From: Gimesia fumaroli
Lineage (GTDB): Bacteria > Planctomycetota > Planctomycetia > Planctomycetales > Planctomycetaceae
Length of the DNA stretch: 64,000 nt
NCBI RefSeq assembly: GCF_007754425.1
Contig: NZ_CP037452.1
Location: forward strand, 6,179,164 to 6,243,163
Direction: 5' to 3'
The translations under genes and the position numbers were made by a program. This document shows, one piece after another, positions 1-64,000 of this stretch; position 1 is the stretch's first letter, and each line of letters opens with the position of its first letter. The notes beneath the pieces were generated by a model that saw only the letters and a list, made by a program, of their open reading frames with translations, made no database searches and was not told where the DNA came from.

Positions 1-305
1 TCATTTCCAGTGCTGACTGGATGCCACGCAACCTGGATCGTCGCGTGGAACTACTGGTTCCCATTGAAGAAGAAAACTGTCACCGCAAAGTCGTCAAAAT
101 TCTCAACACCTATTTTGAAGATAACGCCAAGGCCCGTGTGCTGAAAAGTGACGGCGCTTACGAACGCATTACGCCGAGCAAGGAAAAGAACCTCGTCCGC
201 TGTCAAGAAGTGCTGTATGAAGAAGCGGTGGCGGCAATCAAGCAGGCAGAAAAAGCGGGCCGTACTGTGTTTGAACCGCACATGGCGCCTGAAGATCAGA
301 AATAG
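1..305 (+). CDS. ppk1: Polyphosphate kinase 1, C-terminal end (partial)
   Basis: Only the last ~100 codons are present; the open frame runs in from the window edge (first full codon at base 3) and stops with TAG at 303-305. The segment reads ISSADWMPRNLDRRVE followed by LLVPI, which is the strongly conserved C-terminal signature of PPK1, the membrane-associated enzyme that reversibly makes polyphosphate from ATP. The catalytic histidine region lies outside the window. An internal ATG at 21 is part of the conserved SADWMPRN motif and is not a start. No terminator was found directly after the stop; the first strong hairpin downstream is at 541-563. Confidence 0.93.
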   Translation, partial: ISSADWMPRNLDRRVELLVPIEEENCHRKVVKILNTYFEDNAKARVLKSDGAYERITPSKEKNLVRCQEVLYEEAVAAIKQAEKAGRTVFEPHMAPEDQK

Positions 306-540
306 CCCGAACCACTTTCTGTCCGCTCGTGTCAGTACACAGGAAATCAGTACTTTTTTGCAGAGTGAATCCCCTGATTATTGATCTCCGTGAATTTCTG
401 ATGAATTGATAAATCCATATCCCATTCAGACAGAATAAGTTACGGCTGACAACAATTCCCGGTTCCGAGAATTTCCTGCGGTTCACTACAAAAAGGTATT
501 GCCTCTTTTGGGGGAATGGTAAAAATACAAGTAGATCATG

Positions 541-563
541 TATCGCACCCACGCAGTGCGATA
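541..563 (+). other. Perfect 8-bp hairpin upstream of the structured RNA
   Basis: TATCGCAC at 541-548 pairs perfectly with GTGCGATA at 556-563 around a 7-base loop. It lies 235 bases after the ppk1 stop and is followed by AAAACTAAAG, not a T-run, so it is a weak terminator candidate. It could instead be a protein-binding palindrome or the first stem of the downstream RNA. The rest of 306-540 shows no gene or clear signal. Confidence 0.4.
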
Positions 564-642
564 AAACTAAAGCCTGTGTTCTAGTTGGAGCTACAAACCG
601 ATGAAGAAACAGGGAGTTTATCCAAGAAAAGGAGGTGATTGA

Positions 643-684
643 GTGGACAGTTATTGTTGTAGCCAGAAAGGTGGTTGTTCTTAG
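643..684 (+). CDS. Putative 13-residue Cys-rich micro-ORF
   Basis: A GTG codon at 643 follows a complete Shine-Dalgarno match (AAGGAGGTGA, ending at 638) at ideal spacing. It opens a frame reading VDSYCCSQKGGCS (start read as Met) before TAG at 682-684. Three of 13 residues are Cys. The ORF lies wholly inside the structured RNA, whose closing stem would mask its ribosome site. It may encode a real tiny peptide, or the SD-like stretch may only be one side of the RNA stem. I recognise no family. Confidence 0.35.
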   Translation: MDSYCCSQKGGCS

Positions 685-754
685 CGACTACTGGCGGGTT
701 GTCATCGACAACCACCACTCGTGAGGATCACCTCGATCCTAACGAAAATTGAAC

Positions 755-795
755 AGAGGCTGACTTGCCTGAGCGTAGGTCAGCCTCTCTTTTTT
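755..795 (+). terminator. Strong intrinsic terminator of the small RNA
   Basis: AGAGGCTGAC (755-764) pairs perfectly with GTCAGCCTCT (779-788), followed by C and six T (790-795). It points along the plus strand, where the only upstream transcript is the putative structured RNA or ppk1 read-through. Confidence 0.85.
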
Positions 796-812
796 AATGT
801 ATGAAGTGCCTG

Positions 813-852
813 CAAAAAAACAGCACCGGATTTTCGATCCGATGCTGTTTTG
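813..852 (-). terminator. Intrinsic terminator of the 885-2183 oxidoreductase gene
   Basis: CAGCACCGGAT (821-831) pairs with ATCCGATGCTG (837-847) with one mismatch and a 5-base loop. Seven A at 814-820 give the T-run on the minus strand, just after the stop of the minus-strand gene; T-rich sequence on the other side could make it bidirectional. Confidence 0.8.
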
Positions 853-884
853 TTTTACTATTCTTCTGAGGTGGCGTGTTTGCC

Positions 885-2183
885 TTAGACCTCGTTGGGT
901 ACAACAAAGGGCTTGCGGTATTCACGTGTCAGATATTTATCTGCTTCCGAATCATTCACAAACTGCTCCGTCTTGGGATCGAAGTTCAGTTGACGTCCCA
1001 AGCGAAACGCAATGTTCCCCAGATGGGCAATTCCGGAACTGGTGTGAGCCGTCTCGACAGGACCATTTAAAGTCTCTGCTTTACGTGAACGGACGGCGTC
1101 CAGGAAGTTCGTAAAGTGCAGGTCGACGGGATCATCGCCGCTGTTCTTGGGACCAGGTTCTCCTTTTTGTCCCAGGAAGATTTCATAAGAGTTATATCCC
1201 TTCACAACCATATAACCTTCAGAACCATAGAAGATATTCCCCACTGTGGCGCCCCCTTCGCTGTTGGTCATCCAGGGTCGTACTTCAAACTGAATCATTT
1301 TGTTTTCTTCAGGATAGAAGTAGTTGGTGGAAAGCACTTCCGGAGTCACCTTATCATCATCCCAGAGGAACTTGCCTCCCATGGCGGTGATTTGCGATGG
1401 CAGCTTGACATCCAGTCCCCACAGGCACATATCAGTTTCATGCACGCCCTGGTTTCCGACGTCGCCGTTCCCATAATCCCAGGTCCAGTGCCAGTTATAG
1501 TGCACCAGACGGCGGGAGAAATTGGTTTCCTGAGCCGGCCCCTGCCAGAGATTCCAGTCAAGGAAATCTGGTGCCTTCTCATCCGGTTTGTGTCCGATTG
1601 AGGGTCGCCAGCGGAAGACCAGACCGCGGGCCATATACACATCTCCAATAGTCCCTTTACGAAGATGTTCCACACCTTCCTGGATCGCAGGCTGACTGCG
1701 AAGCTGAACGCCGTGCTGCACGATCCGTTTGTATTTCTTTGCCGCCTCAATCATTTTGCGACCTTCGAACAGATTATGTGAACCCGGTTTTTCCACATAA
1801 ACGTCTTTACCGGCCTGACAGGCCCAGATCGTTGCCAGCGAATGCCAGTGATTGGGAGTCGCTACCGTCACAACATCAATGTCATCCCGGTCGAACACCT
1901 TTCGCATGTCCGTTTCCGTTTCGACTTTCCGACCGTATGTTTTCTCAAATTCCGCAGCACGTTTTGCCAGAACCTGTTCGTCAGGATCGCAGAGCAACAC
2001 GACATCAGCGCCTTCAATATCGCCAATGGCTTTGATATGTCTACGACCGCGGCCATTGACTCCCAGAACGGCAACTCTGATTTTTCCGTTCACATCGGCG
2101 CGTGCCGTGTTCCCCAGCAACGACGTCGCCGCCACTGCCCCTGCGCTGGTTTGAAGAAAATTACGTCGTGTGACTTCACTCAT
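885..2183 (-). CDS. Tat-exported Gfo/Idh/MocA family oxidoreductase
   Basis: A 432-residue NAD(P)-dependent dehydrogenase-type protein. The N-terminus has a twin-arginine signal (TRRNFLQ, then an Ala-rich stretch ending in ARA at about residue 29). A Rossmann fold with GVNGRGRRH at about 40-50 and the family's EKP motif (VEKPGSHN) at about 130 follow, then the C-terminal alpha/beta domain. AAAGGA seven bases before the ATG fixes the start. Family members oxidise or epimerise sugars or inositols; exported planctomycete versions are numerous and their substrates mostly unknown. It stands alone, with its own terminator, next to no obvious partner. Confidence 0.88.
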   Translation of the reverse strand: MSEVTRRNFLQTSAGAVAATSLLGNTARADVNGKIRVAVLGVNGRGRRHIKAIGDIEGADVVLLCDPDEQVLAKRAAEFEKTYGRKVETETDMRKVFDRDDIDVVTVATPNHWHSLATIWACQAGKDVYVEKPGSHNLFEGRKMIEAAKKYKRIVQHGVQLRSQPAIQEGVEHLRKGTIGDVYMARGLVFRWRPSIGHKPDEKAPDFLDWNLWQGPAQETNFSRRLVHYNWHWTWDYGNGDVGNQGVHETDMCLWGLDVKLPSQITAMGGKFLWDDDKVTPEVLSTNYFYPEENKMIQFEVRPWMTNSEGGATVGNIFYGSEGYMVVKGYNSYEIFLGQKGEPGPKNSGDDPVDLHFTNFLDAVRSRKAETLNGPVETAHTSSGIAHLGNIAFRLGRQLNFDPKTEQFVNDSEADKYLTREYRKPFVVPNEV

Positions 2184-2571
2184 GATTTATCCTTTAATTG
2201 GTTTACAGGAAATACCTTAAAACAGAAAACAGACCACCTCCACAGCTCGTTTCTGTATATAGCTCATCGTAAGTAGACAGTCAGGCAATGTCCAGACAAT
2301 GAATCGCCTTCCACTTAAATAACCGCGACAGAATTTTCTTGAAAAGAGGGTCCGACTGTAAGGGCATCTCATTGATTCATTATCGCAACATAATGCAGTG
2401 TGCTGTAAATGCTGAATTAATCATCAATTACTGATCTCTCTGCTCTAGAGGTGTGGCATATTGTTGATTTTGGTCGACAGTTTTCATTCATCAAAATCGG
2501 GTTTTCTTATGATCAACACAAGTGATCCCGCATCTGCTTTGCTGAAATAATCCCGTCTCAGAAAGAATTTG

Positions 2572-2580
2572 TGTTATACT
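2572..2580 (+). promoter_or_regulatory. Extended -10 promoter element
   Basis: TGTTATACT matches the extended -10 consensus (TGn plus TATACT, the hexamer at 2575-2580). No good -35 is visible, as expected for extended -10 promoters. Transcription would begin near 2587 and run into the small unit ending at the 2694-2723 terminator. Confidence 0.5.
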
Positions 2581-2586
2581 TTCGAG

Positions 2587-2723
2587 GGATAAATTATGAA
2601 TCAAAATAAATACAAAACCTGTATCATTTTACGAATAATCGATTCCTGCCTGAACGCAGAATCGACCACTGTGAAATAACTTTATTGGGAATGCTCGCTC
2701 CTTCTGCAGGGACGAGTTTTTTT
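2587..2723 (+). ncRNA. Candidate small RNA or 27-codon peptide gene
   Basis: Between an extended -10 and a terminator lies a ~137-base unit. A hairpin at 2639-2665 pairs TCGATT with AATCGA and CTGC with GCAG around one bulge. An ORF starting ATG at 2596 and stopping TAA at 2677-2679 would give 27 residues beginning MNQNKYKTCIILR. However, the expected transcription start lies at its purine-rich GAGGG (2584-2588), leaving almost no leader, so an RNA role seems likelier. The rest of the 2184-2868 gap shows no other gene. Confidence 0.4.
2694..2723 (+). terminator. Intrinsic terminator, short stem
   Basis: CTCG (2694-2697) pairs with CGAG (2713-2716); TCC pairs with GGG (one wobble) after one mismatch, and seven T (2717-2723) follow. 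It lies 145 bases before the receiver gene at 2869, so it ends the small transcript upstream. Confidence 0.55.
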
Positions 2724-2868
2724 GTGTGTTTCATGAGGTGGCATTCCACACTAGTCTGAACAGTGATGCAAAAGGCATTTTAAACCGAATGGCAAACGTC
2801 ATTCATCACTTACTTGTTTGAAACAGGAACATTTTACTGTTGCATTTTTTTAGTAGAAAAAGGGGCCT

Positions 2869-3468
2869 ATGAAAGTACTAGTAGTCGATGATGTTGGATA
2901 CACGTGCTACGTGCACACCAGACTTCTAGAAGAGCTTGGCTATGAAGTCCTCTGTGCCTCTTCCGGATTTGAAGCACTGTCTATCCTGGAGAAAAACAGT
3001 GATATAAAAATTGTTTTCTCCGAACTTGTCATGCGGGAGCTCGACGGCCTGGATTTATTCCTGAAGGTCCAGCAACAGGAACACTACAATGATGACGGGC
3101 AACTGGAAGCGCCCATGTATTTCTTGATGACCAGTATTCAGCCTGCCAACAAAGCACAATGTCGTCAGACAGAACGACTGGAACTTGCCAAGAAACTGGG
3201 GATCACCGGTGTCATCTATAAAACCCGTGATCGGGAAGAACTGAAGCATGCATTCGCTGACACATTAAAAGATACCTTAGGCGAACTCTCTGAAGCAACC
3301 CCCATCGACATCTACACACCGGCCCAATCACTGTGTGAAGTGATTAAAGATATCATAGAAACCAAAAACGTGGAAGCCGCCGAAGAGTTCTATGACCTCA
3401 TGACGTGCCAGGCGGAATACCTGGAATATTTCATTGCCAATTCAAGACAAGTCGCTGAAATGGCTTAG
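2869..3468 (+). CDS. CheY-like receiver protein with Glu at the phosphoacceptor site
   Basis: A 199-residue protein starting with a classic receiver domain: MKVLVVDD gives the acidic pair (residues 7-8). The phosphoacceptor strand reads IVFSELVMRELDG, where response regulators have D in the S-D-x-x-M position; here it is Glu52. The later Thr/Ser (LMTS) and Lys (YKTRD, near 130) of the active site are kept. An inserted segment (QQQEHYNDDGQLE) separates the halves. The C-terminal ~60 residues form an unassigned helical extension. AAAAAGGGG precedes the ATG. Asp-to-Glu often mimics phosphorylation, so this may be a constitutive or phosphorylation-independent regulator. No kinase gene is adjacent. 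Confidence 0.85.
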   Translation: MKVLVVDDVGYTCYVHTRLLEELGYEVLCASSGFEALSILEKNSDIKIVFSELVMRELDGLDLFLKVQQQEHYNDDGQLEAPMYFLMTSIQPANKAQCRQTERLELAKKLGITGVIYKTRDREELKHAFADTLKDTLGELSEATPIDIYTPAQSLCEVIKDIIETKNVEAAEEFYDLMTCQAEYLEYFIANSRQVAEMA

Positions 3469-3496
3469 CAGTTTCTACGACTCTCCAGCAACAAAA

Positions 3497-3538
3497 AAGA
3501 TCAGCCTGCCCCGTAATTGCGGTGCAGGCTGATCTTTT
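3497..3538 (+). terminator. Strong terminator after the receiver gene
   Basis: AAGATCAGCCTGC (3497-3509) pairs perfectly with GCAGGCTGATCTT (3524-3536), a 13-bp stem ending in a T-run. Confidence 0.85.
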
Positions 3539-3684
3539 CGATTAATGTCATCTCTCATCCCCTCGGCAATCCCGCCTTTTTGATGGCGTTTTGACTTCGC
3601 CCCTAGTATCATCGACATGAGTCATACGTAGTATGATTCCCTGTCGAAATTGCTTCCACACAAACTCCTGGCAAAGAAAACACG

Positions 3685-4383
3685 ATGATGGCTGATCAAA
3701 AGACATTGCTGGCAATTGGTGCGCACTTTGACGACTGTGTGTATGGTGTCCCCGGTCTGATGCTGAAAGCAGTCGCCAAAAATTATCGTGTGGTTCAGTT
3801 AATTCTGATCGGCGACTACAGTAACTGGCCGCCCACGAAAGGACGGGAAGAAGCCTTCCGAAAAGCCGTCTCCACGATCGCCCGTGAATATGGTATCGAA
3901 ACCCGCTTCCTCGATTTCGCCTCGCATCAATATGATACGAATGAAAAAACGAAACAAAAGGTGGCTGCGGCAGTCCATGACATCAAGCCGGATATCGCAC
4001 TGCAGATGTGGGAGTACGATCACCATCACGATCACACCGTCGCCTCCCAACTCAGTAAAATTGCCCTCAATCATGGCGGACGGGTTCTGAATCAGGATCG
4101 CTTTAAACGCCCCCGTAAAATATATCATTATGATAACGGCCCGGGACACACAGTTGGTTTTGAACCGGACACATTTGTAGATGTAACTGACTACTGGAAC
4201 AAATCAATGGAGTGGCTCGGACGCTATATGGCTCTGCAGCGGAATGTCGACTATAATCCGACACAAACTAACGGTGCCCTCCAGGGAAAAGAAACACTGG
4301 CGCGCTATCGTGGACAAACCTGTCATGTGAAATATGCGGAAGCACTCTGGGCTCCCCGAAAACAACCCGTTGAGATCTTATAG
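3685..4383 (+). CDS. PIG-L/LmbE family deacetylase
   Basis: 232 residues with the zinc-binding AHFDD motif (residues ~13-17, AHxDD of the family) and a histidine cluster DHHHDHTVAS near 115, supplying the third metal ligand (HxxH). The family removes N-acetyl groups from GlcNAc-containing substrates. No signal peptide is visible, so it acts in the cytoplasm. The start could be 3685 or the next codon (ATG ATG). A DinB protein follows 48 bases downstream, a recurrent neighbour type (mycothiol/bacillithiol-like chemistry uses both families), but that link is only suggestive here. Confidence 0.88.
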   Translation: MMADQKTLLAIGAHFDDCVYGVPGLMLKAVAKNYRVVQLILIGDYSNWPPTKGREEAFRKAVSTIAREYGIETRFLDFASHQYDTNEKTKQKVAAAVHDIKPDIALQMWEYDHHHDHTVASQLSKIALNHGGRVLNQDRFKRPRKIYHYDNGPGHTVGFEPDTFVDVTDYWNKSMEWLGRYMALQRNVDYNPTQTNGALQGKETLARYRGQTCHVKYAEALWAPRKQPVEIL

Positions 4384-4431
4384 TAGTCCACTCAGATTTT
4401 TCATTCTGGCCAACATCACGAAAGGATTCCC

Positions 4432-4923
4432 ATGAGTCTCGCAGAACATATCAAAACGACTCTGGAACTACCGACACTCGTTGTCACAAAATATCTCGAA
4501 GACTTAACCGATGCCGATCTGTTTGTCAGACCGGCTGAAAAAATGAACCACATCGCCTGGCAGTTAGGCCATTTAATTCAGAGTGAGCACTTTCATGTAA
4601 CGCAGGTCTTCCCCGATTCGATGCCAGGGCTGCCTGACGGTTTTCAGGAAAAATATACAAAAGAAACCGCAGCCAATGAGAACCCCGCCGATTTTCATAC
4701 CAAAGCGGACTACCTGCAATTGATGCAGGAACAACGTCAGGGGTCGCTCAAAGTGCTCGCAGGGCTGAGCGATCATGAACTGATGCAGCCCGCTCCCGAA
4801 TCGGTACGCTACCTGGGACCAACCGTAGGCTGTATTTTTGCGGGGGAATCCACACACTGGATGATGCACGCCGGCCAGTGGGCGGTTGTTAGAAGAAAAC
4901 TGGGGAAACCGCCACTGTTTTAA
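4432..4923 (+). CDS. DinB family protein
   Basis: 163-residue four-helix-bundle protein of the DinB/YfiT type, recognised by the N-terminal IAWQLGHLIQSE histidine segment (about 42-53) and the C-terminal HWMMHAGQWAVVRRKLGKP (about 143-161), whose histidines with the first form the usual three-His metal site. AAAGGA precedes the ATG. Members act as metal-dependent thiol transferases or stress proteins; the exact role is unknown. Its TAA overlaps the stop codon of the convergent gene on the other strand. Confidence 0.85.
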   Translation: MSLAEHIKTTLELPTLVVTKYLEDLTDADLFVRPAEKMNHIAWQLGHLIQSEHFHVTQVFPDSMPGLPDGFQEKYTKETAANENPADFHTKADYLQLMQEQRQGSLKVLAGLSDHELMQPAPESVRYLGPTVGCIFAGESTHWMMHAGQWAVVRRKLGKPPLF

Positions 4924-5966
4924 GAAGATTTTTCTGTTTCAGGTCGCTGAAACGGCTCGGGTTGAATCCACTGCGTATATGCGCGCGGCGTTCCCAGCAA
5001 ACGGCCCTGCTTCCCTTCTGGTGTCCCCCATGTCACAGCAAACAGATAGCCGTTCATCTCACCCACCAGACTCGTATGGAGAATCTTATTTTGAGGATTG
5101 CGATGAATCAGTAAACGGACCTGATCTTCTAACGCGGTATAAGTCTGAAAGTCCCCAATTGTGGACTCGCTGAATTTGAGATCCTGTTTGAAGCGATCCA
5201 GCATCCGCTGCGTCGCACGATAGGTTCCCCCCGTGGGACTGACTACTTTTTTGCCGCGAAATAAAACATTCCGGTCATCGTACGCCAGAACCACAAGCCG
5301 TCGTTGTTTACTCCCCTTCAACCAGTTTAGAAACTTCTTGCCATGCTGGTCTTTTTCACTGAAAGAATAGTTGGCATCCAGAAAAATAAAACGGTCAACC
5401 TGATCCGGTATTTCTGCCGATCTGTTCAGGAATCCCCATAGAAAACTTCCCCCGCCGCTATGACAGGCGAGTGTGAGCTGTGATTCTTTGAGCGGAATCG
5501 CTTCTAGGATGGAATTGATCACAGTTCGAATCCGCTTTGGATTATCGGGATGCCTGGCGCGCCAACGAGGCCAACTGAGACCCTCTGCTTCCAGACAGAC
5601 CAGGATCAGGTTCTCGCGCTGGTTCAGAGACTGCCATTTCCGGTGCTGGGCAGCGATATGCTGGATATCAAAATGCCAATCGCGTCCTTCTTGCTGCTGA
5701 CACCCCAGTGTCTGCTCGATCGTACTACCATTCGGAGTCGAAAACAGAACCACACGACTCGGCTTATCTGGATCAATTCGCTCCGGCCCGGGCGCAACAA
5801 TAATCGAACGGACTTCCGGCTCTAGTGACAGATAGGATATTTGCTCATCAAACAAGGGACTTATCTGAAAGCCAGGCCAGACAGAAGGCGACGTTTCTGC
5901 GGCCAACAGTACGGAGTAACAAAGCAAACTAATAAATAGAGTCAAACAGGTACATCGGCGCTGCAT
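4920..5966 (-). CDS. Secreted alpha/beta-hydrolase-like protein of unknown function
   Basis: 348 residues with an N-terminal signal peptide (hydrophobic stretch ending in LLAAETS, about residue 24). A nucleophile-elbow-like ACHSGGGSFLWG near 168 is followed by an FLDANYS strand, in keeping with Ser and Asp of an alpha/beta-hydrolase triad. The expected His is not certain; H in ILHTSLVG near the C-terminus is a candidate. Substrate unknown. It is convergent with and overlaps the DinB gene by four bases (TTAA read as stop on both strands). Confidence 0.65.
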   Translation of the reverse strand: MQRRCTCLTLFISLLCYSVLLAAETSPSVWPGFQISPLFDEQISYLSLEPEVRSIIVAPGPERIDPDKPSRVVLFSTPNGSTIEQTLGCQQQEGRDWHFDIQHIAAQHRKWQSLNQRENLILVCLEAEGLSWPRWRARHPDNPKRIRTVINSILEAIPLKESQLTLACHSGGGSFLWGFLNRSAEIPDQVDRFIFLDANYSFSEKDQHGKKFLNWLKGSKQRRLVVLAYDDRNVLFRGKKVVSPTGGTYRATQRMLDRFKQDLKFSESTIGDFQTYTALEDQVRLLIHRNPQNKILHTSLVGEMNGYLFAVTWGTPEGKQGRLLGTPRAYTQWIQPEPFQRPETEKSS

Positions 5967-6148
5967 ACCACTGGGCCTTAATGGATCAGTTCAAAAACTC
6001 CCACAGGATGAAGTAGCGAGAGGGTAGGAATATTCTGAATCAATTTCTAAGATACCATAATCTCATTAAATGATGAAAACACGATTTACAGTATTCTTTC
6101 AGATAACACATATATTTACACATACCAGGTTACAGAACACAAATAAAG

Positions 6149-6535
6149 ATGAGCCAGATTGCCGTTGAAGACATTTACGATCACCTGGGCGAAGAGAAAC
6201 TCCAGCAACTGATCGCCGCCTTTTATCAGGGTGTGAAAACAGACGAAATCCTGAAACCCATGTATCCAGCCGATGATTTTGAAGGGGCCGAATATCGCTT
6301 AAAGGAATTTCTGGTTTATCGACTGGGTGGCCCGCAACGCTATCTTGATGAACGAAGGCACCCTGCTCTGCGAATGCGACACGCCCCTTTTGCCATCAAT
6401 CAGATTGCCCGTGATCGCTGGATGGAGTTAATGAAACGTGCGATGGACCAAACGGAACTACCCGCTGACCTCAGACAGACTCTTGAAGCATTTTTTGACC
6501 AGATGGCAACTTTTCTAATCAATCGAGCCGACTGA
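6149..6535 (+). CDS. Group II truncated haemoglobin
   Basis: 128 residues, the usual length of truncated haemoglobins. The sequence has YLDERRHPALRMRHAPFAI, where the second His (about 76) is the proximal haem ligand. DRWMELM places the Trp at G8 typical of group II (TrHbO/YjbI). Such proteins bind oxygen or NO in the cytoplasm. A HIT-family protein follows 27 bases later and may be co-transcribed. Confidence 0.88.
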   Translation: MSQIAVEDIYDHLGEEKLQQLIAAFYQGVKTDEILKPMYPADDFEGAEYRLKEFLVYRLGGPQRYLDERRHPALRMRHAPFAINQIARDRWMELMKRAMDQTELPADLRQTLEAFFDQMATFLINRAD

Positions 6536-6562
6536 TATTCTGTCTTTCCTGTGAACTAAGAA

Positions 6563-6979
6563 ATGGATTTGAATATGAAACTGGATGACCGACTGCAGGC
6601 GGACTGTCAACAGATCAGTGAACTCTCAGAATCAACGTTACTCTTAATGAATAACGCACTGGTCGACTGGTTTATCCTGGTCCCTCGCTGTGAAGAAATT
6701 GAATTAACCAACCTCTCGTTTGAACAGCAGACAGCTATTTTTAAGGAAGTCAATCTGGTGGCCCGTTTCATCCAGCAGACTTTGGCACCAGATAAACTGA
6801 ATATCGCCACACTGGGTAATGTAGTCAGCCAGTTGCACATTCATGTCATCGGTAGAAAACAGAGCGACCCGTACTGGCCTGCTCCTGTATGGGGACAAGC
6901 TGAATCACGAGCTTACACCAATTCGGATATCACAAAGATCAAAAACGCGTTTGAGCAATTCCATCAGTCTCAACCCTGA
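6563..6979 (+). CDS. HIT family protein
   Basis: 138 residues with the C-terminal signature SQLHIHVIGR at about 92-101. HIT hydrolases usually have H-x-H-x-H; here the first position is Gln while the second His (nucleophile) and third remain, a pattern seen in a known branch of small HIT proteins. It probably hydrolyses a nucleotide phosphoanhydride or phosphoramidate. Translation may begin at 6563 or at the ATG at 6575. Gfo/Idh follows. Confidence 0.82.
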   Translation: MDLNMKLDDRLQADCQQISELSESTLLLMNNALVDWFILVPRCEEIELTNLSFEQQTAIFKEVNLVARFIQQTLAPDKLNIATLGNVVSQLHIHVIGRKQSDPYWPAPVWGQAESRAYTNSDITKIKNAFEQFHQSQP

Positions 6980-7033
6980 TATCAATCACATTAACCTGAA
7001 ACTCAAACACCTCGTCAGAGATTGAACAAGACT

Positions 7034-8035
7034 ATGACCAATCAGCCATTACGCATCGGAATTCTCGGTCTCATCCATGATCACGTCTGGGATCATCTGC
7101 CACAATTACAACATTCCCAGAATGCAGAACTGGTCGCCGCCTTTGACAGTAACCAGGCTCTCCGCGACCGCATTTCAGCAGAATACGATTGCCCCACCTA
7201 TGCGACTCCTGATGAATTATTTGCACAACATGAACTGGATGGCGTGTATATTTTCAGCAGCAATAAGCAGGGATCCGAGTTGGCTTTAACAGCGATCAAC
7301 CGTGGCATTCCCGTCATGATCGAAAAACCGATGGCAGCGAATCTGGCTCAGGCGGAGGCAATGCAGACAGCAGCACGCGACAAAAATGTCAGCCTGATGG
7401 TGAATTGGCCGTTCGCCTGGTGGCCGCAAATGCAACATGCGATTACGATGGCGCAAGCAGGTGAAATCGGTGAGATCTGGCAGGTCAAATATCGGGCCGC
7501 CCATGCGGGGCCCAAAGAACTGGGCTGCAGTGATTACTTTTGTGACTGGTTGTTTGATTCCGAATTAAACGGCGCCGGTGCGATGATGGACTACTGCTGT
7601 TATGGCTGCGTGCTCTCCAGCGTCTTACTGGGAATGCCTGAAACCATTACCGGAATTGCCGGCGTGTATCGACAAGAGCCGCTCGGGGTTGAAGATAACG
7701 CTCTCATCGTCATGCAGTATCCTAATGCGATCGCGACTGCAGAAGGTTCCTGGTCACAAATCGGTAAACTCACCGCCTATGCAACCGCAATATATGGCAC
7801 AAAAGGCACACTCATCGTCGAGCCTCAAAAGAAAGGCCGGTTAATGCTGGCGACTGAAGACCAGCCTCAAGGAGAAGAGGTCAAAGTCCAATGTCCGTTG
7901 CTCTATCTGCAGACCGCAACCGAACACTTTGCCCATTGCGTCAGAACAGGTGAAGCCCCCTGGGGGCTCTGCAGCCCTGAAACCAGTCTGGAAGCCCAGC
8001 GGATTCTGGAGGCGGGAGTGCAGCAGATAAACTAA
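7034..8035 (+). CDS. Cytoplasmic Gfo/Idh/MocA family oxidoreductase
   Basis: About 333 residues, no signal peptide. RIGILGLIHDHVWDH gives the N-terminal nucleotide-binding strand, where the glycine motif is degenerate (GLIHDH instead of GxGxxG). The EKP motif reads VMIEKPMAAN near residue 98, and an SCC-type second domain follows (GAGAMMDYCCYG). ATG 7034 is preferred over the in-frame TTG at 7022 because neither has a strong ribosome site and the family begins close to RIGIL. The broken glycine motif leaves NAD(P) binding unproven. Substrate unknown. Confidence 0.85.
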   Translation: MTNQPLRIGILGLIHDHVWDHLPQLQHSQNAELVAAFDSNQALRDRISAEYDCPTYATPDELFAQHELDGVYIFSSNKQGSELALTAINRGIPVMIEKPMAANLAQAEAMQTAARDKNVSLMVNWPFAWWPQMQHAITMAQAGEIGEIWQVKYRAAHAGPKELGCSDYFCDWLFDSELNGAGAMMDYCCYGCVLSSVLLGMPETITGIAGVYRQEPLGVEDNALIVMQYPNAIATAEGSWSQIGKLTAYATAIYGTKGTLIVEPQKKGRLMLATEDQPQGEEVKVQCPLLYLQTATEHFAHCVRTGEAPWGLCSPETSLEAQRILEAGVQQIN

Positions 8036-8145
8036 GTTGATCACAAGTGTCACAGTGGTTTTTCCACACAGGGGCTTTTACTCCTGGCCGGAGAGTCATA
8101 GAATAAAGGAAGATTCACTAGACTCTCATAAAAGGATTGAAAATC

Positions 8146-8568
8146 ATGACACAATCATATACAGAGGCGGGTGAAGTGATCGATCTTGGCCCCTTAGGCG
8201 ATGCACTGGAGTCAACGAAAACGACAACGCTGGTCAAAACCGACGATCTGGAAATCATTCGCCTGATCCTCAAAGCGGGGAAATCTCTCCCTAATCATAC
8301 TGCTAAAGGAATTCTCACAGTTCAATGCCTTGAAGGACGCGTCAGCTTCAAAGCGCTTGGAAAAGAGCATGAACTGACCGCGGGGCAATTACTGCACTTA
8401 CCGGATACAGAACCCCACGCCGTGGAGTGTCTGGAGTCGGCTGCTCTGTTACTGACGATTGTTCGCTCGCACAATCCCACGCCGCCACTCAATCAAATTG
8501 ATGAAGCTTCTGAAGAATCATTTCCGGCCAGTGACCCTCCCGCCTGGACAGGAACAAAGGGATCATAG
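8146..8568 (+). CDS. Cupin-domain protein
   Basis: About 140 residues from an ATG that follows AAAAGGA at good spacing; a TTG at 8137 is less likely. The central region (SLPNHTAKG ... LEGRVSF ... LTAGQLLHLPDTEPHAVE) matches a single cupin barrel, with His in the first (PNHTAKG) and second (EPHAVE) motifs as possible metal ligands. The tail IDEASEESFPASDPPAW is a short linear motif seen at the ends of many unrelated small bacterial proteins; its role is unknown. Confidence 0.8.
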   Translation: MTQSYTEAGEVIDLGPLGDALESTKTTTLVKTDDLEIIRLILKAGKSLPNHTAKGILTVQCLEGRVSFKALGKEHELTAGQLLHLPDTEPHAVECLESAALLLTIVRSHNPTPPLNQIDEASEESFPASDPPAWTGTKGS

Positions 8569-8758
8569 ACTGAATGGGCAACTGGCGATGCGATAGAGTC
8601 ACGATGGAAATCGTATTTCAGAAAAACTATTTTTTCTGTCTCAAATTAAGATTGTTTTTTTCAATTTCACTATGATCTGTTTCTTATTCAGAATCAGAAT
8701 ATTCAGTTACAACAAAGTCCGTATTTTTGTCAGTCAGGCACACATTGAGGAGCAAACC

Positions 8759-9214
8759 ATGAGAAGTCTTATAGCAATCATCGCCTGTGGAGTATTGATT
8801 ACCGTCTGGGGAGATGAGGCAGATCACGTTTCCTCGCTTCAGGCGAAAGAAAAAGTGAAAGTCGCGGAACGCCTTAAGGGGAAAAATCCAACGCAGGAAA
8901 ACATTTCGAAATTCATGCAAGCCAAGCTGGACAGTTCTAAAGATGTCCTGGAAGGCCTCGTAACGGAAGATTTCGCTCTCATCGAAAAAGGAACAAAAAA
9001 GATGATCGAAATGAGCAACGCCACGGAATGGCAGGTCGTCGAAGGGCCGATCTTTGCTCAACAAAGTGCCGAATTCCGCAATGCGGCAAAAGAAGTCTTG
9101 AATTATGCCAAGAAAAAAAATGTCGATGGGGCCTCTCTCAGTTACCTGCACCTGACAATGACCTGCATCGCCTGTCACAAACAGATCAAGAAAAGTGTTG
9201 TTGTTATGAAGTGA
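8759..9214 (+). CDS. Small exported c-type cytochrome (cytochrome c'-like)
   Basis: 151 residues when started at the ATG behind TTGAGGAGC; the longer upstream frame has no ribosome site. An N-terminal hydrophobic segment (SLIAIIACGVLITVWG) acts as a signal. The rest is helical and charged, and a single haem site CIACHK lies near the C-terminus (about 138-143). C-terminal CxxCH in a four-helix protein is the cytochrome c' arrangement. Role: periplasmic electron or gas binding, not assignable further. Confidence 0.8.
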   Translation: MRSLIAIIACGVLITVWGDEADHVSSLQAKEKVKVAERLKGKNPTQENISKFMQAKLDSSKDVLEGLVTEDFALIEKGTKKMIEMSNATEWQVVEGPIFAQQSAEFRNAAKEVLNYAKKKNVDGASLSYLHLTMTCIACHKQIKKSVVVMK

Positions 9215-9266
9215 CGCCTCGTTTCAGCCGTTCACAAACCGAACCCTTATCAGCATTGAGTCGCAG

Positions 9267-10616
9267 ATGCAGCAGGAAGCATTGAAGATACAATTAGCCG
9301 AACAGAACGTAGAGCTGATCCGTGCTATTTATGTCGGCCCCGACGGGATCACTCGCGGCAAAGCATTTCGGCCAGGTAGCCTTGATGAAATCCTGGAATC
9401 CGGCCTGGGGCTGACCCAGGCACAGGCTTCTGTAACCGTGTTCGATCACCTGCCCCCGGAAAGTAAATTTCAACCAGTGGGTGAAGTTCGGATTCGTCCA
9501 GATCTCGAAACATTTCAGGTATTGCCGTACCTTCCGGGGCATGCCAGAATGCTTTCAGACATTGAAACGATTGATGGGCAGCCTTGGGAACTCTGTCCGC
9601 GGAATCTACTTAAATCGTTCCTCAGCAAACTCGCTGACCAGGGAATGGTCATTCGTGCCGCTTTTGAAAACGAATTTACGATTTTTATTAATGTGAATGG
9701 AGAATGGCAGCCACTGGACCAGCTAAACTGTTTCAGTTCTGCTGCCATGGATCTGGCCAGCCCCTATATTCTCCCCATCATTTCGGCTCTGGAAAAACAG
9801 GGCGTGATCGTGGAAAAATATTATCCGGAAGCCGGTCACGGACAGCATGAAATCCCCGTTCGGCATCAACCCGGTTTGCAAGCCGCAGACCAGCAGGTTG
9901 TATTCCGAGAAACTGTCCGCGGCACGGCGCAAGCAAATGATTTTCGTGTTTCTTTTATGCCTAAAGCTTCACCGGAATCAGCCGGTAATGGGTGTCATAT
10001 CCATTTTAGTTTGTGGGATTCCAGCTGTGAACAGAATTTATTCTACGATGCCGACGGCAAGTATGGTCTTTCTCAGACTGCTCGCCATTTCATGGCAGGC
10101 ATTTTGAAGCACCTCCCCGCACTGATGGCGTTCACAGCACCGACAACCAACTCTTACAGTCGATTTGTCGAGCGGTGCTGGAGTTCGTGTTACGTTTGCT
10201 GGGGGCCCGATAATCGTGAAGCAACTGTCCGTGCAGCCTCCGGGTTTCGAGGGCACGAATCTGCCACTGTCAATCTGGAGTTTAAGCCTTCCGATCCAAC
10301 CTGTAATCCTTATCTGGCATTAGCGAGCCTCGTCTGTGCGGGTCTGGATGGGATCAAGAATGCGTTCGATCCGGGAGAACCGATCTTAACCGACCCCGCT
10401 TTATTTTCAACAGAAGAACGTGAGTCTCGTGGTTTGACAAGATACCCGATTGACCTTGCAACAGCACTCACTGCACTGGAACAGAACGACGTATTACGCA
10501 CGGGACTGGGAGCACGTCGCGTTACTGACTATGTCACTATGAAACGGTCAGAAATTGAAATGATCGATTCTCTGGGCAAAGATGCCGAACAGCAAGCCTA
10601 TCTGTTCCGTTTTTGA
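9267..10616 (+). CDS. Glutamine synthetase family ligase
   Basis: 449 residues. A beta-grasp N-terminal part precedes the catalytic domain: FENEFTIF (about 131-138) supplies metal-binding glutamates, GNGCHIHFSLW (~240) the substrate/metal His, and CWGPDNREATVRAASG (~312) the Asn-Arg motif of the GlnT/PuuA-like branch. It lacks the clear adenylylation-site segment of housekeeping GlnA. It is therefore more likely a glutamate-amine ligase (for example gamma-glutamyl-polyamine type) than the main glutamine synthetase. Substrate is inferred only from family. No other polyamine genes are nearby. Confidence 0.82.
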   Translation: MQQEALKIQLAEQNVELIRAIYVGPDGITRGKAFRPGSLDEILESGLGLTQAQASVTVFDHLPPESKFQPVGEVRIRPDLETFQVLPYLPGHARMLSDIETIDGQPWELCPRNLLKSFLSKLADQGMVIRAAFENEFTIFINVNGEWQPLDQLNCFSSAAMDLASPYILPIISALEKQGVIVEKYYPEAGHGQHEIPVRHQPGLQAADQQVVFRETVRGTAQANDFRVSFMPKASPESAGNGCHIHFSLWDSSCEQNLFYDADGKYGLSQTARHFMAGILKHLPALMAFTAPTTNSYSRFVERCWSSCYVCWGPDNREATVRAASGFRGHESATVNLEFKPSDPTCNPYLALASLVCAGLDGIKNAFDPGEPILTDPALFSTEERESRGLTRYPIDLATALTALEQNDVLRTGLGARRVTDYVTMKRSEIEMIDSLGKDAEQQAYLFRF

Positions 10617-10877
10617 TCTTCCGATTCCTGGCCGATTCCTGACTTGTCCTCATGTAGTAAGAGATCAATCGATAGAATCCGTCCGATTCACAGATTCAAC
10701 AAAAATACGTTATCTGGAAAAGTATGTCGGCTGCAGTAATTCCCCAGTGTACAATCAGGTGATCCTGAGAGTGTTTTCACTTGCTTTTTAGTACTCGTAG
10801 CATAGATTTCGATGTAGCAAATAATTTGTGGTGACTGGAGGTTTATTTCTCAGTTCAACAGTAAAGGGCAAACAGTA

Positions 10878-11291
10878 TTGAAGAGATTTACAGACTACTA
10901 TCAGTATTCTCCCCAGCAAAAACATTTACTCAGCAAAGCACTCAACGTTCTCGCTCTCGTGGAAGAGCGTGCGAAACGGATCTATGCTGACCAGCGAGCA
11001 CATAAACGAATCGACTATCGCGGCTTAATTGTCATTTCGGTTCCGGAAGGCTTCTCCAAAGCCATCGAAATCTATTCCGGCGAAATGGTCACTGTGCTGG
11101 GTCGCTCACTCTCTCAATCTGGCATCTCAATTGTATGCCCTGATGTGATTCCTCAAGAGGAAATCTTCATCAAGCTTCCCTTAAACAGCCCGATCCACAC
11201 CTGGTTCAGTTCGAGAATTGTCCGTCGGCGTAAAGTTGTGGATGATTTCTGGGAGTATGGCGTTCAATTCCTGGCGCGAATCGATGTCTGA
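10878..11291 (+). CDS. PilZ-domain protein
   Basis: 137 residues from a TTG start (no in-frame ATG; AAAGGG lies about ten bases upstream). The c-di-GMP-binding PilZ signature is present: RAHKR at about 38-42 (RxxxR), SQSGIS at about 78-83 (DxSxxG with D replaced by S), and WEYGVQFL near the end. The Asp-to-Ser change weakens the second half of the motif. It sits next to an HD-GYP regulator, which degrades c-di-GMP, so the two may belong to one signalling circuit. Confidence 0.75.
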   Translation: MKRFTDYYQYSPQQKHLLSKALNVLALVEERAKRIYADQRAHKRIDYRGLIVISVPEGFSKAIEIYSGEMVTVLGRSLSQSGISIVCPDVIPQEEIFIKLPLNSPIHTWFSSRIVRRRKVVDDFWEYGVQFLARIDV

Positions 11292-11374
11292 CAGCACTCT
11301 ACGGACAGAGAACATCATTCACCAGAAAGACGGCGAACCAAATCCAGAACAGTCGGTGTAGCGTTGTCCGATTC

Positions 11375-12565
11375 TTAATCGGTTTCTGCATAGTCAATTT
11401 GGATCTGGATGATCTCCTGGCGTCGCTTTGTAAACGCATCCAGTACACTCGGATCAAACTGAGTTCCCCGCCCTTCCTCAAGTATCTCCAGAGATTTGGC
11501 CAGTGGGAATGCCGGTTTGTAAGAACGCTTACTCATCAGCGCATCAAACACATCAGCAACGGCAGTAATCCGTCCTTCCAGAGGAATATCTTCGCCACTC
11601 AATCCCAACGGATACCCGCATCCATCCCAGCGTTCGTGGTGAGTCATGGCAATAATTTTTGCCAGGGTCAGAATCGGGGAATCAGGAATATCCATGATTT
11701 TTGCCCCCATCTCCGTATGCATCCGGATTAATTGTGCCTCACGTTCGGGAAGACAATCTACGATCTTTTTACCAAAGCCACAATGTTTTTTCATCGCGTC
11801 ATATTCTTCCGGCGTCAGTTTTCCTGGCTTAAGCAGAATGGAATCTTCGACGCCAATCTTACCCACATCATGCAACTGGGCAGCCGGTTCCAGTAAACAG
11901 AGATCTTTCTCTGATAACCCCAGTTCGGCACCAATAATGCGTGCATATTTACCCACGCGGATCACATGCTGCCCCGTATCATCATCTCGAAATTCTGCAG
12001 CTCGTGCCAGACACTGGATCACACTCAACCGTGACGCTTCCAGTTCAGCCGTCCTCAGACGCACTGCTTCTTCGAGTGTTTCGGAATTCGCTTTGAGTTG
12101 GTCCTGATAAATCTTGACGTTCAACACATTGCGAATTCGGGCAACAAGCTCTCCATGATGAATGGGTTTAGCCAGCAGGTCAGTTGCCCCCTGCTTCAAT
12201 GCAGATATTTTTGTTTCATTATCGGAACTGGCAGTCAAAATAATCACCGGAGTTGTCTCAAATTCCTGATGTCCCCGAATCTGTGCCAGCAGATCCAGCC
12301 CGGACACGTCAGGCATATTAATGTCGGACAATACCAAATCCGGTTGTTCAGCCTGAATCATCGAAAACGCAGACGCAGACTTATCTGTCGAAACCAGGTT
12401 CCTGAAACCTTCCATCTCCAGATAATACTTGATCATGTCGATATTGATGCTTTCATCATCAATAATGGCAATACAGCATTGTTCGAATTGATTGCGATCA
12501 ATGAACGTTTTCTGATTTTCAATTACCGGGTTATCCAAAGCTGAACGAATCATAGCTTCTCTCAT
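11375..12565 (-). CDS. Response regulator with HD-GYP phosphodiesterase domain
   Basis: Up to 396 residues. An N-terminal receiver (CCIAIIDDESINIDM, then DLVLSDINMPDVSG carrying the phosphoacceptor Asp) is followed by a coiled-coil linker. The HD-GYP domain has HDVGKIG near 235 and HHERWDGCGYPLGLSGEDIPLEGRI near 310, with all metal ligands visible. It should hydrolyse c-di-GMP when phosphorylated. The second ATG (12553) is better spaced from AAGGA than the first. It begins three bases after the stop of the hybrid kinase gene, so the two are co-transcribed and probably partners. Confidence 0.93.
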   Translation of the reverse strand: MREAMIRSALDNPVIENQKTFIDRNQFEQCCIAIIDDESINIDMIKYYLEMEGFRNLVSTDKSASAFSMIQAEQPDLVLSDINMPDVSGLDLLAQIRGHQEFETTPVIILTASSDNETKISALKQGATDLLAKPIHHGELVARIRNVLNVKIYQDQLKANSETLEEAVRLRTAELEASRLSVIQCLARAAEFRDDDTGQHVIRVGKYARIIGAELGLSEKDLCLLEPAAQLHDVGKIGVEDSILLKPGKLTPEEYDAMKKHCGFGKKIVDCLPEREAQLIRMHTEMGAKIMDIPDSPILTLAKIIAMTHHERWDGCGYPLGLSGEDIPLEGRITAVADVFDALMSKRSYKPAFPLAKSLEILEEGRGTQFDPSVLDAFTKRRQEIIQIQIDYAETD

Positions 12566-12568
12566 TCC

Positions 12569-14572
12569 TTAAATACTTTGTAAATCACTTGTAACAGGGT
12601 TCTTCGCTGTGAGACGTTTTCCCAGTTGCGCTAGTTCATCCAGTAATGCTGATGCTGGCTCTTTTTCTTTTCGTTTTGCTGACAGCTCCAATTGCAGGGC
12701 AAATTCCGTCAGACAACTAAACCCGGCTGTCCCACCCGTTCCTTTTAACCAGTGGGCCAGATCTTCCAGTCGACACCAGTCGGAGGCTTTCAAGGCGGTC
12801 CGCATTTCTTCCATTTTCACTGATAGCCGCTTTATAAAATCTTCCACAATGACAAAGATCTGGGGGATCTCGGTTGGCAGATCAGAAAGGATCGGCGTGA
12901 TTTCCTCTGATGTCACACAACAAGGTTTTTGTATCAGCTCAGTGCCAGCTGAAGGCCTGATCTCTGGTAAATGCAACCCGATAGTCTGTAACAGGCTATC
13001 GATGTTAATTGGTTTCGTCAGGAAGTCTGAACAACCTGCTGCCAGACACTTATCTCGGTCTCCCCGCATCGCATTCGCGGTCAACGCAATCACCGGCAGC
13101 GAGCAGCCACGCGAACGTAAGGTCCTGGTCGCCGTATAACCATCCATGAGCGGCATCTGCATATCCATCAAAATCAAATCAAACTCGCCGCCGCCATATT
13201 TCTGTAGGGCTTCTTCTCCATTTTCAGCACACGTGACCGACGCATGCGCGTTTTCCAACACCAGCGAAATCAAATCACGGTTCGTTTTCCCATCATCGAC
13301 CAGTAATACCTGAATACCTCGCAGACAACTACTTTCGGGAGATCCTGCTTTGAATTGTTCATTCGTCGTAAATACTTCAGAAGGAGGTGTATCAAATATT
13401 CGTACATTCTCCAGTGATCCCGCATCCACCCACAAGTTGAAGGTACTTCCTTTCCCAACTTCACTTTTGACTGTTAAATCGCCTCCCAGTCCTTCGGCTA
13501 TTTGACGACAAATCGTCAGTCCTAAACCGGTGCCGCCAAAACTGCGCGTGATAGAAGAGTCGGCTTGCGTAAAGGGCGAAAAGATATTTTTCAGGTTCTG
13601 GGAGTCAATCCCAATACCCGTGTCGTGTACCTCGACAACAAACCGCGGGTTAGCGTGACTCTGATCAAGAGTCGCAATCAATTTCACACTTCCCTGTTTT
13701 GTAAATTTTAATGCATTACCAACCAGGTTGATTAGAATTTGCTTCAACCGCATTGGATCTGTGTGAATCGTTTCGGGAACGCTGCTGGTCCACTGACATT
13801 CCAGAGAGAGCCCTTTCTCCTTCGCCTGTACTCGCATCGTGGAAAGCACTTCCGAAATGATCTTATGCGGCGAATCGTTTCTCTTTTCAAACTCCATACG
13901 GCCGGCTTCAATTTTTGACAGATCCAGAATGTCATTGATCAACCCCAGCAGGTGCTCTCCATTTTTGTAAATTACATCCAGGTATTCCTGCTGCTGCGTT
14001 TCCGAGCCAACGCCCCGGCGTAAGACGTCGGTAAACCCCATAATGCCGTTCAAAGGAGTTCGAATCTCATGGCTCATATTCGCCAGGAAATGGCTTTTTT
14101 CATGATTGGCAATTTCGGCAATGGTTTTCTGTTCCAGCAGAATTTGACATTGAAATTGAACCAGTCTCGCAACATCCAGAAACCGATACTCCCCTCCCTC
14201 ACATTTGATAAGCAGAGGCTCATAAAGCTGTGATGGGGGACGATTAAATAATTCCCGGACCGCGTCGACAATCGGAGAAGTATCATTGAGTTCCAGAGCT
14301 GTGGAATTAATACGAGATAGTAATTTTGACACTGGTCTGCGAGAGAAAACCGATCCACTTAAAACTTGCGACATATGCTCAAAATAGGAATTTCTTGAAA
14401 GAAGCCCATAAAACTCCTGGTCGTCCTGAACCAGCAAGCCAACGACTTCCGGTCGACACTTAAAGTAAACGCCAACCTCTGAGATCAATGTATTTGGCGT
14501 GACAGATTCATTTTGTAACTCAAGATCGGCTAACGTTGAATACGCCGTCAAGGTATTTACATTTGGTGTCAT
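12569..14572 (-). CDS. Hybrid sensor histidine kinase with receiver and HPt regions
   Basis: About 667 residues from ATG 14572; a GTG at 14683 would add 37 residues that look unlike the family. Order: an N-terminal CBS-like region (~15-135), a coiled coil, a HisKA domain with SHEIRTPLNGIMGF, an HATPase with DTGIGI and GGTGLGL, and a receiver with LILMDMQMPLMDG. The C-terminal HPt-like segment (LEDLAHWLKGTGGTAGF) keeps the His. No membrane segments, so it senses something in the cytoplasm. It feeds the HD-GYP regulator directly downstream. Confidence 0.9.
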   Translation of the reverse strand: MTPNVNTLTAYSTLADLELQNESVTPNTLISEVGVYFKCRPEVVGLLVQDDQEFYGLLSRNSYFEHMSQVLSGSVFSRRPVSKLLSRINSTALELNDTSPIVDAVRELFNRPPSQLYEPLLIKCEGGEYRFLDVARLVQFQCQILLEQKTIAEIANHEKSHFLANMSHEIRTPLNGIMGFTDVLRRGVGSETQQQEYLDVIYKNGEHLLGLINDILDLSKIEAGRMEFEKRNDSPHKIISEVLSTMRVQAKEKGLSLECQWTSSVPETIHTDPMRLKQILINLVGNALKFTKQGSVKLIATLDQSHANPRFVVEVHDTGIGIDSQNLKNIFSPFTQADSSITRSFGGTGLGLTICRQIAEGLGGDLTVKSEVGKGSTFNLWVDAGSLENVRIFDTPPSEVFTTNEQFKAGSPESSCLRGIQVLLVDDGKTNRDLISLVLENAHASVTCAENGEEALQKYGGGEFDLILMDMQMPLMDGYTATRTLRSRGCSLPVIALTANAMRGDRDKCLAAGCSDFLTKPINIDSLLQTIGLHLPEIRPSAGTELIQKPCCVTSEEITPILSDLPTEIPQIFVIVEDFIKRLSVKMEEMRTALKASDWCRLEDLAHWLKGTGGTAGFSCLTEFALQLELSAKRKEKEPASALLDELAQLGKRLTAKNPVTSDLQSI

Positions 14573-15265
14573 CGACTTGGTTCTCGAATGCAGTAGGCTT
14601 AAGTGACTTTTACGGGAATCAGCTCGAAATAGAGCGAACCATTTGTTTGTTTCATCTGCTGTGGGGAAAGAACAAGCCCTCACCGGAGTTGTGTTCTTTT
14701 CACACTTAAAAAGTAGTATTAATCCTCACTCCAAATGTAAGGATTTAGCAATTTCACAGACGGGGCTCATAGCCGACAGATTTCTTTAAACAGGGAAGAG
14801 ATGATAACTATTGTCATTTCAGGACTTAACAATGGTTCCTTAGCACCAGAATACGTCAGGAGGGATTCCTCTTAAATGGAAGCCTCTGGGGTACATTGTC
14901 AAAGCAATCCAGATTACTACGTAAAACCCCTACTGATCATAGACGACCCTTTTTCGTTTCTGCCATGTTGGGGCCAATGGGACAATTTCATTCCTCTCCA
15001 GTATCACTGACATTCCTGCTGGCACGTCTCACCAGAGAAAATTGATTGCAGATGATCCTAACTCAATCGATATGACTTCAGATGGCTCACTCTGGACTCC
15101 TGCGTTGCCGCCAGCTGTTTTAGAGTGAGTCAGCACGGCGTTTTAATGGGCAATTCCTCAAAATATCCAATTGAGTCGCCACCATCGGTTTTGAGCCAAT
15201 TCTGCAAACGGTATGCTTAGATAAGAATGAAACTCTTTGCTACTTATGATTTTAAGGAATCTGCT
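14573..15265. other. Long intergenic region between divergent genes
   Basis: No convincing gene. One small plus-strand ORF, ATG 14876 to TGA 15008-15010 (44 residues, beginning MEASGVHC), has AGGAGGG about eleven bases upstream but no recognised relatives and no clear promoter. The region should contain the promoters of the kinase operon (leftward) and of the LRR lipoprotein (rightward); no consensus pair stood out. Confidence 0.4.
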
Positions 15266-16396
15266 ATGAAACCGTTTCGGGAACCTTTGATTCTCGTTTT
15301 GTTTCTTTCACTTTTTGCCGGCTGTGCTTCAGAAAAGCCAGCAGATAAACAATTCAGTTCGGAAAAAACGGCTGAGGAAACAAAACCCAAAGCCACGGCG
15401 AAAGCACCTGTTCCCGAAACAGAAGTTCAACTGGCAGACTCATTGAAAGGGTTGGGAGCCAAACTGAAGCGAGACAAAGAGGGGCATGTGATCGAAGTCG
15501 ATTTTCGGGAAGCGAAAATCGATGATGCAGCCCTTAAAGACATCACCGGCTTATCTCGCCTGCGATCGCTACTATTAAATGAAACAGAGATTACCGACGC
15601 TGCTCTGGAACCGGTGGGAAAAGTCGTTACCCTGCAAAACCTGGATCTGCGCAACTGCTCCTTGAATAATAAAGCGATCTCGTACCTGACTGGCCTCTCG
15701 AAGCTCAAAGCATTGCGGCTCTCCGGCAATTCGGATATCGACGACGATGCGATGGCGGACATCAATCAGTTGACAAATCTCAAAGCGTTAATGCTTGATT
15801 TCCTCTGGGTCAGCGGCGATGGAATTTCTCAACTGAAAGATCTGAACAATCTGGAAGAGCTCTATCTGGCCAAGACACTTGTCGACGACGAAGGGCTGGC
15901 CACATTAAGCCAGTTTCCCAAACTGAAAAAAACACGTCTCTCACAGAATCAGATTTCTGACGAGGGATTAAAAGCACTGTCCCAAATTCCGCAACTCGAA
16001 GAATTGGATCTCAGTGAAAACAGCCTGCTATCTGATGCGGGAATGAAGCATCTTTCCGGCCTGGGTGAATTGAAGAAGCTCAACCTGTGGCGCGTCGGTC
16101 TGACCGATGCAGGCGTGGAACCATTACAAGGCTTAACGGTGCTGGAGTGGCTCAATCTGGACAATACGCGTTTAACAAATGCCGGTCTCAAATACCTGAA
16201 AGATATGCAGCAACTGGAATTTCTGCATTTGGGTTCGACAGCCGTCTCAGACGCCGGCTTGCCTGAGCTGGAAGGCCTGACGAGTCTCAAAGACTTGAAG
16301 CTGACCCGCACCGCAGTCACGGAAAAGGGTGTTGCAGAGCTGAAAAAGAAGCTACCCAACACGGAAATTCAACTAAAGTACATCGAAGGCCAATAA
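15266..16396 (+). CDS. Leucine-rich-repeat lipoprotein
   Basis: 376 residues from the ATG preceded by AAGGA; a start at 15227 would spoil the signal peptide. Lipoprotein signal with lipobox LFAGC (Cys at about residue 20), a Lys/Glu/Thr linker, then about eleven LRRs of the 24-residue type (pattern LxxLxxLxLxxTxxxDxGL), common in planctomycetes. The repeats make a curved binding surface, anchored at a membrane by the lipid. Binding partner unknown. Confidence 0.85.
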   Translation: MKPFREPLILVLFLSLFAGCASEKPADKQFSSEKTAEETKPKATAKAPVPETEVQLADSLKGLGAKLKRDKEGHVIEVDFREAKIDDAALKDITGLSRLRSLLLNETEITDAALEPVGKVVTLQNLDLRNCSLNNKAISYLTGLSKLKALRLSGNSDIDDDAMADINQLTNLKALMLDFLWVSGDGISQLKDLNNLEELYLAKTLVDDEGLATLSQFPKLKKTRLSQNQISDEGLKALSQIPQLEELDLSENSLLSDAGMKHLSGLGELKKLNLWRVGLTDAGVEPLQGLTVLEWLNLDNTRLTNAGLKYLKDMQQLEFLHLGSTAVSDAGLPELEGLTSLKDLKLTRTAVTEKGVAELKKKLPNTEIQLKYIEGQ

Positions 16397-16399
16397 AAA

Positions 16400-16436
16400 A
16401 AGCCCGGCTCACTCACCAGTGAGGAGCCGGGCTTTT
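16400..16436 (+). terminator. Bidirectional terminator between convergent genes
   Basis: AAGCCCGGCTC (16400-16410) pairs perfectly with GAGCCGGGCTT (16424-16434). An A-run on the left and T-run on the right allow it to serve both the LRR gene and the minus-strand oxidoreductase ending at 16458. Confidence 0.85.
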
Positions 16437-16457
16437 CTGTTTCATTTCTGTGCTTTA

Positions 16458-17765
16458 CTAAGCCACTTCCCAGCCTTCACGGTACTCTTTTGAGATGTAC
16501 TGGTCAGCTGTGGGACAGTTGGTGGCTTTCAGATTCGCCGCATCCCATTCCAGGGGTGACTTCGAACGATAGGCCACATTGCCCAGCAAGACGGCTTCGG
16601 TCAACGCACCCGAATAATCAAAGTTGCAGGTGGTTGGTGAACCATCTTTGCAGGCCTTGATCCACTCGGCGTGATGGCCGATCGATTTCGGAATCGATTG
16701 CTTCGGAGGCGTGAAGTTGGCGAACTTTTCCTTCGGGAATAATTTGTAGCTGCCATAATTGGCAAACATACTGCCTTCCGTTCCCACAAACATCACACCA
16801 CTACCGGGAACACGTTGGCCGGCTACTTTCTTGGGAATCATATTTCCGTCGTACCAGGTCAGATTGACAGGAACCAGATCGCCCCGTTTGGGGAATTGAT
16901 ACCGTACAGTCAAACCGTGCGGACAGGCTTCTGGATGCACTTCCGGACCTTCTGCTTCACAATGTGTGGGATGACGTAGATCCAGCGCCCAGAAAGGCAG
17001 GTCCATATAATGGCACGCCATGTCGCCCAATGTTCCCTGACCGAACTGCCACCAGCGACGCCATTGTGCGGGGTGATAACGACCGGCGGCATAAGGCCGA
17101 ACAGGTGCAGGGCCAAGCCACAGATCCCAGTTCAAATTTTTGGGAGGTTCCTGAGTCTTTGTGGGCAGGTCGTCGCCTCCCCAGCCCTTTCCAACCCAGA
17201 CATGGACTTCACCGATATCACCCAGTGCACCTGACTGAACGATTTCCACGACGCGTCGGTAATTATCGCGGGCGTGAATCTGGGTTCCCAACTGAGTCGC
17301 GACGCCCTGCTTTTTCGCTTCCTCTGCAATGATGCGTGCTTCCTGAACGGTATGCGTCAGTGGTTTTTCACAGTAAACATGCAGCCCTTTACGAATCGCA
17401 CGAATTGATGCCGGGGCGTGATGATGGTCGGTCGTTCCAATCACAACGGCATCGATTTTTCCATCTTCGCTTTCCAGCATCTCGCGGTAATCAGCATAAC
17501 GACGAGCCCCCGGGAAGCTGGCTCCGGCTCGGTCAAGATAATTGCTGTCGACATCAACGAGTGCAACGATATTTTCGCCTTTCACTCCGTCAACATCTGC
17601 CGCAGCGCGGTTGGCAGTTCCGATACAGGCGATGTTTAATTTGCCATTGGCAGACTTCGTGGCAGCAGGGGCAAAACCGGTCCAAATACCAGTGGAAATG
17701 GCGGCTGCTCCGGCAGTCGTCGATTTAAGAAACTCACGTCGGCTGAAATTTGAATTCTGTTGCAT
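16458..17765 (-). CDS. Tat-exported Gfo/Idh/MocA family oxidoreductase
   Basis: 435 residues, with SRREFLKSTTAG twin-arginine signal (residues 8-19). The nucleotide-binding strand is KLNIACIGTANRAAADVDG, in which the last glycines of GxGxxG are altered. The motif EKP occurs in YCEKPLTHTVQEARI (~134). WDLWLGPAPVRPY and the C-terminal EYREGW resemble the 885-2183 protein, so the two are distant paralogues. AGGA precedes the ATG. The 5' leader carries a hairpin plus T-run (17779-17808). Confidence 0.87.
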   Translation of the reverse strand: MQQNSNFSRREFLKSTTAGAAAISTGIWTGFAPAATKSANGKLNIACIGTANRAAADVDGVKGENIVALVDVDSNYLDRAGASFPGARRYADYREMLESEDGKIDAVVIGTTDHHHAPASIRAIRKGLHVYCEKPLTHTVQEARIIAEEAKKQGVATQLGTQIHARDNYRRVVEIVQSGALGDIGEVHVWVGKGWGGDDLPTKTQEPPKNLNWDLWLGPAPVRPYAAGRYHPAQWRRWWQFGQGTLGDMACHYMDLPFWALDLRHPTHCEAEGPEVHPEACPHGLTVRYQFPKRGDLVPVNLTWYDGNMIPKKVAGQRVPGSGVMFVGTEGSMFANYGSYKLFPKEKFANFTPPKQSIPKSIGHHAEWIKACKDGSPTTCNFDYSGALTEAVLLGNVAYRSKSPLEWDAANLKATNCPTADQYISKEYREGWEVA

Positions 17766-17778
17766 TAATCAGTCCTAT

Positions 17779-17808
17779 AAAAAAAGGCAGGCCGATGGAA
17801 GCATCGGC
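17779..17808 (-). promoter_or_regulatory. Terminator-like hairpin in the 5' leader (possible attenuator)
   Basis: On the minus strand GCCGATG-CTTC-CATCGGC (17808-17791) forms a perfect 7-bp stem. Five bases then seven T (17785-17779) follow, only about 15-20 bases before the oxidoreductase ATG. The gap between stem and T-run makes it a weak terminator; it may attenuate transcription or shape translation. Confidence 0.4.
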
Positions 17809-18103
17809 AATTGGGAGTGATCTTAGAGTAATTGTTACATCGAACATAAGACGAACGAGCCTGACATAGCGGTTGCCTTAGGCTTCCTACGTCTCCACTT
17901 CCATTATGCTGGATATTTGTGAAGAAGAAGCAGAAAAGCCAGCGGCCATCGAACTTGCGCGTCCCTAACTTAATGTTCCTTATTTATGGTAATTTGAATC
18001 GACACCTGTGACCATTCCAGATCGGGTTACTTTTGTACTTTCTTTCAGAAAGAATCAGAGGTAAACAGGTGCCAGATGATGTTCGAACACAGAGTTCAGC
18101 CGC
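17809..18103. other. Intergenic region, no gene seen
   Basis: About 300 bases between the oxidoreductase leader and the end of the sulfatase. A short TTCTTT-CAG-AAAGAA palindrome near 18040-18056 is the only structure noted; it is too weak to call a terminator. Confidence 0.4.
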
Positions 18104-19873
18104 TTATTTGTTTTTCGTAAGATAAACAAACATCGGCCCCCGCTCGATGCTGCCTTCGGCCACTTTGACATCGACTGTCTGTTTTCCCTGATGCAGAGAT
18201 ACATTTTTGAAGACGAATTCTGACTGATCTGCAGGAACCTTCGCCTGGAACTGATCATCGCCGACCTGAACTGTCAGCTCGGTCGCGACTCGATCTTCCT
18301 GTTTCTGGAACTGGACTTTAATGTCGTACGCCCCCGCCTGTTCTACCGTCACCAGCCAGTTGCCGCGTGCGTCTCGCGTCCAGCCCTTACCTTTGGGACC
18401 GGAATACCGCCAATCCTGACGTGTCAAAACGGTCGTCGGCTCTTTGGAATTGCCCACATGAATTCGTGGCGGTGCATAGTTGTCAGGACGTGTCGAACTG
18501 ACGTCGGAAAACCAGTTGTTATATTGACGTGTCAATTTCTTCGCCAGCTTTGCTTTTTTGCCGGCAAGATCTTTGCTCTCCGCCGGATCTTTCGTCAGGT
18601 CAAACAGTTTGCCCGGTTCATTCTCTTTTGAAAACGTCATCTTATAGTTTTGTGTGACAACCGCAGCATTGGTACGGGGCGTCGGTTCATCGCCGCGATG
18701 CCATTGCAGGAACAATGCGCGTTCGGGCCAACTCTCTGCCTGATTCTGAAGCAACGGCAGCACATTCACGCCATCCAGCTTCAGAGCCTCTGGCTTGTCC
18801 ACGCCCGTGGCTGCCAGAATCGTCGGAAAGACATCATAGTGAGCAGCGATCCGATTGTTAACAGTTCCTGCTTTGAGCTGTGCGGGCCAGTGTGCCAGCA
18901 GCACAGACCGAATGCCGCCTTCGTTTACTCGTCCCTTCATGCCACGATGGGCGCCTACAAAACGAGGTCCATTAGGGCCGTTATCGTTCAGAAACAGAAC
19001 CAGTGTATTCTCGTAAGCACCAATTTTTTTCAAATGCTGAAACAGCTTGCCGATATTCTGATCAATGTTCTCGATCATCGAAAAGATGCGAGAGGTATCG
19101 TCGAACAGCTTCTCGTTCTTTCGTCTTTTATTCAAGTCAAAACCGTAGGCATCATTCAGATCCATGGCTTTATATTTTTGACGCAAATCTTCCGGCACAT
19201 CATGAAAGGGTCCATGCGGCGCATTGGTGGCGAGATAAATAAACGTGGGTTTGTCCTGAGATTCATTTTGTTCGATGAATTTCATCGCGTGATCAAAATA
19301 AATATCGGTGCAATAACCTTTCATCCGCTTTTGTTCGCCATTATGAAACAGAACCGGGTCCGTATATTTACCAGCTCCTTCCGGCGGATCACTGGGTTGA
19401 CCGATGCCACCACCTCGATGCACAAGCACTTCTTGAAAGCCCTGATCCTGCGGTCGCATCGGATAGGAATCGCCCAGATGCCATTTCCCGAAAATCCCGG
19501 TCTTGTAACCTGCGGGTGCTAAGACTTCGGCGATGGTGGTCTCTTCCGGTTCCATCATCGCCCGGCCGATGTAAGTATCGATGGCACGCGTGCGATAGTT
19601 ATAGCGGCCCGTCATCAGATTGGCGCGCGTCGGCGTACATACGGGACTGACATAAAATCGACTCAAGCGGGCGCCCCCTGCCGCCATGGCGTCCAGGTTC
19701 GGCGTGTTCAGAATCTTGTTTCCCATGAAACCATAATCCCAGCCCCCCTGATCGTCGGTCATGATCAGAATCACGTTGGTGTGTTTGGCGGCATTCGCAT
19801 CAGCAGCCAGACGGCAGAATGACAGTGAAACAATAAAATAACTCAGCAGGCAGATTGATTTGCAGAATGTCAT
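18104..19873 (-). CDS. Secreted sulfatase (CTPTR type)
   Basis: About 589 residues from ATG 19873 (the longer frame begins with TTG). Signal peptide, then HTNVILIMTDDQGGWDYG, whose DD bind calcium, and the formylglycine motif CTPTRANLMTG (~90), so the Cys can be converted. GKWHLGD and FLNDNGPNG supply further active-site residues. The C-terminal ~120 residues form an extra beta domain ending in VYLTKNK. It probably desulfates an algal polysaccharide outside the cytoplasm. It is divergent from the next sulfatase. Confidence 0.9.
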   Translation of the reverse strand: MTFCKSICLLSYFIVSLSFCRLAADANAAKHTNVILIMTDDQGGWDYGFMGNKILNTPNLDAMAAGGARLSRFYVSPVCTPTRANLMTGRYNYRTRAIDTYIGRAMMEPEETTIAEVLAPAGYKTGIFGKWHLGDSYPMRPQDQGFQEVLVHRGGGIGQPSDPPEGAGKYTDPVLFHNGEQKRMKGYCTDIYFDHAMKFIEQNESQDKPTFIYLATNAPHGPFHDVPEDLRQKYKAMDLNDAYGFDLNKRRKNEKLFDDTSRIFSMIENIDQNIGKLFQHLKKIGAYENTLVLFLNDNGPNGPRFVGAHRGMKGRVNEGGIRSVLLAHWPAQLKAGTVNNRIAAHYDVFPTILAATGVDKPEALKLDGVNVLPLLQNQAESWPERALFLQWHRGDEPTPRTNAAVVTQNYKMTFSKENEPGKLFDLTKDPAESKDLAGKKAKLAKKLTRQYNNWFSDVSSTRPDNYAPPRIHVGNSKEPTTVLTRQDWRYSGPKGKGWTRDARGNWLVTVEQAGAYDIKVQFQKQEDRVATELTVQVGDDQFQAKVPADQSEFVFKNVSLHQGKQTVDVKVAEGSIERGPMFVYLTKNK

Positions 19874-20067
19874 GTTGTCTGATCCAGAGGCAAGGATGGA
19901 AACGAGGGAATACAAGAATAAATGGTGAATCTCAGGATCATCGGGATTCCATGATTTAAAACCCCCGATCCGGCATGCTATAATCTCAGTTTATGCTTTT
20001 GGTGAGGCTACTGCAAACAGATTGATGAGCCGATGACCAAAAGGTAATAACTTCTTTCCCCGAAAAC

Positions 20068-21624
20068 ATGAGCCTCGTCATGCCATCTATGCGCTTCAAC
20101 TGTCTGATCCTGTACAGCATTGCTCTCTTTCTGGCTCCCCTGCCCGCTCTGCAGGCAGCCGAGCAGCAACCCAATATTTTATTTATCATGTCAGACGACC
20201 ACGCCGCGCATGCCATTGGTGCCTATGGAAGCCGTCTGGCTGCTGTCAATCCGACACCCACGTTAGATCGTCTGGCCAGCGAAGGGATGTTGCTCAAGAA
20301 TGTATTCTGTACCAATTCCATCTGTACGCCCAGCCGGGCTACATTGATGACGGGACAATACTCACACGTGAATGGTGTGACAACGTTGAATGGCGCGATT
20401 GGCCCTGAACAGCAGCATCTGGCGCGGCTCATGAAGTCCGCCGGTTATGAAACAGCCATGGTGGGTAAATGGCATCTCAAAAAAGAACCGGCTGCGTTTG
20501 ACTTTTATACAGTGCTCCCCGGCCAGGGAAGTTATTTCAATCCCGTGTTCCGCGTACGTGGTCCTAAACCCTGGCCGAAGAATGAATTTCGCGTCAGCCG
20601 GTATGACTCCAAACATTCCTCCGATGCGATCACGGATATCTCACTGAAGTGGCTCAAAAATCGGAAACAGAAAAAGAAACCGTTTTTTCTGATGCATCAC
20701 TTCAAGGCACCCCATGACAACTTTGAAAACGCAGAACGCTACGACTGGTTGTATCAGGATGTGACGATCCCGGAACCTGAATCACTCTGGCAGCGCAAAA
20801 ATCACGGACCGATGAATCAGCCTCTCTATGGTACATCCGTCGGACAGCGCAACCAACGACGTAACATGGGCCATCACATGTTTGTGGATCCTGGTCTTTC
20901 GAGTGAGGAATATACTCGTGAAGCCTATCAGCGTTATCTGAAAAAATTTCTGCGTTGTGTCCGCGGTGTCGACGACAATGTGAAACGGCTGCTGGAGCAT
21001 CTGGAAGAAACAGGCGAACTCGATAACACCATCATCGTCTACACGGCCGATCAAGGCTTCATGCTGGGCGAACACGACTACATCGATAAACGCTGGATGT
21101 ATGAAGAATCGCTACGGATGCCGTTCATTGTTCGTTATCCGAAATGGATCAAAGCCAATTCGAAAGACGAAACCATCATCAACAATGTCAACTTTGCTCC
21201 GACCTTGCTCGATATGGCGGGCGTCAAGAAACCGGAATTCATGCAGGGACGCTCTTTTTTACCCATTCTGAAAGGAGAAGGAACTCCCGCTGACTGGCCT
21301 GAGGCAACGTACTATCGATACTGGATGCATATGGCCCATCACGATAATCCCGCTCATTATGGCATCCGGACGAAAGACTATAAGTTAATCTTCTTCTACG
21401 GGCTTCCATTGGATGCGCGGGGTGCCGTGAAAACCCCTACGCCTCCGCACTGGGAACTTTACAATTTGCAGAAAGACCCCCACGAAATGCAAAACGTCAT
21501 CGCCGATCCCGCTTATGCGCCAATTGTGAAGAAACTCAAACAGCAGTTAAAACAGCTCAAACAACAGGTGGGGGACACAGACGAACGCTATCCGGAACTG
21601 AAAGCACGCCTGAATGCATCGTGA
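20068..21624 (+). CDS. Secreted sulfatase (CTPSR type)
   Basis: 518 residues. Signal peptide with hydrophobic LILYSIALFLAPLPALQAA; NILFIMSDDHAAHAIGAYG (metal-binding DD), CTPSRATLMTGQYSH (formylglycine site, ~95), GKWHLKKEP, and TADQGFMLGEHDYIDKRWMYEESLRMP, the highly conserved middle block of heparan/iduronate-type sulfatases. Later starts (ATG at 20080 or 20089) would also keep the signal. The esterase gene begins 73 bases after its stop, so the pair may be one transcript releasing sulfate and acyl groups from the same polymer. Confidence 0.92.
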   Translation: MSLVMPSMRFNCLILYSIALFLAPLPALQAAEQQPNILFIMSDDHAAHAIGAYGSRLAAVNPTPTLDRLASEGMLLKNVFCTNSICTPSRATLMTGQYSHVNGVTTLNGAIGPEQQHLARLMKSAGYETAMVGKWHLKKEPAAFDFYTVLPGQGSYFNPVFRVRGPKPWPKNEFRVSRYDSKHSSDAITDISLKWLKNRKQKKKPFFLMHHFKAPHDNFENAERYDWLYQDVTIPEPESLWQRKNHGPMNQPLYGTSVGQRNQRRNMGHHMFVDPGLSSEEYTREAYQRYLKKFLRCVRGVDDNVKRLLEHLEETGELDNTIIVYTADQGFMLGEHDYIDKRWMYEESLRMPFIVRYPKWIKANSKDETIINNVNFAPTLLDMAGVKKPEFMQGRSFLPILKGEGTPADWPEATYYRYWMHMAHHDNPAHYGIRTKDYKLIFFYGLPLDARGAVKTPTPPHWELYNLQKDPHEMQNVIADPAYAPIVKKLKQQLKQLKQQVGDTDERYPELKARLNAS

Positions 21625-21697
21625 TCTAACCAGTGGATTCATTCCGCATTACAAACACAACATCAAAGATTTCAACATACAACAAGAGGCCACTATC

Positions 21698-22558
21698 ATG
21701 AGACAACGTCTGGTTCAATTCACTGTTTTATTTACCATCGGCTTGAGTTTCACATTTCAGGCACTTCAAGCTGCGGAGCCAGATCAAGGCTATGAGACCA
21801 TTTCCAATCTTTCGTATTACGCGCCCGAAACGCCCGATCAAACAGAATATCGGCAGGAACGCTGCAAGCTCGATTTGTATTACCCGACGTCTATCCAAAA
21901 CTATCCAACCGTTGTCTGGTTTCATGGTGGCGGATTAAAAGGGGGCAGTAAAAGTATTCCTAAAGAATTGAAACAGAAGGGCATCGCAATCGTCGCTGTG
22001 AATTATCGACTGTTTCCCAAAGCAAAAAAACCGGCGTACCTGGAAGACGCAGCGGCCGCTGTCGCCTGGACGTTCCAGCATATCGCCGAATATGGCGGCG
22101 ACCCGAATCTGATTTTTGTCGCGGGCCATTCGGCCGGCGGCTATCTGACCAGCATGATCGGTCTCGATCGACGCTGGCTTGCACCCTATAAAATTGATCC
22201 CAACCAGATCGCCGGACTGATTCCTTACAGCGGACACTGCATCACACACATGACGGTCCGCGAAGAAATGGGCATCAAACGGGATCAACCGATTATTGAC
22301 GACATGGCTCCCCTCTTCCACGCTCGGAAAGACGCACCACCTATCCTGTTGATTACCGGGGATCGCAAACTGGAATTTCCAACACGCTACGAAGAAAATG
22401 CCTACATGCACAGTCTGCTGAATGTCGTGGGACACGAGCAGGTCCAGCTATTCGAACTGGACGGTTTCACGCACGGAAACATGGTGAAACCGGGGCATTT
22501 TCTATTACTGGACGAAATCAAGCGGATTGTGAAAGCGAAAAATAAATCTGAAAAGTAA
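21698..22558 (+). CDS. Secreted alpha/beta hydrolase (esterase/BD-FAE-like)
   Basis: 286 residues from the ATG after AAGAGG; an earlier in-frame start at 21614 overlaps the sulfatase and has no ribosome site. Signal peptide ends near LQAA. VVWFHGGGLKGG is the oxyanion-hole HGGG, VAGHSAGGYLTS the nucleophile Ser, and DGFTHGNM the catalytic His. This is the hormone-sensitive-lipase/carbohydrate-esterase type of fold. It ends four bases before the stop of the convergent P-type ATPase gene, with no terminator between. Confidence 0.87.
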   Translation: MRQRLVQFTVLFTIGLSFTFQALQAAEPDQGYETISNLSYYAPETPDQTEYRQERCKLDLYYPTSIQNYPTVVWFHGGGLKGGSKSIPKELKQKGIAIVAVNYRLFPKAKKPAYLEDAAAAVAWTFQHIAEYGGDPNLIFVAGHSAGGYLTSMIGLDRRWLAPYKIDPNQIAGLIPYSGHCITHMTVREEMGIKRDQPIIDDMAPLFHARKDAPPILLITGDRKLEFPTRYEENAYMHSLLNVVGHEQVQLFELDGFTHGNMVKPGHFLLLDEIKRIVKAKNKSEK

Positions 22559-22561
22559 ACA

Positions 22562-24928
22562 TCACGCCTGCGTTCTGAGCCTGAGTGCATTGCTGATCAC
22601 AGAGATCGAACTGAAGCTCATCGCTGCCGCTGCGATCATCGGGCTTAAGAGCGCGTGGATGCCAAAGAAAGGCACCAGGATTCCGGCTGCAATCGGTATC
22701 CCCAGTGCATTATAGCCAAAGGCAAACAGCAGGTTCTGATGAATGTTACGCATCACCAGCCGACTCAAATAGATCGAGTCGGCGACACCTCTTAAGTCCC
22801 CTTTGACCAGAGTCACCTCGGCACTTTCAATGGCGACATCGGTGCCTGTCCCCATCGCAATTCCCACATCGGCTTCCGCCAGCGCCGGTGCATCGTTGAT
22901 GCCATCACCGGCCATCGCCACTTTATGCCCGGCTGCACGCAGATCTTTGACCTTCTGATATTTATCCTGCGGCTTCACGCCCGCTTCAACTTCATCAATG
23001 TTGAGCGACTGCGCGACCGCGTTGGCCGTTTTTTCGTTGTCCCCGGTCAGCATCACAATCTGGAGCCCGAGTTCATGCAGTTTCTCGATCGCATGTGGCG
23101 TCGTCTCCTTGACCGGATCAGAGACAGACAGCAGTCCCGCCAGCGCTCCATCAACGGCAACAAAGATCACCCCCTGCCCCTGTTCGCGGAGTGTGTTGGC
23201 CTGCGTCATCAATTCATCTTTGATGGTGACGGATTGCTCGTTCAGAAAAGCCGCACTACCAATCAGGACCGTCTTTTGATTCATGGTGCCCTTCACACCC
23301 GCGCCCGTGATTGAATCGAAGTCCTGCACGTCAGACAAATTCAATTCCCGGTCTTTCGCTGCCACGACCACGGCCTGCGAGAGAGGATGCTCACTATGCT
23401 GTTCCACGGAAGCCGCCAGTTGCAGGAGTTCGTTTTCACTCAGCGTGCCAGCCGTGATGCATTCGGTCAGTCTGGGTTTCCCTTCAGTCAGTGTCCCTGT
23501 TTTGTCGACGATCAGCGTATCGACTTTTTCCAGTGTCTCGAGCACTTCGGCATTTTTAATCAGAATGCCGCTTTTGGCGCCGCGTCCGACGCCCACCATG
23601 ATCGACATCGGCGTCGCCAGACCCAGCGCACAAGGACAGGCAATAATCAGTACCGCCACCGCATTGATCAACGCATACGCGAATCGGGGTTCGGGCCCCA
23701 GCCAACTCCAGAGGATAAAGGTGATCACAGACGTCAGTAGCACCGCGGGAACAAAGCGCGCGGCGATGGTATCAACCACACGTTGAATCGGCGCGCGGCT
23801 CCGCTGCGCACTGGAAACCATTTGAATGATCTGTGATAGCAGAGTCTCGCCGCCGACTTTCTGTGCTTCCATCAGGAACGAGCCCGTCTGATTCACAGTA
23901 CCGCCAATCACTTCGTCACCCTGCATTTTGACAACCGGTACGGGTTCTCCGGTAATCATCGACTCATCGATCAGACTCTTGCCTTCCTGGACGATTCCAT
24001 CGACGGGAATTTTTTCTCCCGGACGCACGCGGAGCAAATTGCCCGCCTGCACTTCTTCCAGCGGAATCTCCCGCTCTTCACCATTTTCGACCAGATGCGC
24101 TGTGGGAGGTGCCAGCGCCAACAATTCCTGGATGGCACTGTTGGTTCGTTTCCGCGCCCGTAACTCCAGCATCTGCCCTAATAAGACGAGCACAGTAATC
24201 ACCACCGTCGCCTCAAAATAGAGTTCAACAGTCCCCTCGTGACGGAATGACTCCGGGAAAATGCCAGGGAAGATCAGTGCGATGATACTGTAAATATAGG
24301 CGGTTCCAGTGCCGATACCAATCAGCGTGAACATATTCAGGTTCATACTGAGAATCGAACGATACGCGCGTTCGTACAAAGGCCATCCCGCCCATAACAC
24401 AACGGGCGTACTGAGCAGAAATTGAATCCAACCAGAAACTTTGACGGGAATCCATTGGTGAATCGGCAGTCCCGTCATCGGCAGCATCGCCAGCAAAAAG
24501 ACCGGTAAGCCGAGCGCCAGACCACCCCAGAAGCGGCGGGCCATCTGTTCGTATTCAGCGATTTCTTCAGGCGATTCCTCTTTTTGAGGCATGATCGGTT
24601 CCAGATCCATGCCACAAATCGGACAACTGCCGGGGCCGACCTGCTCGATTTCCGGATGCATCGGACAGGAATAGATGGTCCCTTCCGGTGCATTGACTGC
24701 TGTTTTTTTCTCTCCGTGTTGATGTCCCTTATCTTCGCCGTCGTGATGACAACACGAGTGCTCCGCTTCTGCTTTCGGCTCGGGAGCGCTCACTTCATCC
24801 GCATGTTGTGCCAGAAATTTGTCGCGGCAGCCCTGGCTGCAGAAATACCAGGATTGATTGTCAACGGTTTCCTGCAGCGCTGTGGACTCGTCGACTTCCA
24901 TGTGGCAAATTGGATCAATTGCTGTCAT
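22562..24928 (-). CDS. Copper/heavy-metal P1B-type ATPase with YHS and metal-binding N-terminus
   Basis: 788 residues. Order: YHS domain ([11 protein letters not shown] ... [11 protein letters not shown], 1-42), a His/Cys-rich linker ([17 protein letters not shown]), a heavy-metal-binding box ([26 protein letters not shown], with at most 20 of these residues contiguous in conserved form), then eight membrane helices. TGEPVPV is in the actuator, [10 protein letters not shown] (~433) is the transport site, DKTGTLTEG (~478) the phosphorylation Asp, SEHPLSQA the P1B His-Pro and [10 protein letters not shown] the hinge. CPC predicts Cu(I)/Ag(I) export. The classical N-terminal HMA domain is absent. 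AGGAAG precedes the ATG. Confidence 0.92.
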
Positions 24929-24959
24929 GCGTCCCCTGCTTCCTACTGAGTATTCAACG

Positions 24960-25232
24960 TTACTGATCGAGCTTCTCTTGCTCTTTCTTAATCATCTTTT
25001 CTTTCCAGTTCACTGCACTACCGGAACTGAAAGCCTTGAAAGCGTGAAACGCCAGCCCGATCCCCCAGCCTCCCAGAGGCCAAATAAACCAGTATTTTTC
25101 GGGGGATCGCGTCAGGTTTAACGTAATCAAACCGGCATTCACCACTACGTAAACGCCAACGTGAATCATAAAACCAATTTTTTTCTCAACCCGACTTTTG
25201 GCCTGTTCATAGTTTTTATCTTTGTTTGCCAT
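24960..25232 (-). CDS. 2TM-domain membrane protein
   Basis: 90 residues with a strong GGAGG ribosome site. Two hydrophobic helices (about 27-43 and 55-70) separated by a short loop with [16 protein letters not shown], the pattern of the small 2TM family. Function unknown. It is 31 bases upstream of the P1B ATPase on the same strand, so probably co-transcribed and possibly linked to metal stress. Confidence 0.78.
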
Positions 25233-25420
25233 AGCTCATCCTCCTGTCAGCATCATGATTTTATACCGCAGTCTGTTGTAAAAAAACAGCTCAGTTTATT
25301 CTTTGAACTCCCCTGCACTCTCTGAAATGCAAGTGCCATGCCAACAGGATGAGGAGCAACCAGCCTGCTCGAATCCTGTAGTTCTGAAACGAAAATGATG
25401 CGAACGTGCCGATGATCTAG

Positions 25421-25466
25421 AAAAAAACGGTTGCTGATCAGTCTTTTTGAAAGATCAGCAACCGTT
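25421..25466 (-). terminator. Terminator of the thioredoxin-NHL gene
   Basis: AACGGTTGCTGATC (25426-25439) pairs perfectly with GATCAGCAACCGTT (25453-25466); the A-run to its left provides the T-run for the minus strand. Confidence 0.82.
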
Positions 25467-25492
25467 GGTTATTTCCATTGTTAAACTGGGAT

Positions 25493-27565
25493 TCATTCTT
25501 TTGAGAGATCCAACGGTAACGAAATCTCGGTTGTCTTGCTCCCTGCAGCAGTCTGAACGGGAATACTCCAATGAGCAGAATGTTGTTTGCATAACCCGCC
25601 GACACCGTCGCGACAGTAGCCGAATCTCAGATTGAGTGTGTAAGCTCCTGAAGGATCTTTTAAAGCGGGCAGTTCCAGAACCAGTTGATTTCCCTGCACT
25701 GTCCCCTTGCCTTTGACGGACGCCTGCTGTGCATCGGATTTGAAGGAAAACTTCACCGGTGCCAGTGGCGAGAGTTTATATTCAGCCGGCAGCTTGGGCG
25801 TGACCGTAATTTTGAACGGTTTGCCTGATGCGACAGTTTGAGCAGAGACCGCGAGTGCATTTTTCGCAGGTGCAAAACTGTCATCCGCCTTTTTCGGCAG
25901 ACTGGGTGGCGTTAAACCTTGCACTTTGAATTCGCTGACCTTGTTATCATCCAGGTTCACAACGCAGATGCGATGATTATTGGTATCTGCGACGAACAAC
26001 CGATTGCCCACAAGCGCCAGTCCCGATGGTTCCGAGAACTGAACCGGATTGAGGGCGTTTCCGTCTTTGCCGGTTCCCAGGAAAGATTTGACTTCGTTTG
26101 TTTTGAGATCAATGGTTTTCAGTTTGTGGTTGTAAGTATCCGCGACAAACAGACGGCCTTTGTCATACAGAACCCCCAGCGGATGCTGTAATCGTGCCTG
26201 ATCGCCAATGCCGTCTTTATCACCGAATTCAAACAGAGAGCGACCTCGTTCGAGATCGGATGTACCTGCGACCGTGGTCACATTCTTTTTCTTTGTGTCG
26301 ACTTTGCGTACTGCAGAGCCTTCACTGTCCACGACGTAAAAGACATCGCCGTCAACGGTGATATCAGACGTCTGGGCAAACGCGGACTCATCCAAGGCCC
26401 CGTTGATGATATCTTCACGCCCTGAGCCGGCATAAACGCTGATTTCGTTGGTACCCAGCTTGTGCTGCCAGATTTGATGGGGCCCTGCCATGCAGATATA
26501 AAGCACGCCATCAATTTCAGTGAGCGCCCAGGGGCTGTTGAGTGCAGATGCTCTGAGCTTGCCACCAGCCGAACGATAACGGGCCTGCTCGCCGGTTCCT
26601 GCGAGAGTTGAGACCTGTTTTTTATCGAGATCCACGGTACGGATCATATGGTTTTCGGTATCAGCAACATACAGTGTGTTGCCGACCAGCGCCATGCCTT
26701 GCGGGTGATCAAAGGACGCCGATTTATAGTCGCCATCTTTCTTACCAATCTGACCGGAGCCGATGACGTCGATCAGTTTTCCATCGAGCGAGGTGATCAC
26801 AATGCGATTGTGATTGCTGTCGGAAATAAACAGTCGCTGTTTGGGAGCATCGGCAAGCAGTTTGCCGGGAAATTTGAGCGGCGTTGGTTTCAGCTTGGCC
26901 GCTTCCAGTTCAAAATGCACGGGGGTTTCATCGAGGGTCCCTTTCGCACGGTGATAGGCAATCACCCGTTCCAGAACTTTGTCGAGCAATTCTCGATTCC
27001 CTTCACCGGACAGATGCCCACAGTAATTTCCTTCGGGATCAATCAGAACCATCGAAGGCCAGGCCCGCACGCCATACTTCCGCCAGACCGTCATATTGGA
27101 ATCGTTGATGACCGGGTGTTTAATTTCGTAGCGTTGAATCGCCCGGCGGATATTGTCGGTCTCTTTTTCATTATCAAACTTAGCGGAGTGACAACCGATG
27201 ACAACCAGTTCGTTGGGATACTTTGCTTCCAGATACGCCAGATCGGGGAGCACGTGCATGCAGTTAATGCAGCAGTAAGTCCAGAAATCAATGAGAACGA
27301 CTTTGCCCCGTAAGTCCTTGAGCGTGATCTCACCTGCTGTATTCAACCATTCTTTTCCGCCATCCAGACTGGGTGCCTTGGGACGGTTCGGAAAAGGATT
27401 TTTCACAGCCAGTTCTTTGTCCTGCTCTGCCTGCTTCGTCTCTTTTGCAGGAGTTTTTTCATCTGCGAACACAGATGAGTTTAGGATTCCGCTGCCGGCC
27501 AGAAGAAATGCGATCGTTGCAATAAAGAAGTAGATTCGATTCAGAAAAGCGTGCTTTCCCGGCAT
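25493..27565 (-). CDS. Exported thioredoxin-like / NHL-repeat protein
   Basis: 690 residues from an ATG behind GGGAGAA. Signal peptide (FIATIAFLLAGSGILNSSVFA); a TlpA-like thioredoxin domain with FWTYCCINCMHVLP at about 92, a CxxC redox pair preceded by an extra Cys. About five NHL repeats follow (DSNHNRIVI, ADTENHMIR, ADTYNHKLK, ADTNNHRIC) forming a beta-propeller, then a C-terminal beta domain (~550-690). This architecture is widespread in planctomycetes and also found in animal NHLRC2. Likely a periplasmic redox or scaffold protein; partner unknown. Confidence 0.88.
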   Translation of the reverse strand: MPGKHAFLNRIYFFIATIAFLLAGSGILNSSVFADEKTPAKETKQAEQDKELAVKNPFPNRPKAPSLDGGKEWLNTAGEITLKDLRGKVVLIDFWTYCCINCMHVLPDLAYLEAKYPNELVVIGCHSAKFDNEKETDNIRRAIQRYEIKHPVINDSNMTVWRKYGVRAWPSMVLIDPEGNYCGHLSGEGNRELLDKVLERVIAYHRAKGTLDETPVHFELEAAKLKPTPLKFPGKLLADAPKQRLFISDSNHNRIVITSLDGKLIDVIGSGQIGKKDGDYKSASFDHPQGMALVGNTLYVADTENHMIRTVDLDKKQVSTLAGTGEQARYRSAGGKLRASALNSPWALTEIDGVLYICMAGPHQIWQHKLGTNEISVYAGSGREDIINGALDESAFAQTSDITVDGDVFYVVDSEGSAVRKVDTKKKNVTTVAGTSDLERGRSLFEFGDKDGIGDQARLQHPLGVLYDKGRLFVADTYNHKLKTIDLKTNEVKSFLGTGKDGNALNPVQFSEPSGLALVGNRLFVADTNNHRICVVNLDDNKVSEFKVQGLTPPSLPKKADDSFAPAKNALAVSAQTVASGKPFKITVTPKLPAEYKLSPLAPVKFSFKSDAQQASVKGKGTVQGNQLVLELPALKDPSGAYTLNLRFGYCRDGVGGLCKQHSAHWSIPVQTAAGSKTTEISLPLDLSKE

Positions 27566-27766
27566 GCCTGATTCTCCCTGTCTTGGTTGGCGACTTGAGG
27601 TAGGTTCACATTTGAGATTCGATGACTTTGAAAGAACACTCTTCTATTGTAGGCGCCCGTAAATTGAGGGAAACAGTTCAGAGTCGAATTTTCACAAGAC
27701 GAATCAAGATTCATCGATTGGTTAATTTACTCGAAACTGGTATGAAACAGATGAAAACCTGAACGG

Positions 27767-29107
27767 TTATTCGTGCCTGAGTGCTTCAATCGGATCGAGC
27801 TTTGCTGCAGAAATCGCAGGATAAATACCCGAGATGATTCCAATGGTTACGGAAATTCCGAATGCGACAGGCAGACTCCAGAATGCGATTTGCGGTTGCA
27901 GATCGAAGAACATGCGTCCGACCTCAGACCCAGCCGTACTGCCTTCCATCACGAAATTCTGCACAAACCATTGAATTCCTAAAAACGTGATGGGCGTGAG
28001 CAAACCAAACACGACGCCAATTAATCCTCCCGAGCCAGCCAGTACAATGGTCTCAGTGAGAAACTGCTCGACAATATCTCGCTGCCGCGCCCCCAGTGCA
28101 CGACGAACCCCGATTTCCCGTGTGCGTTCCGTGACGGTAGCCAGCATGATATTCATAATGCCGATGCCTCCTACTACCAGACTGATGGCAGCGATCGATC
28201 CCAATACAACATTAAAGATCATTCGAATCTGTTCTGCCTGCTTTAATAACTCCAGCGGCACAACAACCGCATAGTCTTTCGTGCGCGGATGAGATTGTTC
28301 CAAAGTTTCTCTGATGGCCTGCGCGGTAGGCAGAACTGCGTCTTTGTCGTTCACTCGTAACGTAATCTGATGCAGTTCAATCTGTTCTGCCGAATTACTA
28401 CCGGCTTGTGTTTTGATATCAAGGTCCCCTTCACGCGCCTGTAGCGTCTTGATGGGAACATAAACGTCTTTGTTATAATCCTGGCCGGAAAGACTACCGC
28501 CAATCGCGGCGGAGGCAGTCCGGTCTTTGGTCACACCGATCACCGTATAAAACATAGAGCCAACACGAATCGATTTTCCGACCGGGTCTTCAAATTTGAA
28601 TAGATTGTTGGCGACTTCATTGGCAATCACAGCGACATTCAACAGTTTTTCCTGATCACTGTCTGTCAGAAAACGACCTTGCGATAAGGTAAGATGATTC
28701 ATCTCCAGGTAATCGGCAGTACAACCGACCACACGGGCATTCATCGCTTCCTTCAGATACCGAATTTCACGATCGACTTCACGAATTGGCGCGGCACGGA
28801 TAATGGTGGGTAGGGTCTTGGTTAATATTTTATAGTCGGAACGAAGTAATCCATAAGACAGCACACGGCTACGGGTGGAAGACTGCGTTACTTCATGCGG
28901 GGGTTTCACACTCCGCACGATGACATTCGTCGCTCCCAGTTCCAGTACCTGTTTCTGCGCCTGGGCGCTGGCACCTTCACCAATCGCCAGCATCGCGATC
29001 ACGGAAAACACACCAAACACAATCCCCAGCATCGTCAGGCCGGACCGCAGCTTATGCAGCAATAAGCTTTTCAGTGCGAGTCGAACGATACGGATGATGC
29101 GAGTCAT
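27767..29107 (-). CDS. ABC transporter permease (MacB/FtsX type)
   Basis: 446 residues, last gene of the efflux operon. An N-terminal membrane helix ([21 protein letters not shown]), a large periplasmic MacB-PCD domain (~45-290) and three C-terminal helices, with the conserved cytoplasmic loop [14 protein letters not shown] between helices 2 and 3. Such permeases do not pass substrate through the membrane; they transmit ATP-driven motion to a TolC/adaptor tube in the periplasm. All those partners are encoded directly upstream. Confidence 0.92.
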
Positions 29108-29149
29108 GGGAGTGACCTGAGTGAAACGAAATTAAAAGGTGTGAATCGT

Positions 29150-29863
29150 TTATGTTGAAGAGAGAGGGTGCTCTATGACAGTCTCTGTTTCGATGAGGCC
29201 GTCTTTCATATTAATTTGCCGTTTGGTCTGCTGGGCAATAGAGGGTTCGTGCGTCACCATAATTATTGTACGTCCTTCTGCATTTAAATTGTGAAGGATC
29301 TCCATAATTTCGGCTTCCGTGGCGGAATCCAGGTTCCCCGTGGGTTCGTCTGCCAGGATGATTTGCGGATCATTCACCAGTGCCCGTGCAATCGATACAC
29401 GTTGCTGCTGACCACCGGAAAGCTGGAACGGGCGATGATCCATGCGGTCTCCCAGACCTACCATGCGAGCCAGTTCCATACACCATTCGCGTTCTTCACG
29501 GCCGATGGCGGGATAGCCGGCTCGGTAGAGCAGAGGGACCTCAATATTTTCGAGTACCGTGTACTGGGCAATGAGATTGAATGACTGGAAAATAAACCCA
29601 ATCATGTCATTCCGCATTTCCGAAAGTTCGTCATCATTCAGAGTCGAAACATCGCGGCCGCCCAGAATATACTGACCACTGGTGGGACGGTCGAGTGCTC
29701 CCAGAAGGTTTAAGAGCGTACTCTTTCCGCTACCGGAAGATCCCATAATGGCGACAAAGTCACCCTCTGGAAAATCAGTTGAGACTCCCCGTAATGCTTT
29801 GACCACAACAGAACCCAGATCATAGAATTTGGTGAGGTCAACAACTTGCGCCGCCAACTTCAT
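29150..29863 (-). CDS. ABC transporter ATP-binding protein (MacB/LolD type)
   Basis: 237 residues with Walker A GSSGSGKST (~41-49), signature LSGGQQQRVSIARAL (~145), Walker B IILADEPTGNLDS and switch His VTHEP. The first ATG overlaps the adaptor's TGA stop (ATGA), implying translational coupling. The permease follows 42 bases later. Together they make a tripartite macrolide-type efflux or lipoprotein-handling pump. Confidence 0.94.
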   Translation of the reverse strand: MKLAAQVVDLTKFYDLGSVVVKALRGVSTDFPEGDFVAIMGSSGSGKSTLLNLLGALDRPTSGQYILGGRDVSTLNDDELSEMRNDMIGFIFQSFNLIAQYTVLENIEVPLLYRAGYPAIGREEREWCMELARMVGLGDRMDHRPFQLSGGQQQRVSIARALVNDPQIILADEPTGNLDSATEAEIMEILHNLNAEGRTIIMVTHEPSIAQQTKRQINMKDGLIETETVIEHPLSST

Positions 29864-31890
29864 GGTCGTTTTTCTCCCGCGGGACGGGAGCCTCCGGGAC
29901 CTCCTGAAGGGGGTTTAAGTTTGCTGAGCTCACCCGCATCCAGAAAACCATCTTTGTTGGCATCCAGTGTATCGAAACGTTCCTGCAGCCGCTCAGGGGC
30001 TTCATCTTTGGAGACCTTGCCATCTGAGTTCTTATCGATGCGTTTCAGGATATTAGCCGAACCACCGCCGCTGGCAGGCTTCGCTTTGGCTGCCGTTTGT
30101 CCCTTTGGTTTTCCACCTGCTTTTGCTGGAGTGGGTGATTTTGCGGGGCCCTGTTTTTCTGCCTGATTTTTCTTTTCGATTGCCAACTGTTCTTCCAGAT
30201 CAATCAATTCATCAGCAAAGTGAGTTCGAGGATTCAAAATCACCTCTTCACCCACTTTGACGCCGTCCAGAACCTCAATCATCGTATCACTGGCCTGGCC
30301 GATTTTGACTTCTCTTCTGACAGGCTCTCCCTCTTCCGCCAGCACGAACATATAACGTTGATCGCCAATTGTGATGACAGACTGCACCGGCACCTGAAGA
30401 ACATTATCTCGTTCTTCGATGCGGATTTCGATTTCGGCGGTCAAACCCGGTTTGAGTTTTGTGATATCCGCACCATTCGGGATAATTTTGATCGTTGCCT
30501 TGTACTCTTTGAGGTCAGGACGCATCCAGTTTGAAGAAATCGGCACGGACGAAACTTGATCGACTTCCCCCTGGTAAAGCTGTTCGGGGAAGGCATCAAC
30601 GCGAATATCAACGGGGAGTCCCTGTTGAATCATGCTGATTTTGGATTCATGAATGCGAGCATCCACCTTCATCTGGCTGAAGTCGGGCAATTGAATAATT
30701 GATTGACGCTCGCGGACTTCCGTTCCTTCTTCAATCACGTCTTCGCCACTACTGCGCCGGCTGCTGCCCTGGTTGGCATACACGACCTGACCATTTTGCG
30801 GTGCGATCAGTTTACAGGCAATAATCTGTTCCCGAATCCGTTCTAATTCACTTTTCTCGACTTCATAGGTCAACTGGCTGGCTTTGAGCCGGGCATCGAA
30901 TTGCGCTAAGGTCGCGATTCCTTTGCGCTCGACGCGTTCCAGATTCCGTTCCTTTTCTTTAACGTCTGCTTTGAGCTCAATCAGCTTACGATTCTGAACA
31001 TAGTTTTTTTCAACTTTGAGATCTTCTTTGGCAATCTCCAGATCAATTTCCGCTTTCACGACATTGATGCGATCTGCTTCGACGTCGTTCTGATTTTTAT
31101 AACCTTTTTTCGCGATACGTTTAGAAAACTCGAAATTTTCTTCCGCGCGCTGCAGATCTTCACGGGCTTTGGTAATTGCCCCTTCTTTGACATTCAGATC
31201 GCGCTGCGATTCCCCTTCTTGAAACTTCTGCAGATCAAGCCTGGCTAATTCCAATGCCAGTGTAGCCGCCGAGTTGTCGCTGTCGTTCTGTGTCTTTTGG
31301 ATGGCGACATTTTCTTCAGCTTGTTTCTGTTCGGCTTCCGCCTGGGTGACCTGAATCTGCTGCTGCTTTTCTTTATCGACCAACAGGGAGGAATCCAGCT
31401 CACAAACCAGATCGCCGGCTTTGACCATGGTTCCCTCAGGCACGATGCTGATGATCGTTGTGTAACCTTTAACCTTGCTGGTGAGTGTGACATTATTCAA
31501 GCTGTCAAGCTGACCACGCTCCGTCACGGTAACGCGAAACGGTCCTCGTGAAGCAAGATCGGTAATGTAAGTCGTATTTTTTTTCGGTCCCGATGTTATT
31601 GCAGAGAGCAGGGTCGTACGCAATGAAGGTACGGTCAGAACTGCAATCACAGCTACAGCACTTGCCAACAACAGCAATCTTGTTTTACTGGGCAATTTGC
31701 GTTTCTTCTTCGCTGTCTGCGGAGAGTGCGTTGAGTTCTGCTGCTGGTCGGAAGACAACGGGTCTGATGACTTCTTCTGCAGTGACTCCGGTTTCGGTTG
31801 TTTCTGGGGTGGGTTGGCGGTGCTCATTGGTAGGCCTGATTCTTCCCGCGCGGTGTTGATAGAAATCGTCTTTCCAAATTCCATTTTCAT
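29860..31890 (-). CDS. HlyD/MacA-like efflux adaptor with two C-terminal EF-hands
   Basis: Up to 676 residues. GGAG lies 4-5 bases before ATG 31890; ATG 31827 is an alternative. One N-terminal membrane helix (LLLLASAVAVIAVLTV), then split lipoyl halves around a very long coiled coil (~170-340), a beta-barrel, and a membrane-proximal domain. After a Lys/Pro/Ala linker, the C-terminus carries two canonical 12-residue calcium loops, DKNSDGKVSKDE and DANKDGFLDAGE, not usual for this family. It joins the TolC-like protein to the ABC permease. Its 5' end overlaps the TolC-like gene by about 140-206 bases. Confidence 0.9.
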   Translation of the reverse strand: MKMEFGKTISINTAREESGLPMSTANPPQKQPKPESLQKKSSDPLSSDQQQNSTHSPQTAKKKRKLPSKTRLLLLASAVAVIAVLTVPSLRTTLLSAITSGPKKNTTYITDLASRGPFRVTVTERGQLDSLNNVTLTSKVKGYTTIISIVPEGTMVKAGDLVCELDSSLLVDKEKQQQIQVTQAEAEQKQAEENVAIQKTQNDSDNSAATLALELARLDLQKFQEGESQRDLNVKEGAITKAREDLQRAEENFEFSKRIAKKGYKNQNDVEADRINVVKAEIDLEIAKEDLKVEKNYVQNRKLIELKADVKEKERNLERVERKGIATLAQFDARLKASQLTYEVEKSELERIREQIIACKLIAPQNGQVVYANQGSSRRSSGEDVIEEGTEVRERQSIIQLPDFSQMKVDARIHESKISMIQQGLPVDIRVDAFPEQLYQGEVDQVSSVPISSNWMRPDLKEYKATIKIIPNGADITKLKPGLTAEIEIRIEERDNVLQVPVQSVITIGDQRYMFVLAEEGEPVRREVKIGQASDTMIEVLDGVKVGEEVILNPRTHFADELIDLEEQLAIEKKNQAEKQGPAKSPTPAKAGGKPKGQTAAKAKPASGGGSANILKRIDKNSDGKVSKDEAPERLQERFDTLDANKDGFLDAGELSKLKPPSGGPGGSRPAGEKRP

Positions 31891-34462
31891 CTATCTCCAT
31901 AATACCCATATCCAGATAGATGTTAAGTCGGTTTTGCTCATAATTTACCCAGTTGCTGATTAAACTGTTTTGTGCGTCTAATACCGCATTTAACGCATTT
32001 AACAGATTTAACCCTTGATTTCGTCCTGCCTGGGAAGGATCTGAGGTCGCCTCAACGGCATTGTCATACTGTAAAGCAGCTAAACGAATCTGAACCCGAG
32101 ATGTCTCAAAGTTCTGCCTTAAGACCGACAGTTGACGCCAGCTTTGACGAACTTCGAACTTCACAGAATCTTCTGCCGCCATAAAGTCACGCCGTTCTCG
32201 CTGGTAATCGATCTGAGACTCTCGATACGCGTTTCGCTCCTGTACTAATGCTAAAGGGGCTGTAAACTCCACTCCCGCACGGAAACCAGCCTGACTACCG
32301 CGAAAGTCCAGCGGCTTGTTTCTGCCCAGAGGCGTACTTATATCCCCGTCGACTACCACATTTAACACCGCTTCCAGAGAATTAGACCGCACTTCCATCA
32401 ATCTTCGTGCATCCATTACGATTCCGCGCTGGTTCATCAGGTCCAGGCGATTATCCAATCCAATCCGAACCACTTCGCCAATATCCATCCTAAATGGTTC
32501 CAGAGTAATAAGTTCCACGCGAAGGCCAATCTCGATCACCTGCATTCCCTGAGAGGTTCTCAACATATCTTCGCGCAAATTGGCCATCTCTAAAATAATT
32601 CGCTTTTTTTGCTCATTGGTCAGTTTGTCCTCACTCAAGAAGCTCTGTAGACCGGCCAGACGACTTTCAATGTTCTGCATTTCTTTGCGAATACTTGAGT
32701 ACAACCGTATATCATTTTTTGTACTTTCGCGAACCCGCTCCCGATCTTCTTCGGACTGGAAACGACGCTGGCGTAAAGCCAGCAATTCTTCAGTAACCCC
32801 TTCATCAGAATCCCCCAGCAGCAATTCCACGTTTTTGATGTCCTGCTCTAAGGTTGACAAGGCATCGACACGGAGTTTCGCCAGGAGTTGCTGCAGCCCT
32901 GCGACGACCTCTTTTAACTCCGCCGTCGTTGGTGGGACCAGATTCGGGTCATCCCAATTCTCGACATAGACTTTCGCCCAGACTTCGACATAGTCATAAA
33001 TTTCCTGTTCGATTTGAGGGAGCAGGGGGTCGATCAGTTCAAATGGCTTCAACAAAGAGTCATCAATGGTCATCGGCATATTGGGTGGGAGTCCCAGAAA
33101 GATTTTGAACGAACCCAATGAATCCTGATACTGCCGCTCAAACGTTCTCAAACGGTTTATCGATTGTGCGAGTCGTGTTTCCAACTGTGCCACATCCAAA
33201 GTCACGACCTCGGTACGAATCCGAGACACGAGTTCATTCGCGGTTACCTGGAAGGAATCAGCGTCACTCAAAGCCAGCAGAAGTTTTTCCTGTTCTGACG
33301 TCATCTCGCCTTTCCAGGAAAGCATCCGAGATTCGTCATCGAATTCGAGCTTATCGACCAGTGCCGGCGGAATGATCCAGTTGGGAGGAAGCTCATCGAG
33401 TTTTTCTGATTGGACTTTGGGTTTCTGAGAAGAGAGGGCACGCAGAATTTCCACCTGCCGCTCAAGTCGCTGAATGTTTCCTCGTTCGTTTTCGATGACC
33501 TGTATCTGCTGTAGCAACTGTAAAAAGCCATTCCCTCCAGCGACATTATCTGTAAAGAATTCTTTTCGGAAGCGCGCCAGTGTTCGTGTCTGATACAGCA
33601 CGTTCCGTTCGTCTTGTGTCAGATTATTCAACACGACTTTTCGACCTGCACCGAGGAGCAGGGGTTGTACCAGCGAATAAGACAGCAAGCTGACCGAGTT
33701 GGTTTGGTTCGAACCGGAAAAGAGCCAAAGCGTATTGTTGGCCAGTTCGACGGCCCATTGCGCACCACTGGGGAGCACCTGATTGACGCCGATGCGGCTG
33801 GCCAGATCCAGCTCCTGTGTACCATTTGCTAAACGACGACGATTGAGTTCCGCCTGAGGATTTTGTCCGCCGACACCCAGATAACGGACATCAAACTGGA
33901 ATCGACCGAAGGTTAAATCCAAGGCTGCCAGAAACAGATTTTCAATTTGAAACTGGTATTCCCGACTGTTGATATTGGCAATATCGATGGTTTCGGCAAG
34001 TGTTAAATTATCGAGTGAGGGTAATTCGACTCCTTCCAATGCATCACCAGAGGCGGCGATTTCCGCACTGAGTTCCGGACTGATGCCATATTGCACAAGC
34101 CAGTCGGGATTTTCAATACTAAGTGCGCGGCCGAATTTGTGCCAGCTTTTATAACCTTTTTTGCATTGCAACCAGTGCATGTAAACATTCGCAGCTGGGT
34201 CATCCGGAGGTAGAGGTTCGTGGTTAGGATCGTAGGGATCATAAAACCGACTGCGCGGATCGGGTTCCACATCGAAACGAGGAACGTGCCAGGCAGGATC
34301 GTTCGCGTTCTCGGCAAGAATTTCATACGTATCCTGATTCGCCTGATCGAACCAGAATGTCGGAGAGCAACCAGAGTGAACCGCGGTCATCGAAAAAATC
34401 AATGCGACCGTGAAATATGGTTTGAGATTGCCACAAAATGGAATCAGTCTTGTGCGCCTCAT
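31685..34462 (-). CDS. TolC-family outer membrane efflux lipoprotein, extra long
   Basis: 925 residues, about twice a normal TolC-type protein. Lipoprotein signal with lipobox VHSGC (~30). An outer-membrane-factor core is recognisable from FRAGVEFTAPLALVQERNAYRESQIDYQRERRDF and the C-terminal NLLNALNAVLDAQNSLISNWVNYEQNRLNIYLDMGIMEI. A long heptad-rich insertion (~310-640) probably lengthens the periplasmic helices. The last ~65 residues, after the OMF core, overlap the start of the adaptor gene. It forms the exit duct of the pump. Confidence 0.88.
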   Translation of the reverse strand: MRRTRLIPFCGNLKPYFTVALIFSMTAVHSGCSPTFWFDQANQDTYEILAENANDPAWHVPRFDVEPDPRSRFYDPYDPNHEPLPPDDPAANVYMHWLQCKKGYKSWHKFGRALSIENPDWLVQYGISPELSAEIAASGDALEGVELPSLDNLTLAETIDIANINSREYQFQIENLFLAALDLTFGRFQFDVRYLGVGGQNPQAELNRRRLANGTQELDLASRIGVNQVLPSGAQWAVELANNTLWLFSGSNQTNSVSLLSYSLVQPLLLGAGRKVVLNNLTQDERNVLYQTRTLARFRKEFFTDNVAGGNGFLQLLQQIQVIENERGNIQRLERQVEILRALSSQKPKVQSEKLDELPPNWIIPPALVDKLEFDDESRMLSWKGEMTSEQEKLLLALSDADSFQVTANELVSRIRTEVVTLDVAQLETRLAQSINRLRTFERQYQDSLGSFKIFLGLPPNMPMTIDDSLLKPFELIDPLLPQIEQEIYDYVEVWAKVYVENWDDPNLVPPTTAELKEVVAGLQQLLAKLRVDALSTLEQDIKNVELLLGDSDEGVTEELLALRQRRFQSEEDRERVRESTKNDIRLYSSIRKEMQNIESRLAGLQSFLSEDKLTNEQKKRIILEMANLREDMLRTSQGMQVIEIGLRVELITLEPFRMDIGEVVRIGLDNRLDLMNQRGIVMDARRLMEVRSNSLEAVLNVVVDGDISTPLGRNKPLDFRGSQAGFRAGVEFTAPLALVQERNAYRESQIDYQRERRDFMAAEDSVKFEVRQSWRQLSVLRQNFETSRVQIRLAALQYDNAVEATSDPSQAGRNQGLNLLNALNAVLDAQNSLISNWVNYEQNRLNIYLDMGIMEIDENGIWKDDFYQHRAGRIRPTNEHRQPTPETTETGVTAEEVIRPVVFRPAAELNALSADSEEETQIAQ

Positions 34463-34527
34463 AGAGGGAAATCCGTTACAGAAATTTAAAAATGCCTGGA
34501 GTGGTAAAAAGATAAGAAACGATTTCG

Positions 34528-35100
34528 TTAAGCTGCTGGTGCACCCTGATAGGGATATGGACTGGAAACATCCTGAAATGTTTTAACTGTTTCACGCTGG
34601 GAACGTTGAATCGAAGCCGATTTCAATAACGCCTGCAGAATGCTGGTCAGTTGACGTCTTTGATCGGGGTTCAATGGTCCTAACAGCCGATGCGACACCA
34701 ACCCGTGATAGGCCTTGACCTGTTCCAGAATGCGGGCACCTTGTTCGGTTACCTGCAAAACGCGTTTGCGTCGATCTTGTTGTGACTGCCTGCGAATGAC
34801 TAACTGATCGCCCTCCATCCGTTCGATCAATGTGCAAATATTTGATTCGGACTGTCCCAGTCTTCGTGCTAACTCTGATTGAGAACAACCGGTCTCACAA
34901 ATGTCATCAATCACTTTCAAAGCAGAGTAGCGCACTTCATTGATTTCCAGATTCGCAAAACTGTTATTCAATGCCGCCCTGACCAGATGCGCGGTGCGGA
35001 TTAATAAATCAATCTGTTCCACACATTCATGGTGATGCAATGACTTCCAGTCTGTCGAACCAGATGGAGCTTCTGAATTGGATTTGCTGTCCTGTTCCAT
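34528..35100 (-). CDS. MarR family transcriptional regulator
   Basis: 190 residues from ATG 35100, nine bases after GAGG; the frame extends back to a TTG at 35115. Winged-helix core: SQSELARRLGQSESNICTLIERMEGDQLVIRRQSQQDRRKRVLQVTEQG, where the DRR wing motif is typical of MarR. It heads the efflux operon (66 bases before the TolC-like gene) and probably represses it, with ligand-induced release. A perfect inverted repeat lies 74 bases upstream of its start. Confidence 0.9.
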   Translation of the reverse strand: MEQDSKSNSEAPSGSTDWKSLHHHECVEQIDLLIRTAHLVRAALNNSFANLEINEVRYSALKVIDDICETGCSQSELARRLGQSESNICTLIERMEGDQLVIRRQSQQDRRKRVLQVTEQGARILEQVKAYHGLVSHRLLGPLNPDQRRQLTSILQALLKSASIQRSQRETVKTFQDVSSPYPYQGAPAA

Positions 35101-35173
35101 ACGCTTCAGCCTCAAACTTGTATAATTCGTTCAAATAATGACACCACGCCTCTTCGAGCACAGAGGTTGCCCT

Positions 35174-35203
35174 TACTAATATTTCGGACGTGAAGTATTA
35201 GTA
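35174..35203. promoter_or_regulatory. Inverted repeat, candidate MarR operator
   Basis: TACTAATA (35174-35181) and TATTAGTA (35196-35203) are perfect complements 14 bases apart, in the divergent region between the marR-type gene and a sulfatase gene. Position and symmetry fit an autoregulatory operator; MarR sites are often shorter-spaced, so the call is tentative. Confidence 0.45.
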
Positions 35204-35348
35204 TCTGAAGGAGTTATCGGCATAACCGGAAAAGTTTTACATAAGCAAAATCTTATTTTTAGGTTGCACTTCAGCGAGAAAGCGTGAACAATCAGAGGGA
35301 CAATCCCTTATCCTTCAAACCCAAAACCCATTCGTGAGAAAGCTTTAC

Positions 35349-36779
35349 ATGAAACGGACCGCACTCATTCGTCGTAAAACACAGCACACCCTATTGGCAT
35401 TATTCCCCCTATTCACCCTGTGCCTCACACTCACCGAAGTCCGTGCAGAATCTAAACCGAATGTGATTGTGATCTACGCCGACGATCTGGGATATGGGGA
35501 CCTGGCCTGTTTTGGGCATCCCACAATTAAAACGCCTCACCTGGATCAGATGGCGGAGGAGGGGATGAAATTGACTCAATTCTATTCAGCAGCCCCGGTC
35601 TGTACTCCCAGCCGAGCCGCTTTGCTCACAGGCCGCTATCCGATTCGTTCCGGAATGTGCAGCGACAAACGCCGGGTGCTGTTTCCCAATTCCGGCGGCG
35701 GCATTCCTGCCAGTGAGGTCACTCTGGCGGAAGCGCTCAAGGACGCCGGCTACAAAACGGCCTGTGTCGGAAAGTGGCATCTGGGCCACCTCCCTCAATT
35801 TCTGCCTACCAGTAATGGTTTTGATTCCTATTATGGAATTCCTTATTCCAATGACATGGATCGTGTGGCAGAAAAAAAACTGGGGCGCAGCATCTTTCTG
35901 GAACCCAAAGTCAAATACTGGGATGTCCCCTTAATGCGCGATACCGAAGTCATCGAACGCCCGGCAGACCAGACCACGATTACGAAACGCTATACTGAAG
36001 CAGCCGTCAAATTCATTAAACAGAATCAAAAACAACCCTTCTATCTCTATCTGGCGCACAGCATGCCACACGTTCCGCTCTTTCGTTCGAAAGAGTTTGT
36101 GGATAAAAGTCTGCGTGGCCTGTACGGCGATGTGATTGAAGAGATTGACTGGAGTGTCGGACAAATACTGCAGGAACTGAAAACACAGGGGTTGGATCAA
36201 AATACGATCGTCTGGTTCTCCAGCGACAATGGCCCTTGGCTGATTTTCAACCAGCAGGGAGGCTCTGCCGGGCTATTGCGTGACGGAAAAGGCAGTACCT
36301 GGGAAGGTGGAATGCGTGAACCAACACTGGCCTGGTGGCCTGGTCATATTCCCGCGGGTACCGTATCTCAGGAACTGGGCAGTACAATGGATATCTTTAC
36401 CACTTCTATCAAACTTGCCGGCGGCAAAGTTCCCGCAGATCGTGTGATTGATGGCGTAGATCTCACCCCCGTTTTAATGGATAGCGGCAAAGGTCCTCGA
36501 GAGGAAATGGTCTATTATCGAGGGACAAAACTGATGGCACTCCGCAAAGGCCCCTGGAAAGCACATTTCATTACGAAGCCCGCTTATGGAAGAGAACCTT
36601 TTCAAGAACATGATCCTCCAGTGCTGTATCACCTTGAGCATGATCCATCGGAAAAATATGACATTGCCAAAGATCATCCCGATGTGATCAAGGAATTAAA
36701 GGCAGCCGCGGAAAAGCATCAAAAAACGGTCAAACCGGTGCCTTCCCAGCTGGAAATTCCGCTCAAGAAATCATCATAA
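35349..36779 (+). CDS. Secreted arylsulfatase (CTPSR type)
   Basis: 476 residues from ATG 35349 (a GTG at 35334 is in frame). Signal peptide with LLALFPLFTLCLTLTEVRA; NVIVIYADDLGYGDLACFGHPTIKTP, CTPSRAALLTGRYP (~88) as formylglycine site, GKWHLGH, and SSDNGPW. This is the classical arylsulfatase A-like subgroup. It ends at a terminator and is transcribed away from the marR-efflux operon. Confidence 0.92.
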   Translation: MKRTALIRRKTQHTLLALFPLFTLCLTLTEVRAESKPNVIVIYADDLGYGDLACFGHPTIKTPHLDQMAEEGMKLTQFYSAAPVCTPSRAALLTGRYPIRSGMCSDKRRVLFPNSGGGIPASEVTLAEALKDAGYKTACVGKWHLGHLPQFLPTSNGFDSYYGIPYSNDMDRVAEKKLGRSIFLEPKVKYWDVPLMRDTEVIERPADQTTITKRYTEAAVKFIKQNQKQPFYLYLAHSMPHVPLFRSKEFVDKSLRGLYGDVIEEIDWSVGQILQELKTQGLDQNTIVWFSSDNGPWLIFNQQGGSAGLLRDGKGSTWEGGMREPTLAWWPGHIPAGTVSQELGSTMDIFTTSIKLAGGKVPADRVIDGVDLTPVLMDSGKGPREEMVYYRGTKLMALRKGPWKAHFITKPAYGREPFQEHDPPVLYHLEHDPSEKYDIAKDHPDVIKELKAAAEKHQKTVKPVPSQLEIPLKKSS

Positions 36780-36790
36780 ATCACTATACA

Positions 36791-36832
36791 AGACGGCTCA
36801 CCAGTAACAGATATAGCGTGGGCCGTCTTTTT
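36791..36832 (+). terminator. Terminator after the 35349 sulfatase
   Basis: AGACGGCTCAC (36791-36801) pairs with GTGGGCCGTCT (36818-36828) with one G-T pair, followed by T-rich sequence. It overlaps the 3' end of the convergent hypothetical gene. Confidence 0.75.
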
Positions 36833-37307
36833 CCTCTCCAATTCGAAAGTGGACAGAAGAGATGGATTTGTGGTGATCCAAGTCTGAAAAAAAGTGGTTC
36901 CATGCTTCGCAGAAGCGAGGCAATTGTTTTTCATCAAATTCCGGCTGCGGCTCGGGCAGACGCTCGTAGGCATCATGGGCCAATGCCAGAGCCACCAGCA
37001 ACATGTGCTCGTCATATTCGGGCTGTGACAAGAGAAGTTCCAGCGACTCTGCCGCCTGTTTACAAGGAAGAAACTCCGTTTCGCGCAGACACTGCGTTGC
37101 CATTCGTTCTACAAATTTCAATAGATTATTCACGCCCCGCTGATTGAGCAGAAAATCAGCTCTGGATTCTGATTGCAGGGCAAATTGAATTTGCTCGTAG
37201 AGTACTTCGTCTGTCTCATTAGGAATCGACATTCTTCCATATCCGTCTGGTGCAACAGACTCAATGGTTTTGATCGCGTTGGCAATTACTTTGTTTCTGG
37301 TATTCAT
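36798..37307 (-). CDS. Hypothetical protein, 169 residues
   Basis: Not recognised. A soluble, mostly helical, acidic protein without signal or membrane segments. Notable segments are NQRGVNNLLKFVERMATQCLRE and YDEHMLLVALALAHDAYERLP. The C-terminal residues overlap the sulfatase terminator. No strong ribosome site precedes the ATG. The protein-like composition and clean length support a real gene. Confidence 0.6.
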   Translation of the reverse strand: MNTRNKVIANAIKTIESVAPDGYGRMSIPNETDEVLYEQIQFALQSESRADFLLNQRGVNNLLKFVERMATQCLRETEFLPCKQAAESLELLLSQPEYDEHMLLVALALAHDAYERLPEPQPEFDEKQLPRFCEAWNHFFSDLDHHKSISSVHFRIGEEKDGPRYICYW

Positions 37308-37412
37308 AATCGGCGGCTAGACTCATTCAAGAATGGAAACAGTTTCTACAAGTACCGCCATTATACCCCCCGTTTCTTTTTCAACAAAGAGAACAAACAC
37401 AGTCTCTTTCGT

Positions 37413-37456
37413 CCAATAAAATAAGGAGCTGACAGAGTTCAACTCCATCAGCTCCT
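37413..37456 (-). terminator. Terminator of the small lipoprotein gene
   Basis: AGGAGCTGA (37424-37432) pairs with TCAGCTCCT (37448-37456), with an inner GAGT/ACTC stem; A-rich sequence on the left gives the minus-strand T-run. Confidence 0.72.
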
Positions 37457-37487
37457 GAATCTATTAATCGTTTTGGAAAGCGTCTTC

Positions 37488-37892
37488 CTATTTCAGGAAG
37501 AAGTCATCTGGTCCCTTATGTGTGTAATAGGGATATTGCACCATGCCCAGGGGCTGATTCTGCTGAGGATAGACTGCCGCAGGAGGGATGTATTTGTATG
37601 TCTGGTAATGTTTGGGACGTTGCTTGTGAGTATAGACGTTTTTATGGCCATTATTCCAGCCGGGCGGACAGTAGGCACCACCATGTCGGTTGTGGCCCAT
37701 TTGCTGAATCGGAGCCTGTTGACCAGCATACTGCTTATGCATGAGCTGCTGGTATTTCACCATTTCAGCCTGCTGCTGCATCATGAATTCCCCGTCGCTC
37801 GATTGACCTCGAATGACCTGGCTATTCGAACATCCCACGCATAATGGTAGAATCAAACAAGCGGCCATTTTACATAACAACTGAGGCTTCAT
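37488..37892 (-). CDS. Small Gln/His/Tyr-rich lipoprotein
   Basis: 134 residues from ATG 37892, which follows GGAAGGGAA; the frame extends upstream to 37934 without a ribosome site. Lipoprotein signal KMAACLILPLCVGC. The mature part is low in complexity: MMQQQAEMVKYQQLMHKQY, then HNRHGGAYCPPGW and a Pro/Tyr/Gln-rich end. No known domain; probably a surface or envelope lipoprotein. Confidence 0.65.
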   Translation of the reverse strand: MKPQLLCKMAACLILPLCVGCSNSQVIRGQSSDGEFMMQQQAEMVKYQQLMHKQYAGQQAPIQQMGHNRHGGAYCPPGWNNGHKNVYTHKQRPKHYQTYKYIPPAAVYPQQNQPLGMVQYPYYTHKGPDDFFLK

Positions 37893-38261
37893 TGGCTTCC
37901 CTTCCCCCTGAATTTCTGCGTATGAACAAATCATTGATTCTGCTCACAACGTCGAGAACTGATGCAATTAACGCTGACATGGGATTTGAGAGATCCAACC
38001 ATATTCAGCAGATGACTTATTTCTTTTATCGGTCAGTTGGTCGCAAACAATAGTTAAAATCCCCAAGAAATGGAAAACCGGTGTAATATTCAAAACTGAT
38101 CGACCTTGCAGAATCGTTAAAACCGGGATAGATTATCATGGTTTCCCACTCTATGATTCGATTTATGTAAATTAGTTAAAGTGGGTTATTTAAAAGTTTG
38201 AGTTTTTTAGGCAAGACACCGTCAGTGACGAAGTGCTCATTTTGATTTGATCTTTGCCAAC
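37893..38261. other. Intergenic region, no gene seen
   Basis: About 370 AT-rich bases between the lipoprotein and the isomerase-like gene, transcribed away from each other. Promoters must lie here, but no consensus pair was convincing and no ORF with a ribosome site was found. Confidence 0.4.
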
Positions 38262-38268
38262 AAGGGAG
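38262..38268 (+). promoter_or_regulatory. Ribosome binding site that fixes a GTG start
   Basis: AAGGGAG lies eight bases before GTG 38277, favouring that codon over the in-frame TTG 38247 and the GTG 38268. Confidence 0.65.
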
Positions 38269-38276
38269 TGTTCGGC

Positions 38277-39023
38277 GTGTTTGTAGCTGCATCATCACGT
38301 TGTTTTTCTGATGAATCGTTTGAAGTCAGTTGTGAGCGACTCACCGATCTGGAGTTCGATAAAATCGAAATCTGGATGGATGAAGAGAGTGATCACCTGA
38401 AGCCATCTGAAGTGGCTAATTCACCAGAAGACTTTTATTCGCGTTTTAAGGAAGTCACTCGGCTGACTCCCATTGCCTTTTGTCTGGAAAATGACATTGA
38501 CCCCGATTCGTTTCAATCGTTGTGTAAAACAGCGAAGCTGATGCGAATCGCCCAGATTACGATTCCCGCTTCTCCATTGGGAACGCCGTTTAATTCTGAA
38601 ATTGATCGCCTGAAGGCGTTACTGGAAATTGCCAGCCGTGACGGAATCTGCCTGTCGATCAAAACCAAGACGGGGCAACTGACCGAAGATCCACGAACGG
38701 CGACGGAACTCTGTCAGTCCGTGAAAGGGTTAGGACTTACTTTAGATCCCAGTTATTATACCTGCGGACCTTACAGTAATACGTCTTATGATCTGGTCTT
38801 TCCCTATGTCTGCCATGTGCACCTGCGGGACTCGACCAGCGATCAAATTCAGGTTCCAGTCGGCTTAGGAGAAATCGATTACAGCCGTCTGATCAGCATG
38901 CTGGAACGACAGGAATATCACCAGTTCCTCTCAGTGGAGATTCTTCCGGCTTTATTGAAAGATGTCGACCGCGCCCTGGAATTGCGTAAGTTGCGAATGC
39001 TTTTGGAATCCGTAGTGATCTAA
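38277..39023 (+). CDS. Sugar phosphate isomerase/epimerase family (AP-endonuclease-2-like TIM barrel)
   Basis: About 248 residues from GTG 38277. The barrel is recognised from LEFDKIEIWMDEESDHL, LGLTLDPSYYTCGP, YVCHVHLRDSTSDQIQVPVGLGEIDY and FLSVEILP, the last with the family's metal-binding Glu, and VHLRD with the His and Asp. Members isomerise or epimerise sugars or cyclitols in the cytoplasm. Substrate unknown. No neighbouring sugar genes. Confidence 0.82.
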   Translation: MFVAASSRCFSDESFEVSCERLTDLEFDKIEIWMDEESDHLKPSEVANSPEDFYSRFKEVTRLTPIAFCLENDIDPDSFQSLCKTAKLMRIAQITIPASPLGTPFNSEIDRLKALLEIASRDGICLSIKTKTGQLTEDPRTATELCQSVKGLGLTLDPSYYTCGPYSNTSYDLVFPYVCHVHLRDSTSDQIQVPVGLGEIDYSRLISMLERQEYHQFLSVEILPALLKDVDRALELRKLRMLLESVVI

Positions 39024-39059
39024 TCTCTCATCGCTTTCCAACCACAACATGACAACAAA

Positions 39060-39099
39060 GAAAAAACGGCATCTCATATTCAATTGAGATGCCGTTTTG
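39060..39099. terminator. Bidirectional terminator between convergent genes
   Basis: AACGGCATCTCA (39065-39076) pairs perfectly with TGAGATGCCGTT (39085-39096), with A-run left and T-run right; it can serve the isomerase gene and the S1 protein gene. Confidence 0.82.
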
Positions 39100-39123
39100 T
39101 ATTTGTATTACGCCGTGTCAGGT

Positions 39124-40872
39124 TTATTTGTAATCGTTGGGATTTCCAAACAAACCACCACCACTGGAACCGGAAGTATCTTCTGCATTGCCGCCGAGGA
39201 GCGGCCCTTTACGTTTCCGTTCGTAGGCTGGTTGCTCTTCTGCTTGTTCGGCTGGAGAATCTGGCTTATCACTCAATGCTTTGAGTGACAGGCTGATTCG
39301 TTTTCGATTCGGATCAACTTCGAGCACCTTCGCCGTTGTTTCCTGACCTGTGGTCAAAATTTCCGTGACCCGTTTCACACGACGGTGATCCAGTTCACTG
39401 ATATGAATCAATCCTTCCAGACCGGGCTCCAATTCGACGAATGCTCCGAAGTCAGTGGTCCGGGTGACTTTTCCCGTCACGGTGGAATCAGCTGCGTAAC
39501 GATCTTCCGCCAGCTGCCACGGATCCTGCTGCAGTTGTTTCATGCCCAGACTGATGCGGTTTTTCTCGCGATCAATCTTGAGAATTTTCACATTGATCTG
39601 CTGCTGTTCGCTCAAGGCATCCTTGGGATGTTTAATGCGGTTCCAGCTAATCTCGCCAATGTGTAGAAAGCCATCAATTCCACCGATATCTACGAACGCA
39701 CCATAGTCCTTAATGTTTTTGACCGTTCCCGTATGCTCTTGACCAATGGCCAGCTTTTCCCACAGTTCTTTCTGAATTTCTTCACGTTCTGCTTCGAGAT
39801 ATTTTCGGCGGCTGACAACCAGATTTCGTTTCTTGGGATTCACTTCAGTAATTTGTACGGTCAGTTTCTGACCCACAAACGGTTCCAGGTCTCCCACGAA
39901 ATACAGATCGGCCTGACTGGCGGGCAGGAAGCCTCTGAGGCTTCCGACATTCACTTCCAGTCCTCCTTTGTTGGATTTATTGACGACGCACTCAACGACC
40001 TGTCCGGCAGAAACGGCATCCCAGTCACCAGCGGGTTTGTGATGTCCACGTGGTAATGAAAGTTGAATCAAACCTTCTGCTTCTTTAATGCTGGTGACTT
40101 TGACGTCGATTTCCTGTCCTGCTTCAGGTGGCTTATCACCAAATTGTCGCAGGGGTACGATCCCGGGAGTTCCCAGAGCCTTGCTCCCCAAATCAACAAA
40201 GACATCGTCGTTATTGATGGATTCAACAATCCCTTTCAGGCGATCGCCTTCAGCCAATCCCTCATCAGCGGGAGTTGCAGCTGCTGGTTTCGCCGCTGTG
40301 CCCGCGGCGGCTGCTTCCGCTGCCGCTTCTTCATCGCTCAATGTCTTAGGAAGTTCCTGGCCTCCCTGTGCTGACAGAGCAGCAGCCAGTTCTTCTTCCA
40401 GTCCTTCGCCCAGATCATCAACTTCAGGTGGAATATCAATGGGAACTGCTGCTTCGGCAATCTGCAGCATCGCCGCTTCGTCAAGTTCTTCCTGCGAAAC
40501 CTCTTCAGATGACGCTGCTTCTTCCCCATCCGCTGCTTTCGATTGAGGAGGCAGACTCGTACCAGGCGAAGGCTTTGCTTTGAACTGTTCCGGATCAACC
40601 TTAGGCTTCAGCTGGACTTTACGTTCCGTTTTAGCAGGCTCCGACTGCTCGGAAGCTTCTGCCGCTTGTGGGCTCTCTTCATTGCCTGTTTCTGCAGTCG
40701 TTGCCGATTCAGCAACCGGTTCGGCCTGAGGTTCTTCCTGTGGCGCAGAGGCAGCAGCTTCTTCCGTCACACCAGCTGCATCGGCAGACTGTCCTTGATC
40801 GGCGGGCGCATTCGCTTCCACTGCTTCTTCACTGGTTTTGATTTCTTCAGTTGATGGTTGTTCTGAACTCAT
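39124..40872 (-). CDS. S1-domain RNA-binding protein with long acidic N-terminal extension
   Basis: About 582 residues from ATG 40872. The first ~215 residues are low-complexity Glu/Ala/Gln/Pro. Four S1 domains follow: [52 protein letters not shown] and [20 protein letters not shown]. The spacing and [16 protein letters not shown] resemble ribosomal protein S1, which has six domains in E. coli. It could be the organism's S1 (rpsA) or a paralogue; the tail is Gly/Ser-rich. It has its own terminator. Confidence 0.85.
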
Positions 40873-41052
40873 GGGAGATGAACTTTCTCGCCTAATTACA
40901 TACATTAAAAACAGGATTGATTTGAAACCGAATTGCCTGGCTCATCACGAACAGGATACCACTTTTTGCGGGGACCTCAAATTTCATGCGAAAAGCCATC
41001 TGGACTATGTAAAAGAGTATCACCGCTGCTACGCCCCTGCAATTCGCAGAGC

Positions 41053-41970
41053 CTAGTTTTCCGATTTTTTCACTTTTGCTTTCACGCAACGTAACCCCAA
41101 TGCAGGGCTGGTACTTCTAGGTGCTATCTTCGCTCGAAATGCCGATCGCAGGCCGTCATAGCGATCCATCCAGGAGCCTCCCCGTATCACGCGAGGCGAA
41201 TCAGCAGCCCCGAAGCCCCATACACTACCATCCGCGGGAGCATTTTTATAGGTCTCGTGCCAGGGATCTGCAACGAACTCCCAAAGGTATCCGTGCATGT
41301 CATACAATCCCCACGGATTTGGCTTCAAAGCACCAACGGGGGGATCATTTCCGGCTGCATTTCCGGTATGCCAGGCGTATTCGTCGAGGTTTCCAGCCTG
41401 TTTGCCGACATCCCCCGGTTTTTGGGCTACATCACCGAAACTATATTCTGTCGTCGTTCCAGCACGACAACAGTATTCCCACTCGGCTTCGGTGGGCAGC
41501 CGGATTTCTTCATCGGCGGCGATAAGTCTGTTTTTCCGCAGCAATTTCGTCAATTTCTGACAAAACTGATTGGCGGTCCGCCAGTCGAACATTTCTGCGG
41601 AATTACGTGGCCCTTTCCAGCGACTGGGATTCTCTCCCATGACGGCCTGATACAAATTTTGCGGGACTTCATACTTGGCGATCCAGAAATCTTCACCCAA
41701 AGTCACCTTATGAACAGGCATTTCCGCGGGCGCGCCTTTTGAAGAGCCCATTTGAAACGATTTCGGGAATTTTCCTTTTCCAGGCGTGATCGGCACCAGT
41801 TCTTTAACAAACTGTTTGAGTAATGCGGTCTGTTTTGCATTGGGAGCAACTCCCGCGGCTGCCTCCTGCTTTTTGTCAGCAAACAGCAGGCCCACTCCGA
41901 ACACAGACAGAAATATTCCTAACAGGAGGAACGGTTCAAGAGACGCGGCAATTGGTTTGTAATGTTTCAT
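41053..41970 (-). CDS. Membrane-anchored FGE/SUMF1-fold protein lacking catalytic cysteines
   Basis: About 305 residues from ATG 41970. An N-terminal hydrophobic helix (FLLLGIFLSVFGVGLLF) acts as anchor or signal. The formylglycine-generating-enzyme fold is clear: EMPVHKVTLGEDFWIAKYEV, NQFCQKLTKLLRK, RLPTEAEWEYCCRAGT and RVIRGGSWMDRYDGLRSAFR. True FGEs have the copper-binding cysteine pair just after the GGSW/Y block; here those places read MDRYDGL, so it should not oxidise sulfatase Cys. Family relatives bind or modify other ligands; role unknown. Confidence 0.85.
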   Translation of the reverse strand: MKHYKPIAASLEPFLLLGIFLSVFGVGLLFADKKQEAAAGVAPNAKQTALLKQFVKELVPITPGKGKFPKSFQMGSSKGAPAEMPVHKVTLGEDFWIAKYEVPQNLYQAVMGENPSRWKGPRNSAEMFDWRTANQFCQKLTKLLRKNRLIAADEEIRLPTEAEWEYCCRAGTTTEYSFGDVAQKPGDVGKQAGNLDEYAWHTGNAAGNDPPVGALKPNPWGLYDMHGYLWEFVADPWHETYKNAPADGSVWGFGAADSPRVIRGGSWMDRYDGLRSAFRAKIAPRSTSPALGLRCVKAKVKKSEN

Positions 41971-42122
41971 GTGCTTCACTACTGCTTCTGAATTTGTTAG
42001 GGTACTCTTTTGAATCCTATTTTATCAATGCGGGATGGAATCCGAAAGTGGAGTGACGATTCGTGTGCCTGCTTCAATCCATTCTTTCTCGCTCTTTTCT
42101 GTTTTGCCAGTCAGGTTAATTC

Positions 42123-42704
42123 ATGTCAGAATCAGTTCCTTCGTTTCCTCGCAGCATTGATTTGGTTTCGCATCAGGAATGCCAACTGGTTGTCGTCGAT
42201 GTGCAGGAAAAGCTGGTCCCCGCCATTCCCGTCGCGAAAAAACTGATTCACAGACTTCAACAATTAGTACAGGCAGCCACCCTGTTTCAAATCCCCGTGA
42301 GCTCTACCGAGCAATATCCCAAAGGACTGGGCGCCACGATTCCGGAACTCGCCTCTCTGCTGCCGACTCCCATTGAAAAACTGCGATTCAGTGCCGCCGA
42401 GTGCTTAGGTTGGGGAGGGGCTACTAACACCGTCGATAATCGTACGAAAATCGTGCTGACGGGAATTGAAGCGCATATCTGTGTGCAGCAAACCGCTCTG
42501 GATTTGTTAGCAGCCGGTTATCGCGTTATCATTCCCATAGATGCGATTGCCAGCCGCAATCAACTGGATTGGAACTTCGCCATCAAACGCATGGAGAATT
42601 CGGGAGCGTGTATTACAACCGCTGAATCCCTCTTATTTGAATGGTGTGAGGTTGCAGGCACCGATGAATTTAAACAGATCAGTCGCCTGGTGACTGGAAA
42701 ATAA
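42123..42704 (+). CDS. Isochorismatase family cysteine hydrolase
   Basis: 193 residues. The catalytic triad can be read as Asp in VVDVQEKLVP (~23), Lys in IEKLRFSA (~83) and Cys in GIEAHICVQQTALDLLAAGY (~116). The group includes nicotinamidases and other amide or ester hydrolases; this one resembles the short YcaC-like/hydrolase branch. A class V aminotransferase follows 74 bases downstream. Confidence 0.86.
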   Translation: MSESVPSFPRSIDLVSHQECQLVVVDVQEKLVPAIPVAKKLIHRLQQLVQAATLFQIPVSSTEQYPKGLGATIPELASLLPTPIEKLRFSAAECLGWGGATNTVDNRTKIVLTGIEAHICVQQTALDLLAAGYRVIIPIDAIASRNQLDWNFAIKRMENSGACITTAESLLFEWCEVAGTDEFKQISRLVTGK

Positions 42705-42778
42705 ACACCGACCTGGAATATCGTTTGCGAAAAATTAAATCCTTTCTGAGCATTTTCAAAGCATAAAGAGCCAAAGCC

Positions 42779-43978
42779 ATGATCACCGAACATCATCTTC
42801 ACAGCCCGATTCAACCCCCACGTCGCACTCTGATGGGCCCTGGTCCCAGTGATGTCTCTCCCAGCGTTCTGTCAGCCATGGCCTCACCGACTGTCGGACA
42901 TCTTGATCCGTATTTCCTGCAAATCATGGATGAAGTTCAAGATATGCTCAGAACGCTCTTCCATACCACAAACGAACTCACGCTGGCCGTCAGTGGCACC
43001 GGCAGTGCCGGTATGGAAGCCTGCGTAGTCAACCTGCTCGAACCGGGAGACAAAATCGTCGTCTGCACGAACGGTGTGTTTGGCGGCCGGATGGCGGATG
43101 TTGCCAGCCGCATTGGTGCGGAAGTCGTTCAGATTGAGCGCCCCTTCGGCGAAGTCTTTTCCGTTGAAGAAGTGGGAGAAGTCGTCAAAAAAGAACAACC
43201 GAAAGTGGTCGGCATTGTGCATGCAGAAACATCTACGGGAGCCGTACAATCGCTGAAAGAAATTTCCGAAGTTGTCCACGAAGCGGATGCATTGCTGCTG
43301 GTTGACTGCGTGACCTCACTTGGAGGAATGCCTGTGAAAATTGATGAATGGAATATCGACGCCGCCTATAGTGGGACACAGAAGTGCCTGAGCTGTCCTC
43401 CCGGCCTGGCGCCTGTCACATTCAGTTCTCGCGCCACTGCCGCCATGGATGCCCGTAAGACCAAGGTTTCGAGCTGGTACCTGGATATGTCCATGGTCCG
43501 TGCTTACTGGGGTGGCTCACGGGCCTATCATCATACTGCACCGATTAACATGAACTTTGCACTGCATCAGGCACTGCGACTGGTACTCGACGAAGGTATG
43601 GAAAACCGATTCTCGCGTCATTATGCCAATCATTGTGCTCTGAAAGCAGGCCTGCAAGCGATGGGAATTCAGTTCGCGGTCGCCGATGACCATCAACTTC
43701 CAATGCTCAACGCCGTCAAGATTCCCGATGGAATCGATGATGCCACCATTCGCAGCCAGCTCTTGAACTGGTTTGGCATCGAAATCGGCGGCGGCCTCGG
43801 CCCGATGAAGGGCAAAACCTGGCGGATCGGCCTGATGGGAGAGAGCAGCCAGAGTTCGCATGTGCTGCTGTTCCTGGCGGCCCTGGATCAATGTCTGCTG
43901 CATGCGGGCTACCAGCTGACACCCGGCGCCGGCGTAGCTGCTGCAAATGATTTTTACCGCACAACAATTACAGACTAA
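42779..43978 (+). CDS. Class V aminotransferase (alanine-glyoxylate / serine-pyruvate type)
   Basis: 399 residues with PLP enzyme features: [26 protein letters not shown] at the start, [20 protein letters not shown] binding the cofactor phosphate, [11 protein letters not shown] with the Asp, and [15 protein letters not shown] with the Schiff-base Lys near 202. The C-terminal [16 protein letters not shown] is family-typical. It transfers amino groups between alanine or serine and glyoxylate. AAAGAG precedes the ATG. Confidence 0.92.
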
Positions 43979-44237
43979 CCCCAGGCGGTCGCTAAGTTTC
44001 GTTTTTTTGATCGAATAAGACGGTTATATTTAATGAGTTCCGACGAGAATTCCGATTCCTAAGATACGATTCTCATATGACTTGCCGACCATCGCAGGTC
44101 GCGTTATATTGGGATCATCACGCAAGGGAAGTATCCTTTGCGTGCCGTCGAGAGAATTTTCGAACATTCTCACGAATTTTGTGTCGAATGAGTGGCAATC
44201 GCGAAAATCTTTGCCTATCATTTCCGACCACCTGTAA
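43979..44237. other. Upstream region of the tRNA gene
   Basis: Contains a near-perfect hairpin (CACGCAAGG ... CCTTTGCGTG, about 44119-44146) and a possible -10 TATCAT near 44214-44219 that would place transcription start just before the tRNA. The -35 is weak. An ORF on the minus strand here is not supported. Confidence 0.3.
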
Positions 44238-44311
<74 letters not shown>

Positions 44312-44330
44312 CTTATAGTGTTATCTGATT

Positions 44331-44374
44331 AAGGGACATCGAATTATTGATTCGGTGTCCCTTTCTTTTTTTTA
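44331..44374 (+). terminator. Terminator after tRNA-Asp
   Basis: AAGGGACATCGAAT (44331-44344) pairs with ATTCGGTGTCCCTT (44350-44363) with one G-T pair, followed by a long T-run. Confidence 0.88.
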
Positions 44375-44421
44375 AATCAGCCTGCTCCTGAACGACCCAC
44401 TAAGACCAGGGAGAGCTAAAG

Positions 44422-45120
44422 ATGCCTGAGTATCAACTATTGCTCCTGGGGATCGGAGCCTTACTTGGCTTCTTTTTTATCCTGATTGTTTCAGTCTGCA
44501 TGTGGGAAAAACAGGCGATTCAGCCGTTTTATTTTCCAGATGACGGTGAAGAATATCCACTCGTCGATGCCGCCGCTGAGGCAAACCAGGAAGCTGCTAA
44601 GCTTGGCTTTGAATACGGCTGCCTTTGTCATTTTGGAAAGGCAAAAATGTATCGAGTGCGATATGACTTCTGGATCACCCCCGATTGCTCAATGATCGCC
44701 ACCGTCAGTGGTGGTGAGGTCGCCAAACTTCCCTGTAAAGGGATCTGGCTTTATTCAAAATCTGCAGATGGTCGTATTCTCTGTACCACGAATGAAATCG
44801 GGGAGCAGGACATTTCCGGCGTCATGGAACAATCAACCTGGACAGATTACGGATTCAAAGAACTCCATAAAAAACATATGCAGAGGCTGAAAGAAATTGC
44901 GATTGAACCTTTTGAAGCAGACAAACCACTGGCTGGCTATTTCGAGATCAGAAAAATGAAAGCGGATCGACTCGTCAAAGTGAAGGACGCTTATTATACC
45001 GACGACGAGGGGCTGGTCTGGCGGTATACACTGAAAGGTGCACTCAAATTCTATTTTATCTCCCAATGGGTACGTCCGCTAAAACGTGGTTTACGTTCAA
45101 TTGGTCTGGTTAAAGACTAA
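44422..45120 (+). CDS. Hypothetical membrane-anchored protein
   Basis: 232 residues with GGGAG before the ATG. One N-terminal membrane helix (LLLLGIGALLGFFFILIVSVCMW, residues ~5-27), then a soluble domain facing the cytoplasm or periplasm that resembles no family I know. Segments such as RVRYDFWITPDCSMIATVSGG suggest a beta-sheet with strand repeats. It stands between tRNA-Asp and another single-pass protein gene. Confidence 0.65.
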   Translation: MPEYQLLLLGIGALLGFFFILIVSVCMWEKQAIQPFYFPDDGEEYPLVDAAAEANQEAAKLGFEYGCLCHFGKAKMYRVRYDFWITPDCSMIATVSGGEVAKLPCKGIWLYSKSADGRILCTTNEIGEQDISGVMEQSTWTDYGFKELHKKHMQRLKEIAIEPFEADKPLAGYFEIRKMKADRLVKVKDAYYTDDEGLVWRYTLKGALKFYFISQWVRPLKRGLRSIGLVKD

Positions 45121-45222
45121 CGCCGATGCAAACATATGACATGGCAGTCGTAGTGATAGATCATTTGTGTTGAATACGAGGACTGAAAACATCGAAGCTA
45201 CCAACAGATTCAAGGTGATCGC

Positions 45223-45906
45223 GTGACAGTCGAAGACCAAACTCCGATCGTTGAACAACGACCGCGTCTGAGTTTTCGCCTTCGCTTACTCTTTGGTGTG
45301 GGCTGCCTGCTGCTGGCGATCGTTGTCGTCGCAATTTTGCGTCTTCCCCCCAAGCTTGAGGCAGGGCAGGTGATCGATCAGGTTGGCGTTTATCGCTTTC
45401 CTGCGGGCGGACATCAGTTGGAAATCAAAGAAACGGCGGACAACATCGTACACATCATGTTCCATCGGCGGATTATGGAGGTCGAACTTTTTTCCACCCC
45501 CATTTACTCAAGGTTAGCTGCAGACAGACCTATCACATTTGAAGCGGAACGGGACTGGTTTGTTTCTGTGGATCGCTATCAGCGACTTTGGATCTTTCGC
45601 GGACGCTGGGACAAAGAGTGGGGCGCACTACGTCCCATTCCTTCCGGGGGGACAGTTCCCTACGCACCCGCGATTCTCATGCAGGGCTCCTGGTTTTTAC
45701 CAAGCGGCAAATTGGTAATAGGTGGTAATGTTGTGAGTGAAACAGGTGAATGGGCGGGCGTCCCTTCTGCGTTTTTCGATCGACTACCAGATAAAAACCA
45801 GGAACTCTCCGTCTGGGGAAATATCCCGCCGATCCCCCAGTCAGCGCCCGCTTTCACAAAACAACAGCAAACGATGCTAAACCAGAAACTCAATGCTGTC
45901 CGATAA
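45223..45906 (+). CDS. Hypothetical single-pass membrane protein
   Basis: 227 residues from a GTG preceded by AAGGTGATC. One helix near the N-terminus (LLFGVGCLLLAIVVVAIL, ~22-39), then a beta-rich domain (YRFPAGGHQLEIKETADNIVHIMF; DRYQRLWIFRGRWDKEWG). No family recognised. The next gene starts 36 bases later, so they may share a transcript. Confidence 0.62.
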   Translation: MTVEDQTPIVEQRPRLSFRLRLLFGVGCLLLAIVVVAILRLPPKLEAGQVIDQVGVYRFPAGGHQLEIKETADNIVHIMFHRRIMEVELFSTPIYSRLAADRPITFEAERDWFVSVDRYQRLWIFRGRWDKEWGALRPIPSGGTVPYAPAILMQGSWFLPSGKLVIGGNVVSETGEWAGVPSAFFDRLPDKNQELSVWGNIPPIPQSAPAFTKQQQTMLNQKLNAVR

Positions 45907-45942
45907 GATTTCCTTTTGAATACGATTGAGTAAGGCCCCCCA

Positions 45943-46542
45943 ATGCATACGCTCCTGTCACGGATTGAAGATGTGTTTGATATTAAGGGCCACGGTTTCG
46001 TGATCGCCCCAGGAATCCCAAGTGGTTCCAGCCTTCGTGTCACAGTCGGAGATCCATTGAAACTGAAACAGCCTGACGGAACGGTTCACAAATCCTATGT
46101 GCGCGCGATCGAAATGATCATGGGAGGGGCCCCAGAACGGGCCTGCATATCGCTCCTGCTGGGGGAAGATCTCACGAAAACTGATTTATCAACAGGCAGC
46201 GAACTCTGGCTTGATGCGCAGACACAAGACATCATCCAGTATCATTTCCCCGCCATCACTCTTTCCACTCTCAAGTCACGGTTATTCACACCCGATCACT
46301 CAGGACATCTTCAATTCGGCGACTCGGCTGTCACCTTTCTCCCGTCATCAACCGACGACCTGACTGCCGGCGCGCTTGAATTTCAAGATGAATTGAGATC
46401 TTACCTGCTCTCAATGACTCCTTCAGACGATGGCGTCACTCTCTTCGTTGGTTTACTCGGCTTGAAACACGATCCGTCTCTACTTCCTCAAATTGACTTG
46501 TCACTGAAACAAGCCGGTTTGACATTTTCCAGAGACAGCTGA
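45943..46542 (+). CDS. Protein with an EF-Tu domain II-like barrel
   Basis: 199 residues. The first ~90 residues (VFDIKGHGFVIAPGIP; LRVTVGDPLKLKQPDG; YVRAIEMIMGGAPERACISLLLG) follow the strand order of translation-factor domain II, as also found in small stand-alone proteins. The last ~80 residues are unassigned. No GTPase domain, so not a translation factor itself. Function unknown; the assignment is from pattern only. Confidence 0.6.
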   Translation: MHTLLSRIEDVFDIKGHGFVIAPGIPSGSSLRVTVGDPLKLKQPDGTVHKSYVRAIEMIMGGAPERACISLLLGEDLTKTDLSTGSELWLDAQTQDIIQYHFPAITLSTLKSRLFTPDHSGHLQFGDSAVTFLPSSTDDLTAGALEFQDELRSYLLSMTPSDDGVTLFVGLLGLKHDPSLLPQIDLSLKQAGLTFSRDS

Positions 46543-46632
46543 AACCCTCTTCCGACTTCCTTATTCCAGACAACACCAAAATGATTCTTGATGAAATGAT
46601 TGTTAAGAACAACTCTGAAATGAAGCACGCCG

Positions 46633-46660
46633 TTGACAGACGACTTCAGTCTGATACGAT
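46633..46660 (+). promoter_or_regulatory. Sigma-70-like promoter of the pyruvate-kinase-like gene
   Basis: TTGACA at 46633-46638 and TACGAT at 46655-46660 with a 16-base spacer. An almost identical arrangement occurs at 50339-50366 before the SDR gene. Confidence 0.6.
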
Positions 46661-46736
46661 TTTTAAATCGCGCCACACTTAGAACGATCTACGATCAGAA
46701 GTGGATTTTTTTCATTTCATCACAAATTCGGCTTCC

Positions 46737-46743
46737 GGAGAGG
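46737..46743 (+). promoter_or_regulatory. Ribosome binding site that fixes a TTG start
   Basis: GGAGAGG ends seven bases before TTG 46751. The nearer ATG at 46744 is out of frame and soon closed. Confidence 0.65.
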
Positions 46744-46750
46744 ATGCCCT

Positions 46751-48676
46751 TTGACTTTGGAACACAGCACGACCAGTTCTGACTTGACGTCGGAAGACTA
46801 TGAACCGGTACTCAAAGAACTTGCCACCATCCGCTCCGAGATGGTCATTGAGGCAGATCGCTCCCGGTCTCTGCTGGATCAGGTTCACCCCTGCTACCGG
46901 GAAAGTGCCCGCAACCTCTTACATTACCTGGCGCTCCGGCATCACGACATCCGACCGTTACAAATCCGCCTGGCAGCGCTCGGGCTGTCCTCGCTGGGGC
47001 GCGCTGAGTCGCATGTGATGGCGACCGTCGATGCGGTGCTCGATGTATTACACCGTCTGGCGGGACACTCTCTGGAACAGTCTGCTGCGGAACCTGCGGT
47101 CATCAATTTTGCGACCGGGGAACGCCTGCTGGTCGAACACACCGAAACGCTGCTCGGTCCCGCCGTCCCCGGACGCTGGGTGCGAATCATGGTCACCATG
47201 CCGAGCGAGGCGGCCGACGATTACCATCTGGTCCACGACCTGCTGCAACAAGGCATGGATTGTATGCGAATCAATTGCGCACACGATGATGCGACTGCGT
47301 GGTTGCGGATGATTGAACACCTCAGACGGGCGGAAAAATCATTAGGGCGGTCGTGCCAGGTCATTATGGATCTGGCAGGCCCCAAGCTGCGCACCGGGCC
47401 TCTGGAGCCAGGACCGGCGGTCGTCAAGATTCGCCCACGCCGCGATCTCCTGGGACAGGTCACTGCTCCCGCGCGGGTCTGGCTCTTTGCCGAAACCAAT
47501 CCCCAACCGTCGCCTTCCCCCGCCGATGCCTGCCTGCCCGTTCCGGAACCCTGGCTCTCTCGGATGCATCAGGGAGAAGAAATCCAACTCACGGACGCAC
47601 GCGGCTCCCGGCGCACTTTGACCATCGTTGATCTCACCGATGAAGGGTGCTGGGCAGAGGCGGTTCAAACCACATACGTCATTCCCGGCACAGTCCTGAA
47701 ACACGAACACAAAGTCGCAAAGGCAAAGCATCGCGAAGCAGCGGTCGGCGACATAGCGGCTACGGAAAACGATCTCACGCTGTTTCAGGGCGACCAGCTC
47801 ATTATAACTAGGAACCTCGAACCGGGGCGGCCCGTGACCCATGACAGTGCGGGAGAGGTGCTCACTCCGGCGCAAATTGGCTGTACGATTCCCGATGTGT
47901 TTAACGACGTTCGTGCCGGTCAGTCCATCTGGTTCGATGATGGCAAGATTGGCGGCGTCATTGAAAAAGTAGACAGCACACGCGTACTCGTTCGCATCAC
48001 GCAGGCGCGTTTGAGCGGCGCGAAGCTACGCGCCGACAAAGGCATCAATCTGCCCGAAAGTAATCTGAGTTTGAATGCCTTAACCGACAAAGATCTCGCA
48101 GACTTGGCCTTTGTCGCACAACACGCCGATGTCGTCGAGATGTCGTTCGCCAATCGCGCGGAAGATGTCGAAATGCTTCAGCAGTATCTGACACGCCTGG
48201 ATGGTCGCCAGCCCGCAATCGTCCTGAAGATCGAAACGCGGCGGGGCTTTGAAAACCTGCCGGACATGTTGCTCACTGCCATGCGTTCTCCCTGTTGCGG
48301 CGTGATGATTGCCCGCGGCGATCTGGCCGTCGAAAGCGGCTTTGAACGGCTGGCTGAAGTTCAGGAAGAGATTCTCTGGATCTGCGAAGCCGCCCATGTT
48401 CCCGTCATCTGGGCCACTCAGGTATTAGAGTCGCTTGCGAAAGAAGGGATGCCGTCCCGTGCAGAAATCACCGATGCGGCGATGGGCCACCGGGCTGAGT
48501 GCGTCATGCTTAACAAAGGCCAGCACGTACTCCACGCCGTCCGCACTCTCGACGATATCCTGCGACGGATGCAGTCTCATCAAACCAAAAAACGGGCCAT
48601 GCTCCGCGAATTACGACTGGCCACTCATACGCCGTCAGAGAAAATAAGTAATACGTCTGATCCGGCAGAAACTTAG
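46751..48676 (+). CDS. Pyruvate-kinase-like enzyme with extra N-terminal and missing C-terminal domain
   Basis: 641 residues from TTG. The first ~130 residues are a helical region not part of normal pyruvate kinase. The barrel then begins: MVTMPSEAADD and MDCMRINCAHDD replace the usual NFSHG segment, DLAGPKLRTG is kept, a long B-domain follows (~225-420), then VLKIETRRGFENL with catalytic Lys and metal Glu, MIARGDLAVE with metal Asp, and WATQVLESLAKEGMPSRAEITDAAMG. The sequence stops soon after, so the C-terminal allosteric domain is absent. It may make pyruvate from PEP or act on a related enol-phosphate. Locally richer in C and G than neighbours. Confidence 0.82.
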   Translation: MTLEHSTTSSDLTSEDYEPVLKELATIRSEMVIEADRSRSLLDQVHPCYRESARNLLHYLALRHHDIRPLQIRLAALGLSSLGRAESHVMATVDAVLDVLHRLAGHSLEQSAAEPAVINFATGERLLVEHTETLLGPAVPGRWVRIMVTMPSEAADDYHLVHDLLQQGMDCMRINCAHDDATAWLRMIEHLRRAEKSLGRSCQVIMDLAGPKLRTGPLEPGPAVVKIRPRRDLLGQVTAPARVWLFAETNPQPSPSPADACLPVPEPWLSRMHQGEEIQLTDARGSRRTLTIVDLTDEGCWAEAVQTTYVIPGTVLKHEHKVAKAKHREAAVGDIAATENDLTLFQGDQLIITRNLEPGRPVTHDSAGEVLTPAQIGCTIPDVFNDVRAGQSIWFDDGKIGGVIEKVDSTRVLVRITQARLSGAKLRADKGINLPESNLSLNALTDKDLADLAFVAQHADVVEMSFANRAEDVEMLQQYLTRLDGRQPAIVLKIETRRGFENLPDMLLTAMRSPCCGVMIARGDLAVESGFERLAEVQEEILWICEAAHVPVIWATQVLESLAKEGMPSRAEITDAAMGHRAECVMLNKGQHVLHAVRTLDDILRRMQSHQTKKRAMLRELRLATHTPSEKISNTSDPAET

Positions 48677-48838
48677 ACTGAATTTAACGCGGCCTCTACT
48701 ATTGCGTTTGACTTAATTGTAAATGCTAAATTTCGAGTTTGAAGAAAATTGAAATGATTCGCAAATCACTGAAACAATACCATCGTCGGTACCGTCTCTA
48801 AAGGGTACGTACCAGTTACTCCAATAAGGAAATTCATC

Positions 48839-49717
48839 ATGCGGCAGTTTTGTTTCAATTCACTGGGTATGCTGCTGACTTTGTGCAGTTTGGCTTCACA
48901 CGCCTGGGCACTGGGCGAAGAGGATTTCGGCAACAAGCCCTTAAATGCAGCGAATTTCCGGGATTGGCCGGGCATTATGCCGGTCGTCAATCATCAGAGC
49001 CGCATTTACCACCGCTGGATCAATGGCAACGAACACTGTTTCTATCACGGAGACACCGAGACGCTCAACGATGTCTTACAGAAATTTGCGGCTACCGAAG
49101 AAAAAGTACACGAGGTTGTCCTGCGACCGGGGCCGGCTAAAGTCAGCTCGTTTCGAAAAACGCAAACCATGGACTTTAACTGGAGCCTGCATCTGGTTGG
49201 CGGAATCGCGCGAGCCATGTCACAAAAAGACCAGGGCAGTCTGATCTGGAACAAGCACCCGATCTTAACGGTTTATGTCGGCGGTGCGATTCAGCTGGAC
49301 AAAATCAAAATTCCCCAGGGAATCAACCTGCTGCAACTGGCCGACCTGGAACAACGCTATTCCCAAGGACTAACCAGCACCGACACCACGGTGCGCGGCT
49401 GGAGCACCGGACAACTGGCAAAGCTGGATCCCTATAGCAAACCCAGCTTGGAGGCGATTGCCAAATTACTGCAGGATAAAGAAATATGGGTCCGCCGAAA
49501 TGCGGCAGGAGCATTAGCAACGTTTGGCAAGCAGGCCGAGCCGGCTCTGCCCGCATTGCGCGACGCACTTAATACCAATGACGAACAACTGCAAACACGA
49601 ATTCAAGAGACCATTAAAACGATTGAAAAAGCCCCCGACAGATCCACAGAGGAAAAACAACACCGCCAGACTCTGGATAAGATCAGTCAGTTTTGTAAGT
49701 CACAGAAAAAAGACTGA
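48839..49717 (+). CDS. Secreted hypothetical protein with HEAT-like repeats
   Basis: 292 residues with AAGGAAA before the ATG. Signal peptide ends SHAWA-LG (~25). A middle domain (FYHGDTETLNDVLQKFAATEEKVHEVVLRPGP) is unassigned. The C-terminal part, VRGWSTGQLAKLDPYSKPSLEAIAKLLQDKEIWVRRNAAGALATFGKQAEPALPALRDAL, has the two-helix HEAT/PBS rhythm (shown in parts conserved over fewer than 20 residues each). The next gene has a matching signal end. Confidence 0.7.
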   Translation: MRQFCFNSLGMLLTLCSLASHAWALGEEDFGNKPLNAANFRDWPGIMPVVNHQSRIYHRWINGNEHCFYHGDTETLNDVLQKFAATEEKVHEVVLRPGPAKVSSFRKTQTMDFNWSLHLVGGIARAMSQKDQGSLIWNKHPILTVYVGGAIQLDKIKIPQGINLLQLADLEQRYSQGLTSTDTTVRGWSTGQLAKLDPYSKPSLEAIAKLLQDKEIWVRRNAAGALATFGKQAEPALPALRDALNTNDEQLQTRIQETIKTIEKAPDRSTEEKQHRQTLDKISQFCKSQKKD

Positions 49718-49807
49718 TCTCGGATCATACTTTTATCATTGACGGAAACTCATGAACTTTGCAGGAATCGAACATTGCCAATATCCCTCGTTTGAAGGAA
49801 CCTTCTG

Positions 49808-50254
49808 ATGTCTGCACGAAAATCTCTTTTGTTGTTATTACCATTTTTCGGTCTGTTGTTCACAGCAGACGTCGCCTGGGCACTCGGCTTCGAAATCAGT
49901 CAATCGAAGGAAGAACTCAACCTGCGATATGAACTCTCCGTCGTCGATCACGGCACCGGCCGCGTCACCGTTAATCTGATCATAGACGATACGGGAAAAC
50001 TGCAGGCACTCAACTCCATCGACTTAGTAATTTTATCGAAAGACGGAACGCCCCGACCGGATCTTTTGGTATCCCTGGAAACAAAAAAGATGAATGGAAA
50101 ACTGCATGTACGGGCGCATCTGAATAAGGAACTGGCAGAACGTGCCCAGCTCCAACTCAAGACCTTGACCAATCCACGAACCGGCAAGCAGGAACTGTTA
50201 ACCTGGTTTTATTTTCCAATCTCCGTGGCGAAGATGCTCAAGGAGCAGCAGTAG
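49808..50254 (+). CDS. Secreted hypothetical protein, beta-rich
   Basis: 148 residues with GAAGGAA before the ATG. Signal peptide (LLLLLPFFGLLFTADVAWA) ends in AWALG like its upstream neighbour. The mature part alternates strands (LRYELSVVDHGTGRVTVNLII; KLHVRAHLNKELAERAQL) as in an immunoglobulin-like or transthyretin-like domain. No family recognised; probably in one transcript with the HEAT protein. Confidence 0.65.
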   Translation: MSARKSLLLLLPFFGLLFTADVAWALGFEISQSKEELNLRYELSVVDHGTGRVTVNLIIDDTGKLQALNSIDLVILSKDGTPRPDLLVSLETKKMNGKLHVRAHLNKELAERAQLQLKTLTNPRTGKQELLTWFYFPISVAKMLKEQQ

Positions 50255-50338
50255 CAACCATCATAAAGCAGTGTTGTTCTCGTTCTGGTCTTAGACCGAT
50301 TATCTTTATCCAGAAGATTTATGAACTGAGATCCTCTG

Positions 50339-50366
50339 TTGACAGACTGCCTCAGCTTAGTACGAT
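50339..50366 (+). promoter_or_regulatory. Sigma-70-like promoter of the SDR gene
   Basis: TTGACA at 50339-50344 and TACGAT at 50361-50366, spacer 16, closely resembling the 46633 promoter also in spacer bases. Confidence 0.6.
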
Positions 50367-50435
50367 TTCGGTTCCTGCATCGCGGAAACAACGGCTTCAC
50401 CTTCCAGCACTCGCTAATATTCCAGGGATCGGTTC

Positions 50436-51266
50436 ATGAGTACTCAACCAGAAATCAAACAATGTATTTTAATCACCGGCGCGTCGGCCGGGTTTGGCAA
50501 GCTGGTCGCCGAAAAACTGCTGGCAAAAGGGCACACTGTTTACGCAGCCGCCCGGCGGGTGGAGAAGATGCGGGACATTGAAGCGAAAGGGGCGCACATC
50601 CTGCACATGGATGTCACGGATACCGAATCGGTCAAAGCCGGCGTGGATCAGATGCTGGCTGAGCAGGGACGGATTGACGTGCTGTTCAACAACGCCGGCT
50701 ACGGATCGTATGGAACGATTGAATGTATTCCGCTCGACGAAATTCAGTATCAATATGACGTGAACGTCTTCGGCCTGGCACGGCTGGTGCAGGCGGTTCT
50801 GCCTCAGATGCGAAAACAGCGCAGTGGCCGTATTATCAATACCGCATCCGTCGTGGGGCATGTCTCGACCGCGGTCCTGGGCTGGTATGCTTCGACAAAA
50901 TTTGCGGTCGAAGGTTTTTCGGACGCACTGCGGATGGAAGTCAAACAGTTTGGCATTGATGTGGTCCTGATTGAGCCGGGAGCCGTCAAAACCGAATTCG
51001 ACGAAGTCGCTTTTGCCAAACTGGACAGCCTGGATCATGCAGAAGATTATCAGCCGCTGGTTTCCGCCTTCCGAAAATTCACCGGCAAACTGTACTCCAA
51101 AAGCCCGGGGCCCGAAAGCACGGCGAACGCGGTGATCAAAGCCATCGAAGCGAAGTCCCCCAAAACCCGCTACGCCACCACAATGGACTCCAAACTGCTC
51201 CCCCGCGTCAAACGACTCTTTTCCGATAAACTATTTGATAAAATTGTGCTGAGTCAGATGAAGTAA
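50436..51266 (+). CDS. Short-chain dehydrogenase/reductase
   Basis: 276 residues of the classical SDR fold: LITGASAGFGKLVAEKL (TGxxxGxG, ~11), NNAGYGSYGTIE (NAG motif), a catalytic Ser in NTASVVGHVS, and Tyr/Lys in YASTKFAVEG (~153-157). PGAVKTEF completes the cofactor site. NADP is suggested by AARRVEKM after strand 2. Substrate unknown. Cytoplasmic. Confidence 0.92.
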   Translation: MSTQPEIKQCILITGASAGFGKLVAEKLLAKGHTVYAAARRVEKMRDIEAKGAHILHMDVTDTESVKAGVDQMLAEQGRIDVLFNNAGYGSYGTIECIPLDEIQYQYDVNVFGLARLVQAVLPQMRKQRSGRIINTASVVGHVSTAVLGWYASTKFAVEGFSDALRMEVKQFGIDVVLIEPGAVKTEFDEVAFAKLDSLDHAEDYQPLVSAFRKFTGKLYSKSPGPESTANAVIKAIEAKSPKTRYATTMDSKLLPRVKRLFSDKLFDKIVLSQMK

Positions 51267-51301
51267 CGTTTCTGAACAATCAATGATGGCGACATAACAG
51301 C

Positions 51302-51709
51302 ATGCAAATCAAATATTATAAAACGAAATGGGCTCAAGAAGATCTAGTATATGGTCAACCACCAGATCTTGTGATTCTTGAATCAAAAACGAACGAGTGT
51401 CATTCTAAATTTGAAATGCACCAGTGGGAATTTGATAATCTTTTTGGTTCTTTATTTTCCTTGTGCTTTGAAGACAAAATAATCCCCTACTTGCAAATTG
51501 TCAAGGAATGGAACGAGATGCTCGGATTTTGCGATATGGATGGAGTGCCTTCTGTCATTGGCGATATCGAGGAAACGATTCGAAGTATCCAATTAGTCGA
51601 TCCAGACATTCAGGAATCACCTTGGGGGCTCACAGCAGATGATCTGAAAGCGCTCATTCAGTTTCTTGAAACAAAGAAAACAAATGAGATTACAATTCAA
51701 AATGCGTGA
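51302..51709 (+). CDS. Hypothetical protein, 135 residues, AT-rich
   Basis: Not recognised. Soluble, acidic, aromatic-rich (HQWEFDNLFGSLFSLCFEDKIIPYL), with codon use and base composition more AT-rich than the flanking genes, which may mean recent acquisition. No strong ribosome site. The tail ends in LIQFLETKKTNEITIQNA. Confidence 0.55.
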   Translation: MQIKYYKTKWAQEDLVYGQPPDLVILESKTNECHSKFEMHQWEFDNLFGSLFSLCFEDKIIPYLQIVKEWNEMLGFCDMDGVPSVIGDIEETIRSIQLVDPDIQESPWGLTADDLKALIQFLETKKTNEITIQNA

Positions 51710-51711
51710 TA

Positions 51712-51918
51712 TTAATGACGAAACAAGGCATTCGCCAGTAATCCAAATGCAAATGCCGAGGCCAACAGATACATCCCGCCGCCACTATAGTCTTTTGATG
51801 ACAATACGTAGCAAGCACCGTATATTCCGATAACACCAGTCAGAATGGAACCAAAATAAACCAGCCCCGCTTCTGCAGTGCCTCTTTTTTTTTCCGCTTT
51901 TTGATCGACTTCGTTCAT
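51712..51918 (-). CDS. Small two-helix membrane protein
   Basis: 68 residues with AAGGAG before the ATG. Two hydrophobic segments (AGLVYFGSILTGVIGIYGACYV and GGGMYLLASAFAFGLLANAL) after a charged N-terminus. Function unknown; it follows another small membrane protein gene on the same strand. Confidence 0.6.
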   Translation of the reverse strand: MNEVDQKAEKKRGTAEAGLVYFGSILTGVIGIYGACYVLSSKDYSGGGMYLLASAFAFGLLANALFRH

Positions 51919-51962
51919 AACAGGACTCCTTATTGTGAAAATGACATGAGAATTTTCGCTGA

Positions 51963-52304
51963 CTAATTAGATTGAGTTTCACTTACTGCTCTCGTTTCAG
52001 GATCAACAGTTTCTCCTGAACTCCCGCAGAAAAAAGCGATGCCAAAGCAAATACAGAGAATCAGGATTGAAAACAGCACCCGGTAGTTCCGCAAAAGATT
52101 TGCGATCGAAATCCAGATCAATGTTCCACCAGGAAATTCCATGCCGTAATCTGGTTCCCACTTCCCTCCCAGATCCTGTATGAACTTGCGAAATTCGTAA
52201 TCGATGATCTTGATAAAGAGAAACATGCCCAGTATCAAAGTGGCGGCTACGAAGCCTGCGATCAGAAAGTTCATCTGAGTATCCGGTGATTGAACTGGTT
52301 TCAT
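51963..52304 (-). CDS. Small membrane protein, 113 residues
   Basis: Two membrane helices (FLIAGFVAATLILGMFLFIKII, and VLFSILILCICFGIAFF), joined by a loop with FIQDLGGKWEPDYGMEFPGG. The ATG overlaps the stop of the NADH-dehydrogenase-type gene (ATGA), so it is coupled to it. No known family. Confidence 0.62.
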   Translation of the reverse strand: MKPVQSPDTQMNFLIAGFVAATLILGMFLFIKIIDYEFRKFIQDLGGKWEPDYGMEFPGGTLIWISIANLLRNYRVLFSILILCICFGIAFFCGSSGETVDPETRAVSETQSN

Positions 52305-53653
52305 CCTTCGTCTGTATTATCACGTTTTCCCCGGCGCGGTTTGATGACTGGTTGCTGGTGCTCGGAGTAGAGTTGTTTGATGTGGACTTCGGGGTCGCCG
52401 GTGATCAGGCGGGAGCGGCGGGTTTTCCAGATGTAATTCCAGAGCCAGTCGAGCATGACTTTGAAGCGGTTGCGGAAGCCGACCAGGAACATCACGTGTA
52501 ACACGTTCCAGGAAATCCAGCCCAGAATGCCGCCGTAATGGATTTTGCCGATCGCGGCGATGGCGTTGCCGCGGCCGATCATCGCCATCGAACCTTTATC
52601 GTGGTAACTGAACTGGGGCCGTTCTTTCGGTGCGTTGCCAGCGATTTCGGCTTTAATAATTTCGGCGACAAAGCGGCCGGTCTGGATGGCGCCCTGTGCG
52701 AGACCGGGGACCGGATTTCCGGTGGTAGCATCGGTCGCATGGGCGGCGTCTCCCACGACGAAGACTTCCGGGTGGTTGGGAATCGAAAGATCGGGGCCTA
52801 CGACAATTCGGCTGCCGCGATCCACTTCCGTATCTAATGTTTTGGCGAGATCCTGTCCCTGTACGCCGGCGGCCCAGAAGACATTCTCGGCGGGAATCGT
52901 CTCATCTCCGATTTTGACTCCTTCGGCAGTCACGTCCGTCACATGCACATTCAGATGAATTTCGACGCCCATTTTTTCGAGCACGTGTTGTGCCCGCACG
53001 CCGAGGTCTTCGGGCATGGGGCCGACAAGTCGCTGACCGCCGTCGACGATAATCACGCGTGCCATGTCGCTATGAATGTTACGAAATTCCCGGGGCAGTG
53101 TTTCTGTGGCGACTTCTTTGACGGCGCCCGCCAGTTCGACGCCCGTCGGTCCGCCGCCGACGATCACAAACGTCAGTTTTTTGCGACGGGCTTCTTCGTC
53201 GGCTTCCCACTCGGCTTCTTCAAATGCCAGGAACAGACGTCGGCGAATTTCGAGCGCGTCGTCAATCGACTTCAAGCCCGGCGCATGGGCCCGAAATTCG
53301 TCATGGCCGAAATAGGACTGCTGTGCGCCGGAGGCTATCACCAGATAATCATAATCCAACTCGCCGCCGTCAAAGTCGACCAGTTTTTTGTCGAAATCGA
53401 TGGCAGTGACTTCGCCCAGGGCGACATGCACGTTTTTCTGCTTCCACAGAATCTTGCGAATCGGGGCAGCGATATTGGCCGGATCAAGCTCTCCCGTCGC
53501 GACCTGATACAACAGCGGCTGGAACAGGTGGTAATTGTGCTTATCGACCAGATCGATCTCAACCGGGGCGTCCTTCAGCGACTTGGCGACATTGATGCCG
53601 GCAAAGCCGCCTCCGATGATGACAATCCTTGGCAAATTCGAAGAACGATTCAT
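52301..53653 (-). CDS. Type II NADH dehydrogenase / NAD(P)-FAD oxidoreductase
   Basis: About 450 residues from ATG 53653 (an upstream TTG is in frame). FAD site IVIIGGGFAGINVAKSL at the start, YHLFQPLLYQVATGEL typical of NDH-2, a second NAD site VIVGGGPTGVELAGAV (~165), and FVVGDAAHATD near 310. The C-terminal segment (WISWNVLHVMFLVGFRNRFKVMLDWLWNYI) is the amphipathic membrane-binding part. It passes electrons from NADH to quinone without pumping. Confidence 0.92.
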   Translation of the reverse strand: MNRSSNLPRIVIIGGGFAGINVAKSLKDAPVEIDLVDKHNYHLFQPLLYQVATGELDPANIAAPIRKILWKQKNVHVALGEVTAIDFDKKLVDFDGGELDYDYLVIASGAQQSYFGHDEFRAHAPGLKSIDDALEIRRRLFLAFEEAEWEADEEARRKKLTFVIVGGGPTGVELAGAVKEVATETLPREFRNIHSDMARVIIVDGGQRLVGPMPEDLGVRAQHVLEKMGVEIHLNVHVTDVTAEGVKIGDETIPAENVFWAAGVQGQDLAKTLDTEVDRGSRIVVGPDLSIPNHPEVFVVGDAAHATDATTGNPVPGLAQGAIQTGRFVAEIIKAEIAGNAPKERPQFSYHDKGSMAMIGRGNAIAAIGKIHYGGILGWISWNVLHVMFLVGFRNRFKVMLDWLWNYIWKTRRSRLITGDPEVHIKQLYSEHQQPVIKPRRGKRDNTDEG

Positions 53654-53725
53654 AGTTTGCAAATCCCTGGTTTGAGTACGGAAGCGCTGTCTACTTTGAA
53701 TGTCGGTTCGAACCGGAATCCGCCT

Positions 53726-54973
53726 TTAGTCAAAGACGTGGCCGTGTTCGTAGCGTTCGTCTTTTCCGGCTGCCTCGGTGAGTGCGGCAACATTGGATTT
53801 TGTGAAGAACCCTTCGTAGCCGTGACAGCGTTCCACATATTCGGTGATCAGAATGGAATAATCGGAGTGCTTCGAGAAGATCTGCTTCAGGTTTGGTTCA
53901 TCCAGACATTCGCCGACCACGTGGGCCAGGAAGGGAATGCCTTTGTCTTTCAGCGTATTCACCACATAATCGACATTCTTTTCGCCGGCCCTGTGATTGC
54001 CGTCGACGACTTCATAGGCCACATGATGCAGGCGGCGACCATAGTTGCGCACGAAGTCTTCGGTGGGCATCGGCAGATTGTCGAAGGAATTCACAAAGGA
54101 AGGGGTGTTGTTGGCGGTGAAGACTTTCGCGGGCGATTTTTTATCATCGTCAACATAGCCGTTCCGCGTGACGTTTGTGGACGAATTCATGGCGGAAATA
54201 TTATAAGCACCCCAGAAATAGTGGTTGGACATCGTCAAAAATTCAAGGATGGCATCTTCCCGTTCGCCCGCTAGAATACGGGTCGCCAGATGATCGACTC
54301 CCAGCACCAGCGAATTGAGCTTTTCCGCTTCGGCAAATTCGACGACCTGATTTAAGGAATCAACGACCGAGGCATCCAGTTCGAAAGGCGTTCCCAACTG
54401 CAGTGCATTAAAGTCGTCAATCTCGACCTGAGTATAACCGACACGATTGCAGGTAAAGTCGGACGGGAAGGTAAACGCGAAATGGGATTCCGTGAAGAAC
54501 GGGTTTTTCGTTTCATGGTGATAATTGAAGCGAATGTTATGCGATTCGAGTGTTTTCTGTGTCTCCGCGACATCTTTCGTGCTGAAGATTTCGCCGATGT
54601 AGCGTGCATTCGGTTTCTGGCTGGAGAGCGGATACAGCCGATTGTACATCGTGATCTCATCCTCGTAATCTTTTTCCAGTGGCTCCAGTACGAATAGCCG
54701 TGGAAATTCAGGCTCGGATGTGAGGACGTAGACTTTATGCGTGGTATTCCAGAACGAGGCGGTGTACCGGTAGGGGCCCATCAGATAGAGTTCATGCAGG
54801 TAAGGCAGGGCATCACCATGTTCGACCTGGACTACGATGCCGCGCATGGTTTTCAGTAAATCGTCAACCCCGCTGCTCTGGCGGCGTTCGTAGATTTTCA
54901 TCCGATATTCGTCAAAAAATTCAGAGTTCTTTTTGTCGCCACCCGGTTGATACTCTAATGGATTGATACTCAC
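53726..54973 (-). CDS. VOC-superfamily protein resembling 4-hydroxyphenylpyruvate dioxygenase
   Basis: 415 residues from GTG 54973, nine bases after AAAGGGAG. Two VOC-like halves. Possible Fe(II) ligands are seen as His in LGVDHLATRIL (~219), His in RRLHHVAYEVVDG (~313) and Glu in ITEYVERCHGYEGFFTKSN (~383), the same order as the His-His-Glu triad of HPPD. Overall similarity to true HPPD is low and the N-terminus differs, so substrate is open. It lies 72 bases upstream of the NDH-2 gene. Confidence 0.65.
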   Translation of the reverse strand: MSINPLEYQPGGDKKNSEFFDEYRMKIYERRQSSGVDDLLKTMRGIVVQVEHGDALPYLHELYLMGPYRYTASFWNTTHKVYVLTSEPEFPRLFVLEPLEKDYEDEITMYNRLYPLSSQKPNARYIGEIFSTKDVAETQKTLESHNIRFNYHHETKNPFFTESHFAFTFPSDFTCNRVGYTQVEIDDFNALQLGTPFELDASVVDSLNQVVEFAEAEKLNSLVLGVDHLATRILAGEREDAILEFLTMSNHYFWGAYNISAMNSSTNVTRNGYVDDDKKSPAKVFTANNTPSFVNSFDNLPMPTEDFVRNYGRRLHHVAYEVVDGNHRAGEKNVDYVVNTLKDKGIPFLAHVVGECLDEPNLKQIFSKHSDYSILITEYVERCHGYEGFFTKSNVAALTEAAGKDERYEHGHVFD

Positions 54974-55290
54974 TGGAAACTCCCTTTACTTAGTATGCCT
55001 TGATAGATCTGAAGAATCGTATGAAAGGAACTGCAGGCGGTTCTGAACCTCCGTCAGGCCGCCTACATATGCTTATGTTACTGCATCGATCAAATTTTGT
55101 AATGTTGGTTCCCGTTTCTTTTCCTTTTTTCGTGGACCATTTTCCAACGCAAAACTTCACAAAACAAGCTTCGTTCCGGAAAAGCAGAACAGGATAACGC
55201 AAATTCGGAATGACTTCGTGTGCCTGGTGGACTATGCTGAGTGTACTGTATCAAGTCATAGCTTTGATGTGTAGAGGGATTGGGAGAGGG
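54974..55290. other. Intergenic region between divergent genes
   Basis: About 300 bases with a GC-rich imperfect hairpin (AGGCGG ... CCGCCT, about 55031-55062, long loop). No gene is supported; the sulfatase frame extends back into it but without a ribosome site. Confidence 0.35.
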
Positions 55291-56766
55291 ATGAAAGGCA
55301 TTTCAAACTCGCGAAACGGGAACGGGATCGCTGTGTTGACCATAATCTGCTGCCTGCTCTCTAGCGGTACTGGTTTTTCTGCAGCGTACGTGCGGGCAGA
55401 AGAAATACGCTCGCCCAACATCGTGATGATCATCTCAGACGATCAGACCTTCCGCGACTTTGGTTTCATGGGCAACAAAGAAATTCAAACGCCGCACATC
55501 GATCGACTGGCTCAGCAGTCGGCCCGCTATGTGAACGGGTATCTGCCGACGAGTGTCTGCAGCCCTTCGCTGGCGACGTTGTTGACGGGCCTGTATCCGC
55601 ACCAGAGCGGCATTCACTATAATCATCCGCCGCCGGGTAATGGTGCGTTTAACAAGATGACATCGCTGAAGGAATATGAAAGTACGCGCAGCAAGTCCTT
55701 TCGATTGATTCAAAACGTGGAGACGCTGCCCCGAATTCTGGCGGCACACGGTTATCGCTGCCTGCAAACGGGCAAATTCTGGGAAGGCCATTATCGCAAC
55801 GCCGGTTTTACAGAAGGCATGACGGTTTTCCAGCCGGTGCCCGGCCAGAGCTTTGGAGGCAATCGCAAGTTGGCCAACGGTGAACTCGCCGCACATGGAA
55901 ACGGGGACTGGGGCCTCAAGATCGGTCGTGAAACGATGCAGCCGATTTACGATTTCGTGCGCGACTGCGAACAGAAGTCAACTCCCTGGCTGGTCTGGTA
56001 TGCACCCTATCTGCCGCACCAGCCGCACGACTCGCCCAAGAAATATTTTGACCGGTATCGTGACAACCCGCGTGTTTCGAAAGAGGAAATCGCCTACTAT
56101 GCGAGTTGTTCGCAGTTCGATGATACCGTCGGCGAGCTGATTCAGTTCGTCGAACGGGAATCGGATGCCAGAAATACGCTGTTTCTGTTTGTGATTGATA
56201 ATGGCTGGACTCCGGGAACCCGGCCGATGCAGTATCGCGAGAATTATCATCACACGAAAGCAAGCAAGCGTTCGCCCTTTGAAGACGGGCTGCGTTCGCC
56301 GATCCTGATTCGCTGGGACGGAGTAACAAAACCGGCAACGCACACGGCACTTGTCAGCAGTGTGGATGTTGTGCCGACATTGCTGCATGCTGCCGGGCAG
56401 GGGAGTGCCGCACAAAAATTGCCGGGAGTAAATCTCTTGCCGTCCGCGAAAGGCGCAGCGAAACTACCTACAGACCGGGCCGTGTATGGTGAAATTTTTC
56501 CGGGAGATGCCAGTTCGCTGGGACATCCGGAGCAGGACGTGGCGCATCGCTGGATTCGCAAAGGGAATCTCAAACTAATCACCGCGCACAATGCGAATAC
56601 ACAGGGAAAGACCTGGAACGACTACACGCGCGGCGATGTCCTGTTTGATCTATCACAAGATCCCGAGGAAACGAAGAACTTAATGCACGATCCAAACCAG
56701 GCGGCTGCGCTGGCAGAACTCCGCACGCTGCTGAATGCATGGTGGAACCCCGAAGCCTCTGATTAA
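55291..56766 (+). CDS. Secreted sulfatase-fold protein with altered active-site motif (CSPSL)
   Basis: About 491 residues from ATG 55291, behind GGGAGAGGG; the frame is open from 55210. Signal peptide (VLTIICCLLSSGTGFSAAYVRA). NIVMIISDDQTFRDFGFMG gives the metal-binding DD. The formylglycine motif reads VCSPSLATLLTGLYPHQSG (~95), with Leu where nearly all sulfatases have Arg (C-x-P-x-R). QTGKFWEGHYR replaces the usual GKWHLG, a second deviation. VIDNGWTPGTRP stands for DNG. It may be a sulfatase with unusual chemistry, a phosphatase-like relative or inactive. It opens the sugar-acid cluster. Confidence 0.82.
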   Translation: MKGISNSRNGNGIAVLTIICCLLSSGTGFSAAYVRAEEIRSPNIVMIISDDQTFRDFGFMGNKEIQTPHIDRLAQQSARYVNGYLPTSVCSPSLATLLTGLYPHQSGIHYNHPPPGNGAFNKMTSLKEYESTRSKSFRLIQNVETLPRILAAHGYRCLQTGKFWEGHYRNAGFTEGMTVFQPVPGQSFGGNRKLANGELAAHGNGDWGLKIGRETMQPIYDFVRDCEQKSTPWLVWYAPYLPHQPHDSPKKYFDRYRDNPRVSKEEIAYYASCSQFDDTVGELIQFVERESDARNTLFLFVIDNGWTPGTRPMQYRENYHHTKASKRSPFEDGLRSPILIRWDGVTKPATHTALVSSVDVVPTLLHAAGQGSAAQKLPGVNLLPSAKGAAKLPTDRAVYGEIFPGDASSLGHPEQDVAHRWIRKGNLKLITAHNANTQGKTWNDYTRGDVLFDLSQDPEETKNLMHDPNQAAALAELRTLLNAWWNPEASD

Positions 56767-56776
56767 GCCTGTTTGT

Positions 56777-57445
56777 TTAGAGAATGCCGTACTTCGCGAA
56801 GGCTTCCGTGGCGGACATGCCTGCTTTAATGCTGTCGCGGAATGTGTTTTCTTCGTGCACTTTTTTCCAGGCAAGCTGAATCACTTCGGTTTCTACTTTC
56901 TGCGGGACAACGGCGATGCCATCGACGTCGGCAAACACCAGGTCGCCGGGAGAAAAGAGAACGCCGCCGATTTCTACCGGGACATCGATGTCAATGATCC
57001 GCTGGCGGTCTTTGCTGTCATAGGGTGAGGTTCCCACGGCCCAGACCGGGAAGGGCATGGCTCGCATCTGACGGACATCGCGGACGGCACCATCAATGAT
57101 CGCCCCCGTACAACCGTGGTGCTTGACCGCCGTTGAAAGCAATTCGCCCCAAATGCCGGATCGCATCGAGCCGCTGGCAGCCGCGATGAAGACTTCGTCG
57201 GCCTTGATCGAATCGACGGCTTTCAGCTCCAGTTCATACGGGCTGGGATCACTGTGGTACATGTCGGCCCAGAGACTGGTTTTGCAGCGTCCGACCACGA
57301 CTTCCTCGACCGTCATCGGCAATAACTCTTTGCGGGGCGACTGATTCGTCAGGCCGATGGAATCCAGGGCATCACAGATGATGGCGGAATGCAAAGATTG
57401 ACGCATCATATCCAGGGTGATTGTTTCCGGTTGGGATTGATTCAT
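56777..57445 (-). CDS. RraA family protein (HMG/CHA aldolase-like)
   Basis: 222 residues. GAIIDGAVRDVRQMRAMPFPVWAVG (~115) contains the GxxDGxxRD metal-site signature and PGDLVFADVDGIAVVPQ (~165) the second conserved block. RraA-fold enzymes cleave 4-hydroxy-2-oxo acids to pyruvate or oxaloacetate, or decarboxylate oxaloacetate. Here the setting among sugar-acid dehydratases favours aldolase cleavage of a keto acid. Just 17 bases separate it from the IclR gene upstream on the same strand. Confidence 0.87.
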   Translation of the reverse strand: MNQSQPETITLDMMRQSLHSAIICDALDSIGLTNQSPRKELLPMTVEEVVVGRCKTSLWADMYHSDPSPYELELKAVDSIKADEVFIAAASGSMRSGIWGELLSTAVKHHGCTGAIIDGAVRDVRQMRAMPFPVWAVGTSPYDSKDRQRIIDIDVPVEIGGVLFSPGDLVFADVDGIAVVPQKVETEVIQLAWKKVHEENTFRDSIKAGMSATEAFAKYGIL

Positions 57446-57462
57446 AATTCACTCACGCTCTG

Positions 57463-58209
57463 TTAAAGTTGGCTTGAAATCTGTTGGGCTGTTTTGATAA
57501 CCGCTTTGATAAATCGTTGTAACGCTTTCGCATCTGCACGGGCGGTCGGCACACTCAGGCTAATAGCGGCGACGATTTCGCCGTCCTCGTAAACGGGCGC
57601 CCCAATGCAGGTAACGCCGACATCGTTTTGATCCTGCTCGACCGCGTAGCCATCCTGTTGCGCGCGTTGATGAATCTTGCGGAGCTGTTTTTGATCGATC
57701 ACGGTTTCGCTCGTCCGGGCCACGAGCCGCGTGCGGGCAATTAAAGCGTCCCAGGCGGCATCACTCAATTCTGATGTGATAGCACGGCCCAACGAAGTGG
57801 AATAAAACGGGTCGGTACTGTTCGGCTCGACGATGCGTCGTAAGGGATGTGTACTTTCGATCACGCGCAGATAACGAACGTTGGTTCCCCGCAACACACC
57901 GAGATTGACGGTTTCCCCCGTTTCCTGATGCAAGACACGCAACGCGGGGTCGGCGATTTCCGTCAAGCGGTCTTCCATTTCGCCCAAAGCCAGGCGTCGC
58001 AACTTCGGCGTAATCTGGTAGACCCCTTTTTCGACGCGGCTCACGTAGCCCAACTCGATCAGCTCTCCGAGAATGCGATGCACGGTCGGTTTATGCAGGC
58101 CCAGTTCCTGGACGATTTCGAGCAACGTCAGCGCACCGCCCGAAGAAGCCAGCACTTCGAGAACATGCAGGGCTTTGCCGAGTGATGATGCTTCGATCGT
58201 GGAAGACAT
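57463..58209 (-). CDS. IclR family transcriptional regulator
   Basis: 248 residues from ATG 58209; the open frame continues ~190 codons upstream but that part has no family similarity and overlaps the divergent gene. N-terminal winged helix (LTLLEIVQELGLHKPTVHRILGELIELGYV, given here from conserved HTH residues) and the C-terminal effector domain (GVTCIGAPVYEDGEIVAAISLSVP). It probably senses a small acid and controls both the RraA gene and the divergent mlrC-type operon. Confidence 0.9.
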   Translation of the reverse strand: MSSTIEASSLGKALHVLEVLASSGGALTLLEIVQELGLHKPTVHRILGELIELGYVSRVEKGVYQITPKLRRLALGEMEDRLTEIADPALRVLHQETGETVNLGVLRGTNVRYLRVIESTHPLRRIVEPNSTDPFYSTSLGRAITSELSDAAWDALIARTRLVARTSETVIDQKQLRKIHQRAQQDGYAVEQDQNDVGVTCIGAPVYEDGEIVAAISLSVPTARADAKALQRFIKAVIKTAQQISSQL

Positions 58210-58282
58210 GCCGAATTTGATCCGCAAAAAGAGTGAAAAAAACGTTAATGTGACCGCTGCTTGCAACACACCATGCGTTTCA

Positions 58283-58310
58283 TTATAGTGAATACAACGT
58301 TCCACTATAA
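58283..58310. promoter_or_regulatory. Inverted repeat, candidate IclR operator
   Basis: TTATAGTG (58283-58290) and CACTATAA (58303-58310) are perfect complements with a 12-base centre, in the divergent region between the IclR gene and the MlrC gene (74 bases from the former, 46 from the latter). Confidence 0.55.
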
Positions 58311-58356
58311 GATATGGAGCTGAAGTTTTTTCACGTTTTTTACTGAGGGGCCTGTG

Positions 58357-59829
58357 ATGCGTGTCGGAATACTTGCTCTGCAACACGAATCCAATACGTT
58401 TATTCAATCGGCGACCATGCTGGCTGATTTTGAGCATGATGTGCTGGCAACCGGCGATGAGATTTATCCGATTTTCAAAGACTCGGCACATGAGATCGGC
58501 GGATTCTTCGCTGGCCTGGAGGAGACGGACCTCGAAGTGGTGCCGATTTTTGTCGCCCGTGCGCTGCCGGGAGGCACGATCACCGCGGAAACCGTTGAGA
58601 CGCTGATTCAAAAGATGCTGTACGCACTGCAGCAGGTGGGACCTCTGGACGGTTTGCTCGTGGCGCCGCATGGTGCAGGCGTCAGTGAAAACGAACGCGA
58701 CCTGGACGGGTACTGGCTGACATTGGTGCGTGAGCAGGTCGGACCGGAACTGCCCATTGTTTGTACGTTGGATGCGCATGCGAATGTTTCACAAGCGATG
58801 ATCGATGCCTGCGACGCAACGATTGTCTATCGGACGAATCCGCACATTGATCAGAAGGACCGGGGCATTGAAGCGGCGCGACTGATGCAGCGGATTCTGA
58901 AGGGAGAGGTCAAACCGACGCAAGCCGCCTGTTTTGTGCCGGTCGCGATTAATATTGAACGGCAGCATACCTCGTCCGAGCCGTGCGCGTCGTTATACAA
59001 ACAAGCGGATCAGATGCTGGAAGAACCAGGCGTGCTTTCCAACAGCGTGATTCTGGGCTTTCCTTATGCGGATGTCGCGGAGATGGGTTCCGGGTTTATT
59101 GTGGTGACGGATAATAACCCGGATCGTGCGCAAGAGCTGGCGAATCAACTGGGAGAAACATTAATCACGCGCCGCGAAGAATTTGTGGCGCACCTGACTG
59201 GCATTGAAGAGGCACTCGACCAGGCCCAGGAATTGGAAGGTCCGATCTGTTTTCTAGATATGGGAGACAACATCGGCGGCGGTTCTCCCGCGGATGGCAC
59301 GACCATTTTACATGCCATTCAGCAGCGTCAGGGACCGAGCAGCTTTGCCTGTCTGTACGATCCTGAAGCAGCCCAAACGGCGATTGCAGCCGGACCAGGA
59401 GCCACGTTATCGGGGCTGGCGATGGGAGGCAAGACCGATGACCAGCATGGGGCACCGCTGATTGCTAATGTGACGGTTGTCAGCGTGCACGATGGCAATT
59501 TCACGGAATCAGAGGTCCGTCATGGCGGTAAAACCGAATATCAGATGGGACCGACGGCGGTGGTGCAGACTGATTTTGGATTGACGATCATGCTCAACAG
59601 TCATCGCACGCCTCCTTTCAGTCTCGGGCAACTCACGTCTTGCGGAATTGAACCCGCCGATTATCATATTCTGGTCGCGAAGGGAGTGCAGGCTCCGCTG
59701 GCGGCTTACAAACCGGTCTGCCCGAATCTGATTCGTGTGAATACGCCGGGCGTGACTTCAGCCGACATGGAACAGTTTGAGTATCAGTATCGCAGAAAAC
59801 CTCTGTTTCCATTTGAATCGATCGACTAA
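58357..59829 (+). CDS. M81 family metallopeptidase-like protein (MlrC)
   Basis: 490 residues from ATG 58357 (GTG one codon earlier is also possible; GAGGGG precedes). RVGILALQHESNTF at the start, LLVAPHGAGVSE, TLDAHANVSQAMIDACDATIVYRTNPHIDQKDRG, and FLDMGDNIGGGSPADGT near 300 carry the conserved metal-site His and Asp residues of the MlrC family. Named for microcystin degradation, but in catabolic clusters they more likely hydrolyse small amides or lactam-like compounds. It is followed at 31 bases by the enolase-superfamily gene. Confidence 0.88.
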   Translation: MRVGILALQHESNTFIQSATMLADFEHDVLATGDEIYPIFKDSAHEIGGFFAGLEETDLEVVPIFVARALPGGTITAETVETLIQKMLYALQQVGPLDGLLVAPHGAGVSENERDLDGYWLTLVREQVGPELPIVCTLDAHANVSQAMIDACDATIVYRTNPHIDQKDRGIEAARLMQRILKGEVKPTQAACFVPVAINIERQHTSSEPCASLYKQADQMLEEPGVLSNSVILGFPYADVAEMGSGFIVVTDNNPDRAQELANQLGETLITRREEFVAHLTGIEEALDQAQELEGPICFLDMGDNIGGGSPADGTTILHAIQQRQGPSSFACLYDPEAAQTAIAAGPGATLSGLAMGGKTDDQHGAPLIANVTVVSVHDGNFTESEVRHGGKTEYQMGPTAVVQTDFGLTIMLNSHRTPPFSLGQLTSCGIEPADYHILVAKGVQAPLAAYKPVCPNLIRVNTPGVTSADMEQFEYQYRRKPLFPFESID

Positions 59830-59860
59830 CTTGAATCTCTTTCACACTAAAGGAAATCCC

Positions 59861-61078
59861 ATGCAGATCACAAAAATCGAAACTTCGATTGCGGAATCGA
59901 TCATGCCCGGTCTGCTACTGGTGCGGATTCATACCAGCGAAGGAATTGTCGGTTGTGGCGAAACCTATTACGCACCACATGCGGTCGCCGCCATGATTCA
60001 CGACTGGATGTCGCACTATCTGATGGGAAAGAACCCGCTTGATATCGAAGCGCACTGGCGGTTTCTTTATGAACGTGCCACGAATTTTGGTTCGCGGGGA
60101 ACCGAGCTGCGAGCGATTTCCGCCATCGATCTGGCGCTGTGGGATATCTTCGGACAGGTCACTGCTCAACCGGTGTGGCAGTTACTGGGGGGCTGCGTGC
60201 AGGAATCGATCCGCACGTATAACAGTTGTGGCGGTCCCTCTTATGGCGGCACAAGTGATTCCGAAAGCAAACATACCTGGCCCGGTCATGGCTGTGTGGG
60301 AAATCAGGGGCCGTTAAACGATTACTGGTCCGCCGTCAATTCGCCGGTCGCGCTGGCGGAATCGTTGATTGCGGAAGGTTACCAGGCACTGAAAGTCTGG
60401 ACGCTCGATTTCGCGGCGCATAAAACAAACGGGCCGCTGCATATTACTCATCAGGATATTACCAAGGCACTGGAGCCGTTTCAGAAAATCCGTGAAACGC
60501 TGGGCAACAACATCGAATTGATTATCGACGGTCACGGTTTTTTTCAACTCGCCCCGGCACTGCGGATCGCCAAGCGGCTACGCGAATATGATATTCTCTG
60601 GGCGGAAGATCTGCTGCGGGTGGATGGCGTGGATACGCTGAGTGATTTTCGCGACAAAGCCCAGATCCCACTGGCGGTCAGTGAGATGTTTAACGGCCCC
60701 GATGATTATCGGCTGGCACTCGAAAAGCGGGCCGCGGATTTTGTGATGATCGATCCGACGTGGGTCGGCGGGATCTCGCAAACCCGAAACATCACACGGC
60801 TGGCGCAGTTTTATAACATTCCCGTTGTGATGCATGACTGTACGGGACCGCTGACGCTGCTCTCGGGCGTGCATGTGGCGGCGTGTTCGAATAATGTGGC
60901 CTGGCAGGAAAGCTTAAGAGCGCACTTGCGAATCCTGTATCCACAATTGATCGACACACAAATCCAGGTGGACGACGGTCGGATTGTGATCCCCCAAACG
61001 CCGGGTCTGGGTGTGGCCTGGTTACCGGAATTGTTTCAGCCAGGGGAAAACCAGTACCGTATTACGGAACTCGCATAG
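59861..61078 (+). CDS. Mandelate racemase / muconate lactonizing family dehydratase
   Basis: 405 residues from ATG 59861 preceded by AAAGGAAAT; the frame start at 59777 lies inside mlrC and has no ribosome site. N-terminal lid (GLLLVRIHTSEGIVGCGETYY) and barrel with a catalytic Lys candidate in LKVWTLDFA, metal ligands Asp in LIIDGHGFF, Glu in WAEDLLR and Glu in AVSEMFNG, and His in VMHDCTGPL. These are sugar-acid dehydratases or racemases. The substrate is likely a uronic or aldonic acid, to judge from mannonate dehydratase nearby. Confidence 0.88.
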   Translation: MQITKIETSIAESIMPGLLLVRIHTSEGIVGCGETYYAPHAVAAMIHDWMSHYLMGKNPLDIEAHWRFLYERATNFGSRGTELRAISAIDLALWDIFGQVTAQPVWQLLGGCVQESIRTYNSCGGPSYGGTSDSESKHTWPGHGCVGNQGPLNDYWSAVNSPVALAESLIAEGYQALKVWTLDFAAHKTNGPLHITHQDITKALEPFQKIRETLGNNIELIIDGHGFFQLAPALRIAKRLREYDILWAEDLLRVDGVDTLSDFRDKAQIPLAVSEMFNGPDDYRLALEKRAADFVMIDPTWVGGISQTRNITRLAQFYNIPVVMHDCTGPLTLLSGVHVAACSNNVAWQESLRAHLRILYPQLIDTQIQVDDGRIVIPQTPGLGVAWLPELFQPGENQYRITELA

Positions 61079-61094
61079 TCGGCTCTCAAGAACG

Positions 61095-62792
61095 TTATTG
61101 CAGTCCGGTGATTTTTCCCTGTTCGTCAATGTCGATGCGTAATGCCGCAGGCTCGGAAGGGAGACCGGGCATCGTACGAATTTCGCCGCATAAGGCATAC
61201 AGAAACCCGGCACCGGCAGAGAGTTTCAAATCGCGCACGGGAAACGTGAAGCCCTGAGGGCGTCCCAATAACTTCGGATCGTGTGAAAGCGAATATTGGG
61301 TTTTCGCGACACAGACGGGCAACCTGCCATAACCGAGCTGTTCGTATTCCTGAATTTGCCGCTGGGCCTTGGGATCATATTCCACCGCTGCCGCACCGTA
61401 AATTTTAGTGGCAATCGTTTTGATTTTGTCTGCGATCGACATTTCGAGCGGATAGAGATATTGAAATTGATTCGGCTTGCCAGCCGCTTTCACGACGGCT
61501 TCAGCCAGTGCGATTGAGCCTTGTCCGCCTCGTGCAAATGCGTCAGTCACGACGGCCGCTGAGGCGCCCTGCTCCAGAGCAATCTGCTGAATTTCTGCGA
61601 GTTCCTTCTGGCTGTCATCGGGAAAGGCGTTGATGGCCACGACAGTGGGGAGGCCGTATTGGCAGATGATATCGAGGTGCGCTTTCAGATTCACGGCACC
61701 GGCGCGAATTGCATCCAGGTTTTCTTCCAGGAGTGCTGCAGGCAACGGTTTACCCGGATGAACTTCAAACAGACCGCTCTGCAGCTTCAATGCCCGGGCC
61801 GTGCAGACCAGGACTTCGGCGTCTGGTTTCAGACCGCTGCTACGACATTTGATATCGAAAAATTTTTCCGCACCGCAGTCAGCACCAAAACCGCTTTCGG
61901 TGACGACGTAATCGGCCAGACGGACAGCGATTTTGTCTGCCACGATGGAACTGTTGCCGTGGGCAATATTTCCGAAAGGGCCCGTGTGTACGAGAAACGG
62001 CGTCTGCTCGCAACTTTGTACCAGATTCGGCCGTAAGGCATCGACGAGAAGTGCCGCCATTGCACCGACACAACCTAACATTTCAACGGTGACCGGCTGC
62101 TTTTCATAAGTCATGCCGACCACGATGCGTCCCAGACGCTGCCTGAGATCTGCGAGATCGGTAGCCAGTGCAAGAATCGCCATGACTTCGGAAGCGGCCG
62201 ACAGTTCGAAGCCGGTTTCGCGTAAGGGAGCCTGGGGCACCTGATCCAGTCCGGTGATCACGTGCGCCAAACCACGATCGCATAAATCCAGGACGCGTTT
62301 CCAGGTGATGGTCGCGGGATTGATTTGCGGCGACTTTTTTCGCTTGAGATGATTATCAATAATGCTGGCCAGCAGATTGGTCGCCGCGGTCACCGCGTGC
62401 ATGTCGCCGGTGAAGTGCAGGTTGATGTCGGCCTGCGGTTCCAGAGTACACTTTCCCCCGCCGGCGCCACCCCCTTTGATACCGAATACCGGCGCTAACG
62501 AGGGTTCCCGCAATGTGCCGATGGTGGTGTGGCCCAGTTGAGACAACGCCATCGCCAGTCCGATCGCGGTCACGGTTTTGCCTTCTCCCAACGGGGTCGG
62601 GTTGATTGCGGTCACGCCGATATATTTTGCCTGGGAACGATCGTTGAGTCGTTCGGCGAGACCGTGAACCAGTTTGGCTTTATAGCGGCCATAAGGCTCA
62701 TAATCATTGCGGTTCAGCCTCAGTTGTTCCGCGATGGTATCGATTTCCTGCAATCCTGGATCACCGGTGACAGATTGACCTGGTTGATTCAT
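61095..62792 (-). CDS. fhs: Formate-tetrahydrofolate ligase
   Basis: 565 residues, full family length. P-loop-like TPLGEGKTVTAIGLAMAL (~68), GIKGGGAGGGKCTLEP, HLTGD-type INLHFTGDMHAVTAATNLL, and FGADCGAEKFFDIKCR (~300) are diagnostic. It joins formate to tetrahydrofolate with ATP, giving 10-formyl-THF. AGGA precedes the ATG at eight bases. It is convergent with the enolase-superfamily gene and divergent from mannonate dehydratase, so its place in the sugar-acid cluster may be accidental. Confidence 0.96.
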   Translation of the reverse strand: MNQPGQSVTGDPGLQEIDTIAEQLRLNRNDYEPYGRYKAKLVHGLAERLNDRSQAKYIGVTAINPTPLGEGKTVTAIGLAMALSQLGHTTIGTLREPSLAPVFGIKGGGAGGGKCTLEPQADINLHFTGDMHAVTAATNLLASIIDNHLKRKKSPQINPATITWKRVLDLCDRGLAHVITGLDQVPQAPLRETGFELSAASEVMAILALATDLADLRQRLGRIVVGMTYEKQPVTVEMLGCVGAMAALLVDALRPNLVQSCEQTPFLVHTGPFGNIAHGNSSIVADKIAVRLADYVVTESGFGADCGAEKFFDIKCRSSGLKPDAEVLVCTARALKLQSGLFEVHPGKPLPAALLEENLDAIRAGAVNLKAHLDIICQYGLPTVVAINAFPDDSQKELAEIQQIALEQGASAAVVTDAFARGGQGSIALAEAVVKAAGKPNQFQYLYPLEMSIADKIKTIATKIYGAAAVEYDPKAQRQIQEYEQLGYGRLPVCVAKTQYSLSHDPKLLGRPQGFTFPVRDLKLSAGAGFLYALCGEIRTMPGLPSEPAALRIDIDEQGKITGLQ

Positions 62793-63025
62793 GAGCGTCT
62801 TCCTGAGAGAATCTCGTCTGGTCGGTTCAAATCAGCGTACTATGAGGAAAATCGACTTTTCAAGTGAGTGAACTTCGAATTCTTTCCAGCAGTCATTGTG
62901 AAATTCAAAATAAATGTCCAGAATTTAAGGGTAAAAACGCTGTCCTGCAAGAAGCTGCAGGAATCGGGCTCAATGCGGCCGCGAATGCGATACCAATGAA
63001 TGAAGAAGAGGGAAAGAAACCAGCC

Positions 63026-63982
63026 ATGCAACTGACATCTGTGGTGACGCCGTTCACCGATGATAACCTGCGGCTACTTGCGCAAATTGGTGTGACGCAT
63101 GTGACAATTCGCTACCCGGGCAGGGGACTGGATCAATTGGAAGCGACGAAAGCACAAGTTGAATCGTCTGGCCTGCAGATCGCTGCCATTGAAGGGTATC
63201 TACCCATCGAGAACATCAAGCTGGGAAATGAACACTTCGATGCCGAGATCGAGGAGATGCGGGAACTGCTTTCAAATATGCAGACCGTTGGCATTCCGTT
63301 TGTCTGTTACAACTTTATGGCGGGTACCGACTGGGTACGAACCAAACTGGACGTGCGCGAACGGGGGGGCGCTCTGGTGACCGGCTTTGATGTAGAACAG
63401 GCTGAGCAGGCGGTTTCGCTGTCAGAAACGACACGGGAGAAAAATGAGTCTTCGATTACCGCTGATATACTCTGGATCAATCTGGAACGATTTCTCAACG
63501 AACTGATTCCCGTGGCAGAAGCGTGCGGCGTAACCCTGGCGATGCACCCTGATGATCCGCCCCTCGATTCCTTCATGGGAAAAGCTCGCATCATGAATTC
63601 GGTGGAGAGCTTTGAACGACTTGTCCATCTAAAACCAAGCCCCGCGAATGCCGTCTGTTTCTGTCAGGGAACGTTCGCGGAAATGGGGGTGGACATTCCG
63701 TCGACGATCGAGCGACTCGGCCCGCATATCAAATATGTGCATTTTCGTGATATCCAGGGAAACCGCGAACGATTTGTAGAAACGTTTCACGATAATGGGC
63801 CGACTGATATGTTTGCTGCGGTCAAAGCGTATCAGCAGATCGGCTTCACAGGCCCGATTCGCCCCGATCATGTGCCTCAACTGGTGGGTGAGGAAGCGGG
63901 AGAACCGGGATATACGATGCTGGGGCGGCTGCATGCATTTGGGTATCTTCAGGGCCTGATTGAGGCAGCGGGACACGACTGA
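63026..63982 (+). CDS. uxuA: Mannonate dehydratase
   Basis: 318 residues from ATG 63026, where family similarity starts (MQLTSVVTPFTDDNLRLLAQIG); the frame is open to 62864, but the 54 extra residues have no family features. Conserved: LAMHPDDPP with metal His (~173), AVCFCQGTFAEMG with metal Cys, YVHFRD and FVETFHDNGPTDMFAAVKA, and IRPDHVPQL near the end. It dehydrates D-mannonate to 2-keto-3-deoxygluconate in hexuronate breakdown. It is shorter than E. coli UxuA (~394) but like many other bacterial ones. Confidence 0.9.
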   Translation: MQLTSVVTPFTDDNLRLLAQIGVTHVTIRYPGRGLDQLEATKAQVESSGLQIAAIEGYLPIENIKLGNEHFDAEIEEMRELLSNMQTVGIPFVCYNFMAGTDWVRTKLDVRERGGALVTGFDVEQAEQAVSLSETTREKNESSITADILWINLERFLNELIPVAEACGVTLAMHPDDPPLDSFMGKARIMNSVESFERLVHLKPSPANAVCFCQGTFAEMGVDIPSTIERLGPHIKYVHFRDIQGNRERFVETFHDNGPTDMFAAVKAYQQIGFTGPIRPDHVPQLVGEEAGEPGYTMLGRLHAFGYLQGLIEAAGHD

Positions 63983-64000
63983 GAAGCCTAACTCCCCGCG

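Follow-up and report, generated by a model that had tools for sequence, protein, structure and literature searches.

A free-standing gene of approximately 260 nt is predicted at about 533–795 on the forward strand of the window, the 64,000-nucleotide stretch of the Gimesia fumaroli genome analysed here, and its RNA product recurs across much of the planctomycete phylum. Comparison of homologs shows the gene unit, five helices (P1–P5), selection on the frame of a tiny internal ORF, a pronounced codon bias and a narrow spacing between the stop codon and P4. The RNA probably works by letting the ribosome alter its shape. The explanation that we tentatively prefer, with less than even confidence, is a free-standing, ribosome-gated regulatory RNA in which translation of the mini-ORF would set the fold. 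A broader and more speculative form of this proposal describes a stand-alone translation sensor of Planctomycetota, a new and ancient class of regulatory RNA with an output in trans that the progress and termination of the ribosome would determine via the fold, and a disposable mini-ORF whose peptide is unconserved. The sequence-only reading had singled out the block 600–795, which is the middle of this gene, and every element that it placed there is present in the window sequence. The conserved unit extends beyond this block, adding a promoter-like site (499–526), the hairpin P1 (541–563) and the stem P2 (573–613).

A DNA search of 59 genomes located the block in 19, namely its own genome, all 16 others of the same genus and two more, one from another genus of the same family and one from another family of the class. 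The covariance model R1 matched 164 of the 297 class genomes. The second model, R2, which represents the core of the RNA and was built from 86 homologs, matched 227 of the 297, distributed over 120 of 155 genera, with one match per genome except for one genome with two; the lack of an R2 match in 70 of the 297 counts against the ribosome gate. In the scan of 392 genomes of the phylum, 63 were matched by R2, and 27 of these belong to other classes and score less well (E-values of 1.6e-6 to 7.3e-4); with the cut of 0.001 per genome, about one false match is expected among the 392. Twenty of the 27 out-of-class loci were examined by script, and all 20 possess a Shine-Dalgarno (SD) sequence, a start codon and a short ORF with its stop. 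The exact pattern AAAGGAGGTGATC-N34-63-CCGACGGG occurs at 57 places in the GTDB contig collection, 55 of them in planctomycete-titled records, where the short ORF is present in 55 of 55; the genomes of this search overlap partly with the 297 of the R2 scan. One of the other two pattern places (L275) proved to be where a longer, ordinary frame begins. Another (L265, 1345–1417, reverse strand), situated in a record titled as a Proteobacteria MAG, contains a similar SD, a short ORF and CCGACGGG with a weak R2 match (E 0.0018), and could stem from misbinning of a planctomycete or from a transfer. The viral collection IMG/VR also includes a contig (IMGVR_UViG_3300038435_000063) on which a good copy of the RNA occurs (L287, 7847–7937, forward strand; 55.8 bits), with the ORF VCSGKQVRLL. 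Judged by these searches, a large part of the planctomycete phylum retains the RNA, usually as a single copy in each genome. Few RNAs are known to persist as solitary, free-standing genes throughout much of a bacterial phylum, and the known cases, tmRNA, 6S, RNase P and SRP RNA, perform core jobs.

The predicted fold of region 533–795 has an energy of -96.3 kcal/mol, compared with a mean of -69.6 (sd 5.0) kcal/mol in dinucleotide shuffles (z = -5.3), and 0 of 200 shuffles fold as well. At the 5' end, hairpin P1 (forward strand, as are all helices described here) carries ACG in its loop; 97.8% of its cells are paired versus 79.2% in shuffles, with two-sided changes in 7 of 7 pairs, among 52 homologs picked by hand from the first 75 of 104 loci whose hairpin was found by a stem search. 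Stem P2 consists of 573–577 with 609–613 and 585–588 with 598–601, showing two-sided changes in 9 of 9 pairs and 90–92% of cells paired. Helix P3 (670–716) links GGTGG in the last codons of the mini-ORF (670–674) with CCACC (712–716); across 100 homologs, 94.3% of its cells are paired and two-sided changes occur in 5 of 5 pairs, and in locus L079 the helix reads GGGGAAGC/GCTTCCCC. Hairpin P4 (699–711) is formed by 699–703 with 707–711, with 96.7% of cells paired and two-sided changes in 5 of 5 pairs. Hairpin P5 (719–745), with the loop ACCTC, is composed of 719–722 with 742–745 and 724–729 with 735–740, and its 10 pairs all show two-sided changes, with 86–97% of cells paired in the 100 homologs.

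Taken together, P2–P5 have 91.8% of cells paired versus 74.4% in shuffles, two-sided changes in 29 of 29 pairs and a covariation score of 0.425 versus 0.166, figures that lean towards the model since the 100 rows of alignment A3 were fitted to one already holding P2, P4 and P5. P3 was outside that model and is therefore the least biased of the four. Sliding the helix partners abolishes the P2–P5 covariation signal. The five covarying helices bear out the earlier claim of a conserved structured RNA. The sequence-only reading would have been abandoned had the block been confined to the strain or its stems been broken in relatives without compensating change; the covariance-model search that it proposed revealed wide conservation, in the class and in the 27 genomes beyond it, and stems are kept by compensating change, mostly in helices other than those it had stressed.

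Two mutually exclusive inner pairings had also been proposed. The 698–712 hairpin survives as P4, and of the alternative pairing between GGTGGTTGT (670–678) and ACAACCACC (708–716), the GGTGG/CCACC part survives as P3. The remaining hairpin, in which GCCAG (662–666) faces CTGGC (691–695) in the window, is weak: it pairs in 65.8% of cells versus 64.9% in shuffles, and one of its pairs fails in 77 of the 99 sequences, although two-sided changes affect somewhat more cells than in shuffles (24 versus 18.7). This hairpin is unsupported as a feature of the family. Judged by eye, a further alternation, in which the P3 3' strand pairs either with the end of the ORF or with a GAGGTGG copy within the SD, is possible in many members of the window's family but not in others. 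The linker motif GRCGGGY (CTGGCGGG in the window, 691–698, forward strand) is present in 78 of 81 model-found homologs. It could pair, wobbles allowed, with GCCCGUC, the universal 16S decoding-site segment (E. coli 1401–1407); at only 7 nt, such a match is likely due to chance. If true, it would form, along with the SD, two contacts to the 16S 3' domain.

The mini-ORF (VDSYCCSQKGGCS, 643–684, forward strand) begins with GTG and terminates with TAG at 682–684, and the claim that this 13-codon frame is real has held up. Of 123 distinct cores, 122 have their first frame-0 stop in the expected interval, 8–35 nt upstream of the last base of the CGGG motif; in the shifted frames the counts are 12 and 8. 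These cores derive from 140 loci, comprising 85 of the 86 rows of alignment A4 (itself 86 of the 100 rows of A3) and 55 of the 57 pattern places, with L265 and L275 omitted; the pattern search made no use of the reading frame. The distance from the stop to the end of the CGGG motif is 14–22 nt in 122 of 123 cores, with a mode of 17 in 50. In all 123 cores a start codon lies 9–18 nt after GGAGG; the script takes the first one in this range and chance often supplies one, yet 90 of the 123 sit at an offset of 12. In another comparison, covering 139 loci, 5 gave no SD match, four with a C inserted in the SD and one with GGGGGT. The start codons comprise 93 GTG, 17 TTG and 13 ATG, an unusual dominance of GTG, and the length ranges from 10 to 18 codons. 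As indicated by this comparison, the reading frame of the mini-ORF is under selection.

The front part of the ORF displays a strong in-frame bias, with counts in frames 0, 1 and 2 of 98, 2 and 10 for TGT, 86, 3 and 1 for AGT, and 51, 1 and 1 for GAC; UGU and AGU are far over their usual share. TGT supplies 111 of 134 Cys codons in the ORF fronts versus 29% in neighbouring ORFs. Among 50 representatives less than 60% identical, the fronts contain 13.5% Cys, 26.9% Ser and 12.4% Asp; the values in 122 neighbouring ORFs are 0.9%, 6.1% and 6.0%. Cys is present in 101 of 141 distinct ORFs, a set that includes L165 and L166, whose assigned upstream TTG start is probably wrong and which were excluded from the codon-bias set. 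Because 40 of the 141 have no Cys, no single codon is a fixed sensor. Meanwhile, the peptide drifts; its composition is kept, and its exact sequence is kept only within the genus, with no conservation beyond related genera. The suggested Cys-rich peptide thus stands as a frequent composition and falls as a conserved sequence. In two families the 3' part of the ORF is read in another frame, with the P3 nucleotides unchanged. The count of synonymous changes that had been advised gave an excess in both halves, 30 of 143 single changes in the front (21% versus 13% expected) and 70 of 136 in the back (51% versus 31%), from close pairs that are not independent; some selection on the peptide is therefore possible.

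From this arrangement we infer transcription, translation, melting of P3, codon sensing and an output. Transcription would run from the gene's own promoter to its terminator and include no other gene, and a complement of almost the whole 16S 3' end would load the ribosome onto a 10–15-codon mini-ORF in which Ser, Cys and Asp codons abound. The final codons of this mini-ORF constitute the 5' strand of P3, and the stop codon is located approximately 17 nt before P4, so that a ribosome reaching the stop would melt P3 and halt against P4. By geometry, such a ribosome would extend to the foot of P4, covering the 5' strand of P3 and some of the GRCGGG motif. With the ribosome absent or stalled upstream, P3 would stay formed. 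Translation of the mini-ORF would then decide between two or more states, in the manner of a leader-peptide attenuator. Such a device with no downstream gene would be expected to have its output in trans, via the freed C-rich P3 strand and the GRCGGG motif, or in the stability of the RNA itself. Wide and mostly single-copy conservation amid changing neighbours, the covarying helices P1–P5, a frame that is kept, a stop held within a narrow distance of the CGGG motif, the in-frame codon bias, the extended SD, a drifting peptide and a P3 retained under a change of frame favour the ribosome gate; the ORFs that contain no Cys weigh against it, and so does the synonymous excess in both ORF halves, which also fits selection on the peptide.

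This excess is shared ground with the main rival, a micro-mRNA whose Ser/Cys/Asp-rich peptide is the product, with for instance a metal- or thiol-related role, and whose fold serves expression and stability. The selected frame (122 of 123 cores), the in-frame amino-acid bias, the extended SD and the Cys found in 101 of 141 ORFs are all consistent with a micro-mRNA. It is nevertheless rather unlikely, for the peptide drifts in sequence and in length (10 to 18 codons), 40 of the 141 ORFs do without Cys, the C-terminal part follows P3 and switches frame between families, and the covariation of P1, P2, P4 and P5 falls outside the ORF.

The extended SD (627–640, forward strand) has long complementarity to the 16S 3' end. 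In 78 of 81 homologs, a figure that leans towards the covariance models because these contain the SD, the region pairs at least 10 contiguous bases, wobbles allowed, with an assumed 16S tail, this genome's own 16S 3' end having escaped two search patterns; the same pairing occurs at 1 of 122 starts of long neighbouring ORFs. AAGGAGGTGAT at start-codon spacing is found three times in the 7.7 Mb genome, the occurrence in the RNA included. The earlier proposal of a ribosome-linked RNA is likely. One genus within the window's family has four loci (L096, L101, L103 and L123) whose SD contains an inserted C (AAAGGACGGTGA). The near-complete complement of the assumed 16S tail and its rarity in the genome would also suit a ribosome sponge or 30S sensor, in which the extended SD binds small subunits tightly and the mini-ORF merely holds them. 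We regard this as improbable, as it leaves the codon bias, the stop-to-P4 spacing and P3 unexplained and sits poorly with the base inserted in the SD in that genus.

In the window, GAGGTGAT (632–639) exactly complements ATCACCTC (727–734), as the sequence-only reading had stated, which took covariation of these pairs in relatives as support for an RNA. Among 100 homologs the stem does not covary, with 80.9% of cells paired versus 80.3% in shuffles and 79 of 500 shuffles as high. The downstream region pairs its own SD over 5.39 bases and the SDs of other members over 5.30 (118 distinct loci, from 126 of 134 used). Furthermore, P5 excludes this stem, and P5 covaries and the stem does not. The SD/anti-SD stem is thus rejected as a feature of the family; within the genus, where 6–8 contiguous pairs are kept (7 distinct rows), it may form. 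Meanwhile, the downstream region is more complementary to the SD than shuffled sequence (5.39 versus 4.64; higher in 88 of 118), and the window's P5 loop, ACCTC, has counterparts of similar sequence in many homologs. Both points would agree with an antisense RNA acting in trans, through pairing of its C-rich P5 loop or P3 3' strand with the Shine-Dalgarno sequences of other mRNAs. The P5 loop is variable, with no complementarity to the SD in many families, and the mini-ORF would remain unexplained, leaving this explanation with quite a low probability.

The promoter-like site on the forward strand contains TTGCCT and AAAAAT separated by 16 nt (8 of 12 positions of the sigma70 consensus), and we infer a transcription start near 533. 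Among 113 homologous upstream regions, the mean best sigma70-like score is 7.65 versus 6.53 in shuffles, and 20% versus 3% reach a score of at least 9. The perfect 10-bp terminator recognized earlier is confirmed as an intrinsic terminator (755–795, forward strand), in which 755–764 pairs with 779–788 ahead of a T run, and terminator-like sites lie downstream in 63 of 81 homologs versus 12 of 81 in shuffles. The RNA is flanked in the window by a frame ending at 305, presumably the end of a polyphosphate kinase, and by the next long frame, a convergent one on the opposite strand (2183–885), presumably a Gfo/Idh-type oxidoreductase. Over 41 contexts (the window and 40 loci, each of the latter with flanks of up to 3 kb), there is no consistent neighbour, downstream gene or strand, and related flanking ORFs form clusters of at most 6 members. 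Together with the upstream sigma70-like signal and the terminator-like sites, this makes a free-standing gene, running from its own putative promoter to its own terminator, the most likely arrangement. A cis attenuator or riboswitch of a downstream gene, to which the leader-ORF and terminator anatomy would correspond, is close to refuted by the opposite-strand frame and the 41 contexts; on this context the RNA is rejected as a leader, in agreement with the earlier remark that nothing downstream explains it as one. A second 13-codon frame (601–642, MKKQGVYPRKGGD) is not conserved, as the distant homologs L018 and L019 lack an ATG at this place.

At the gathering score, no Rfam 15 family matches the RNA, either in the window or in ten loci that contain divergent homologs; a permissive scan gave only weak, sub-threshold matches at chance level, starting beyond 779. 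Among the open-access papers listed in literature searches, none describes this RNA in its title or the start of its abstract. The closest likeness is to leader-peptide attenuators. In the case of ilvB1 of M. tuberculosis, PMC13236596 states that a ribosome at the leader stop codon masks about 26 nt and blocks pairing, and it cites Canestrari 2020 for the polycysteine short ORFs of mycobacteria; in both, a short ORF of biased codons precedes helices that depend on the position of the ribosome. On sequence comparison, the frame selection and the P3/P4 geometry fit such an anatomy, a short ORF before alternative helices. Unlike these attenuators, the RNA described here is free-standing, controls no adjoining downstream gene recognizable in the 41 contexts, is phylum-wide and has no fixed regulatory codon. 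Dual-function or coding small RNAs (PMC5521070) likewise have their own terminator and a short ORF in a small RNA; here, by contrast, the peptide is conserved within the genus only, and it is the frame, the stop position and the fold that are kept. The RNA also differs from small RNAs with a C-rich anti-SD loop, as its loop varies and its own SD is paired no better than swapped ones. With tmRNA it shares a structured fold, a single gene copy and a tiny frame inside the RNA, but it has its own start codon and SD, and no tRNA-like domain was found; neither ARAGORN nor Rfam detects a tmRNA in the window, and an ordinary tmRNA lies elsewhere, over the cut-off (G000, 2694904–2695260). The extended-SD uORF leaders of Staphylococcus aureus share the extended SD pairing and a small amino-acid-sensing ORF, but control a downstream gene in cis (PMC13009471). 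The Rhodopirellula-1 motif of PMC2864571 is a predicted RNA motif that includes planctomycetes, but it is listed there as probably cis-regulatory, of ambiguous RNA status and also present in Proteobacteria; despite these differences, the two could still be identical. What is new here is a candidate ribosome reader that stands as a gene of its own and persists across much of a phylum.

Comparison alone thus reveals selection on a fold, on a tiny frame and on the stop-to-helix spacing, despite a drifting peptide. If the preferred ribosome-gated explanation is true, the RNA would be an attenuator-like reader of the ribosome detached from any gene, and would offer a concrete way into the control of translation in bacteria of a phylum with little-explored RNA biology, with predictions that can be tested in cultured planctomycete species.
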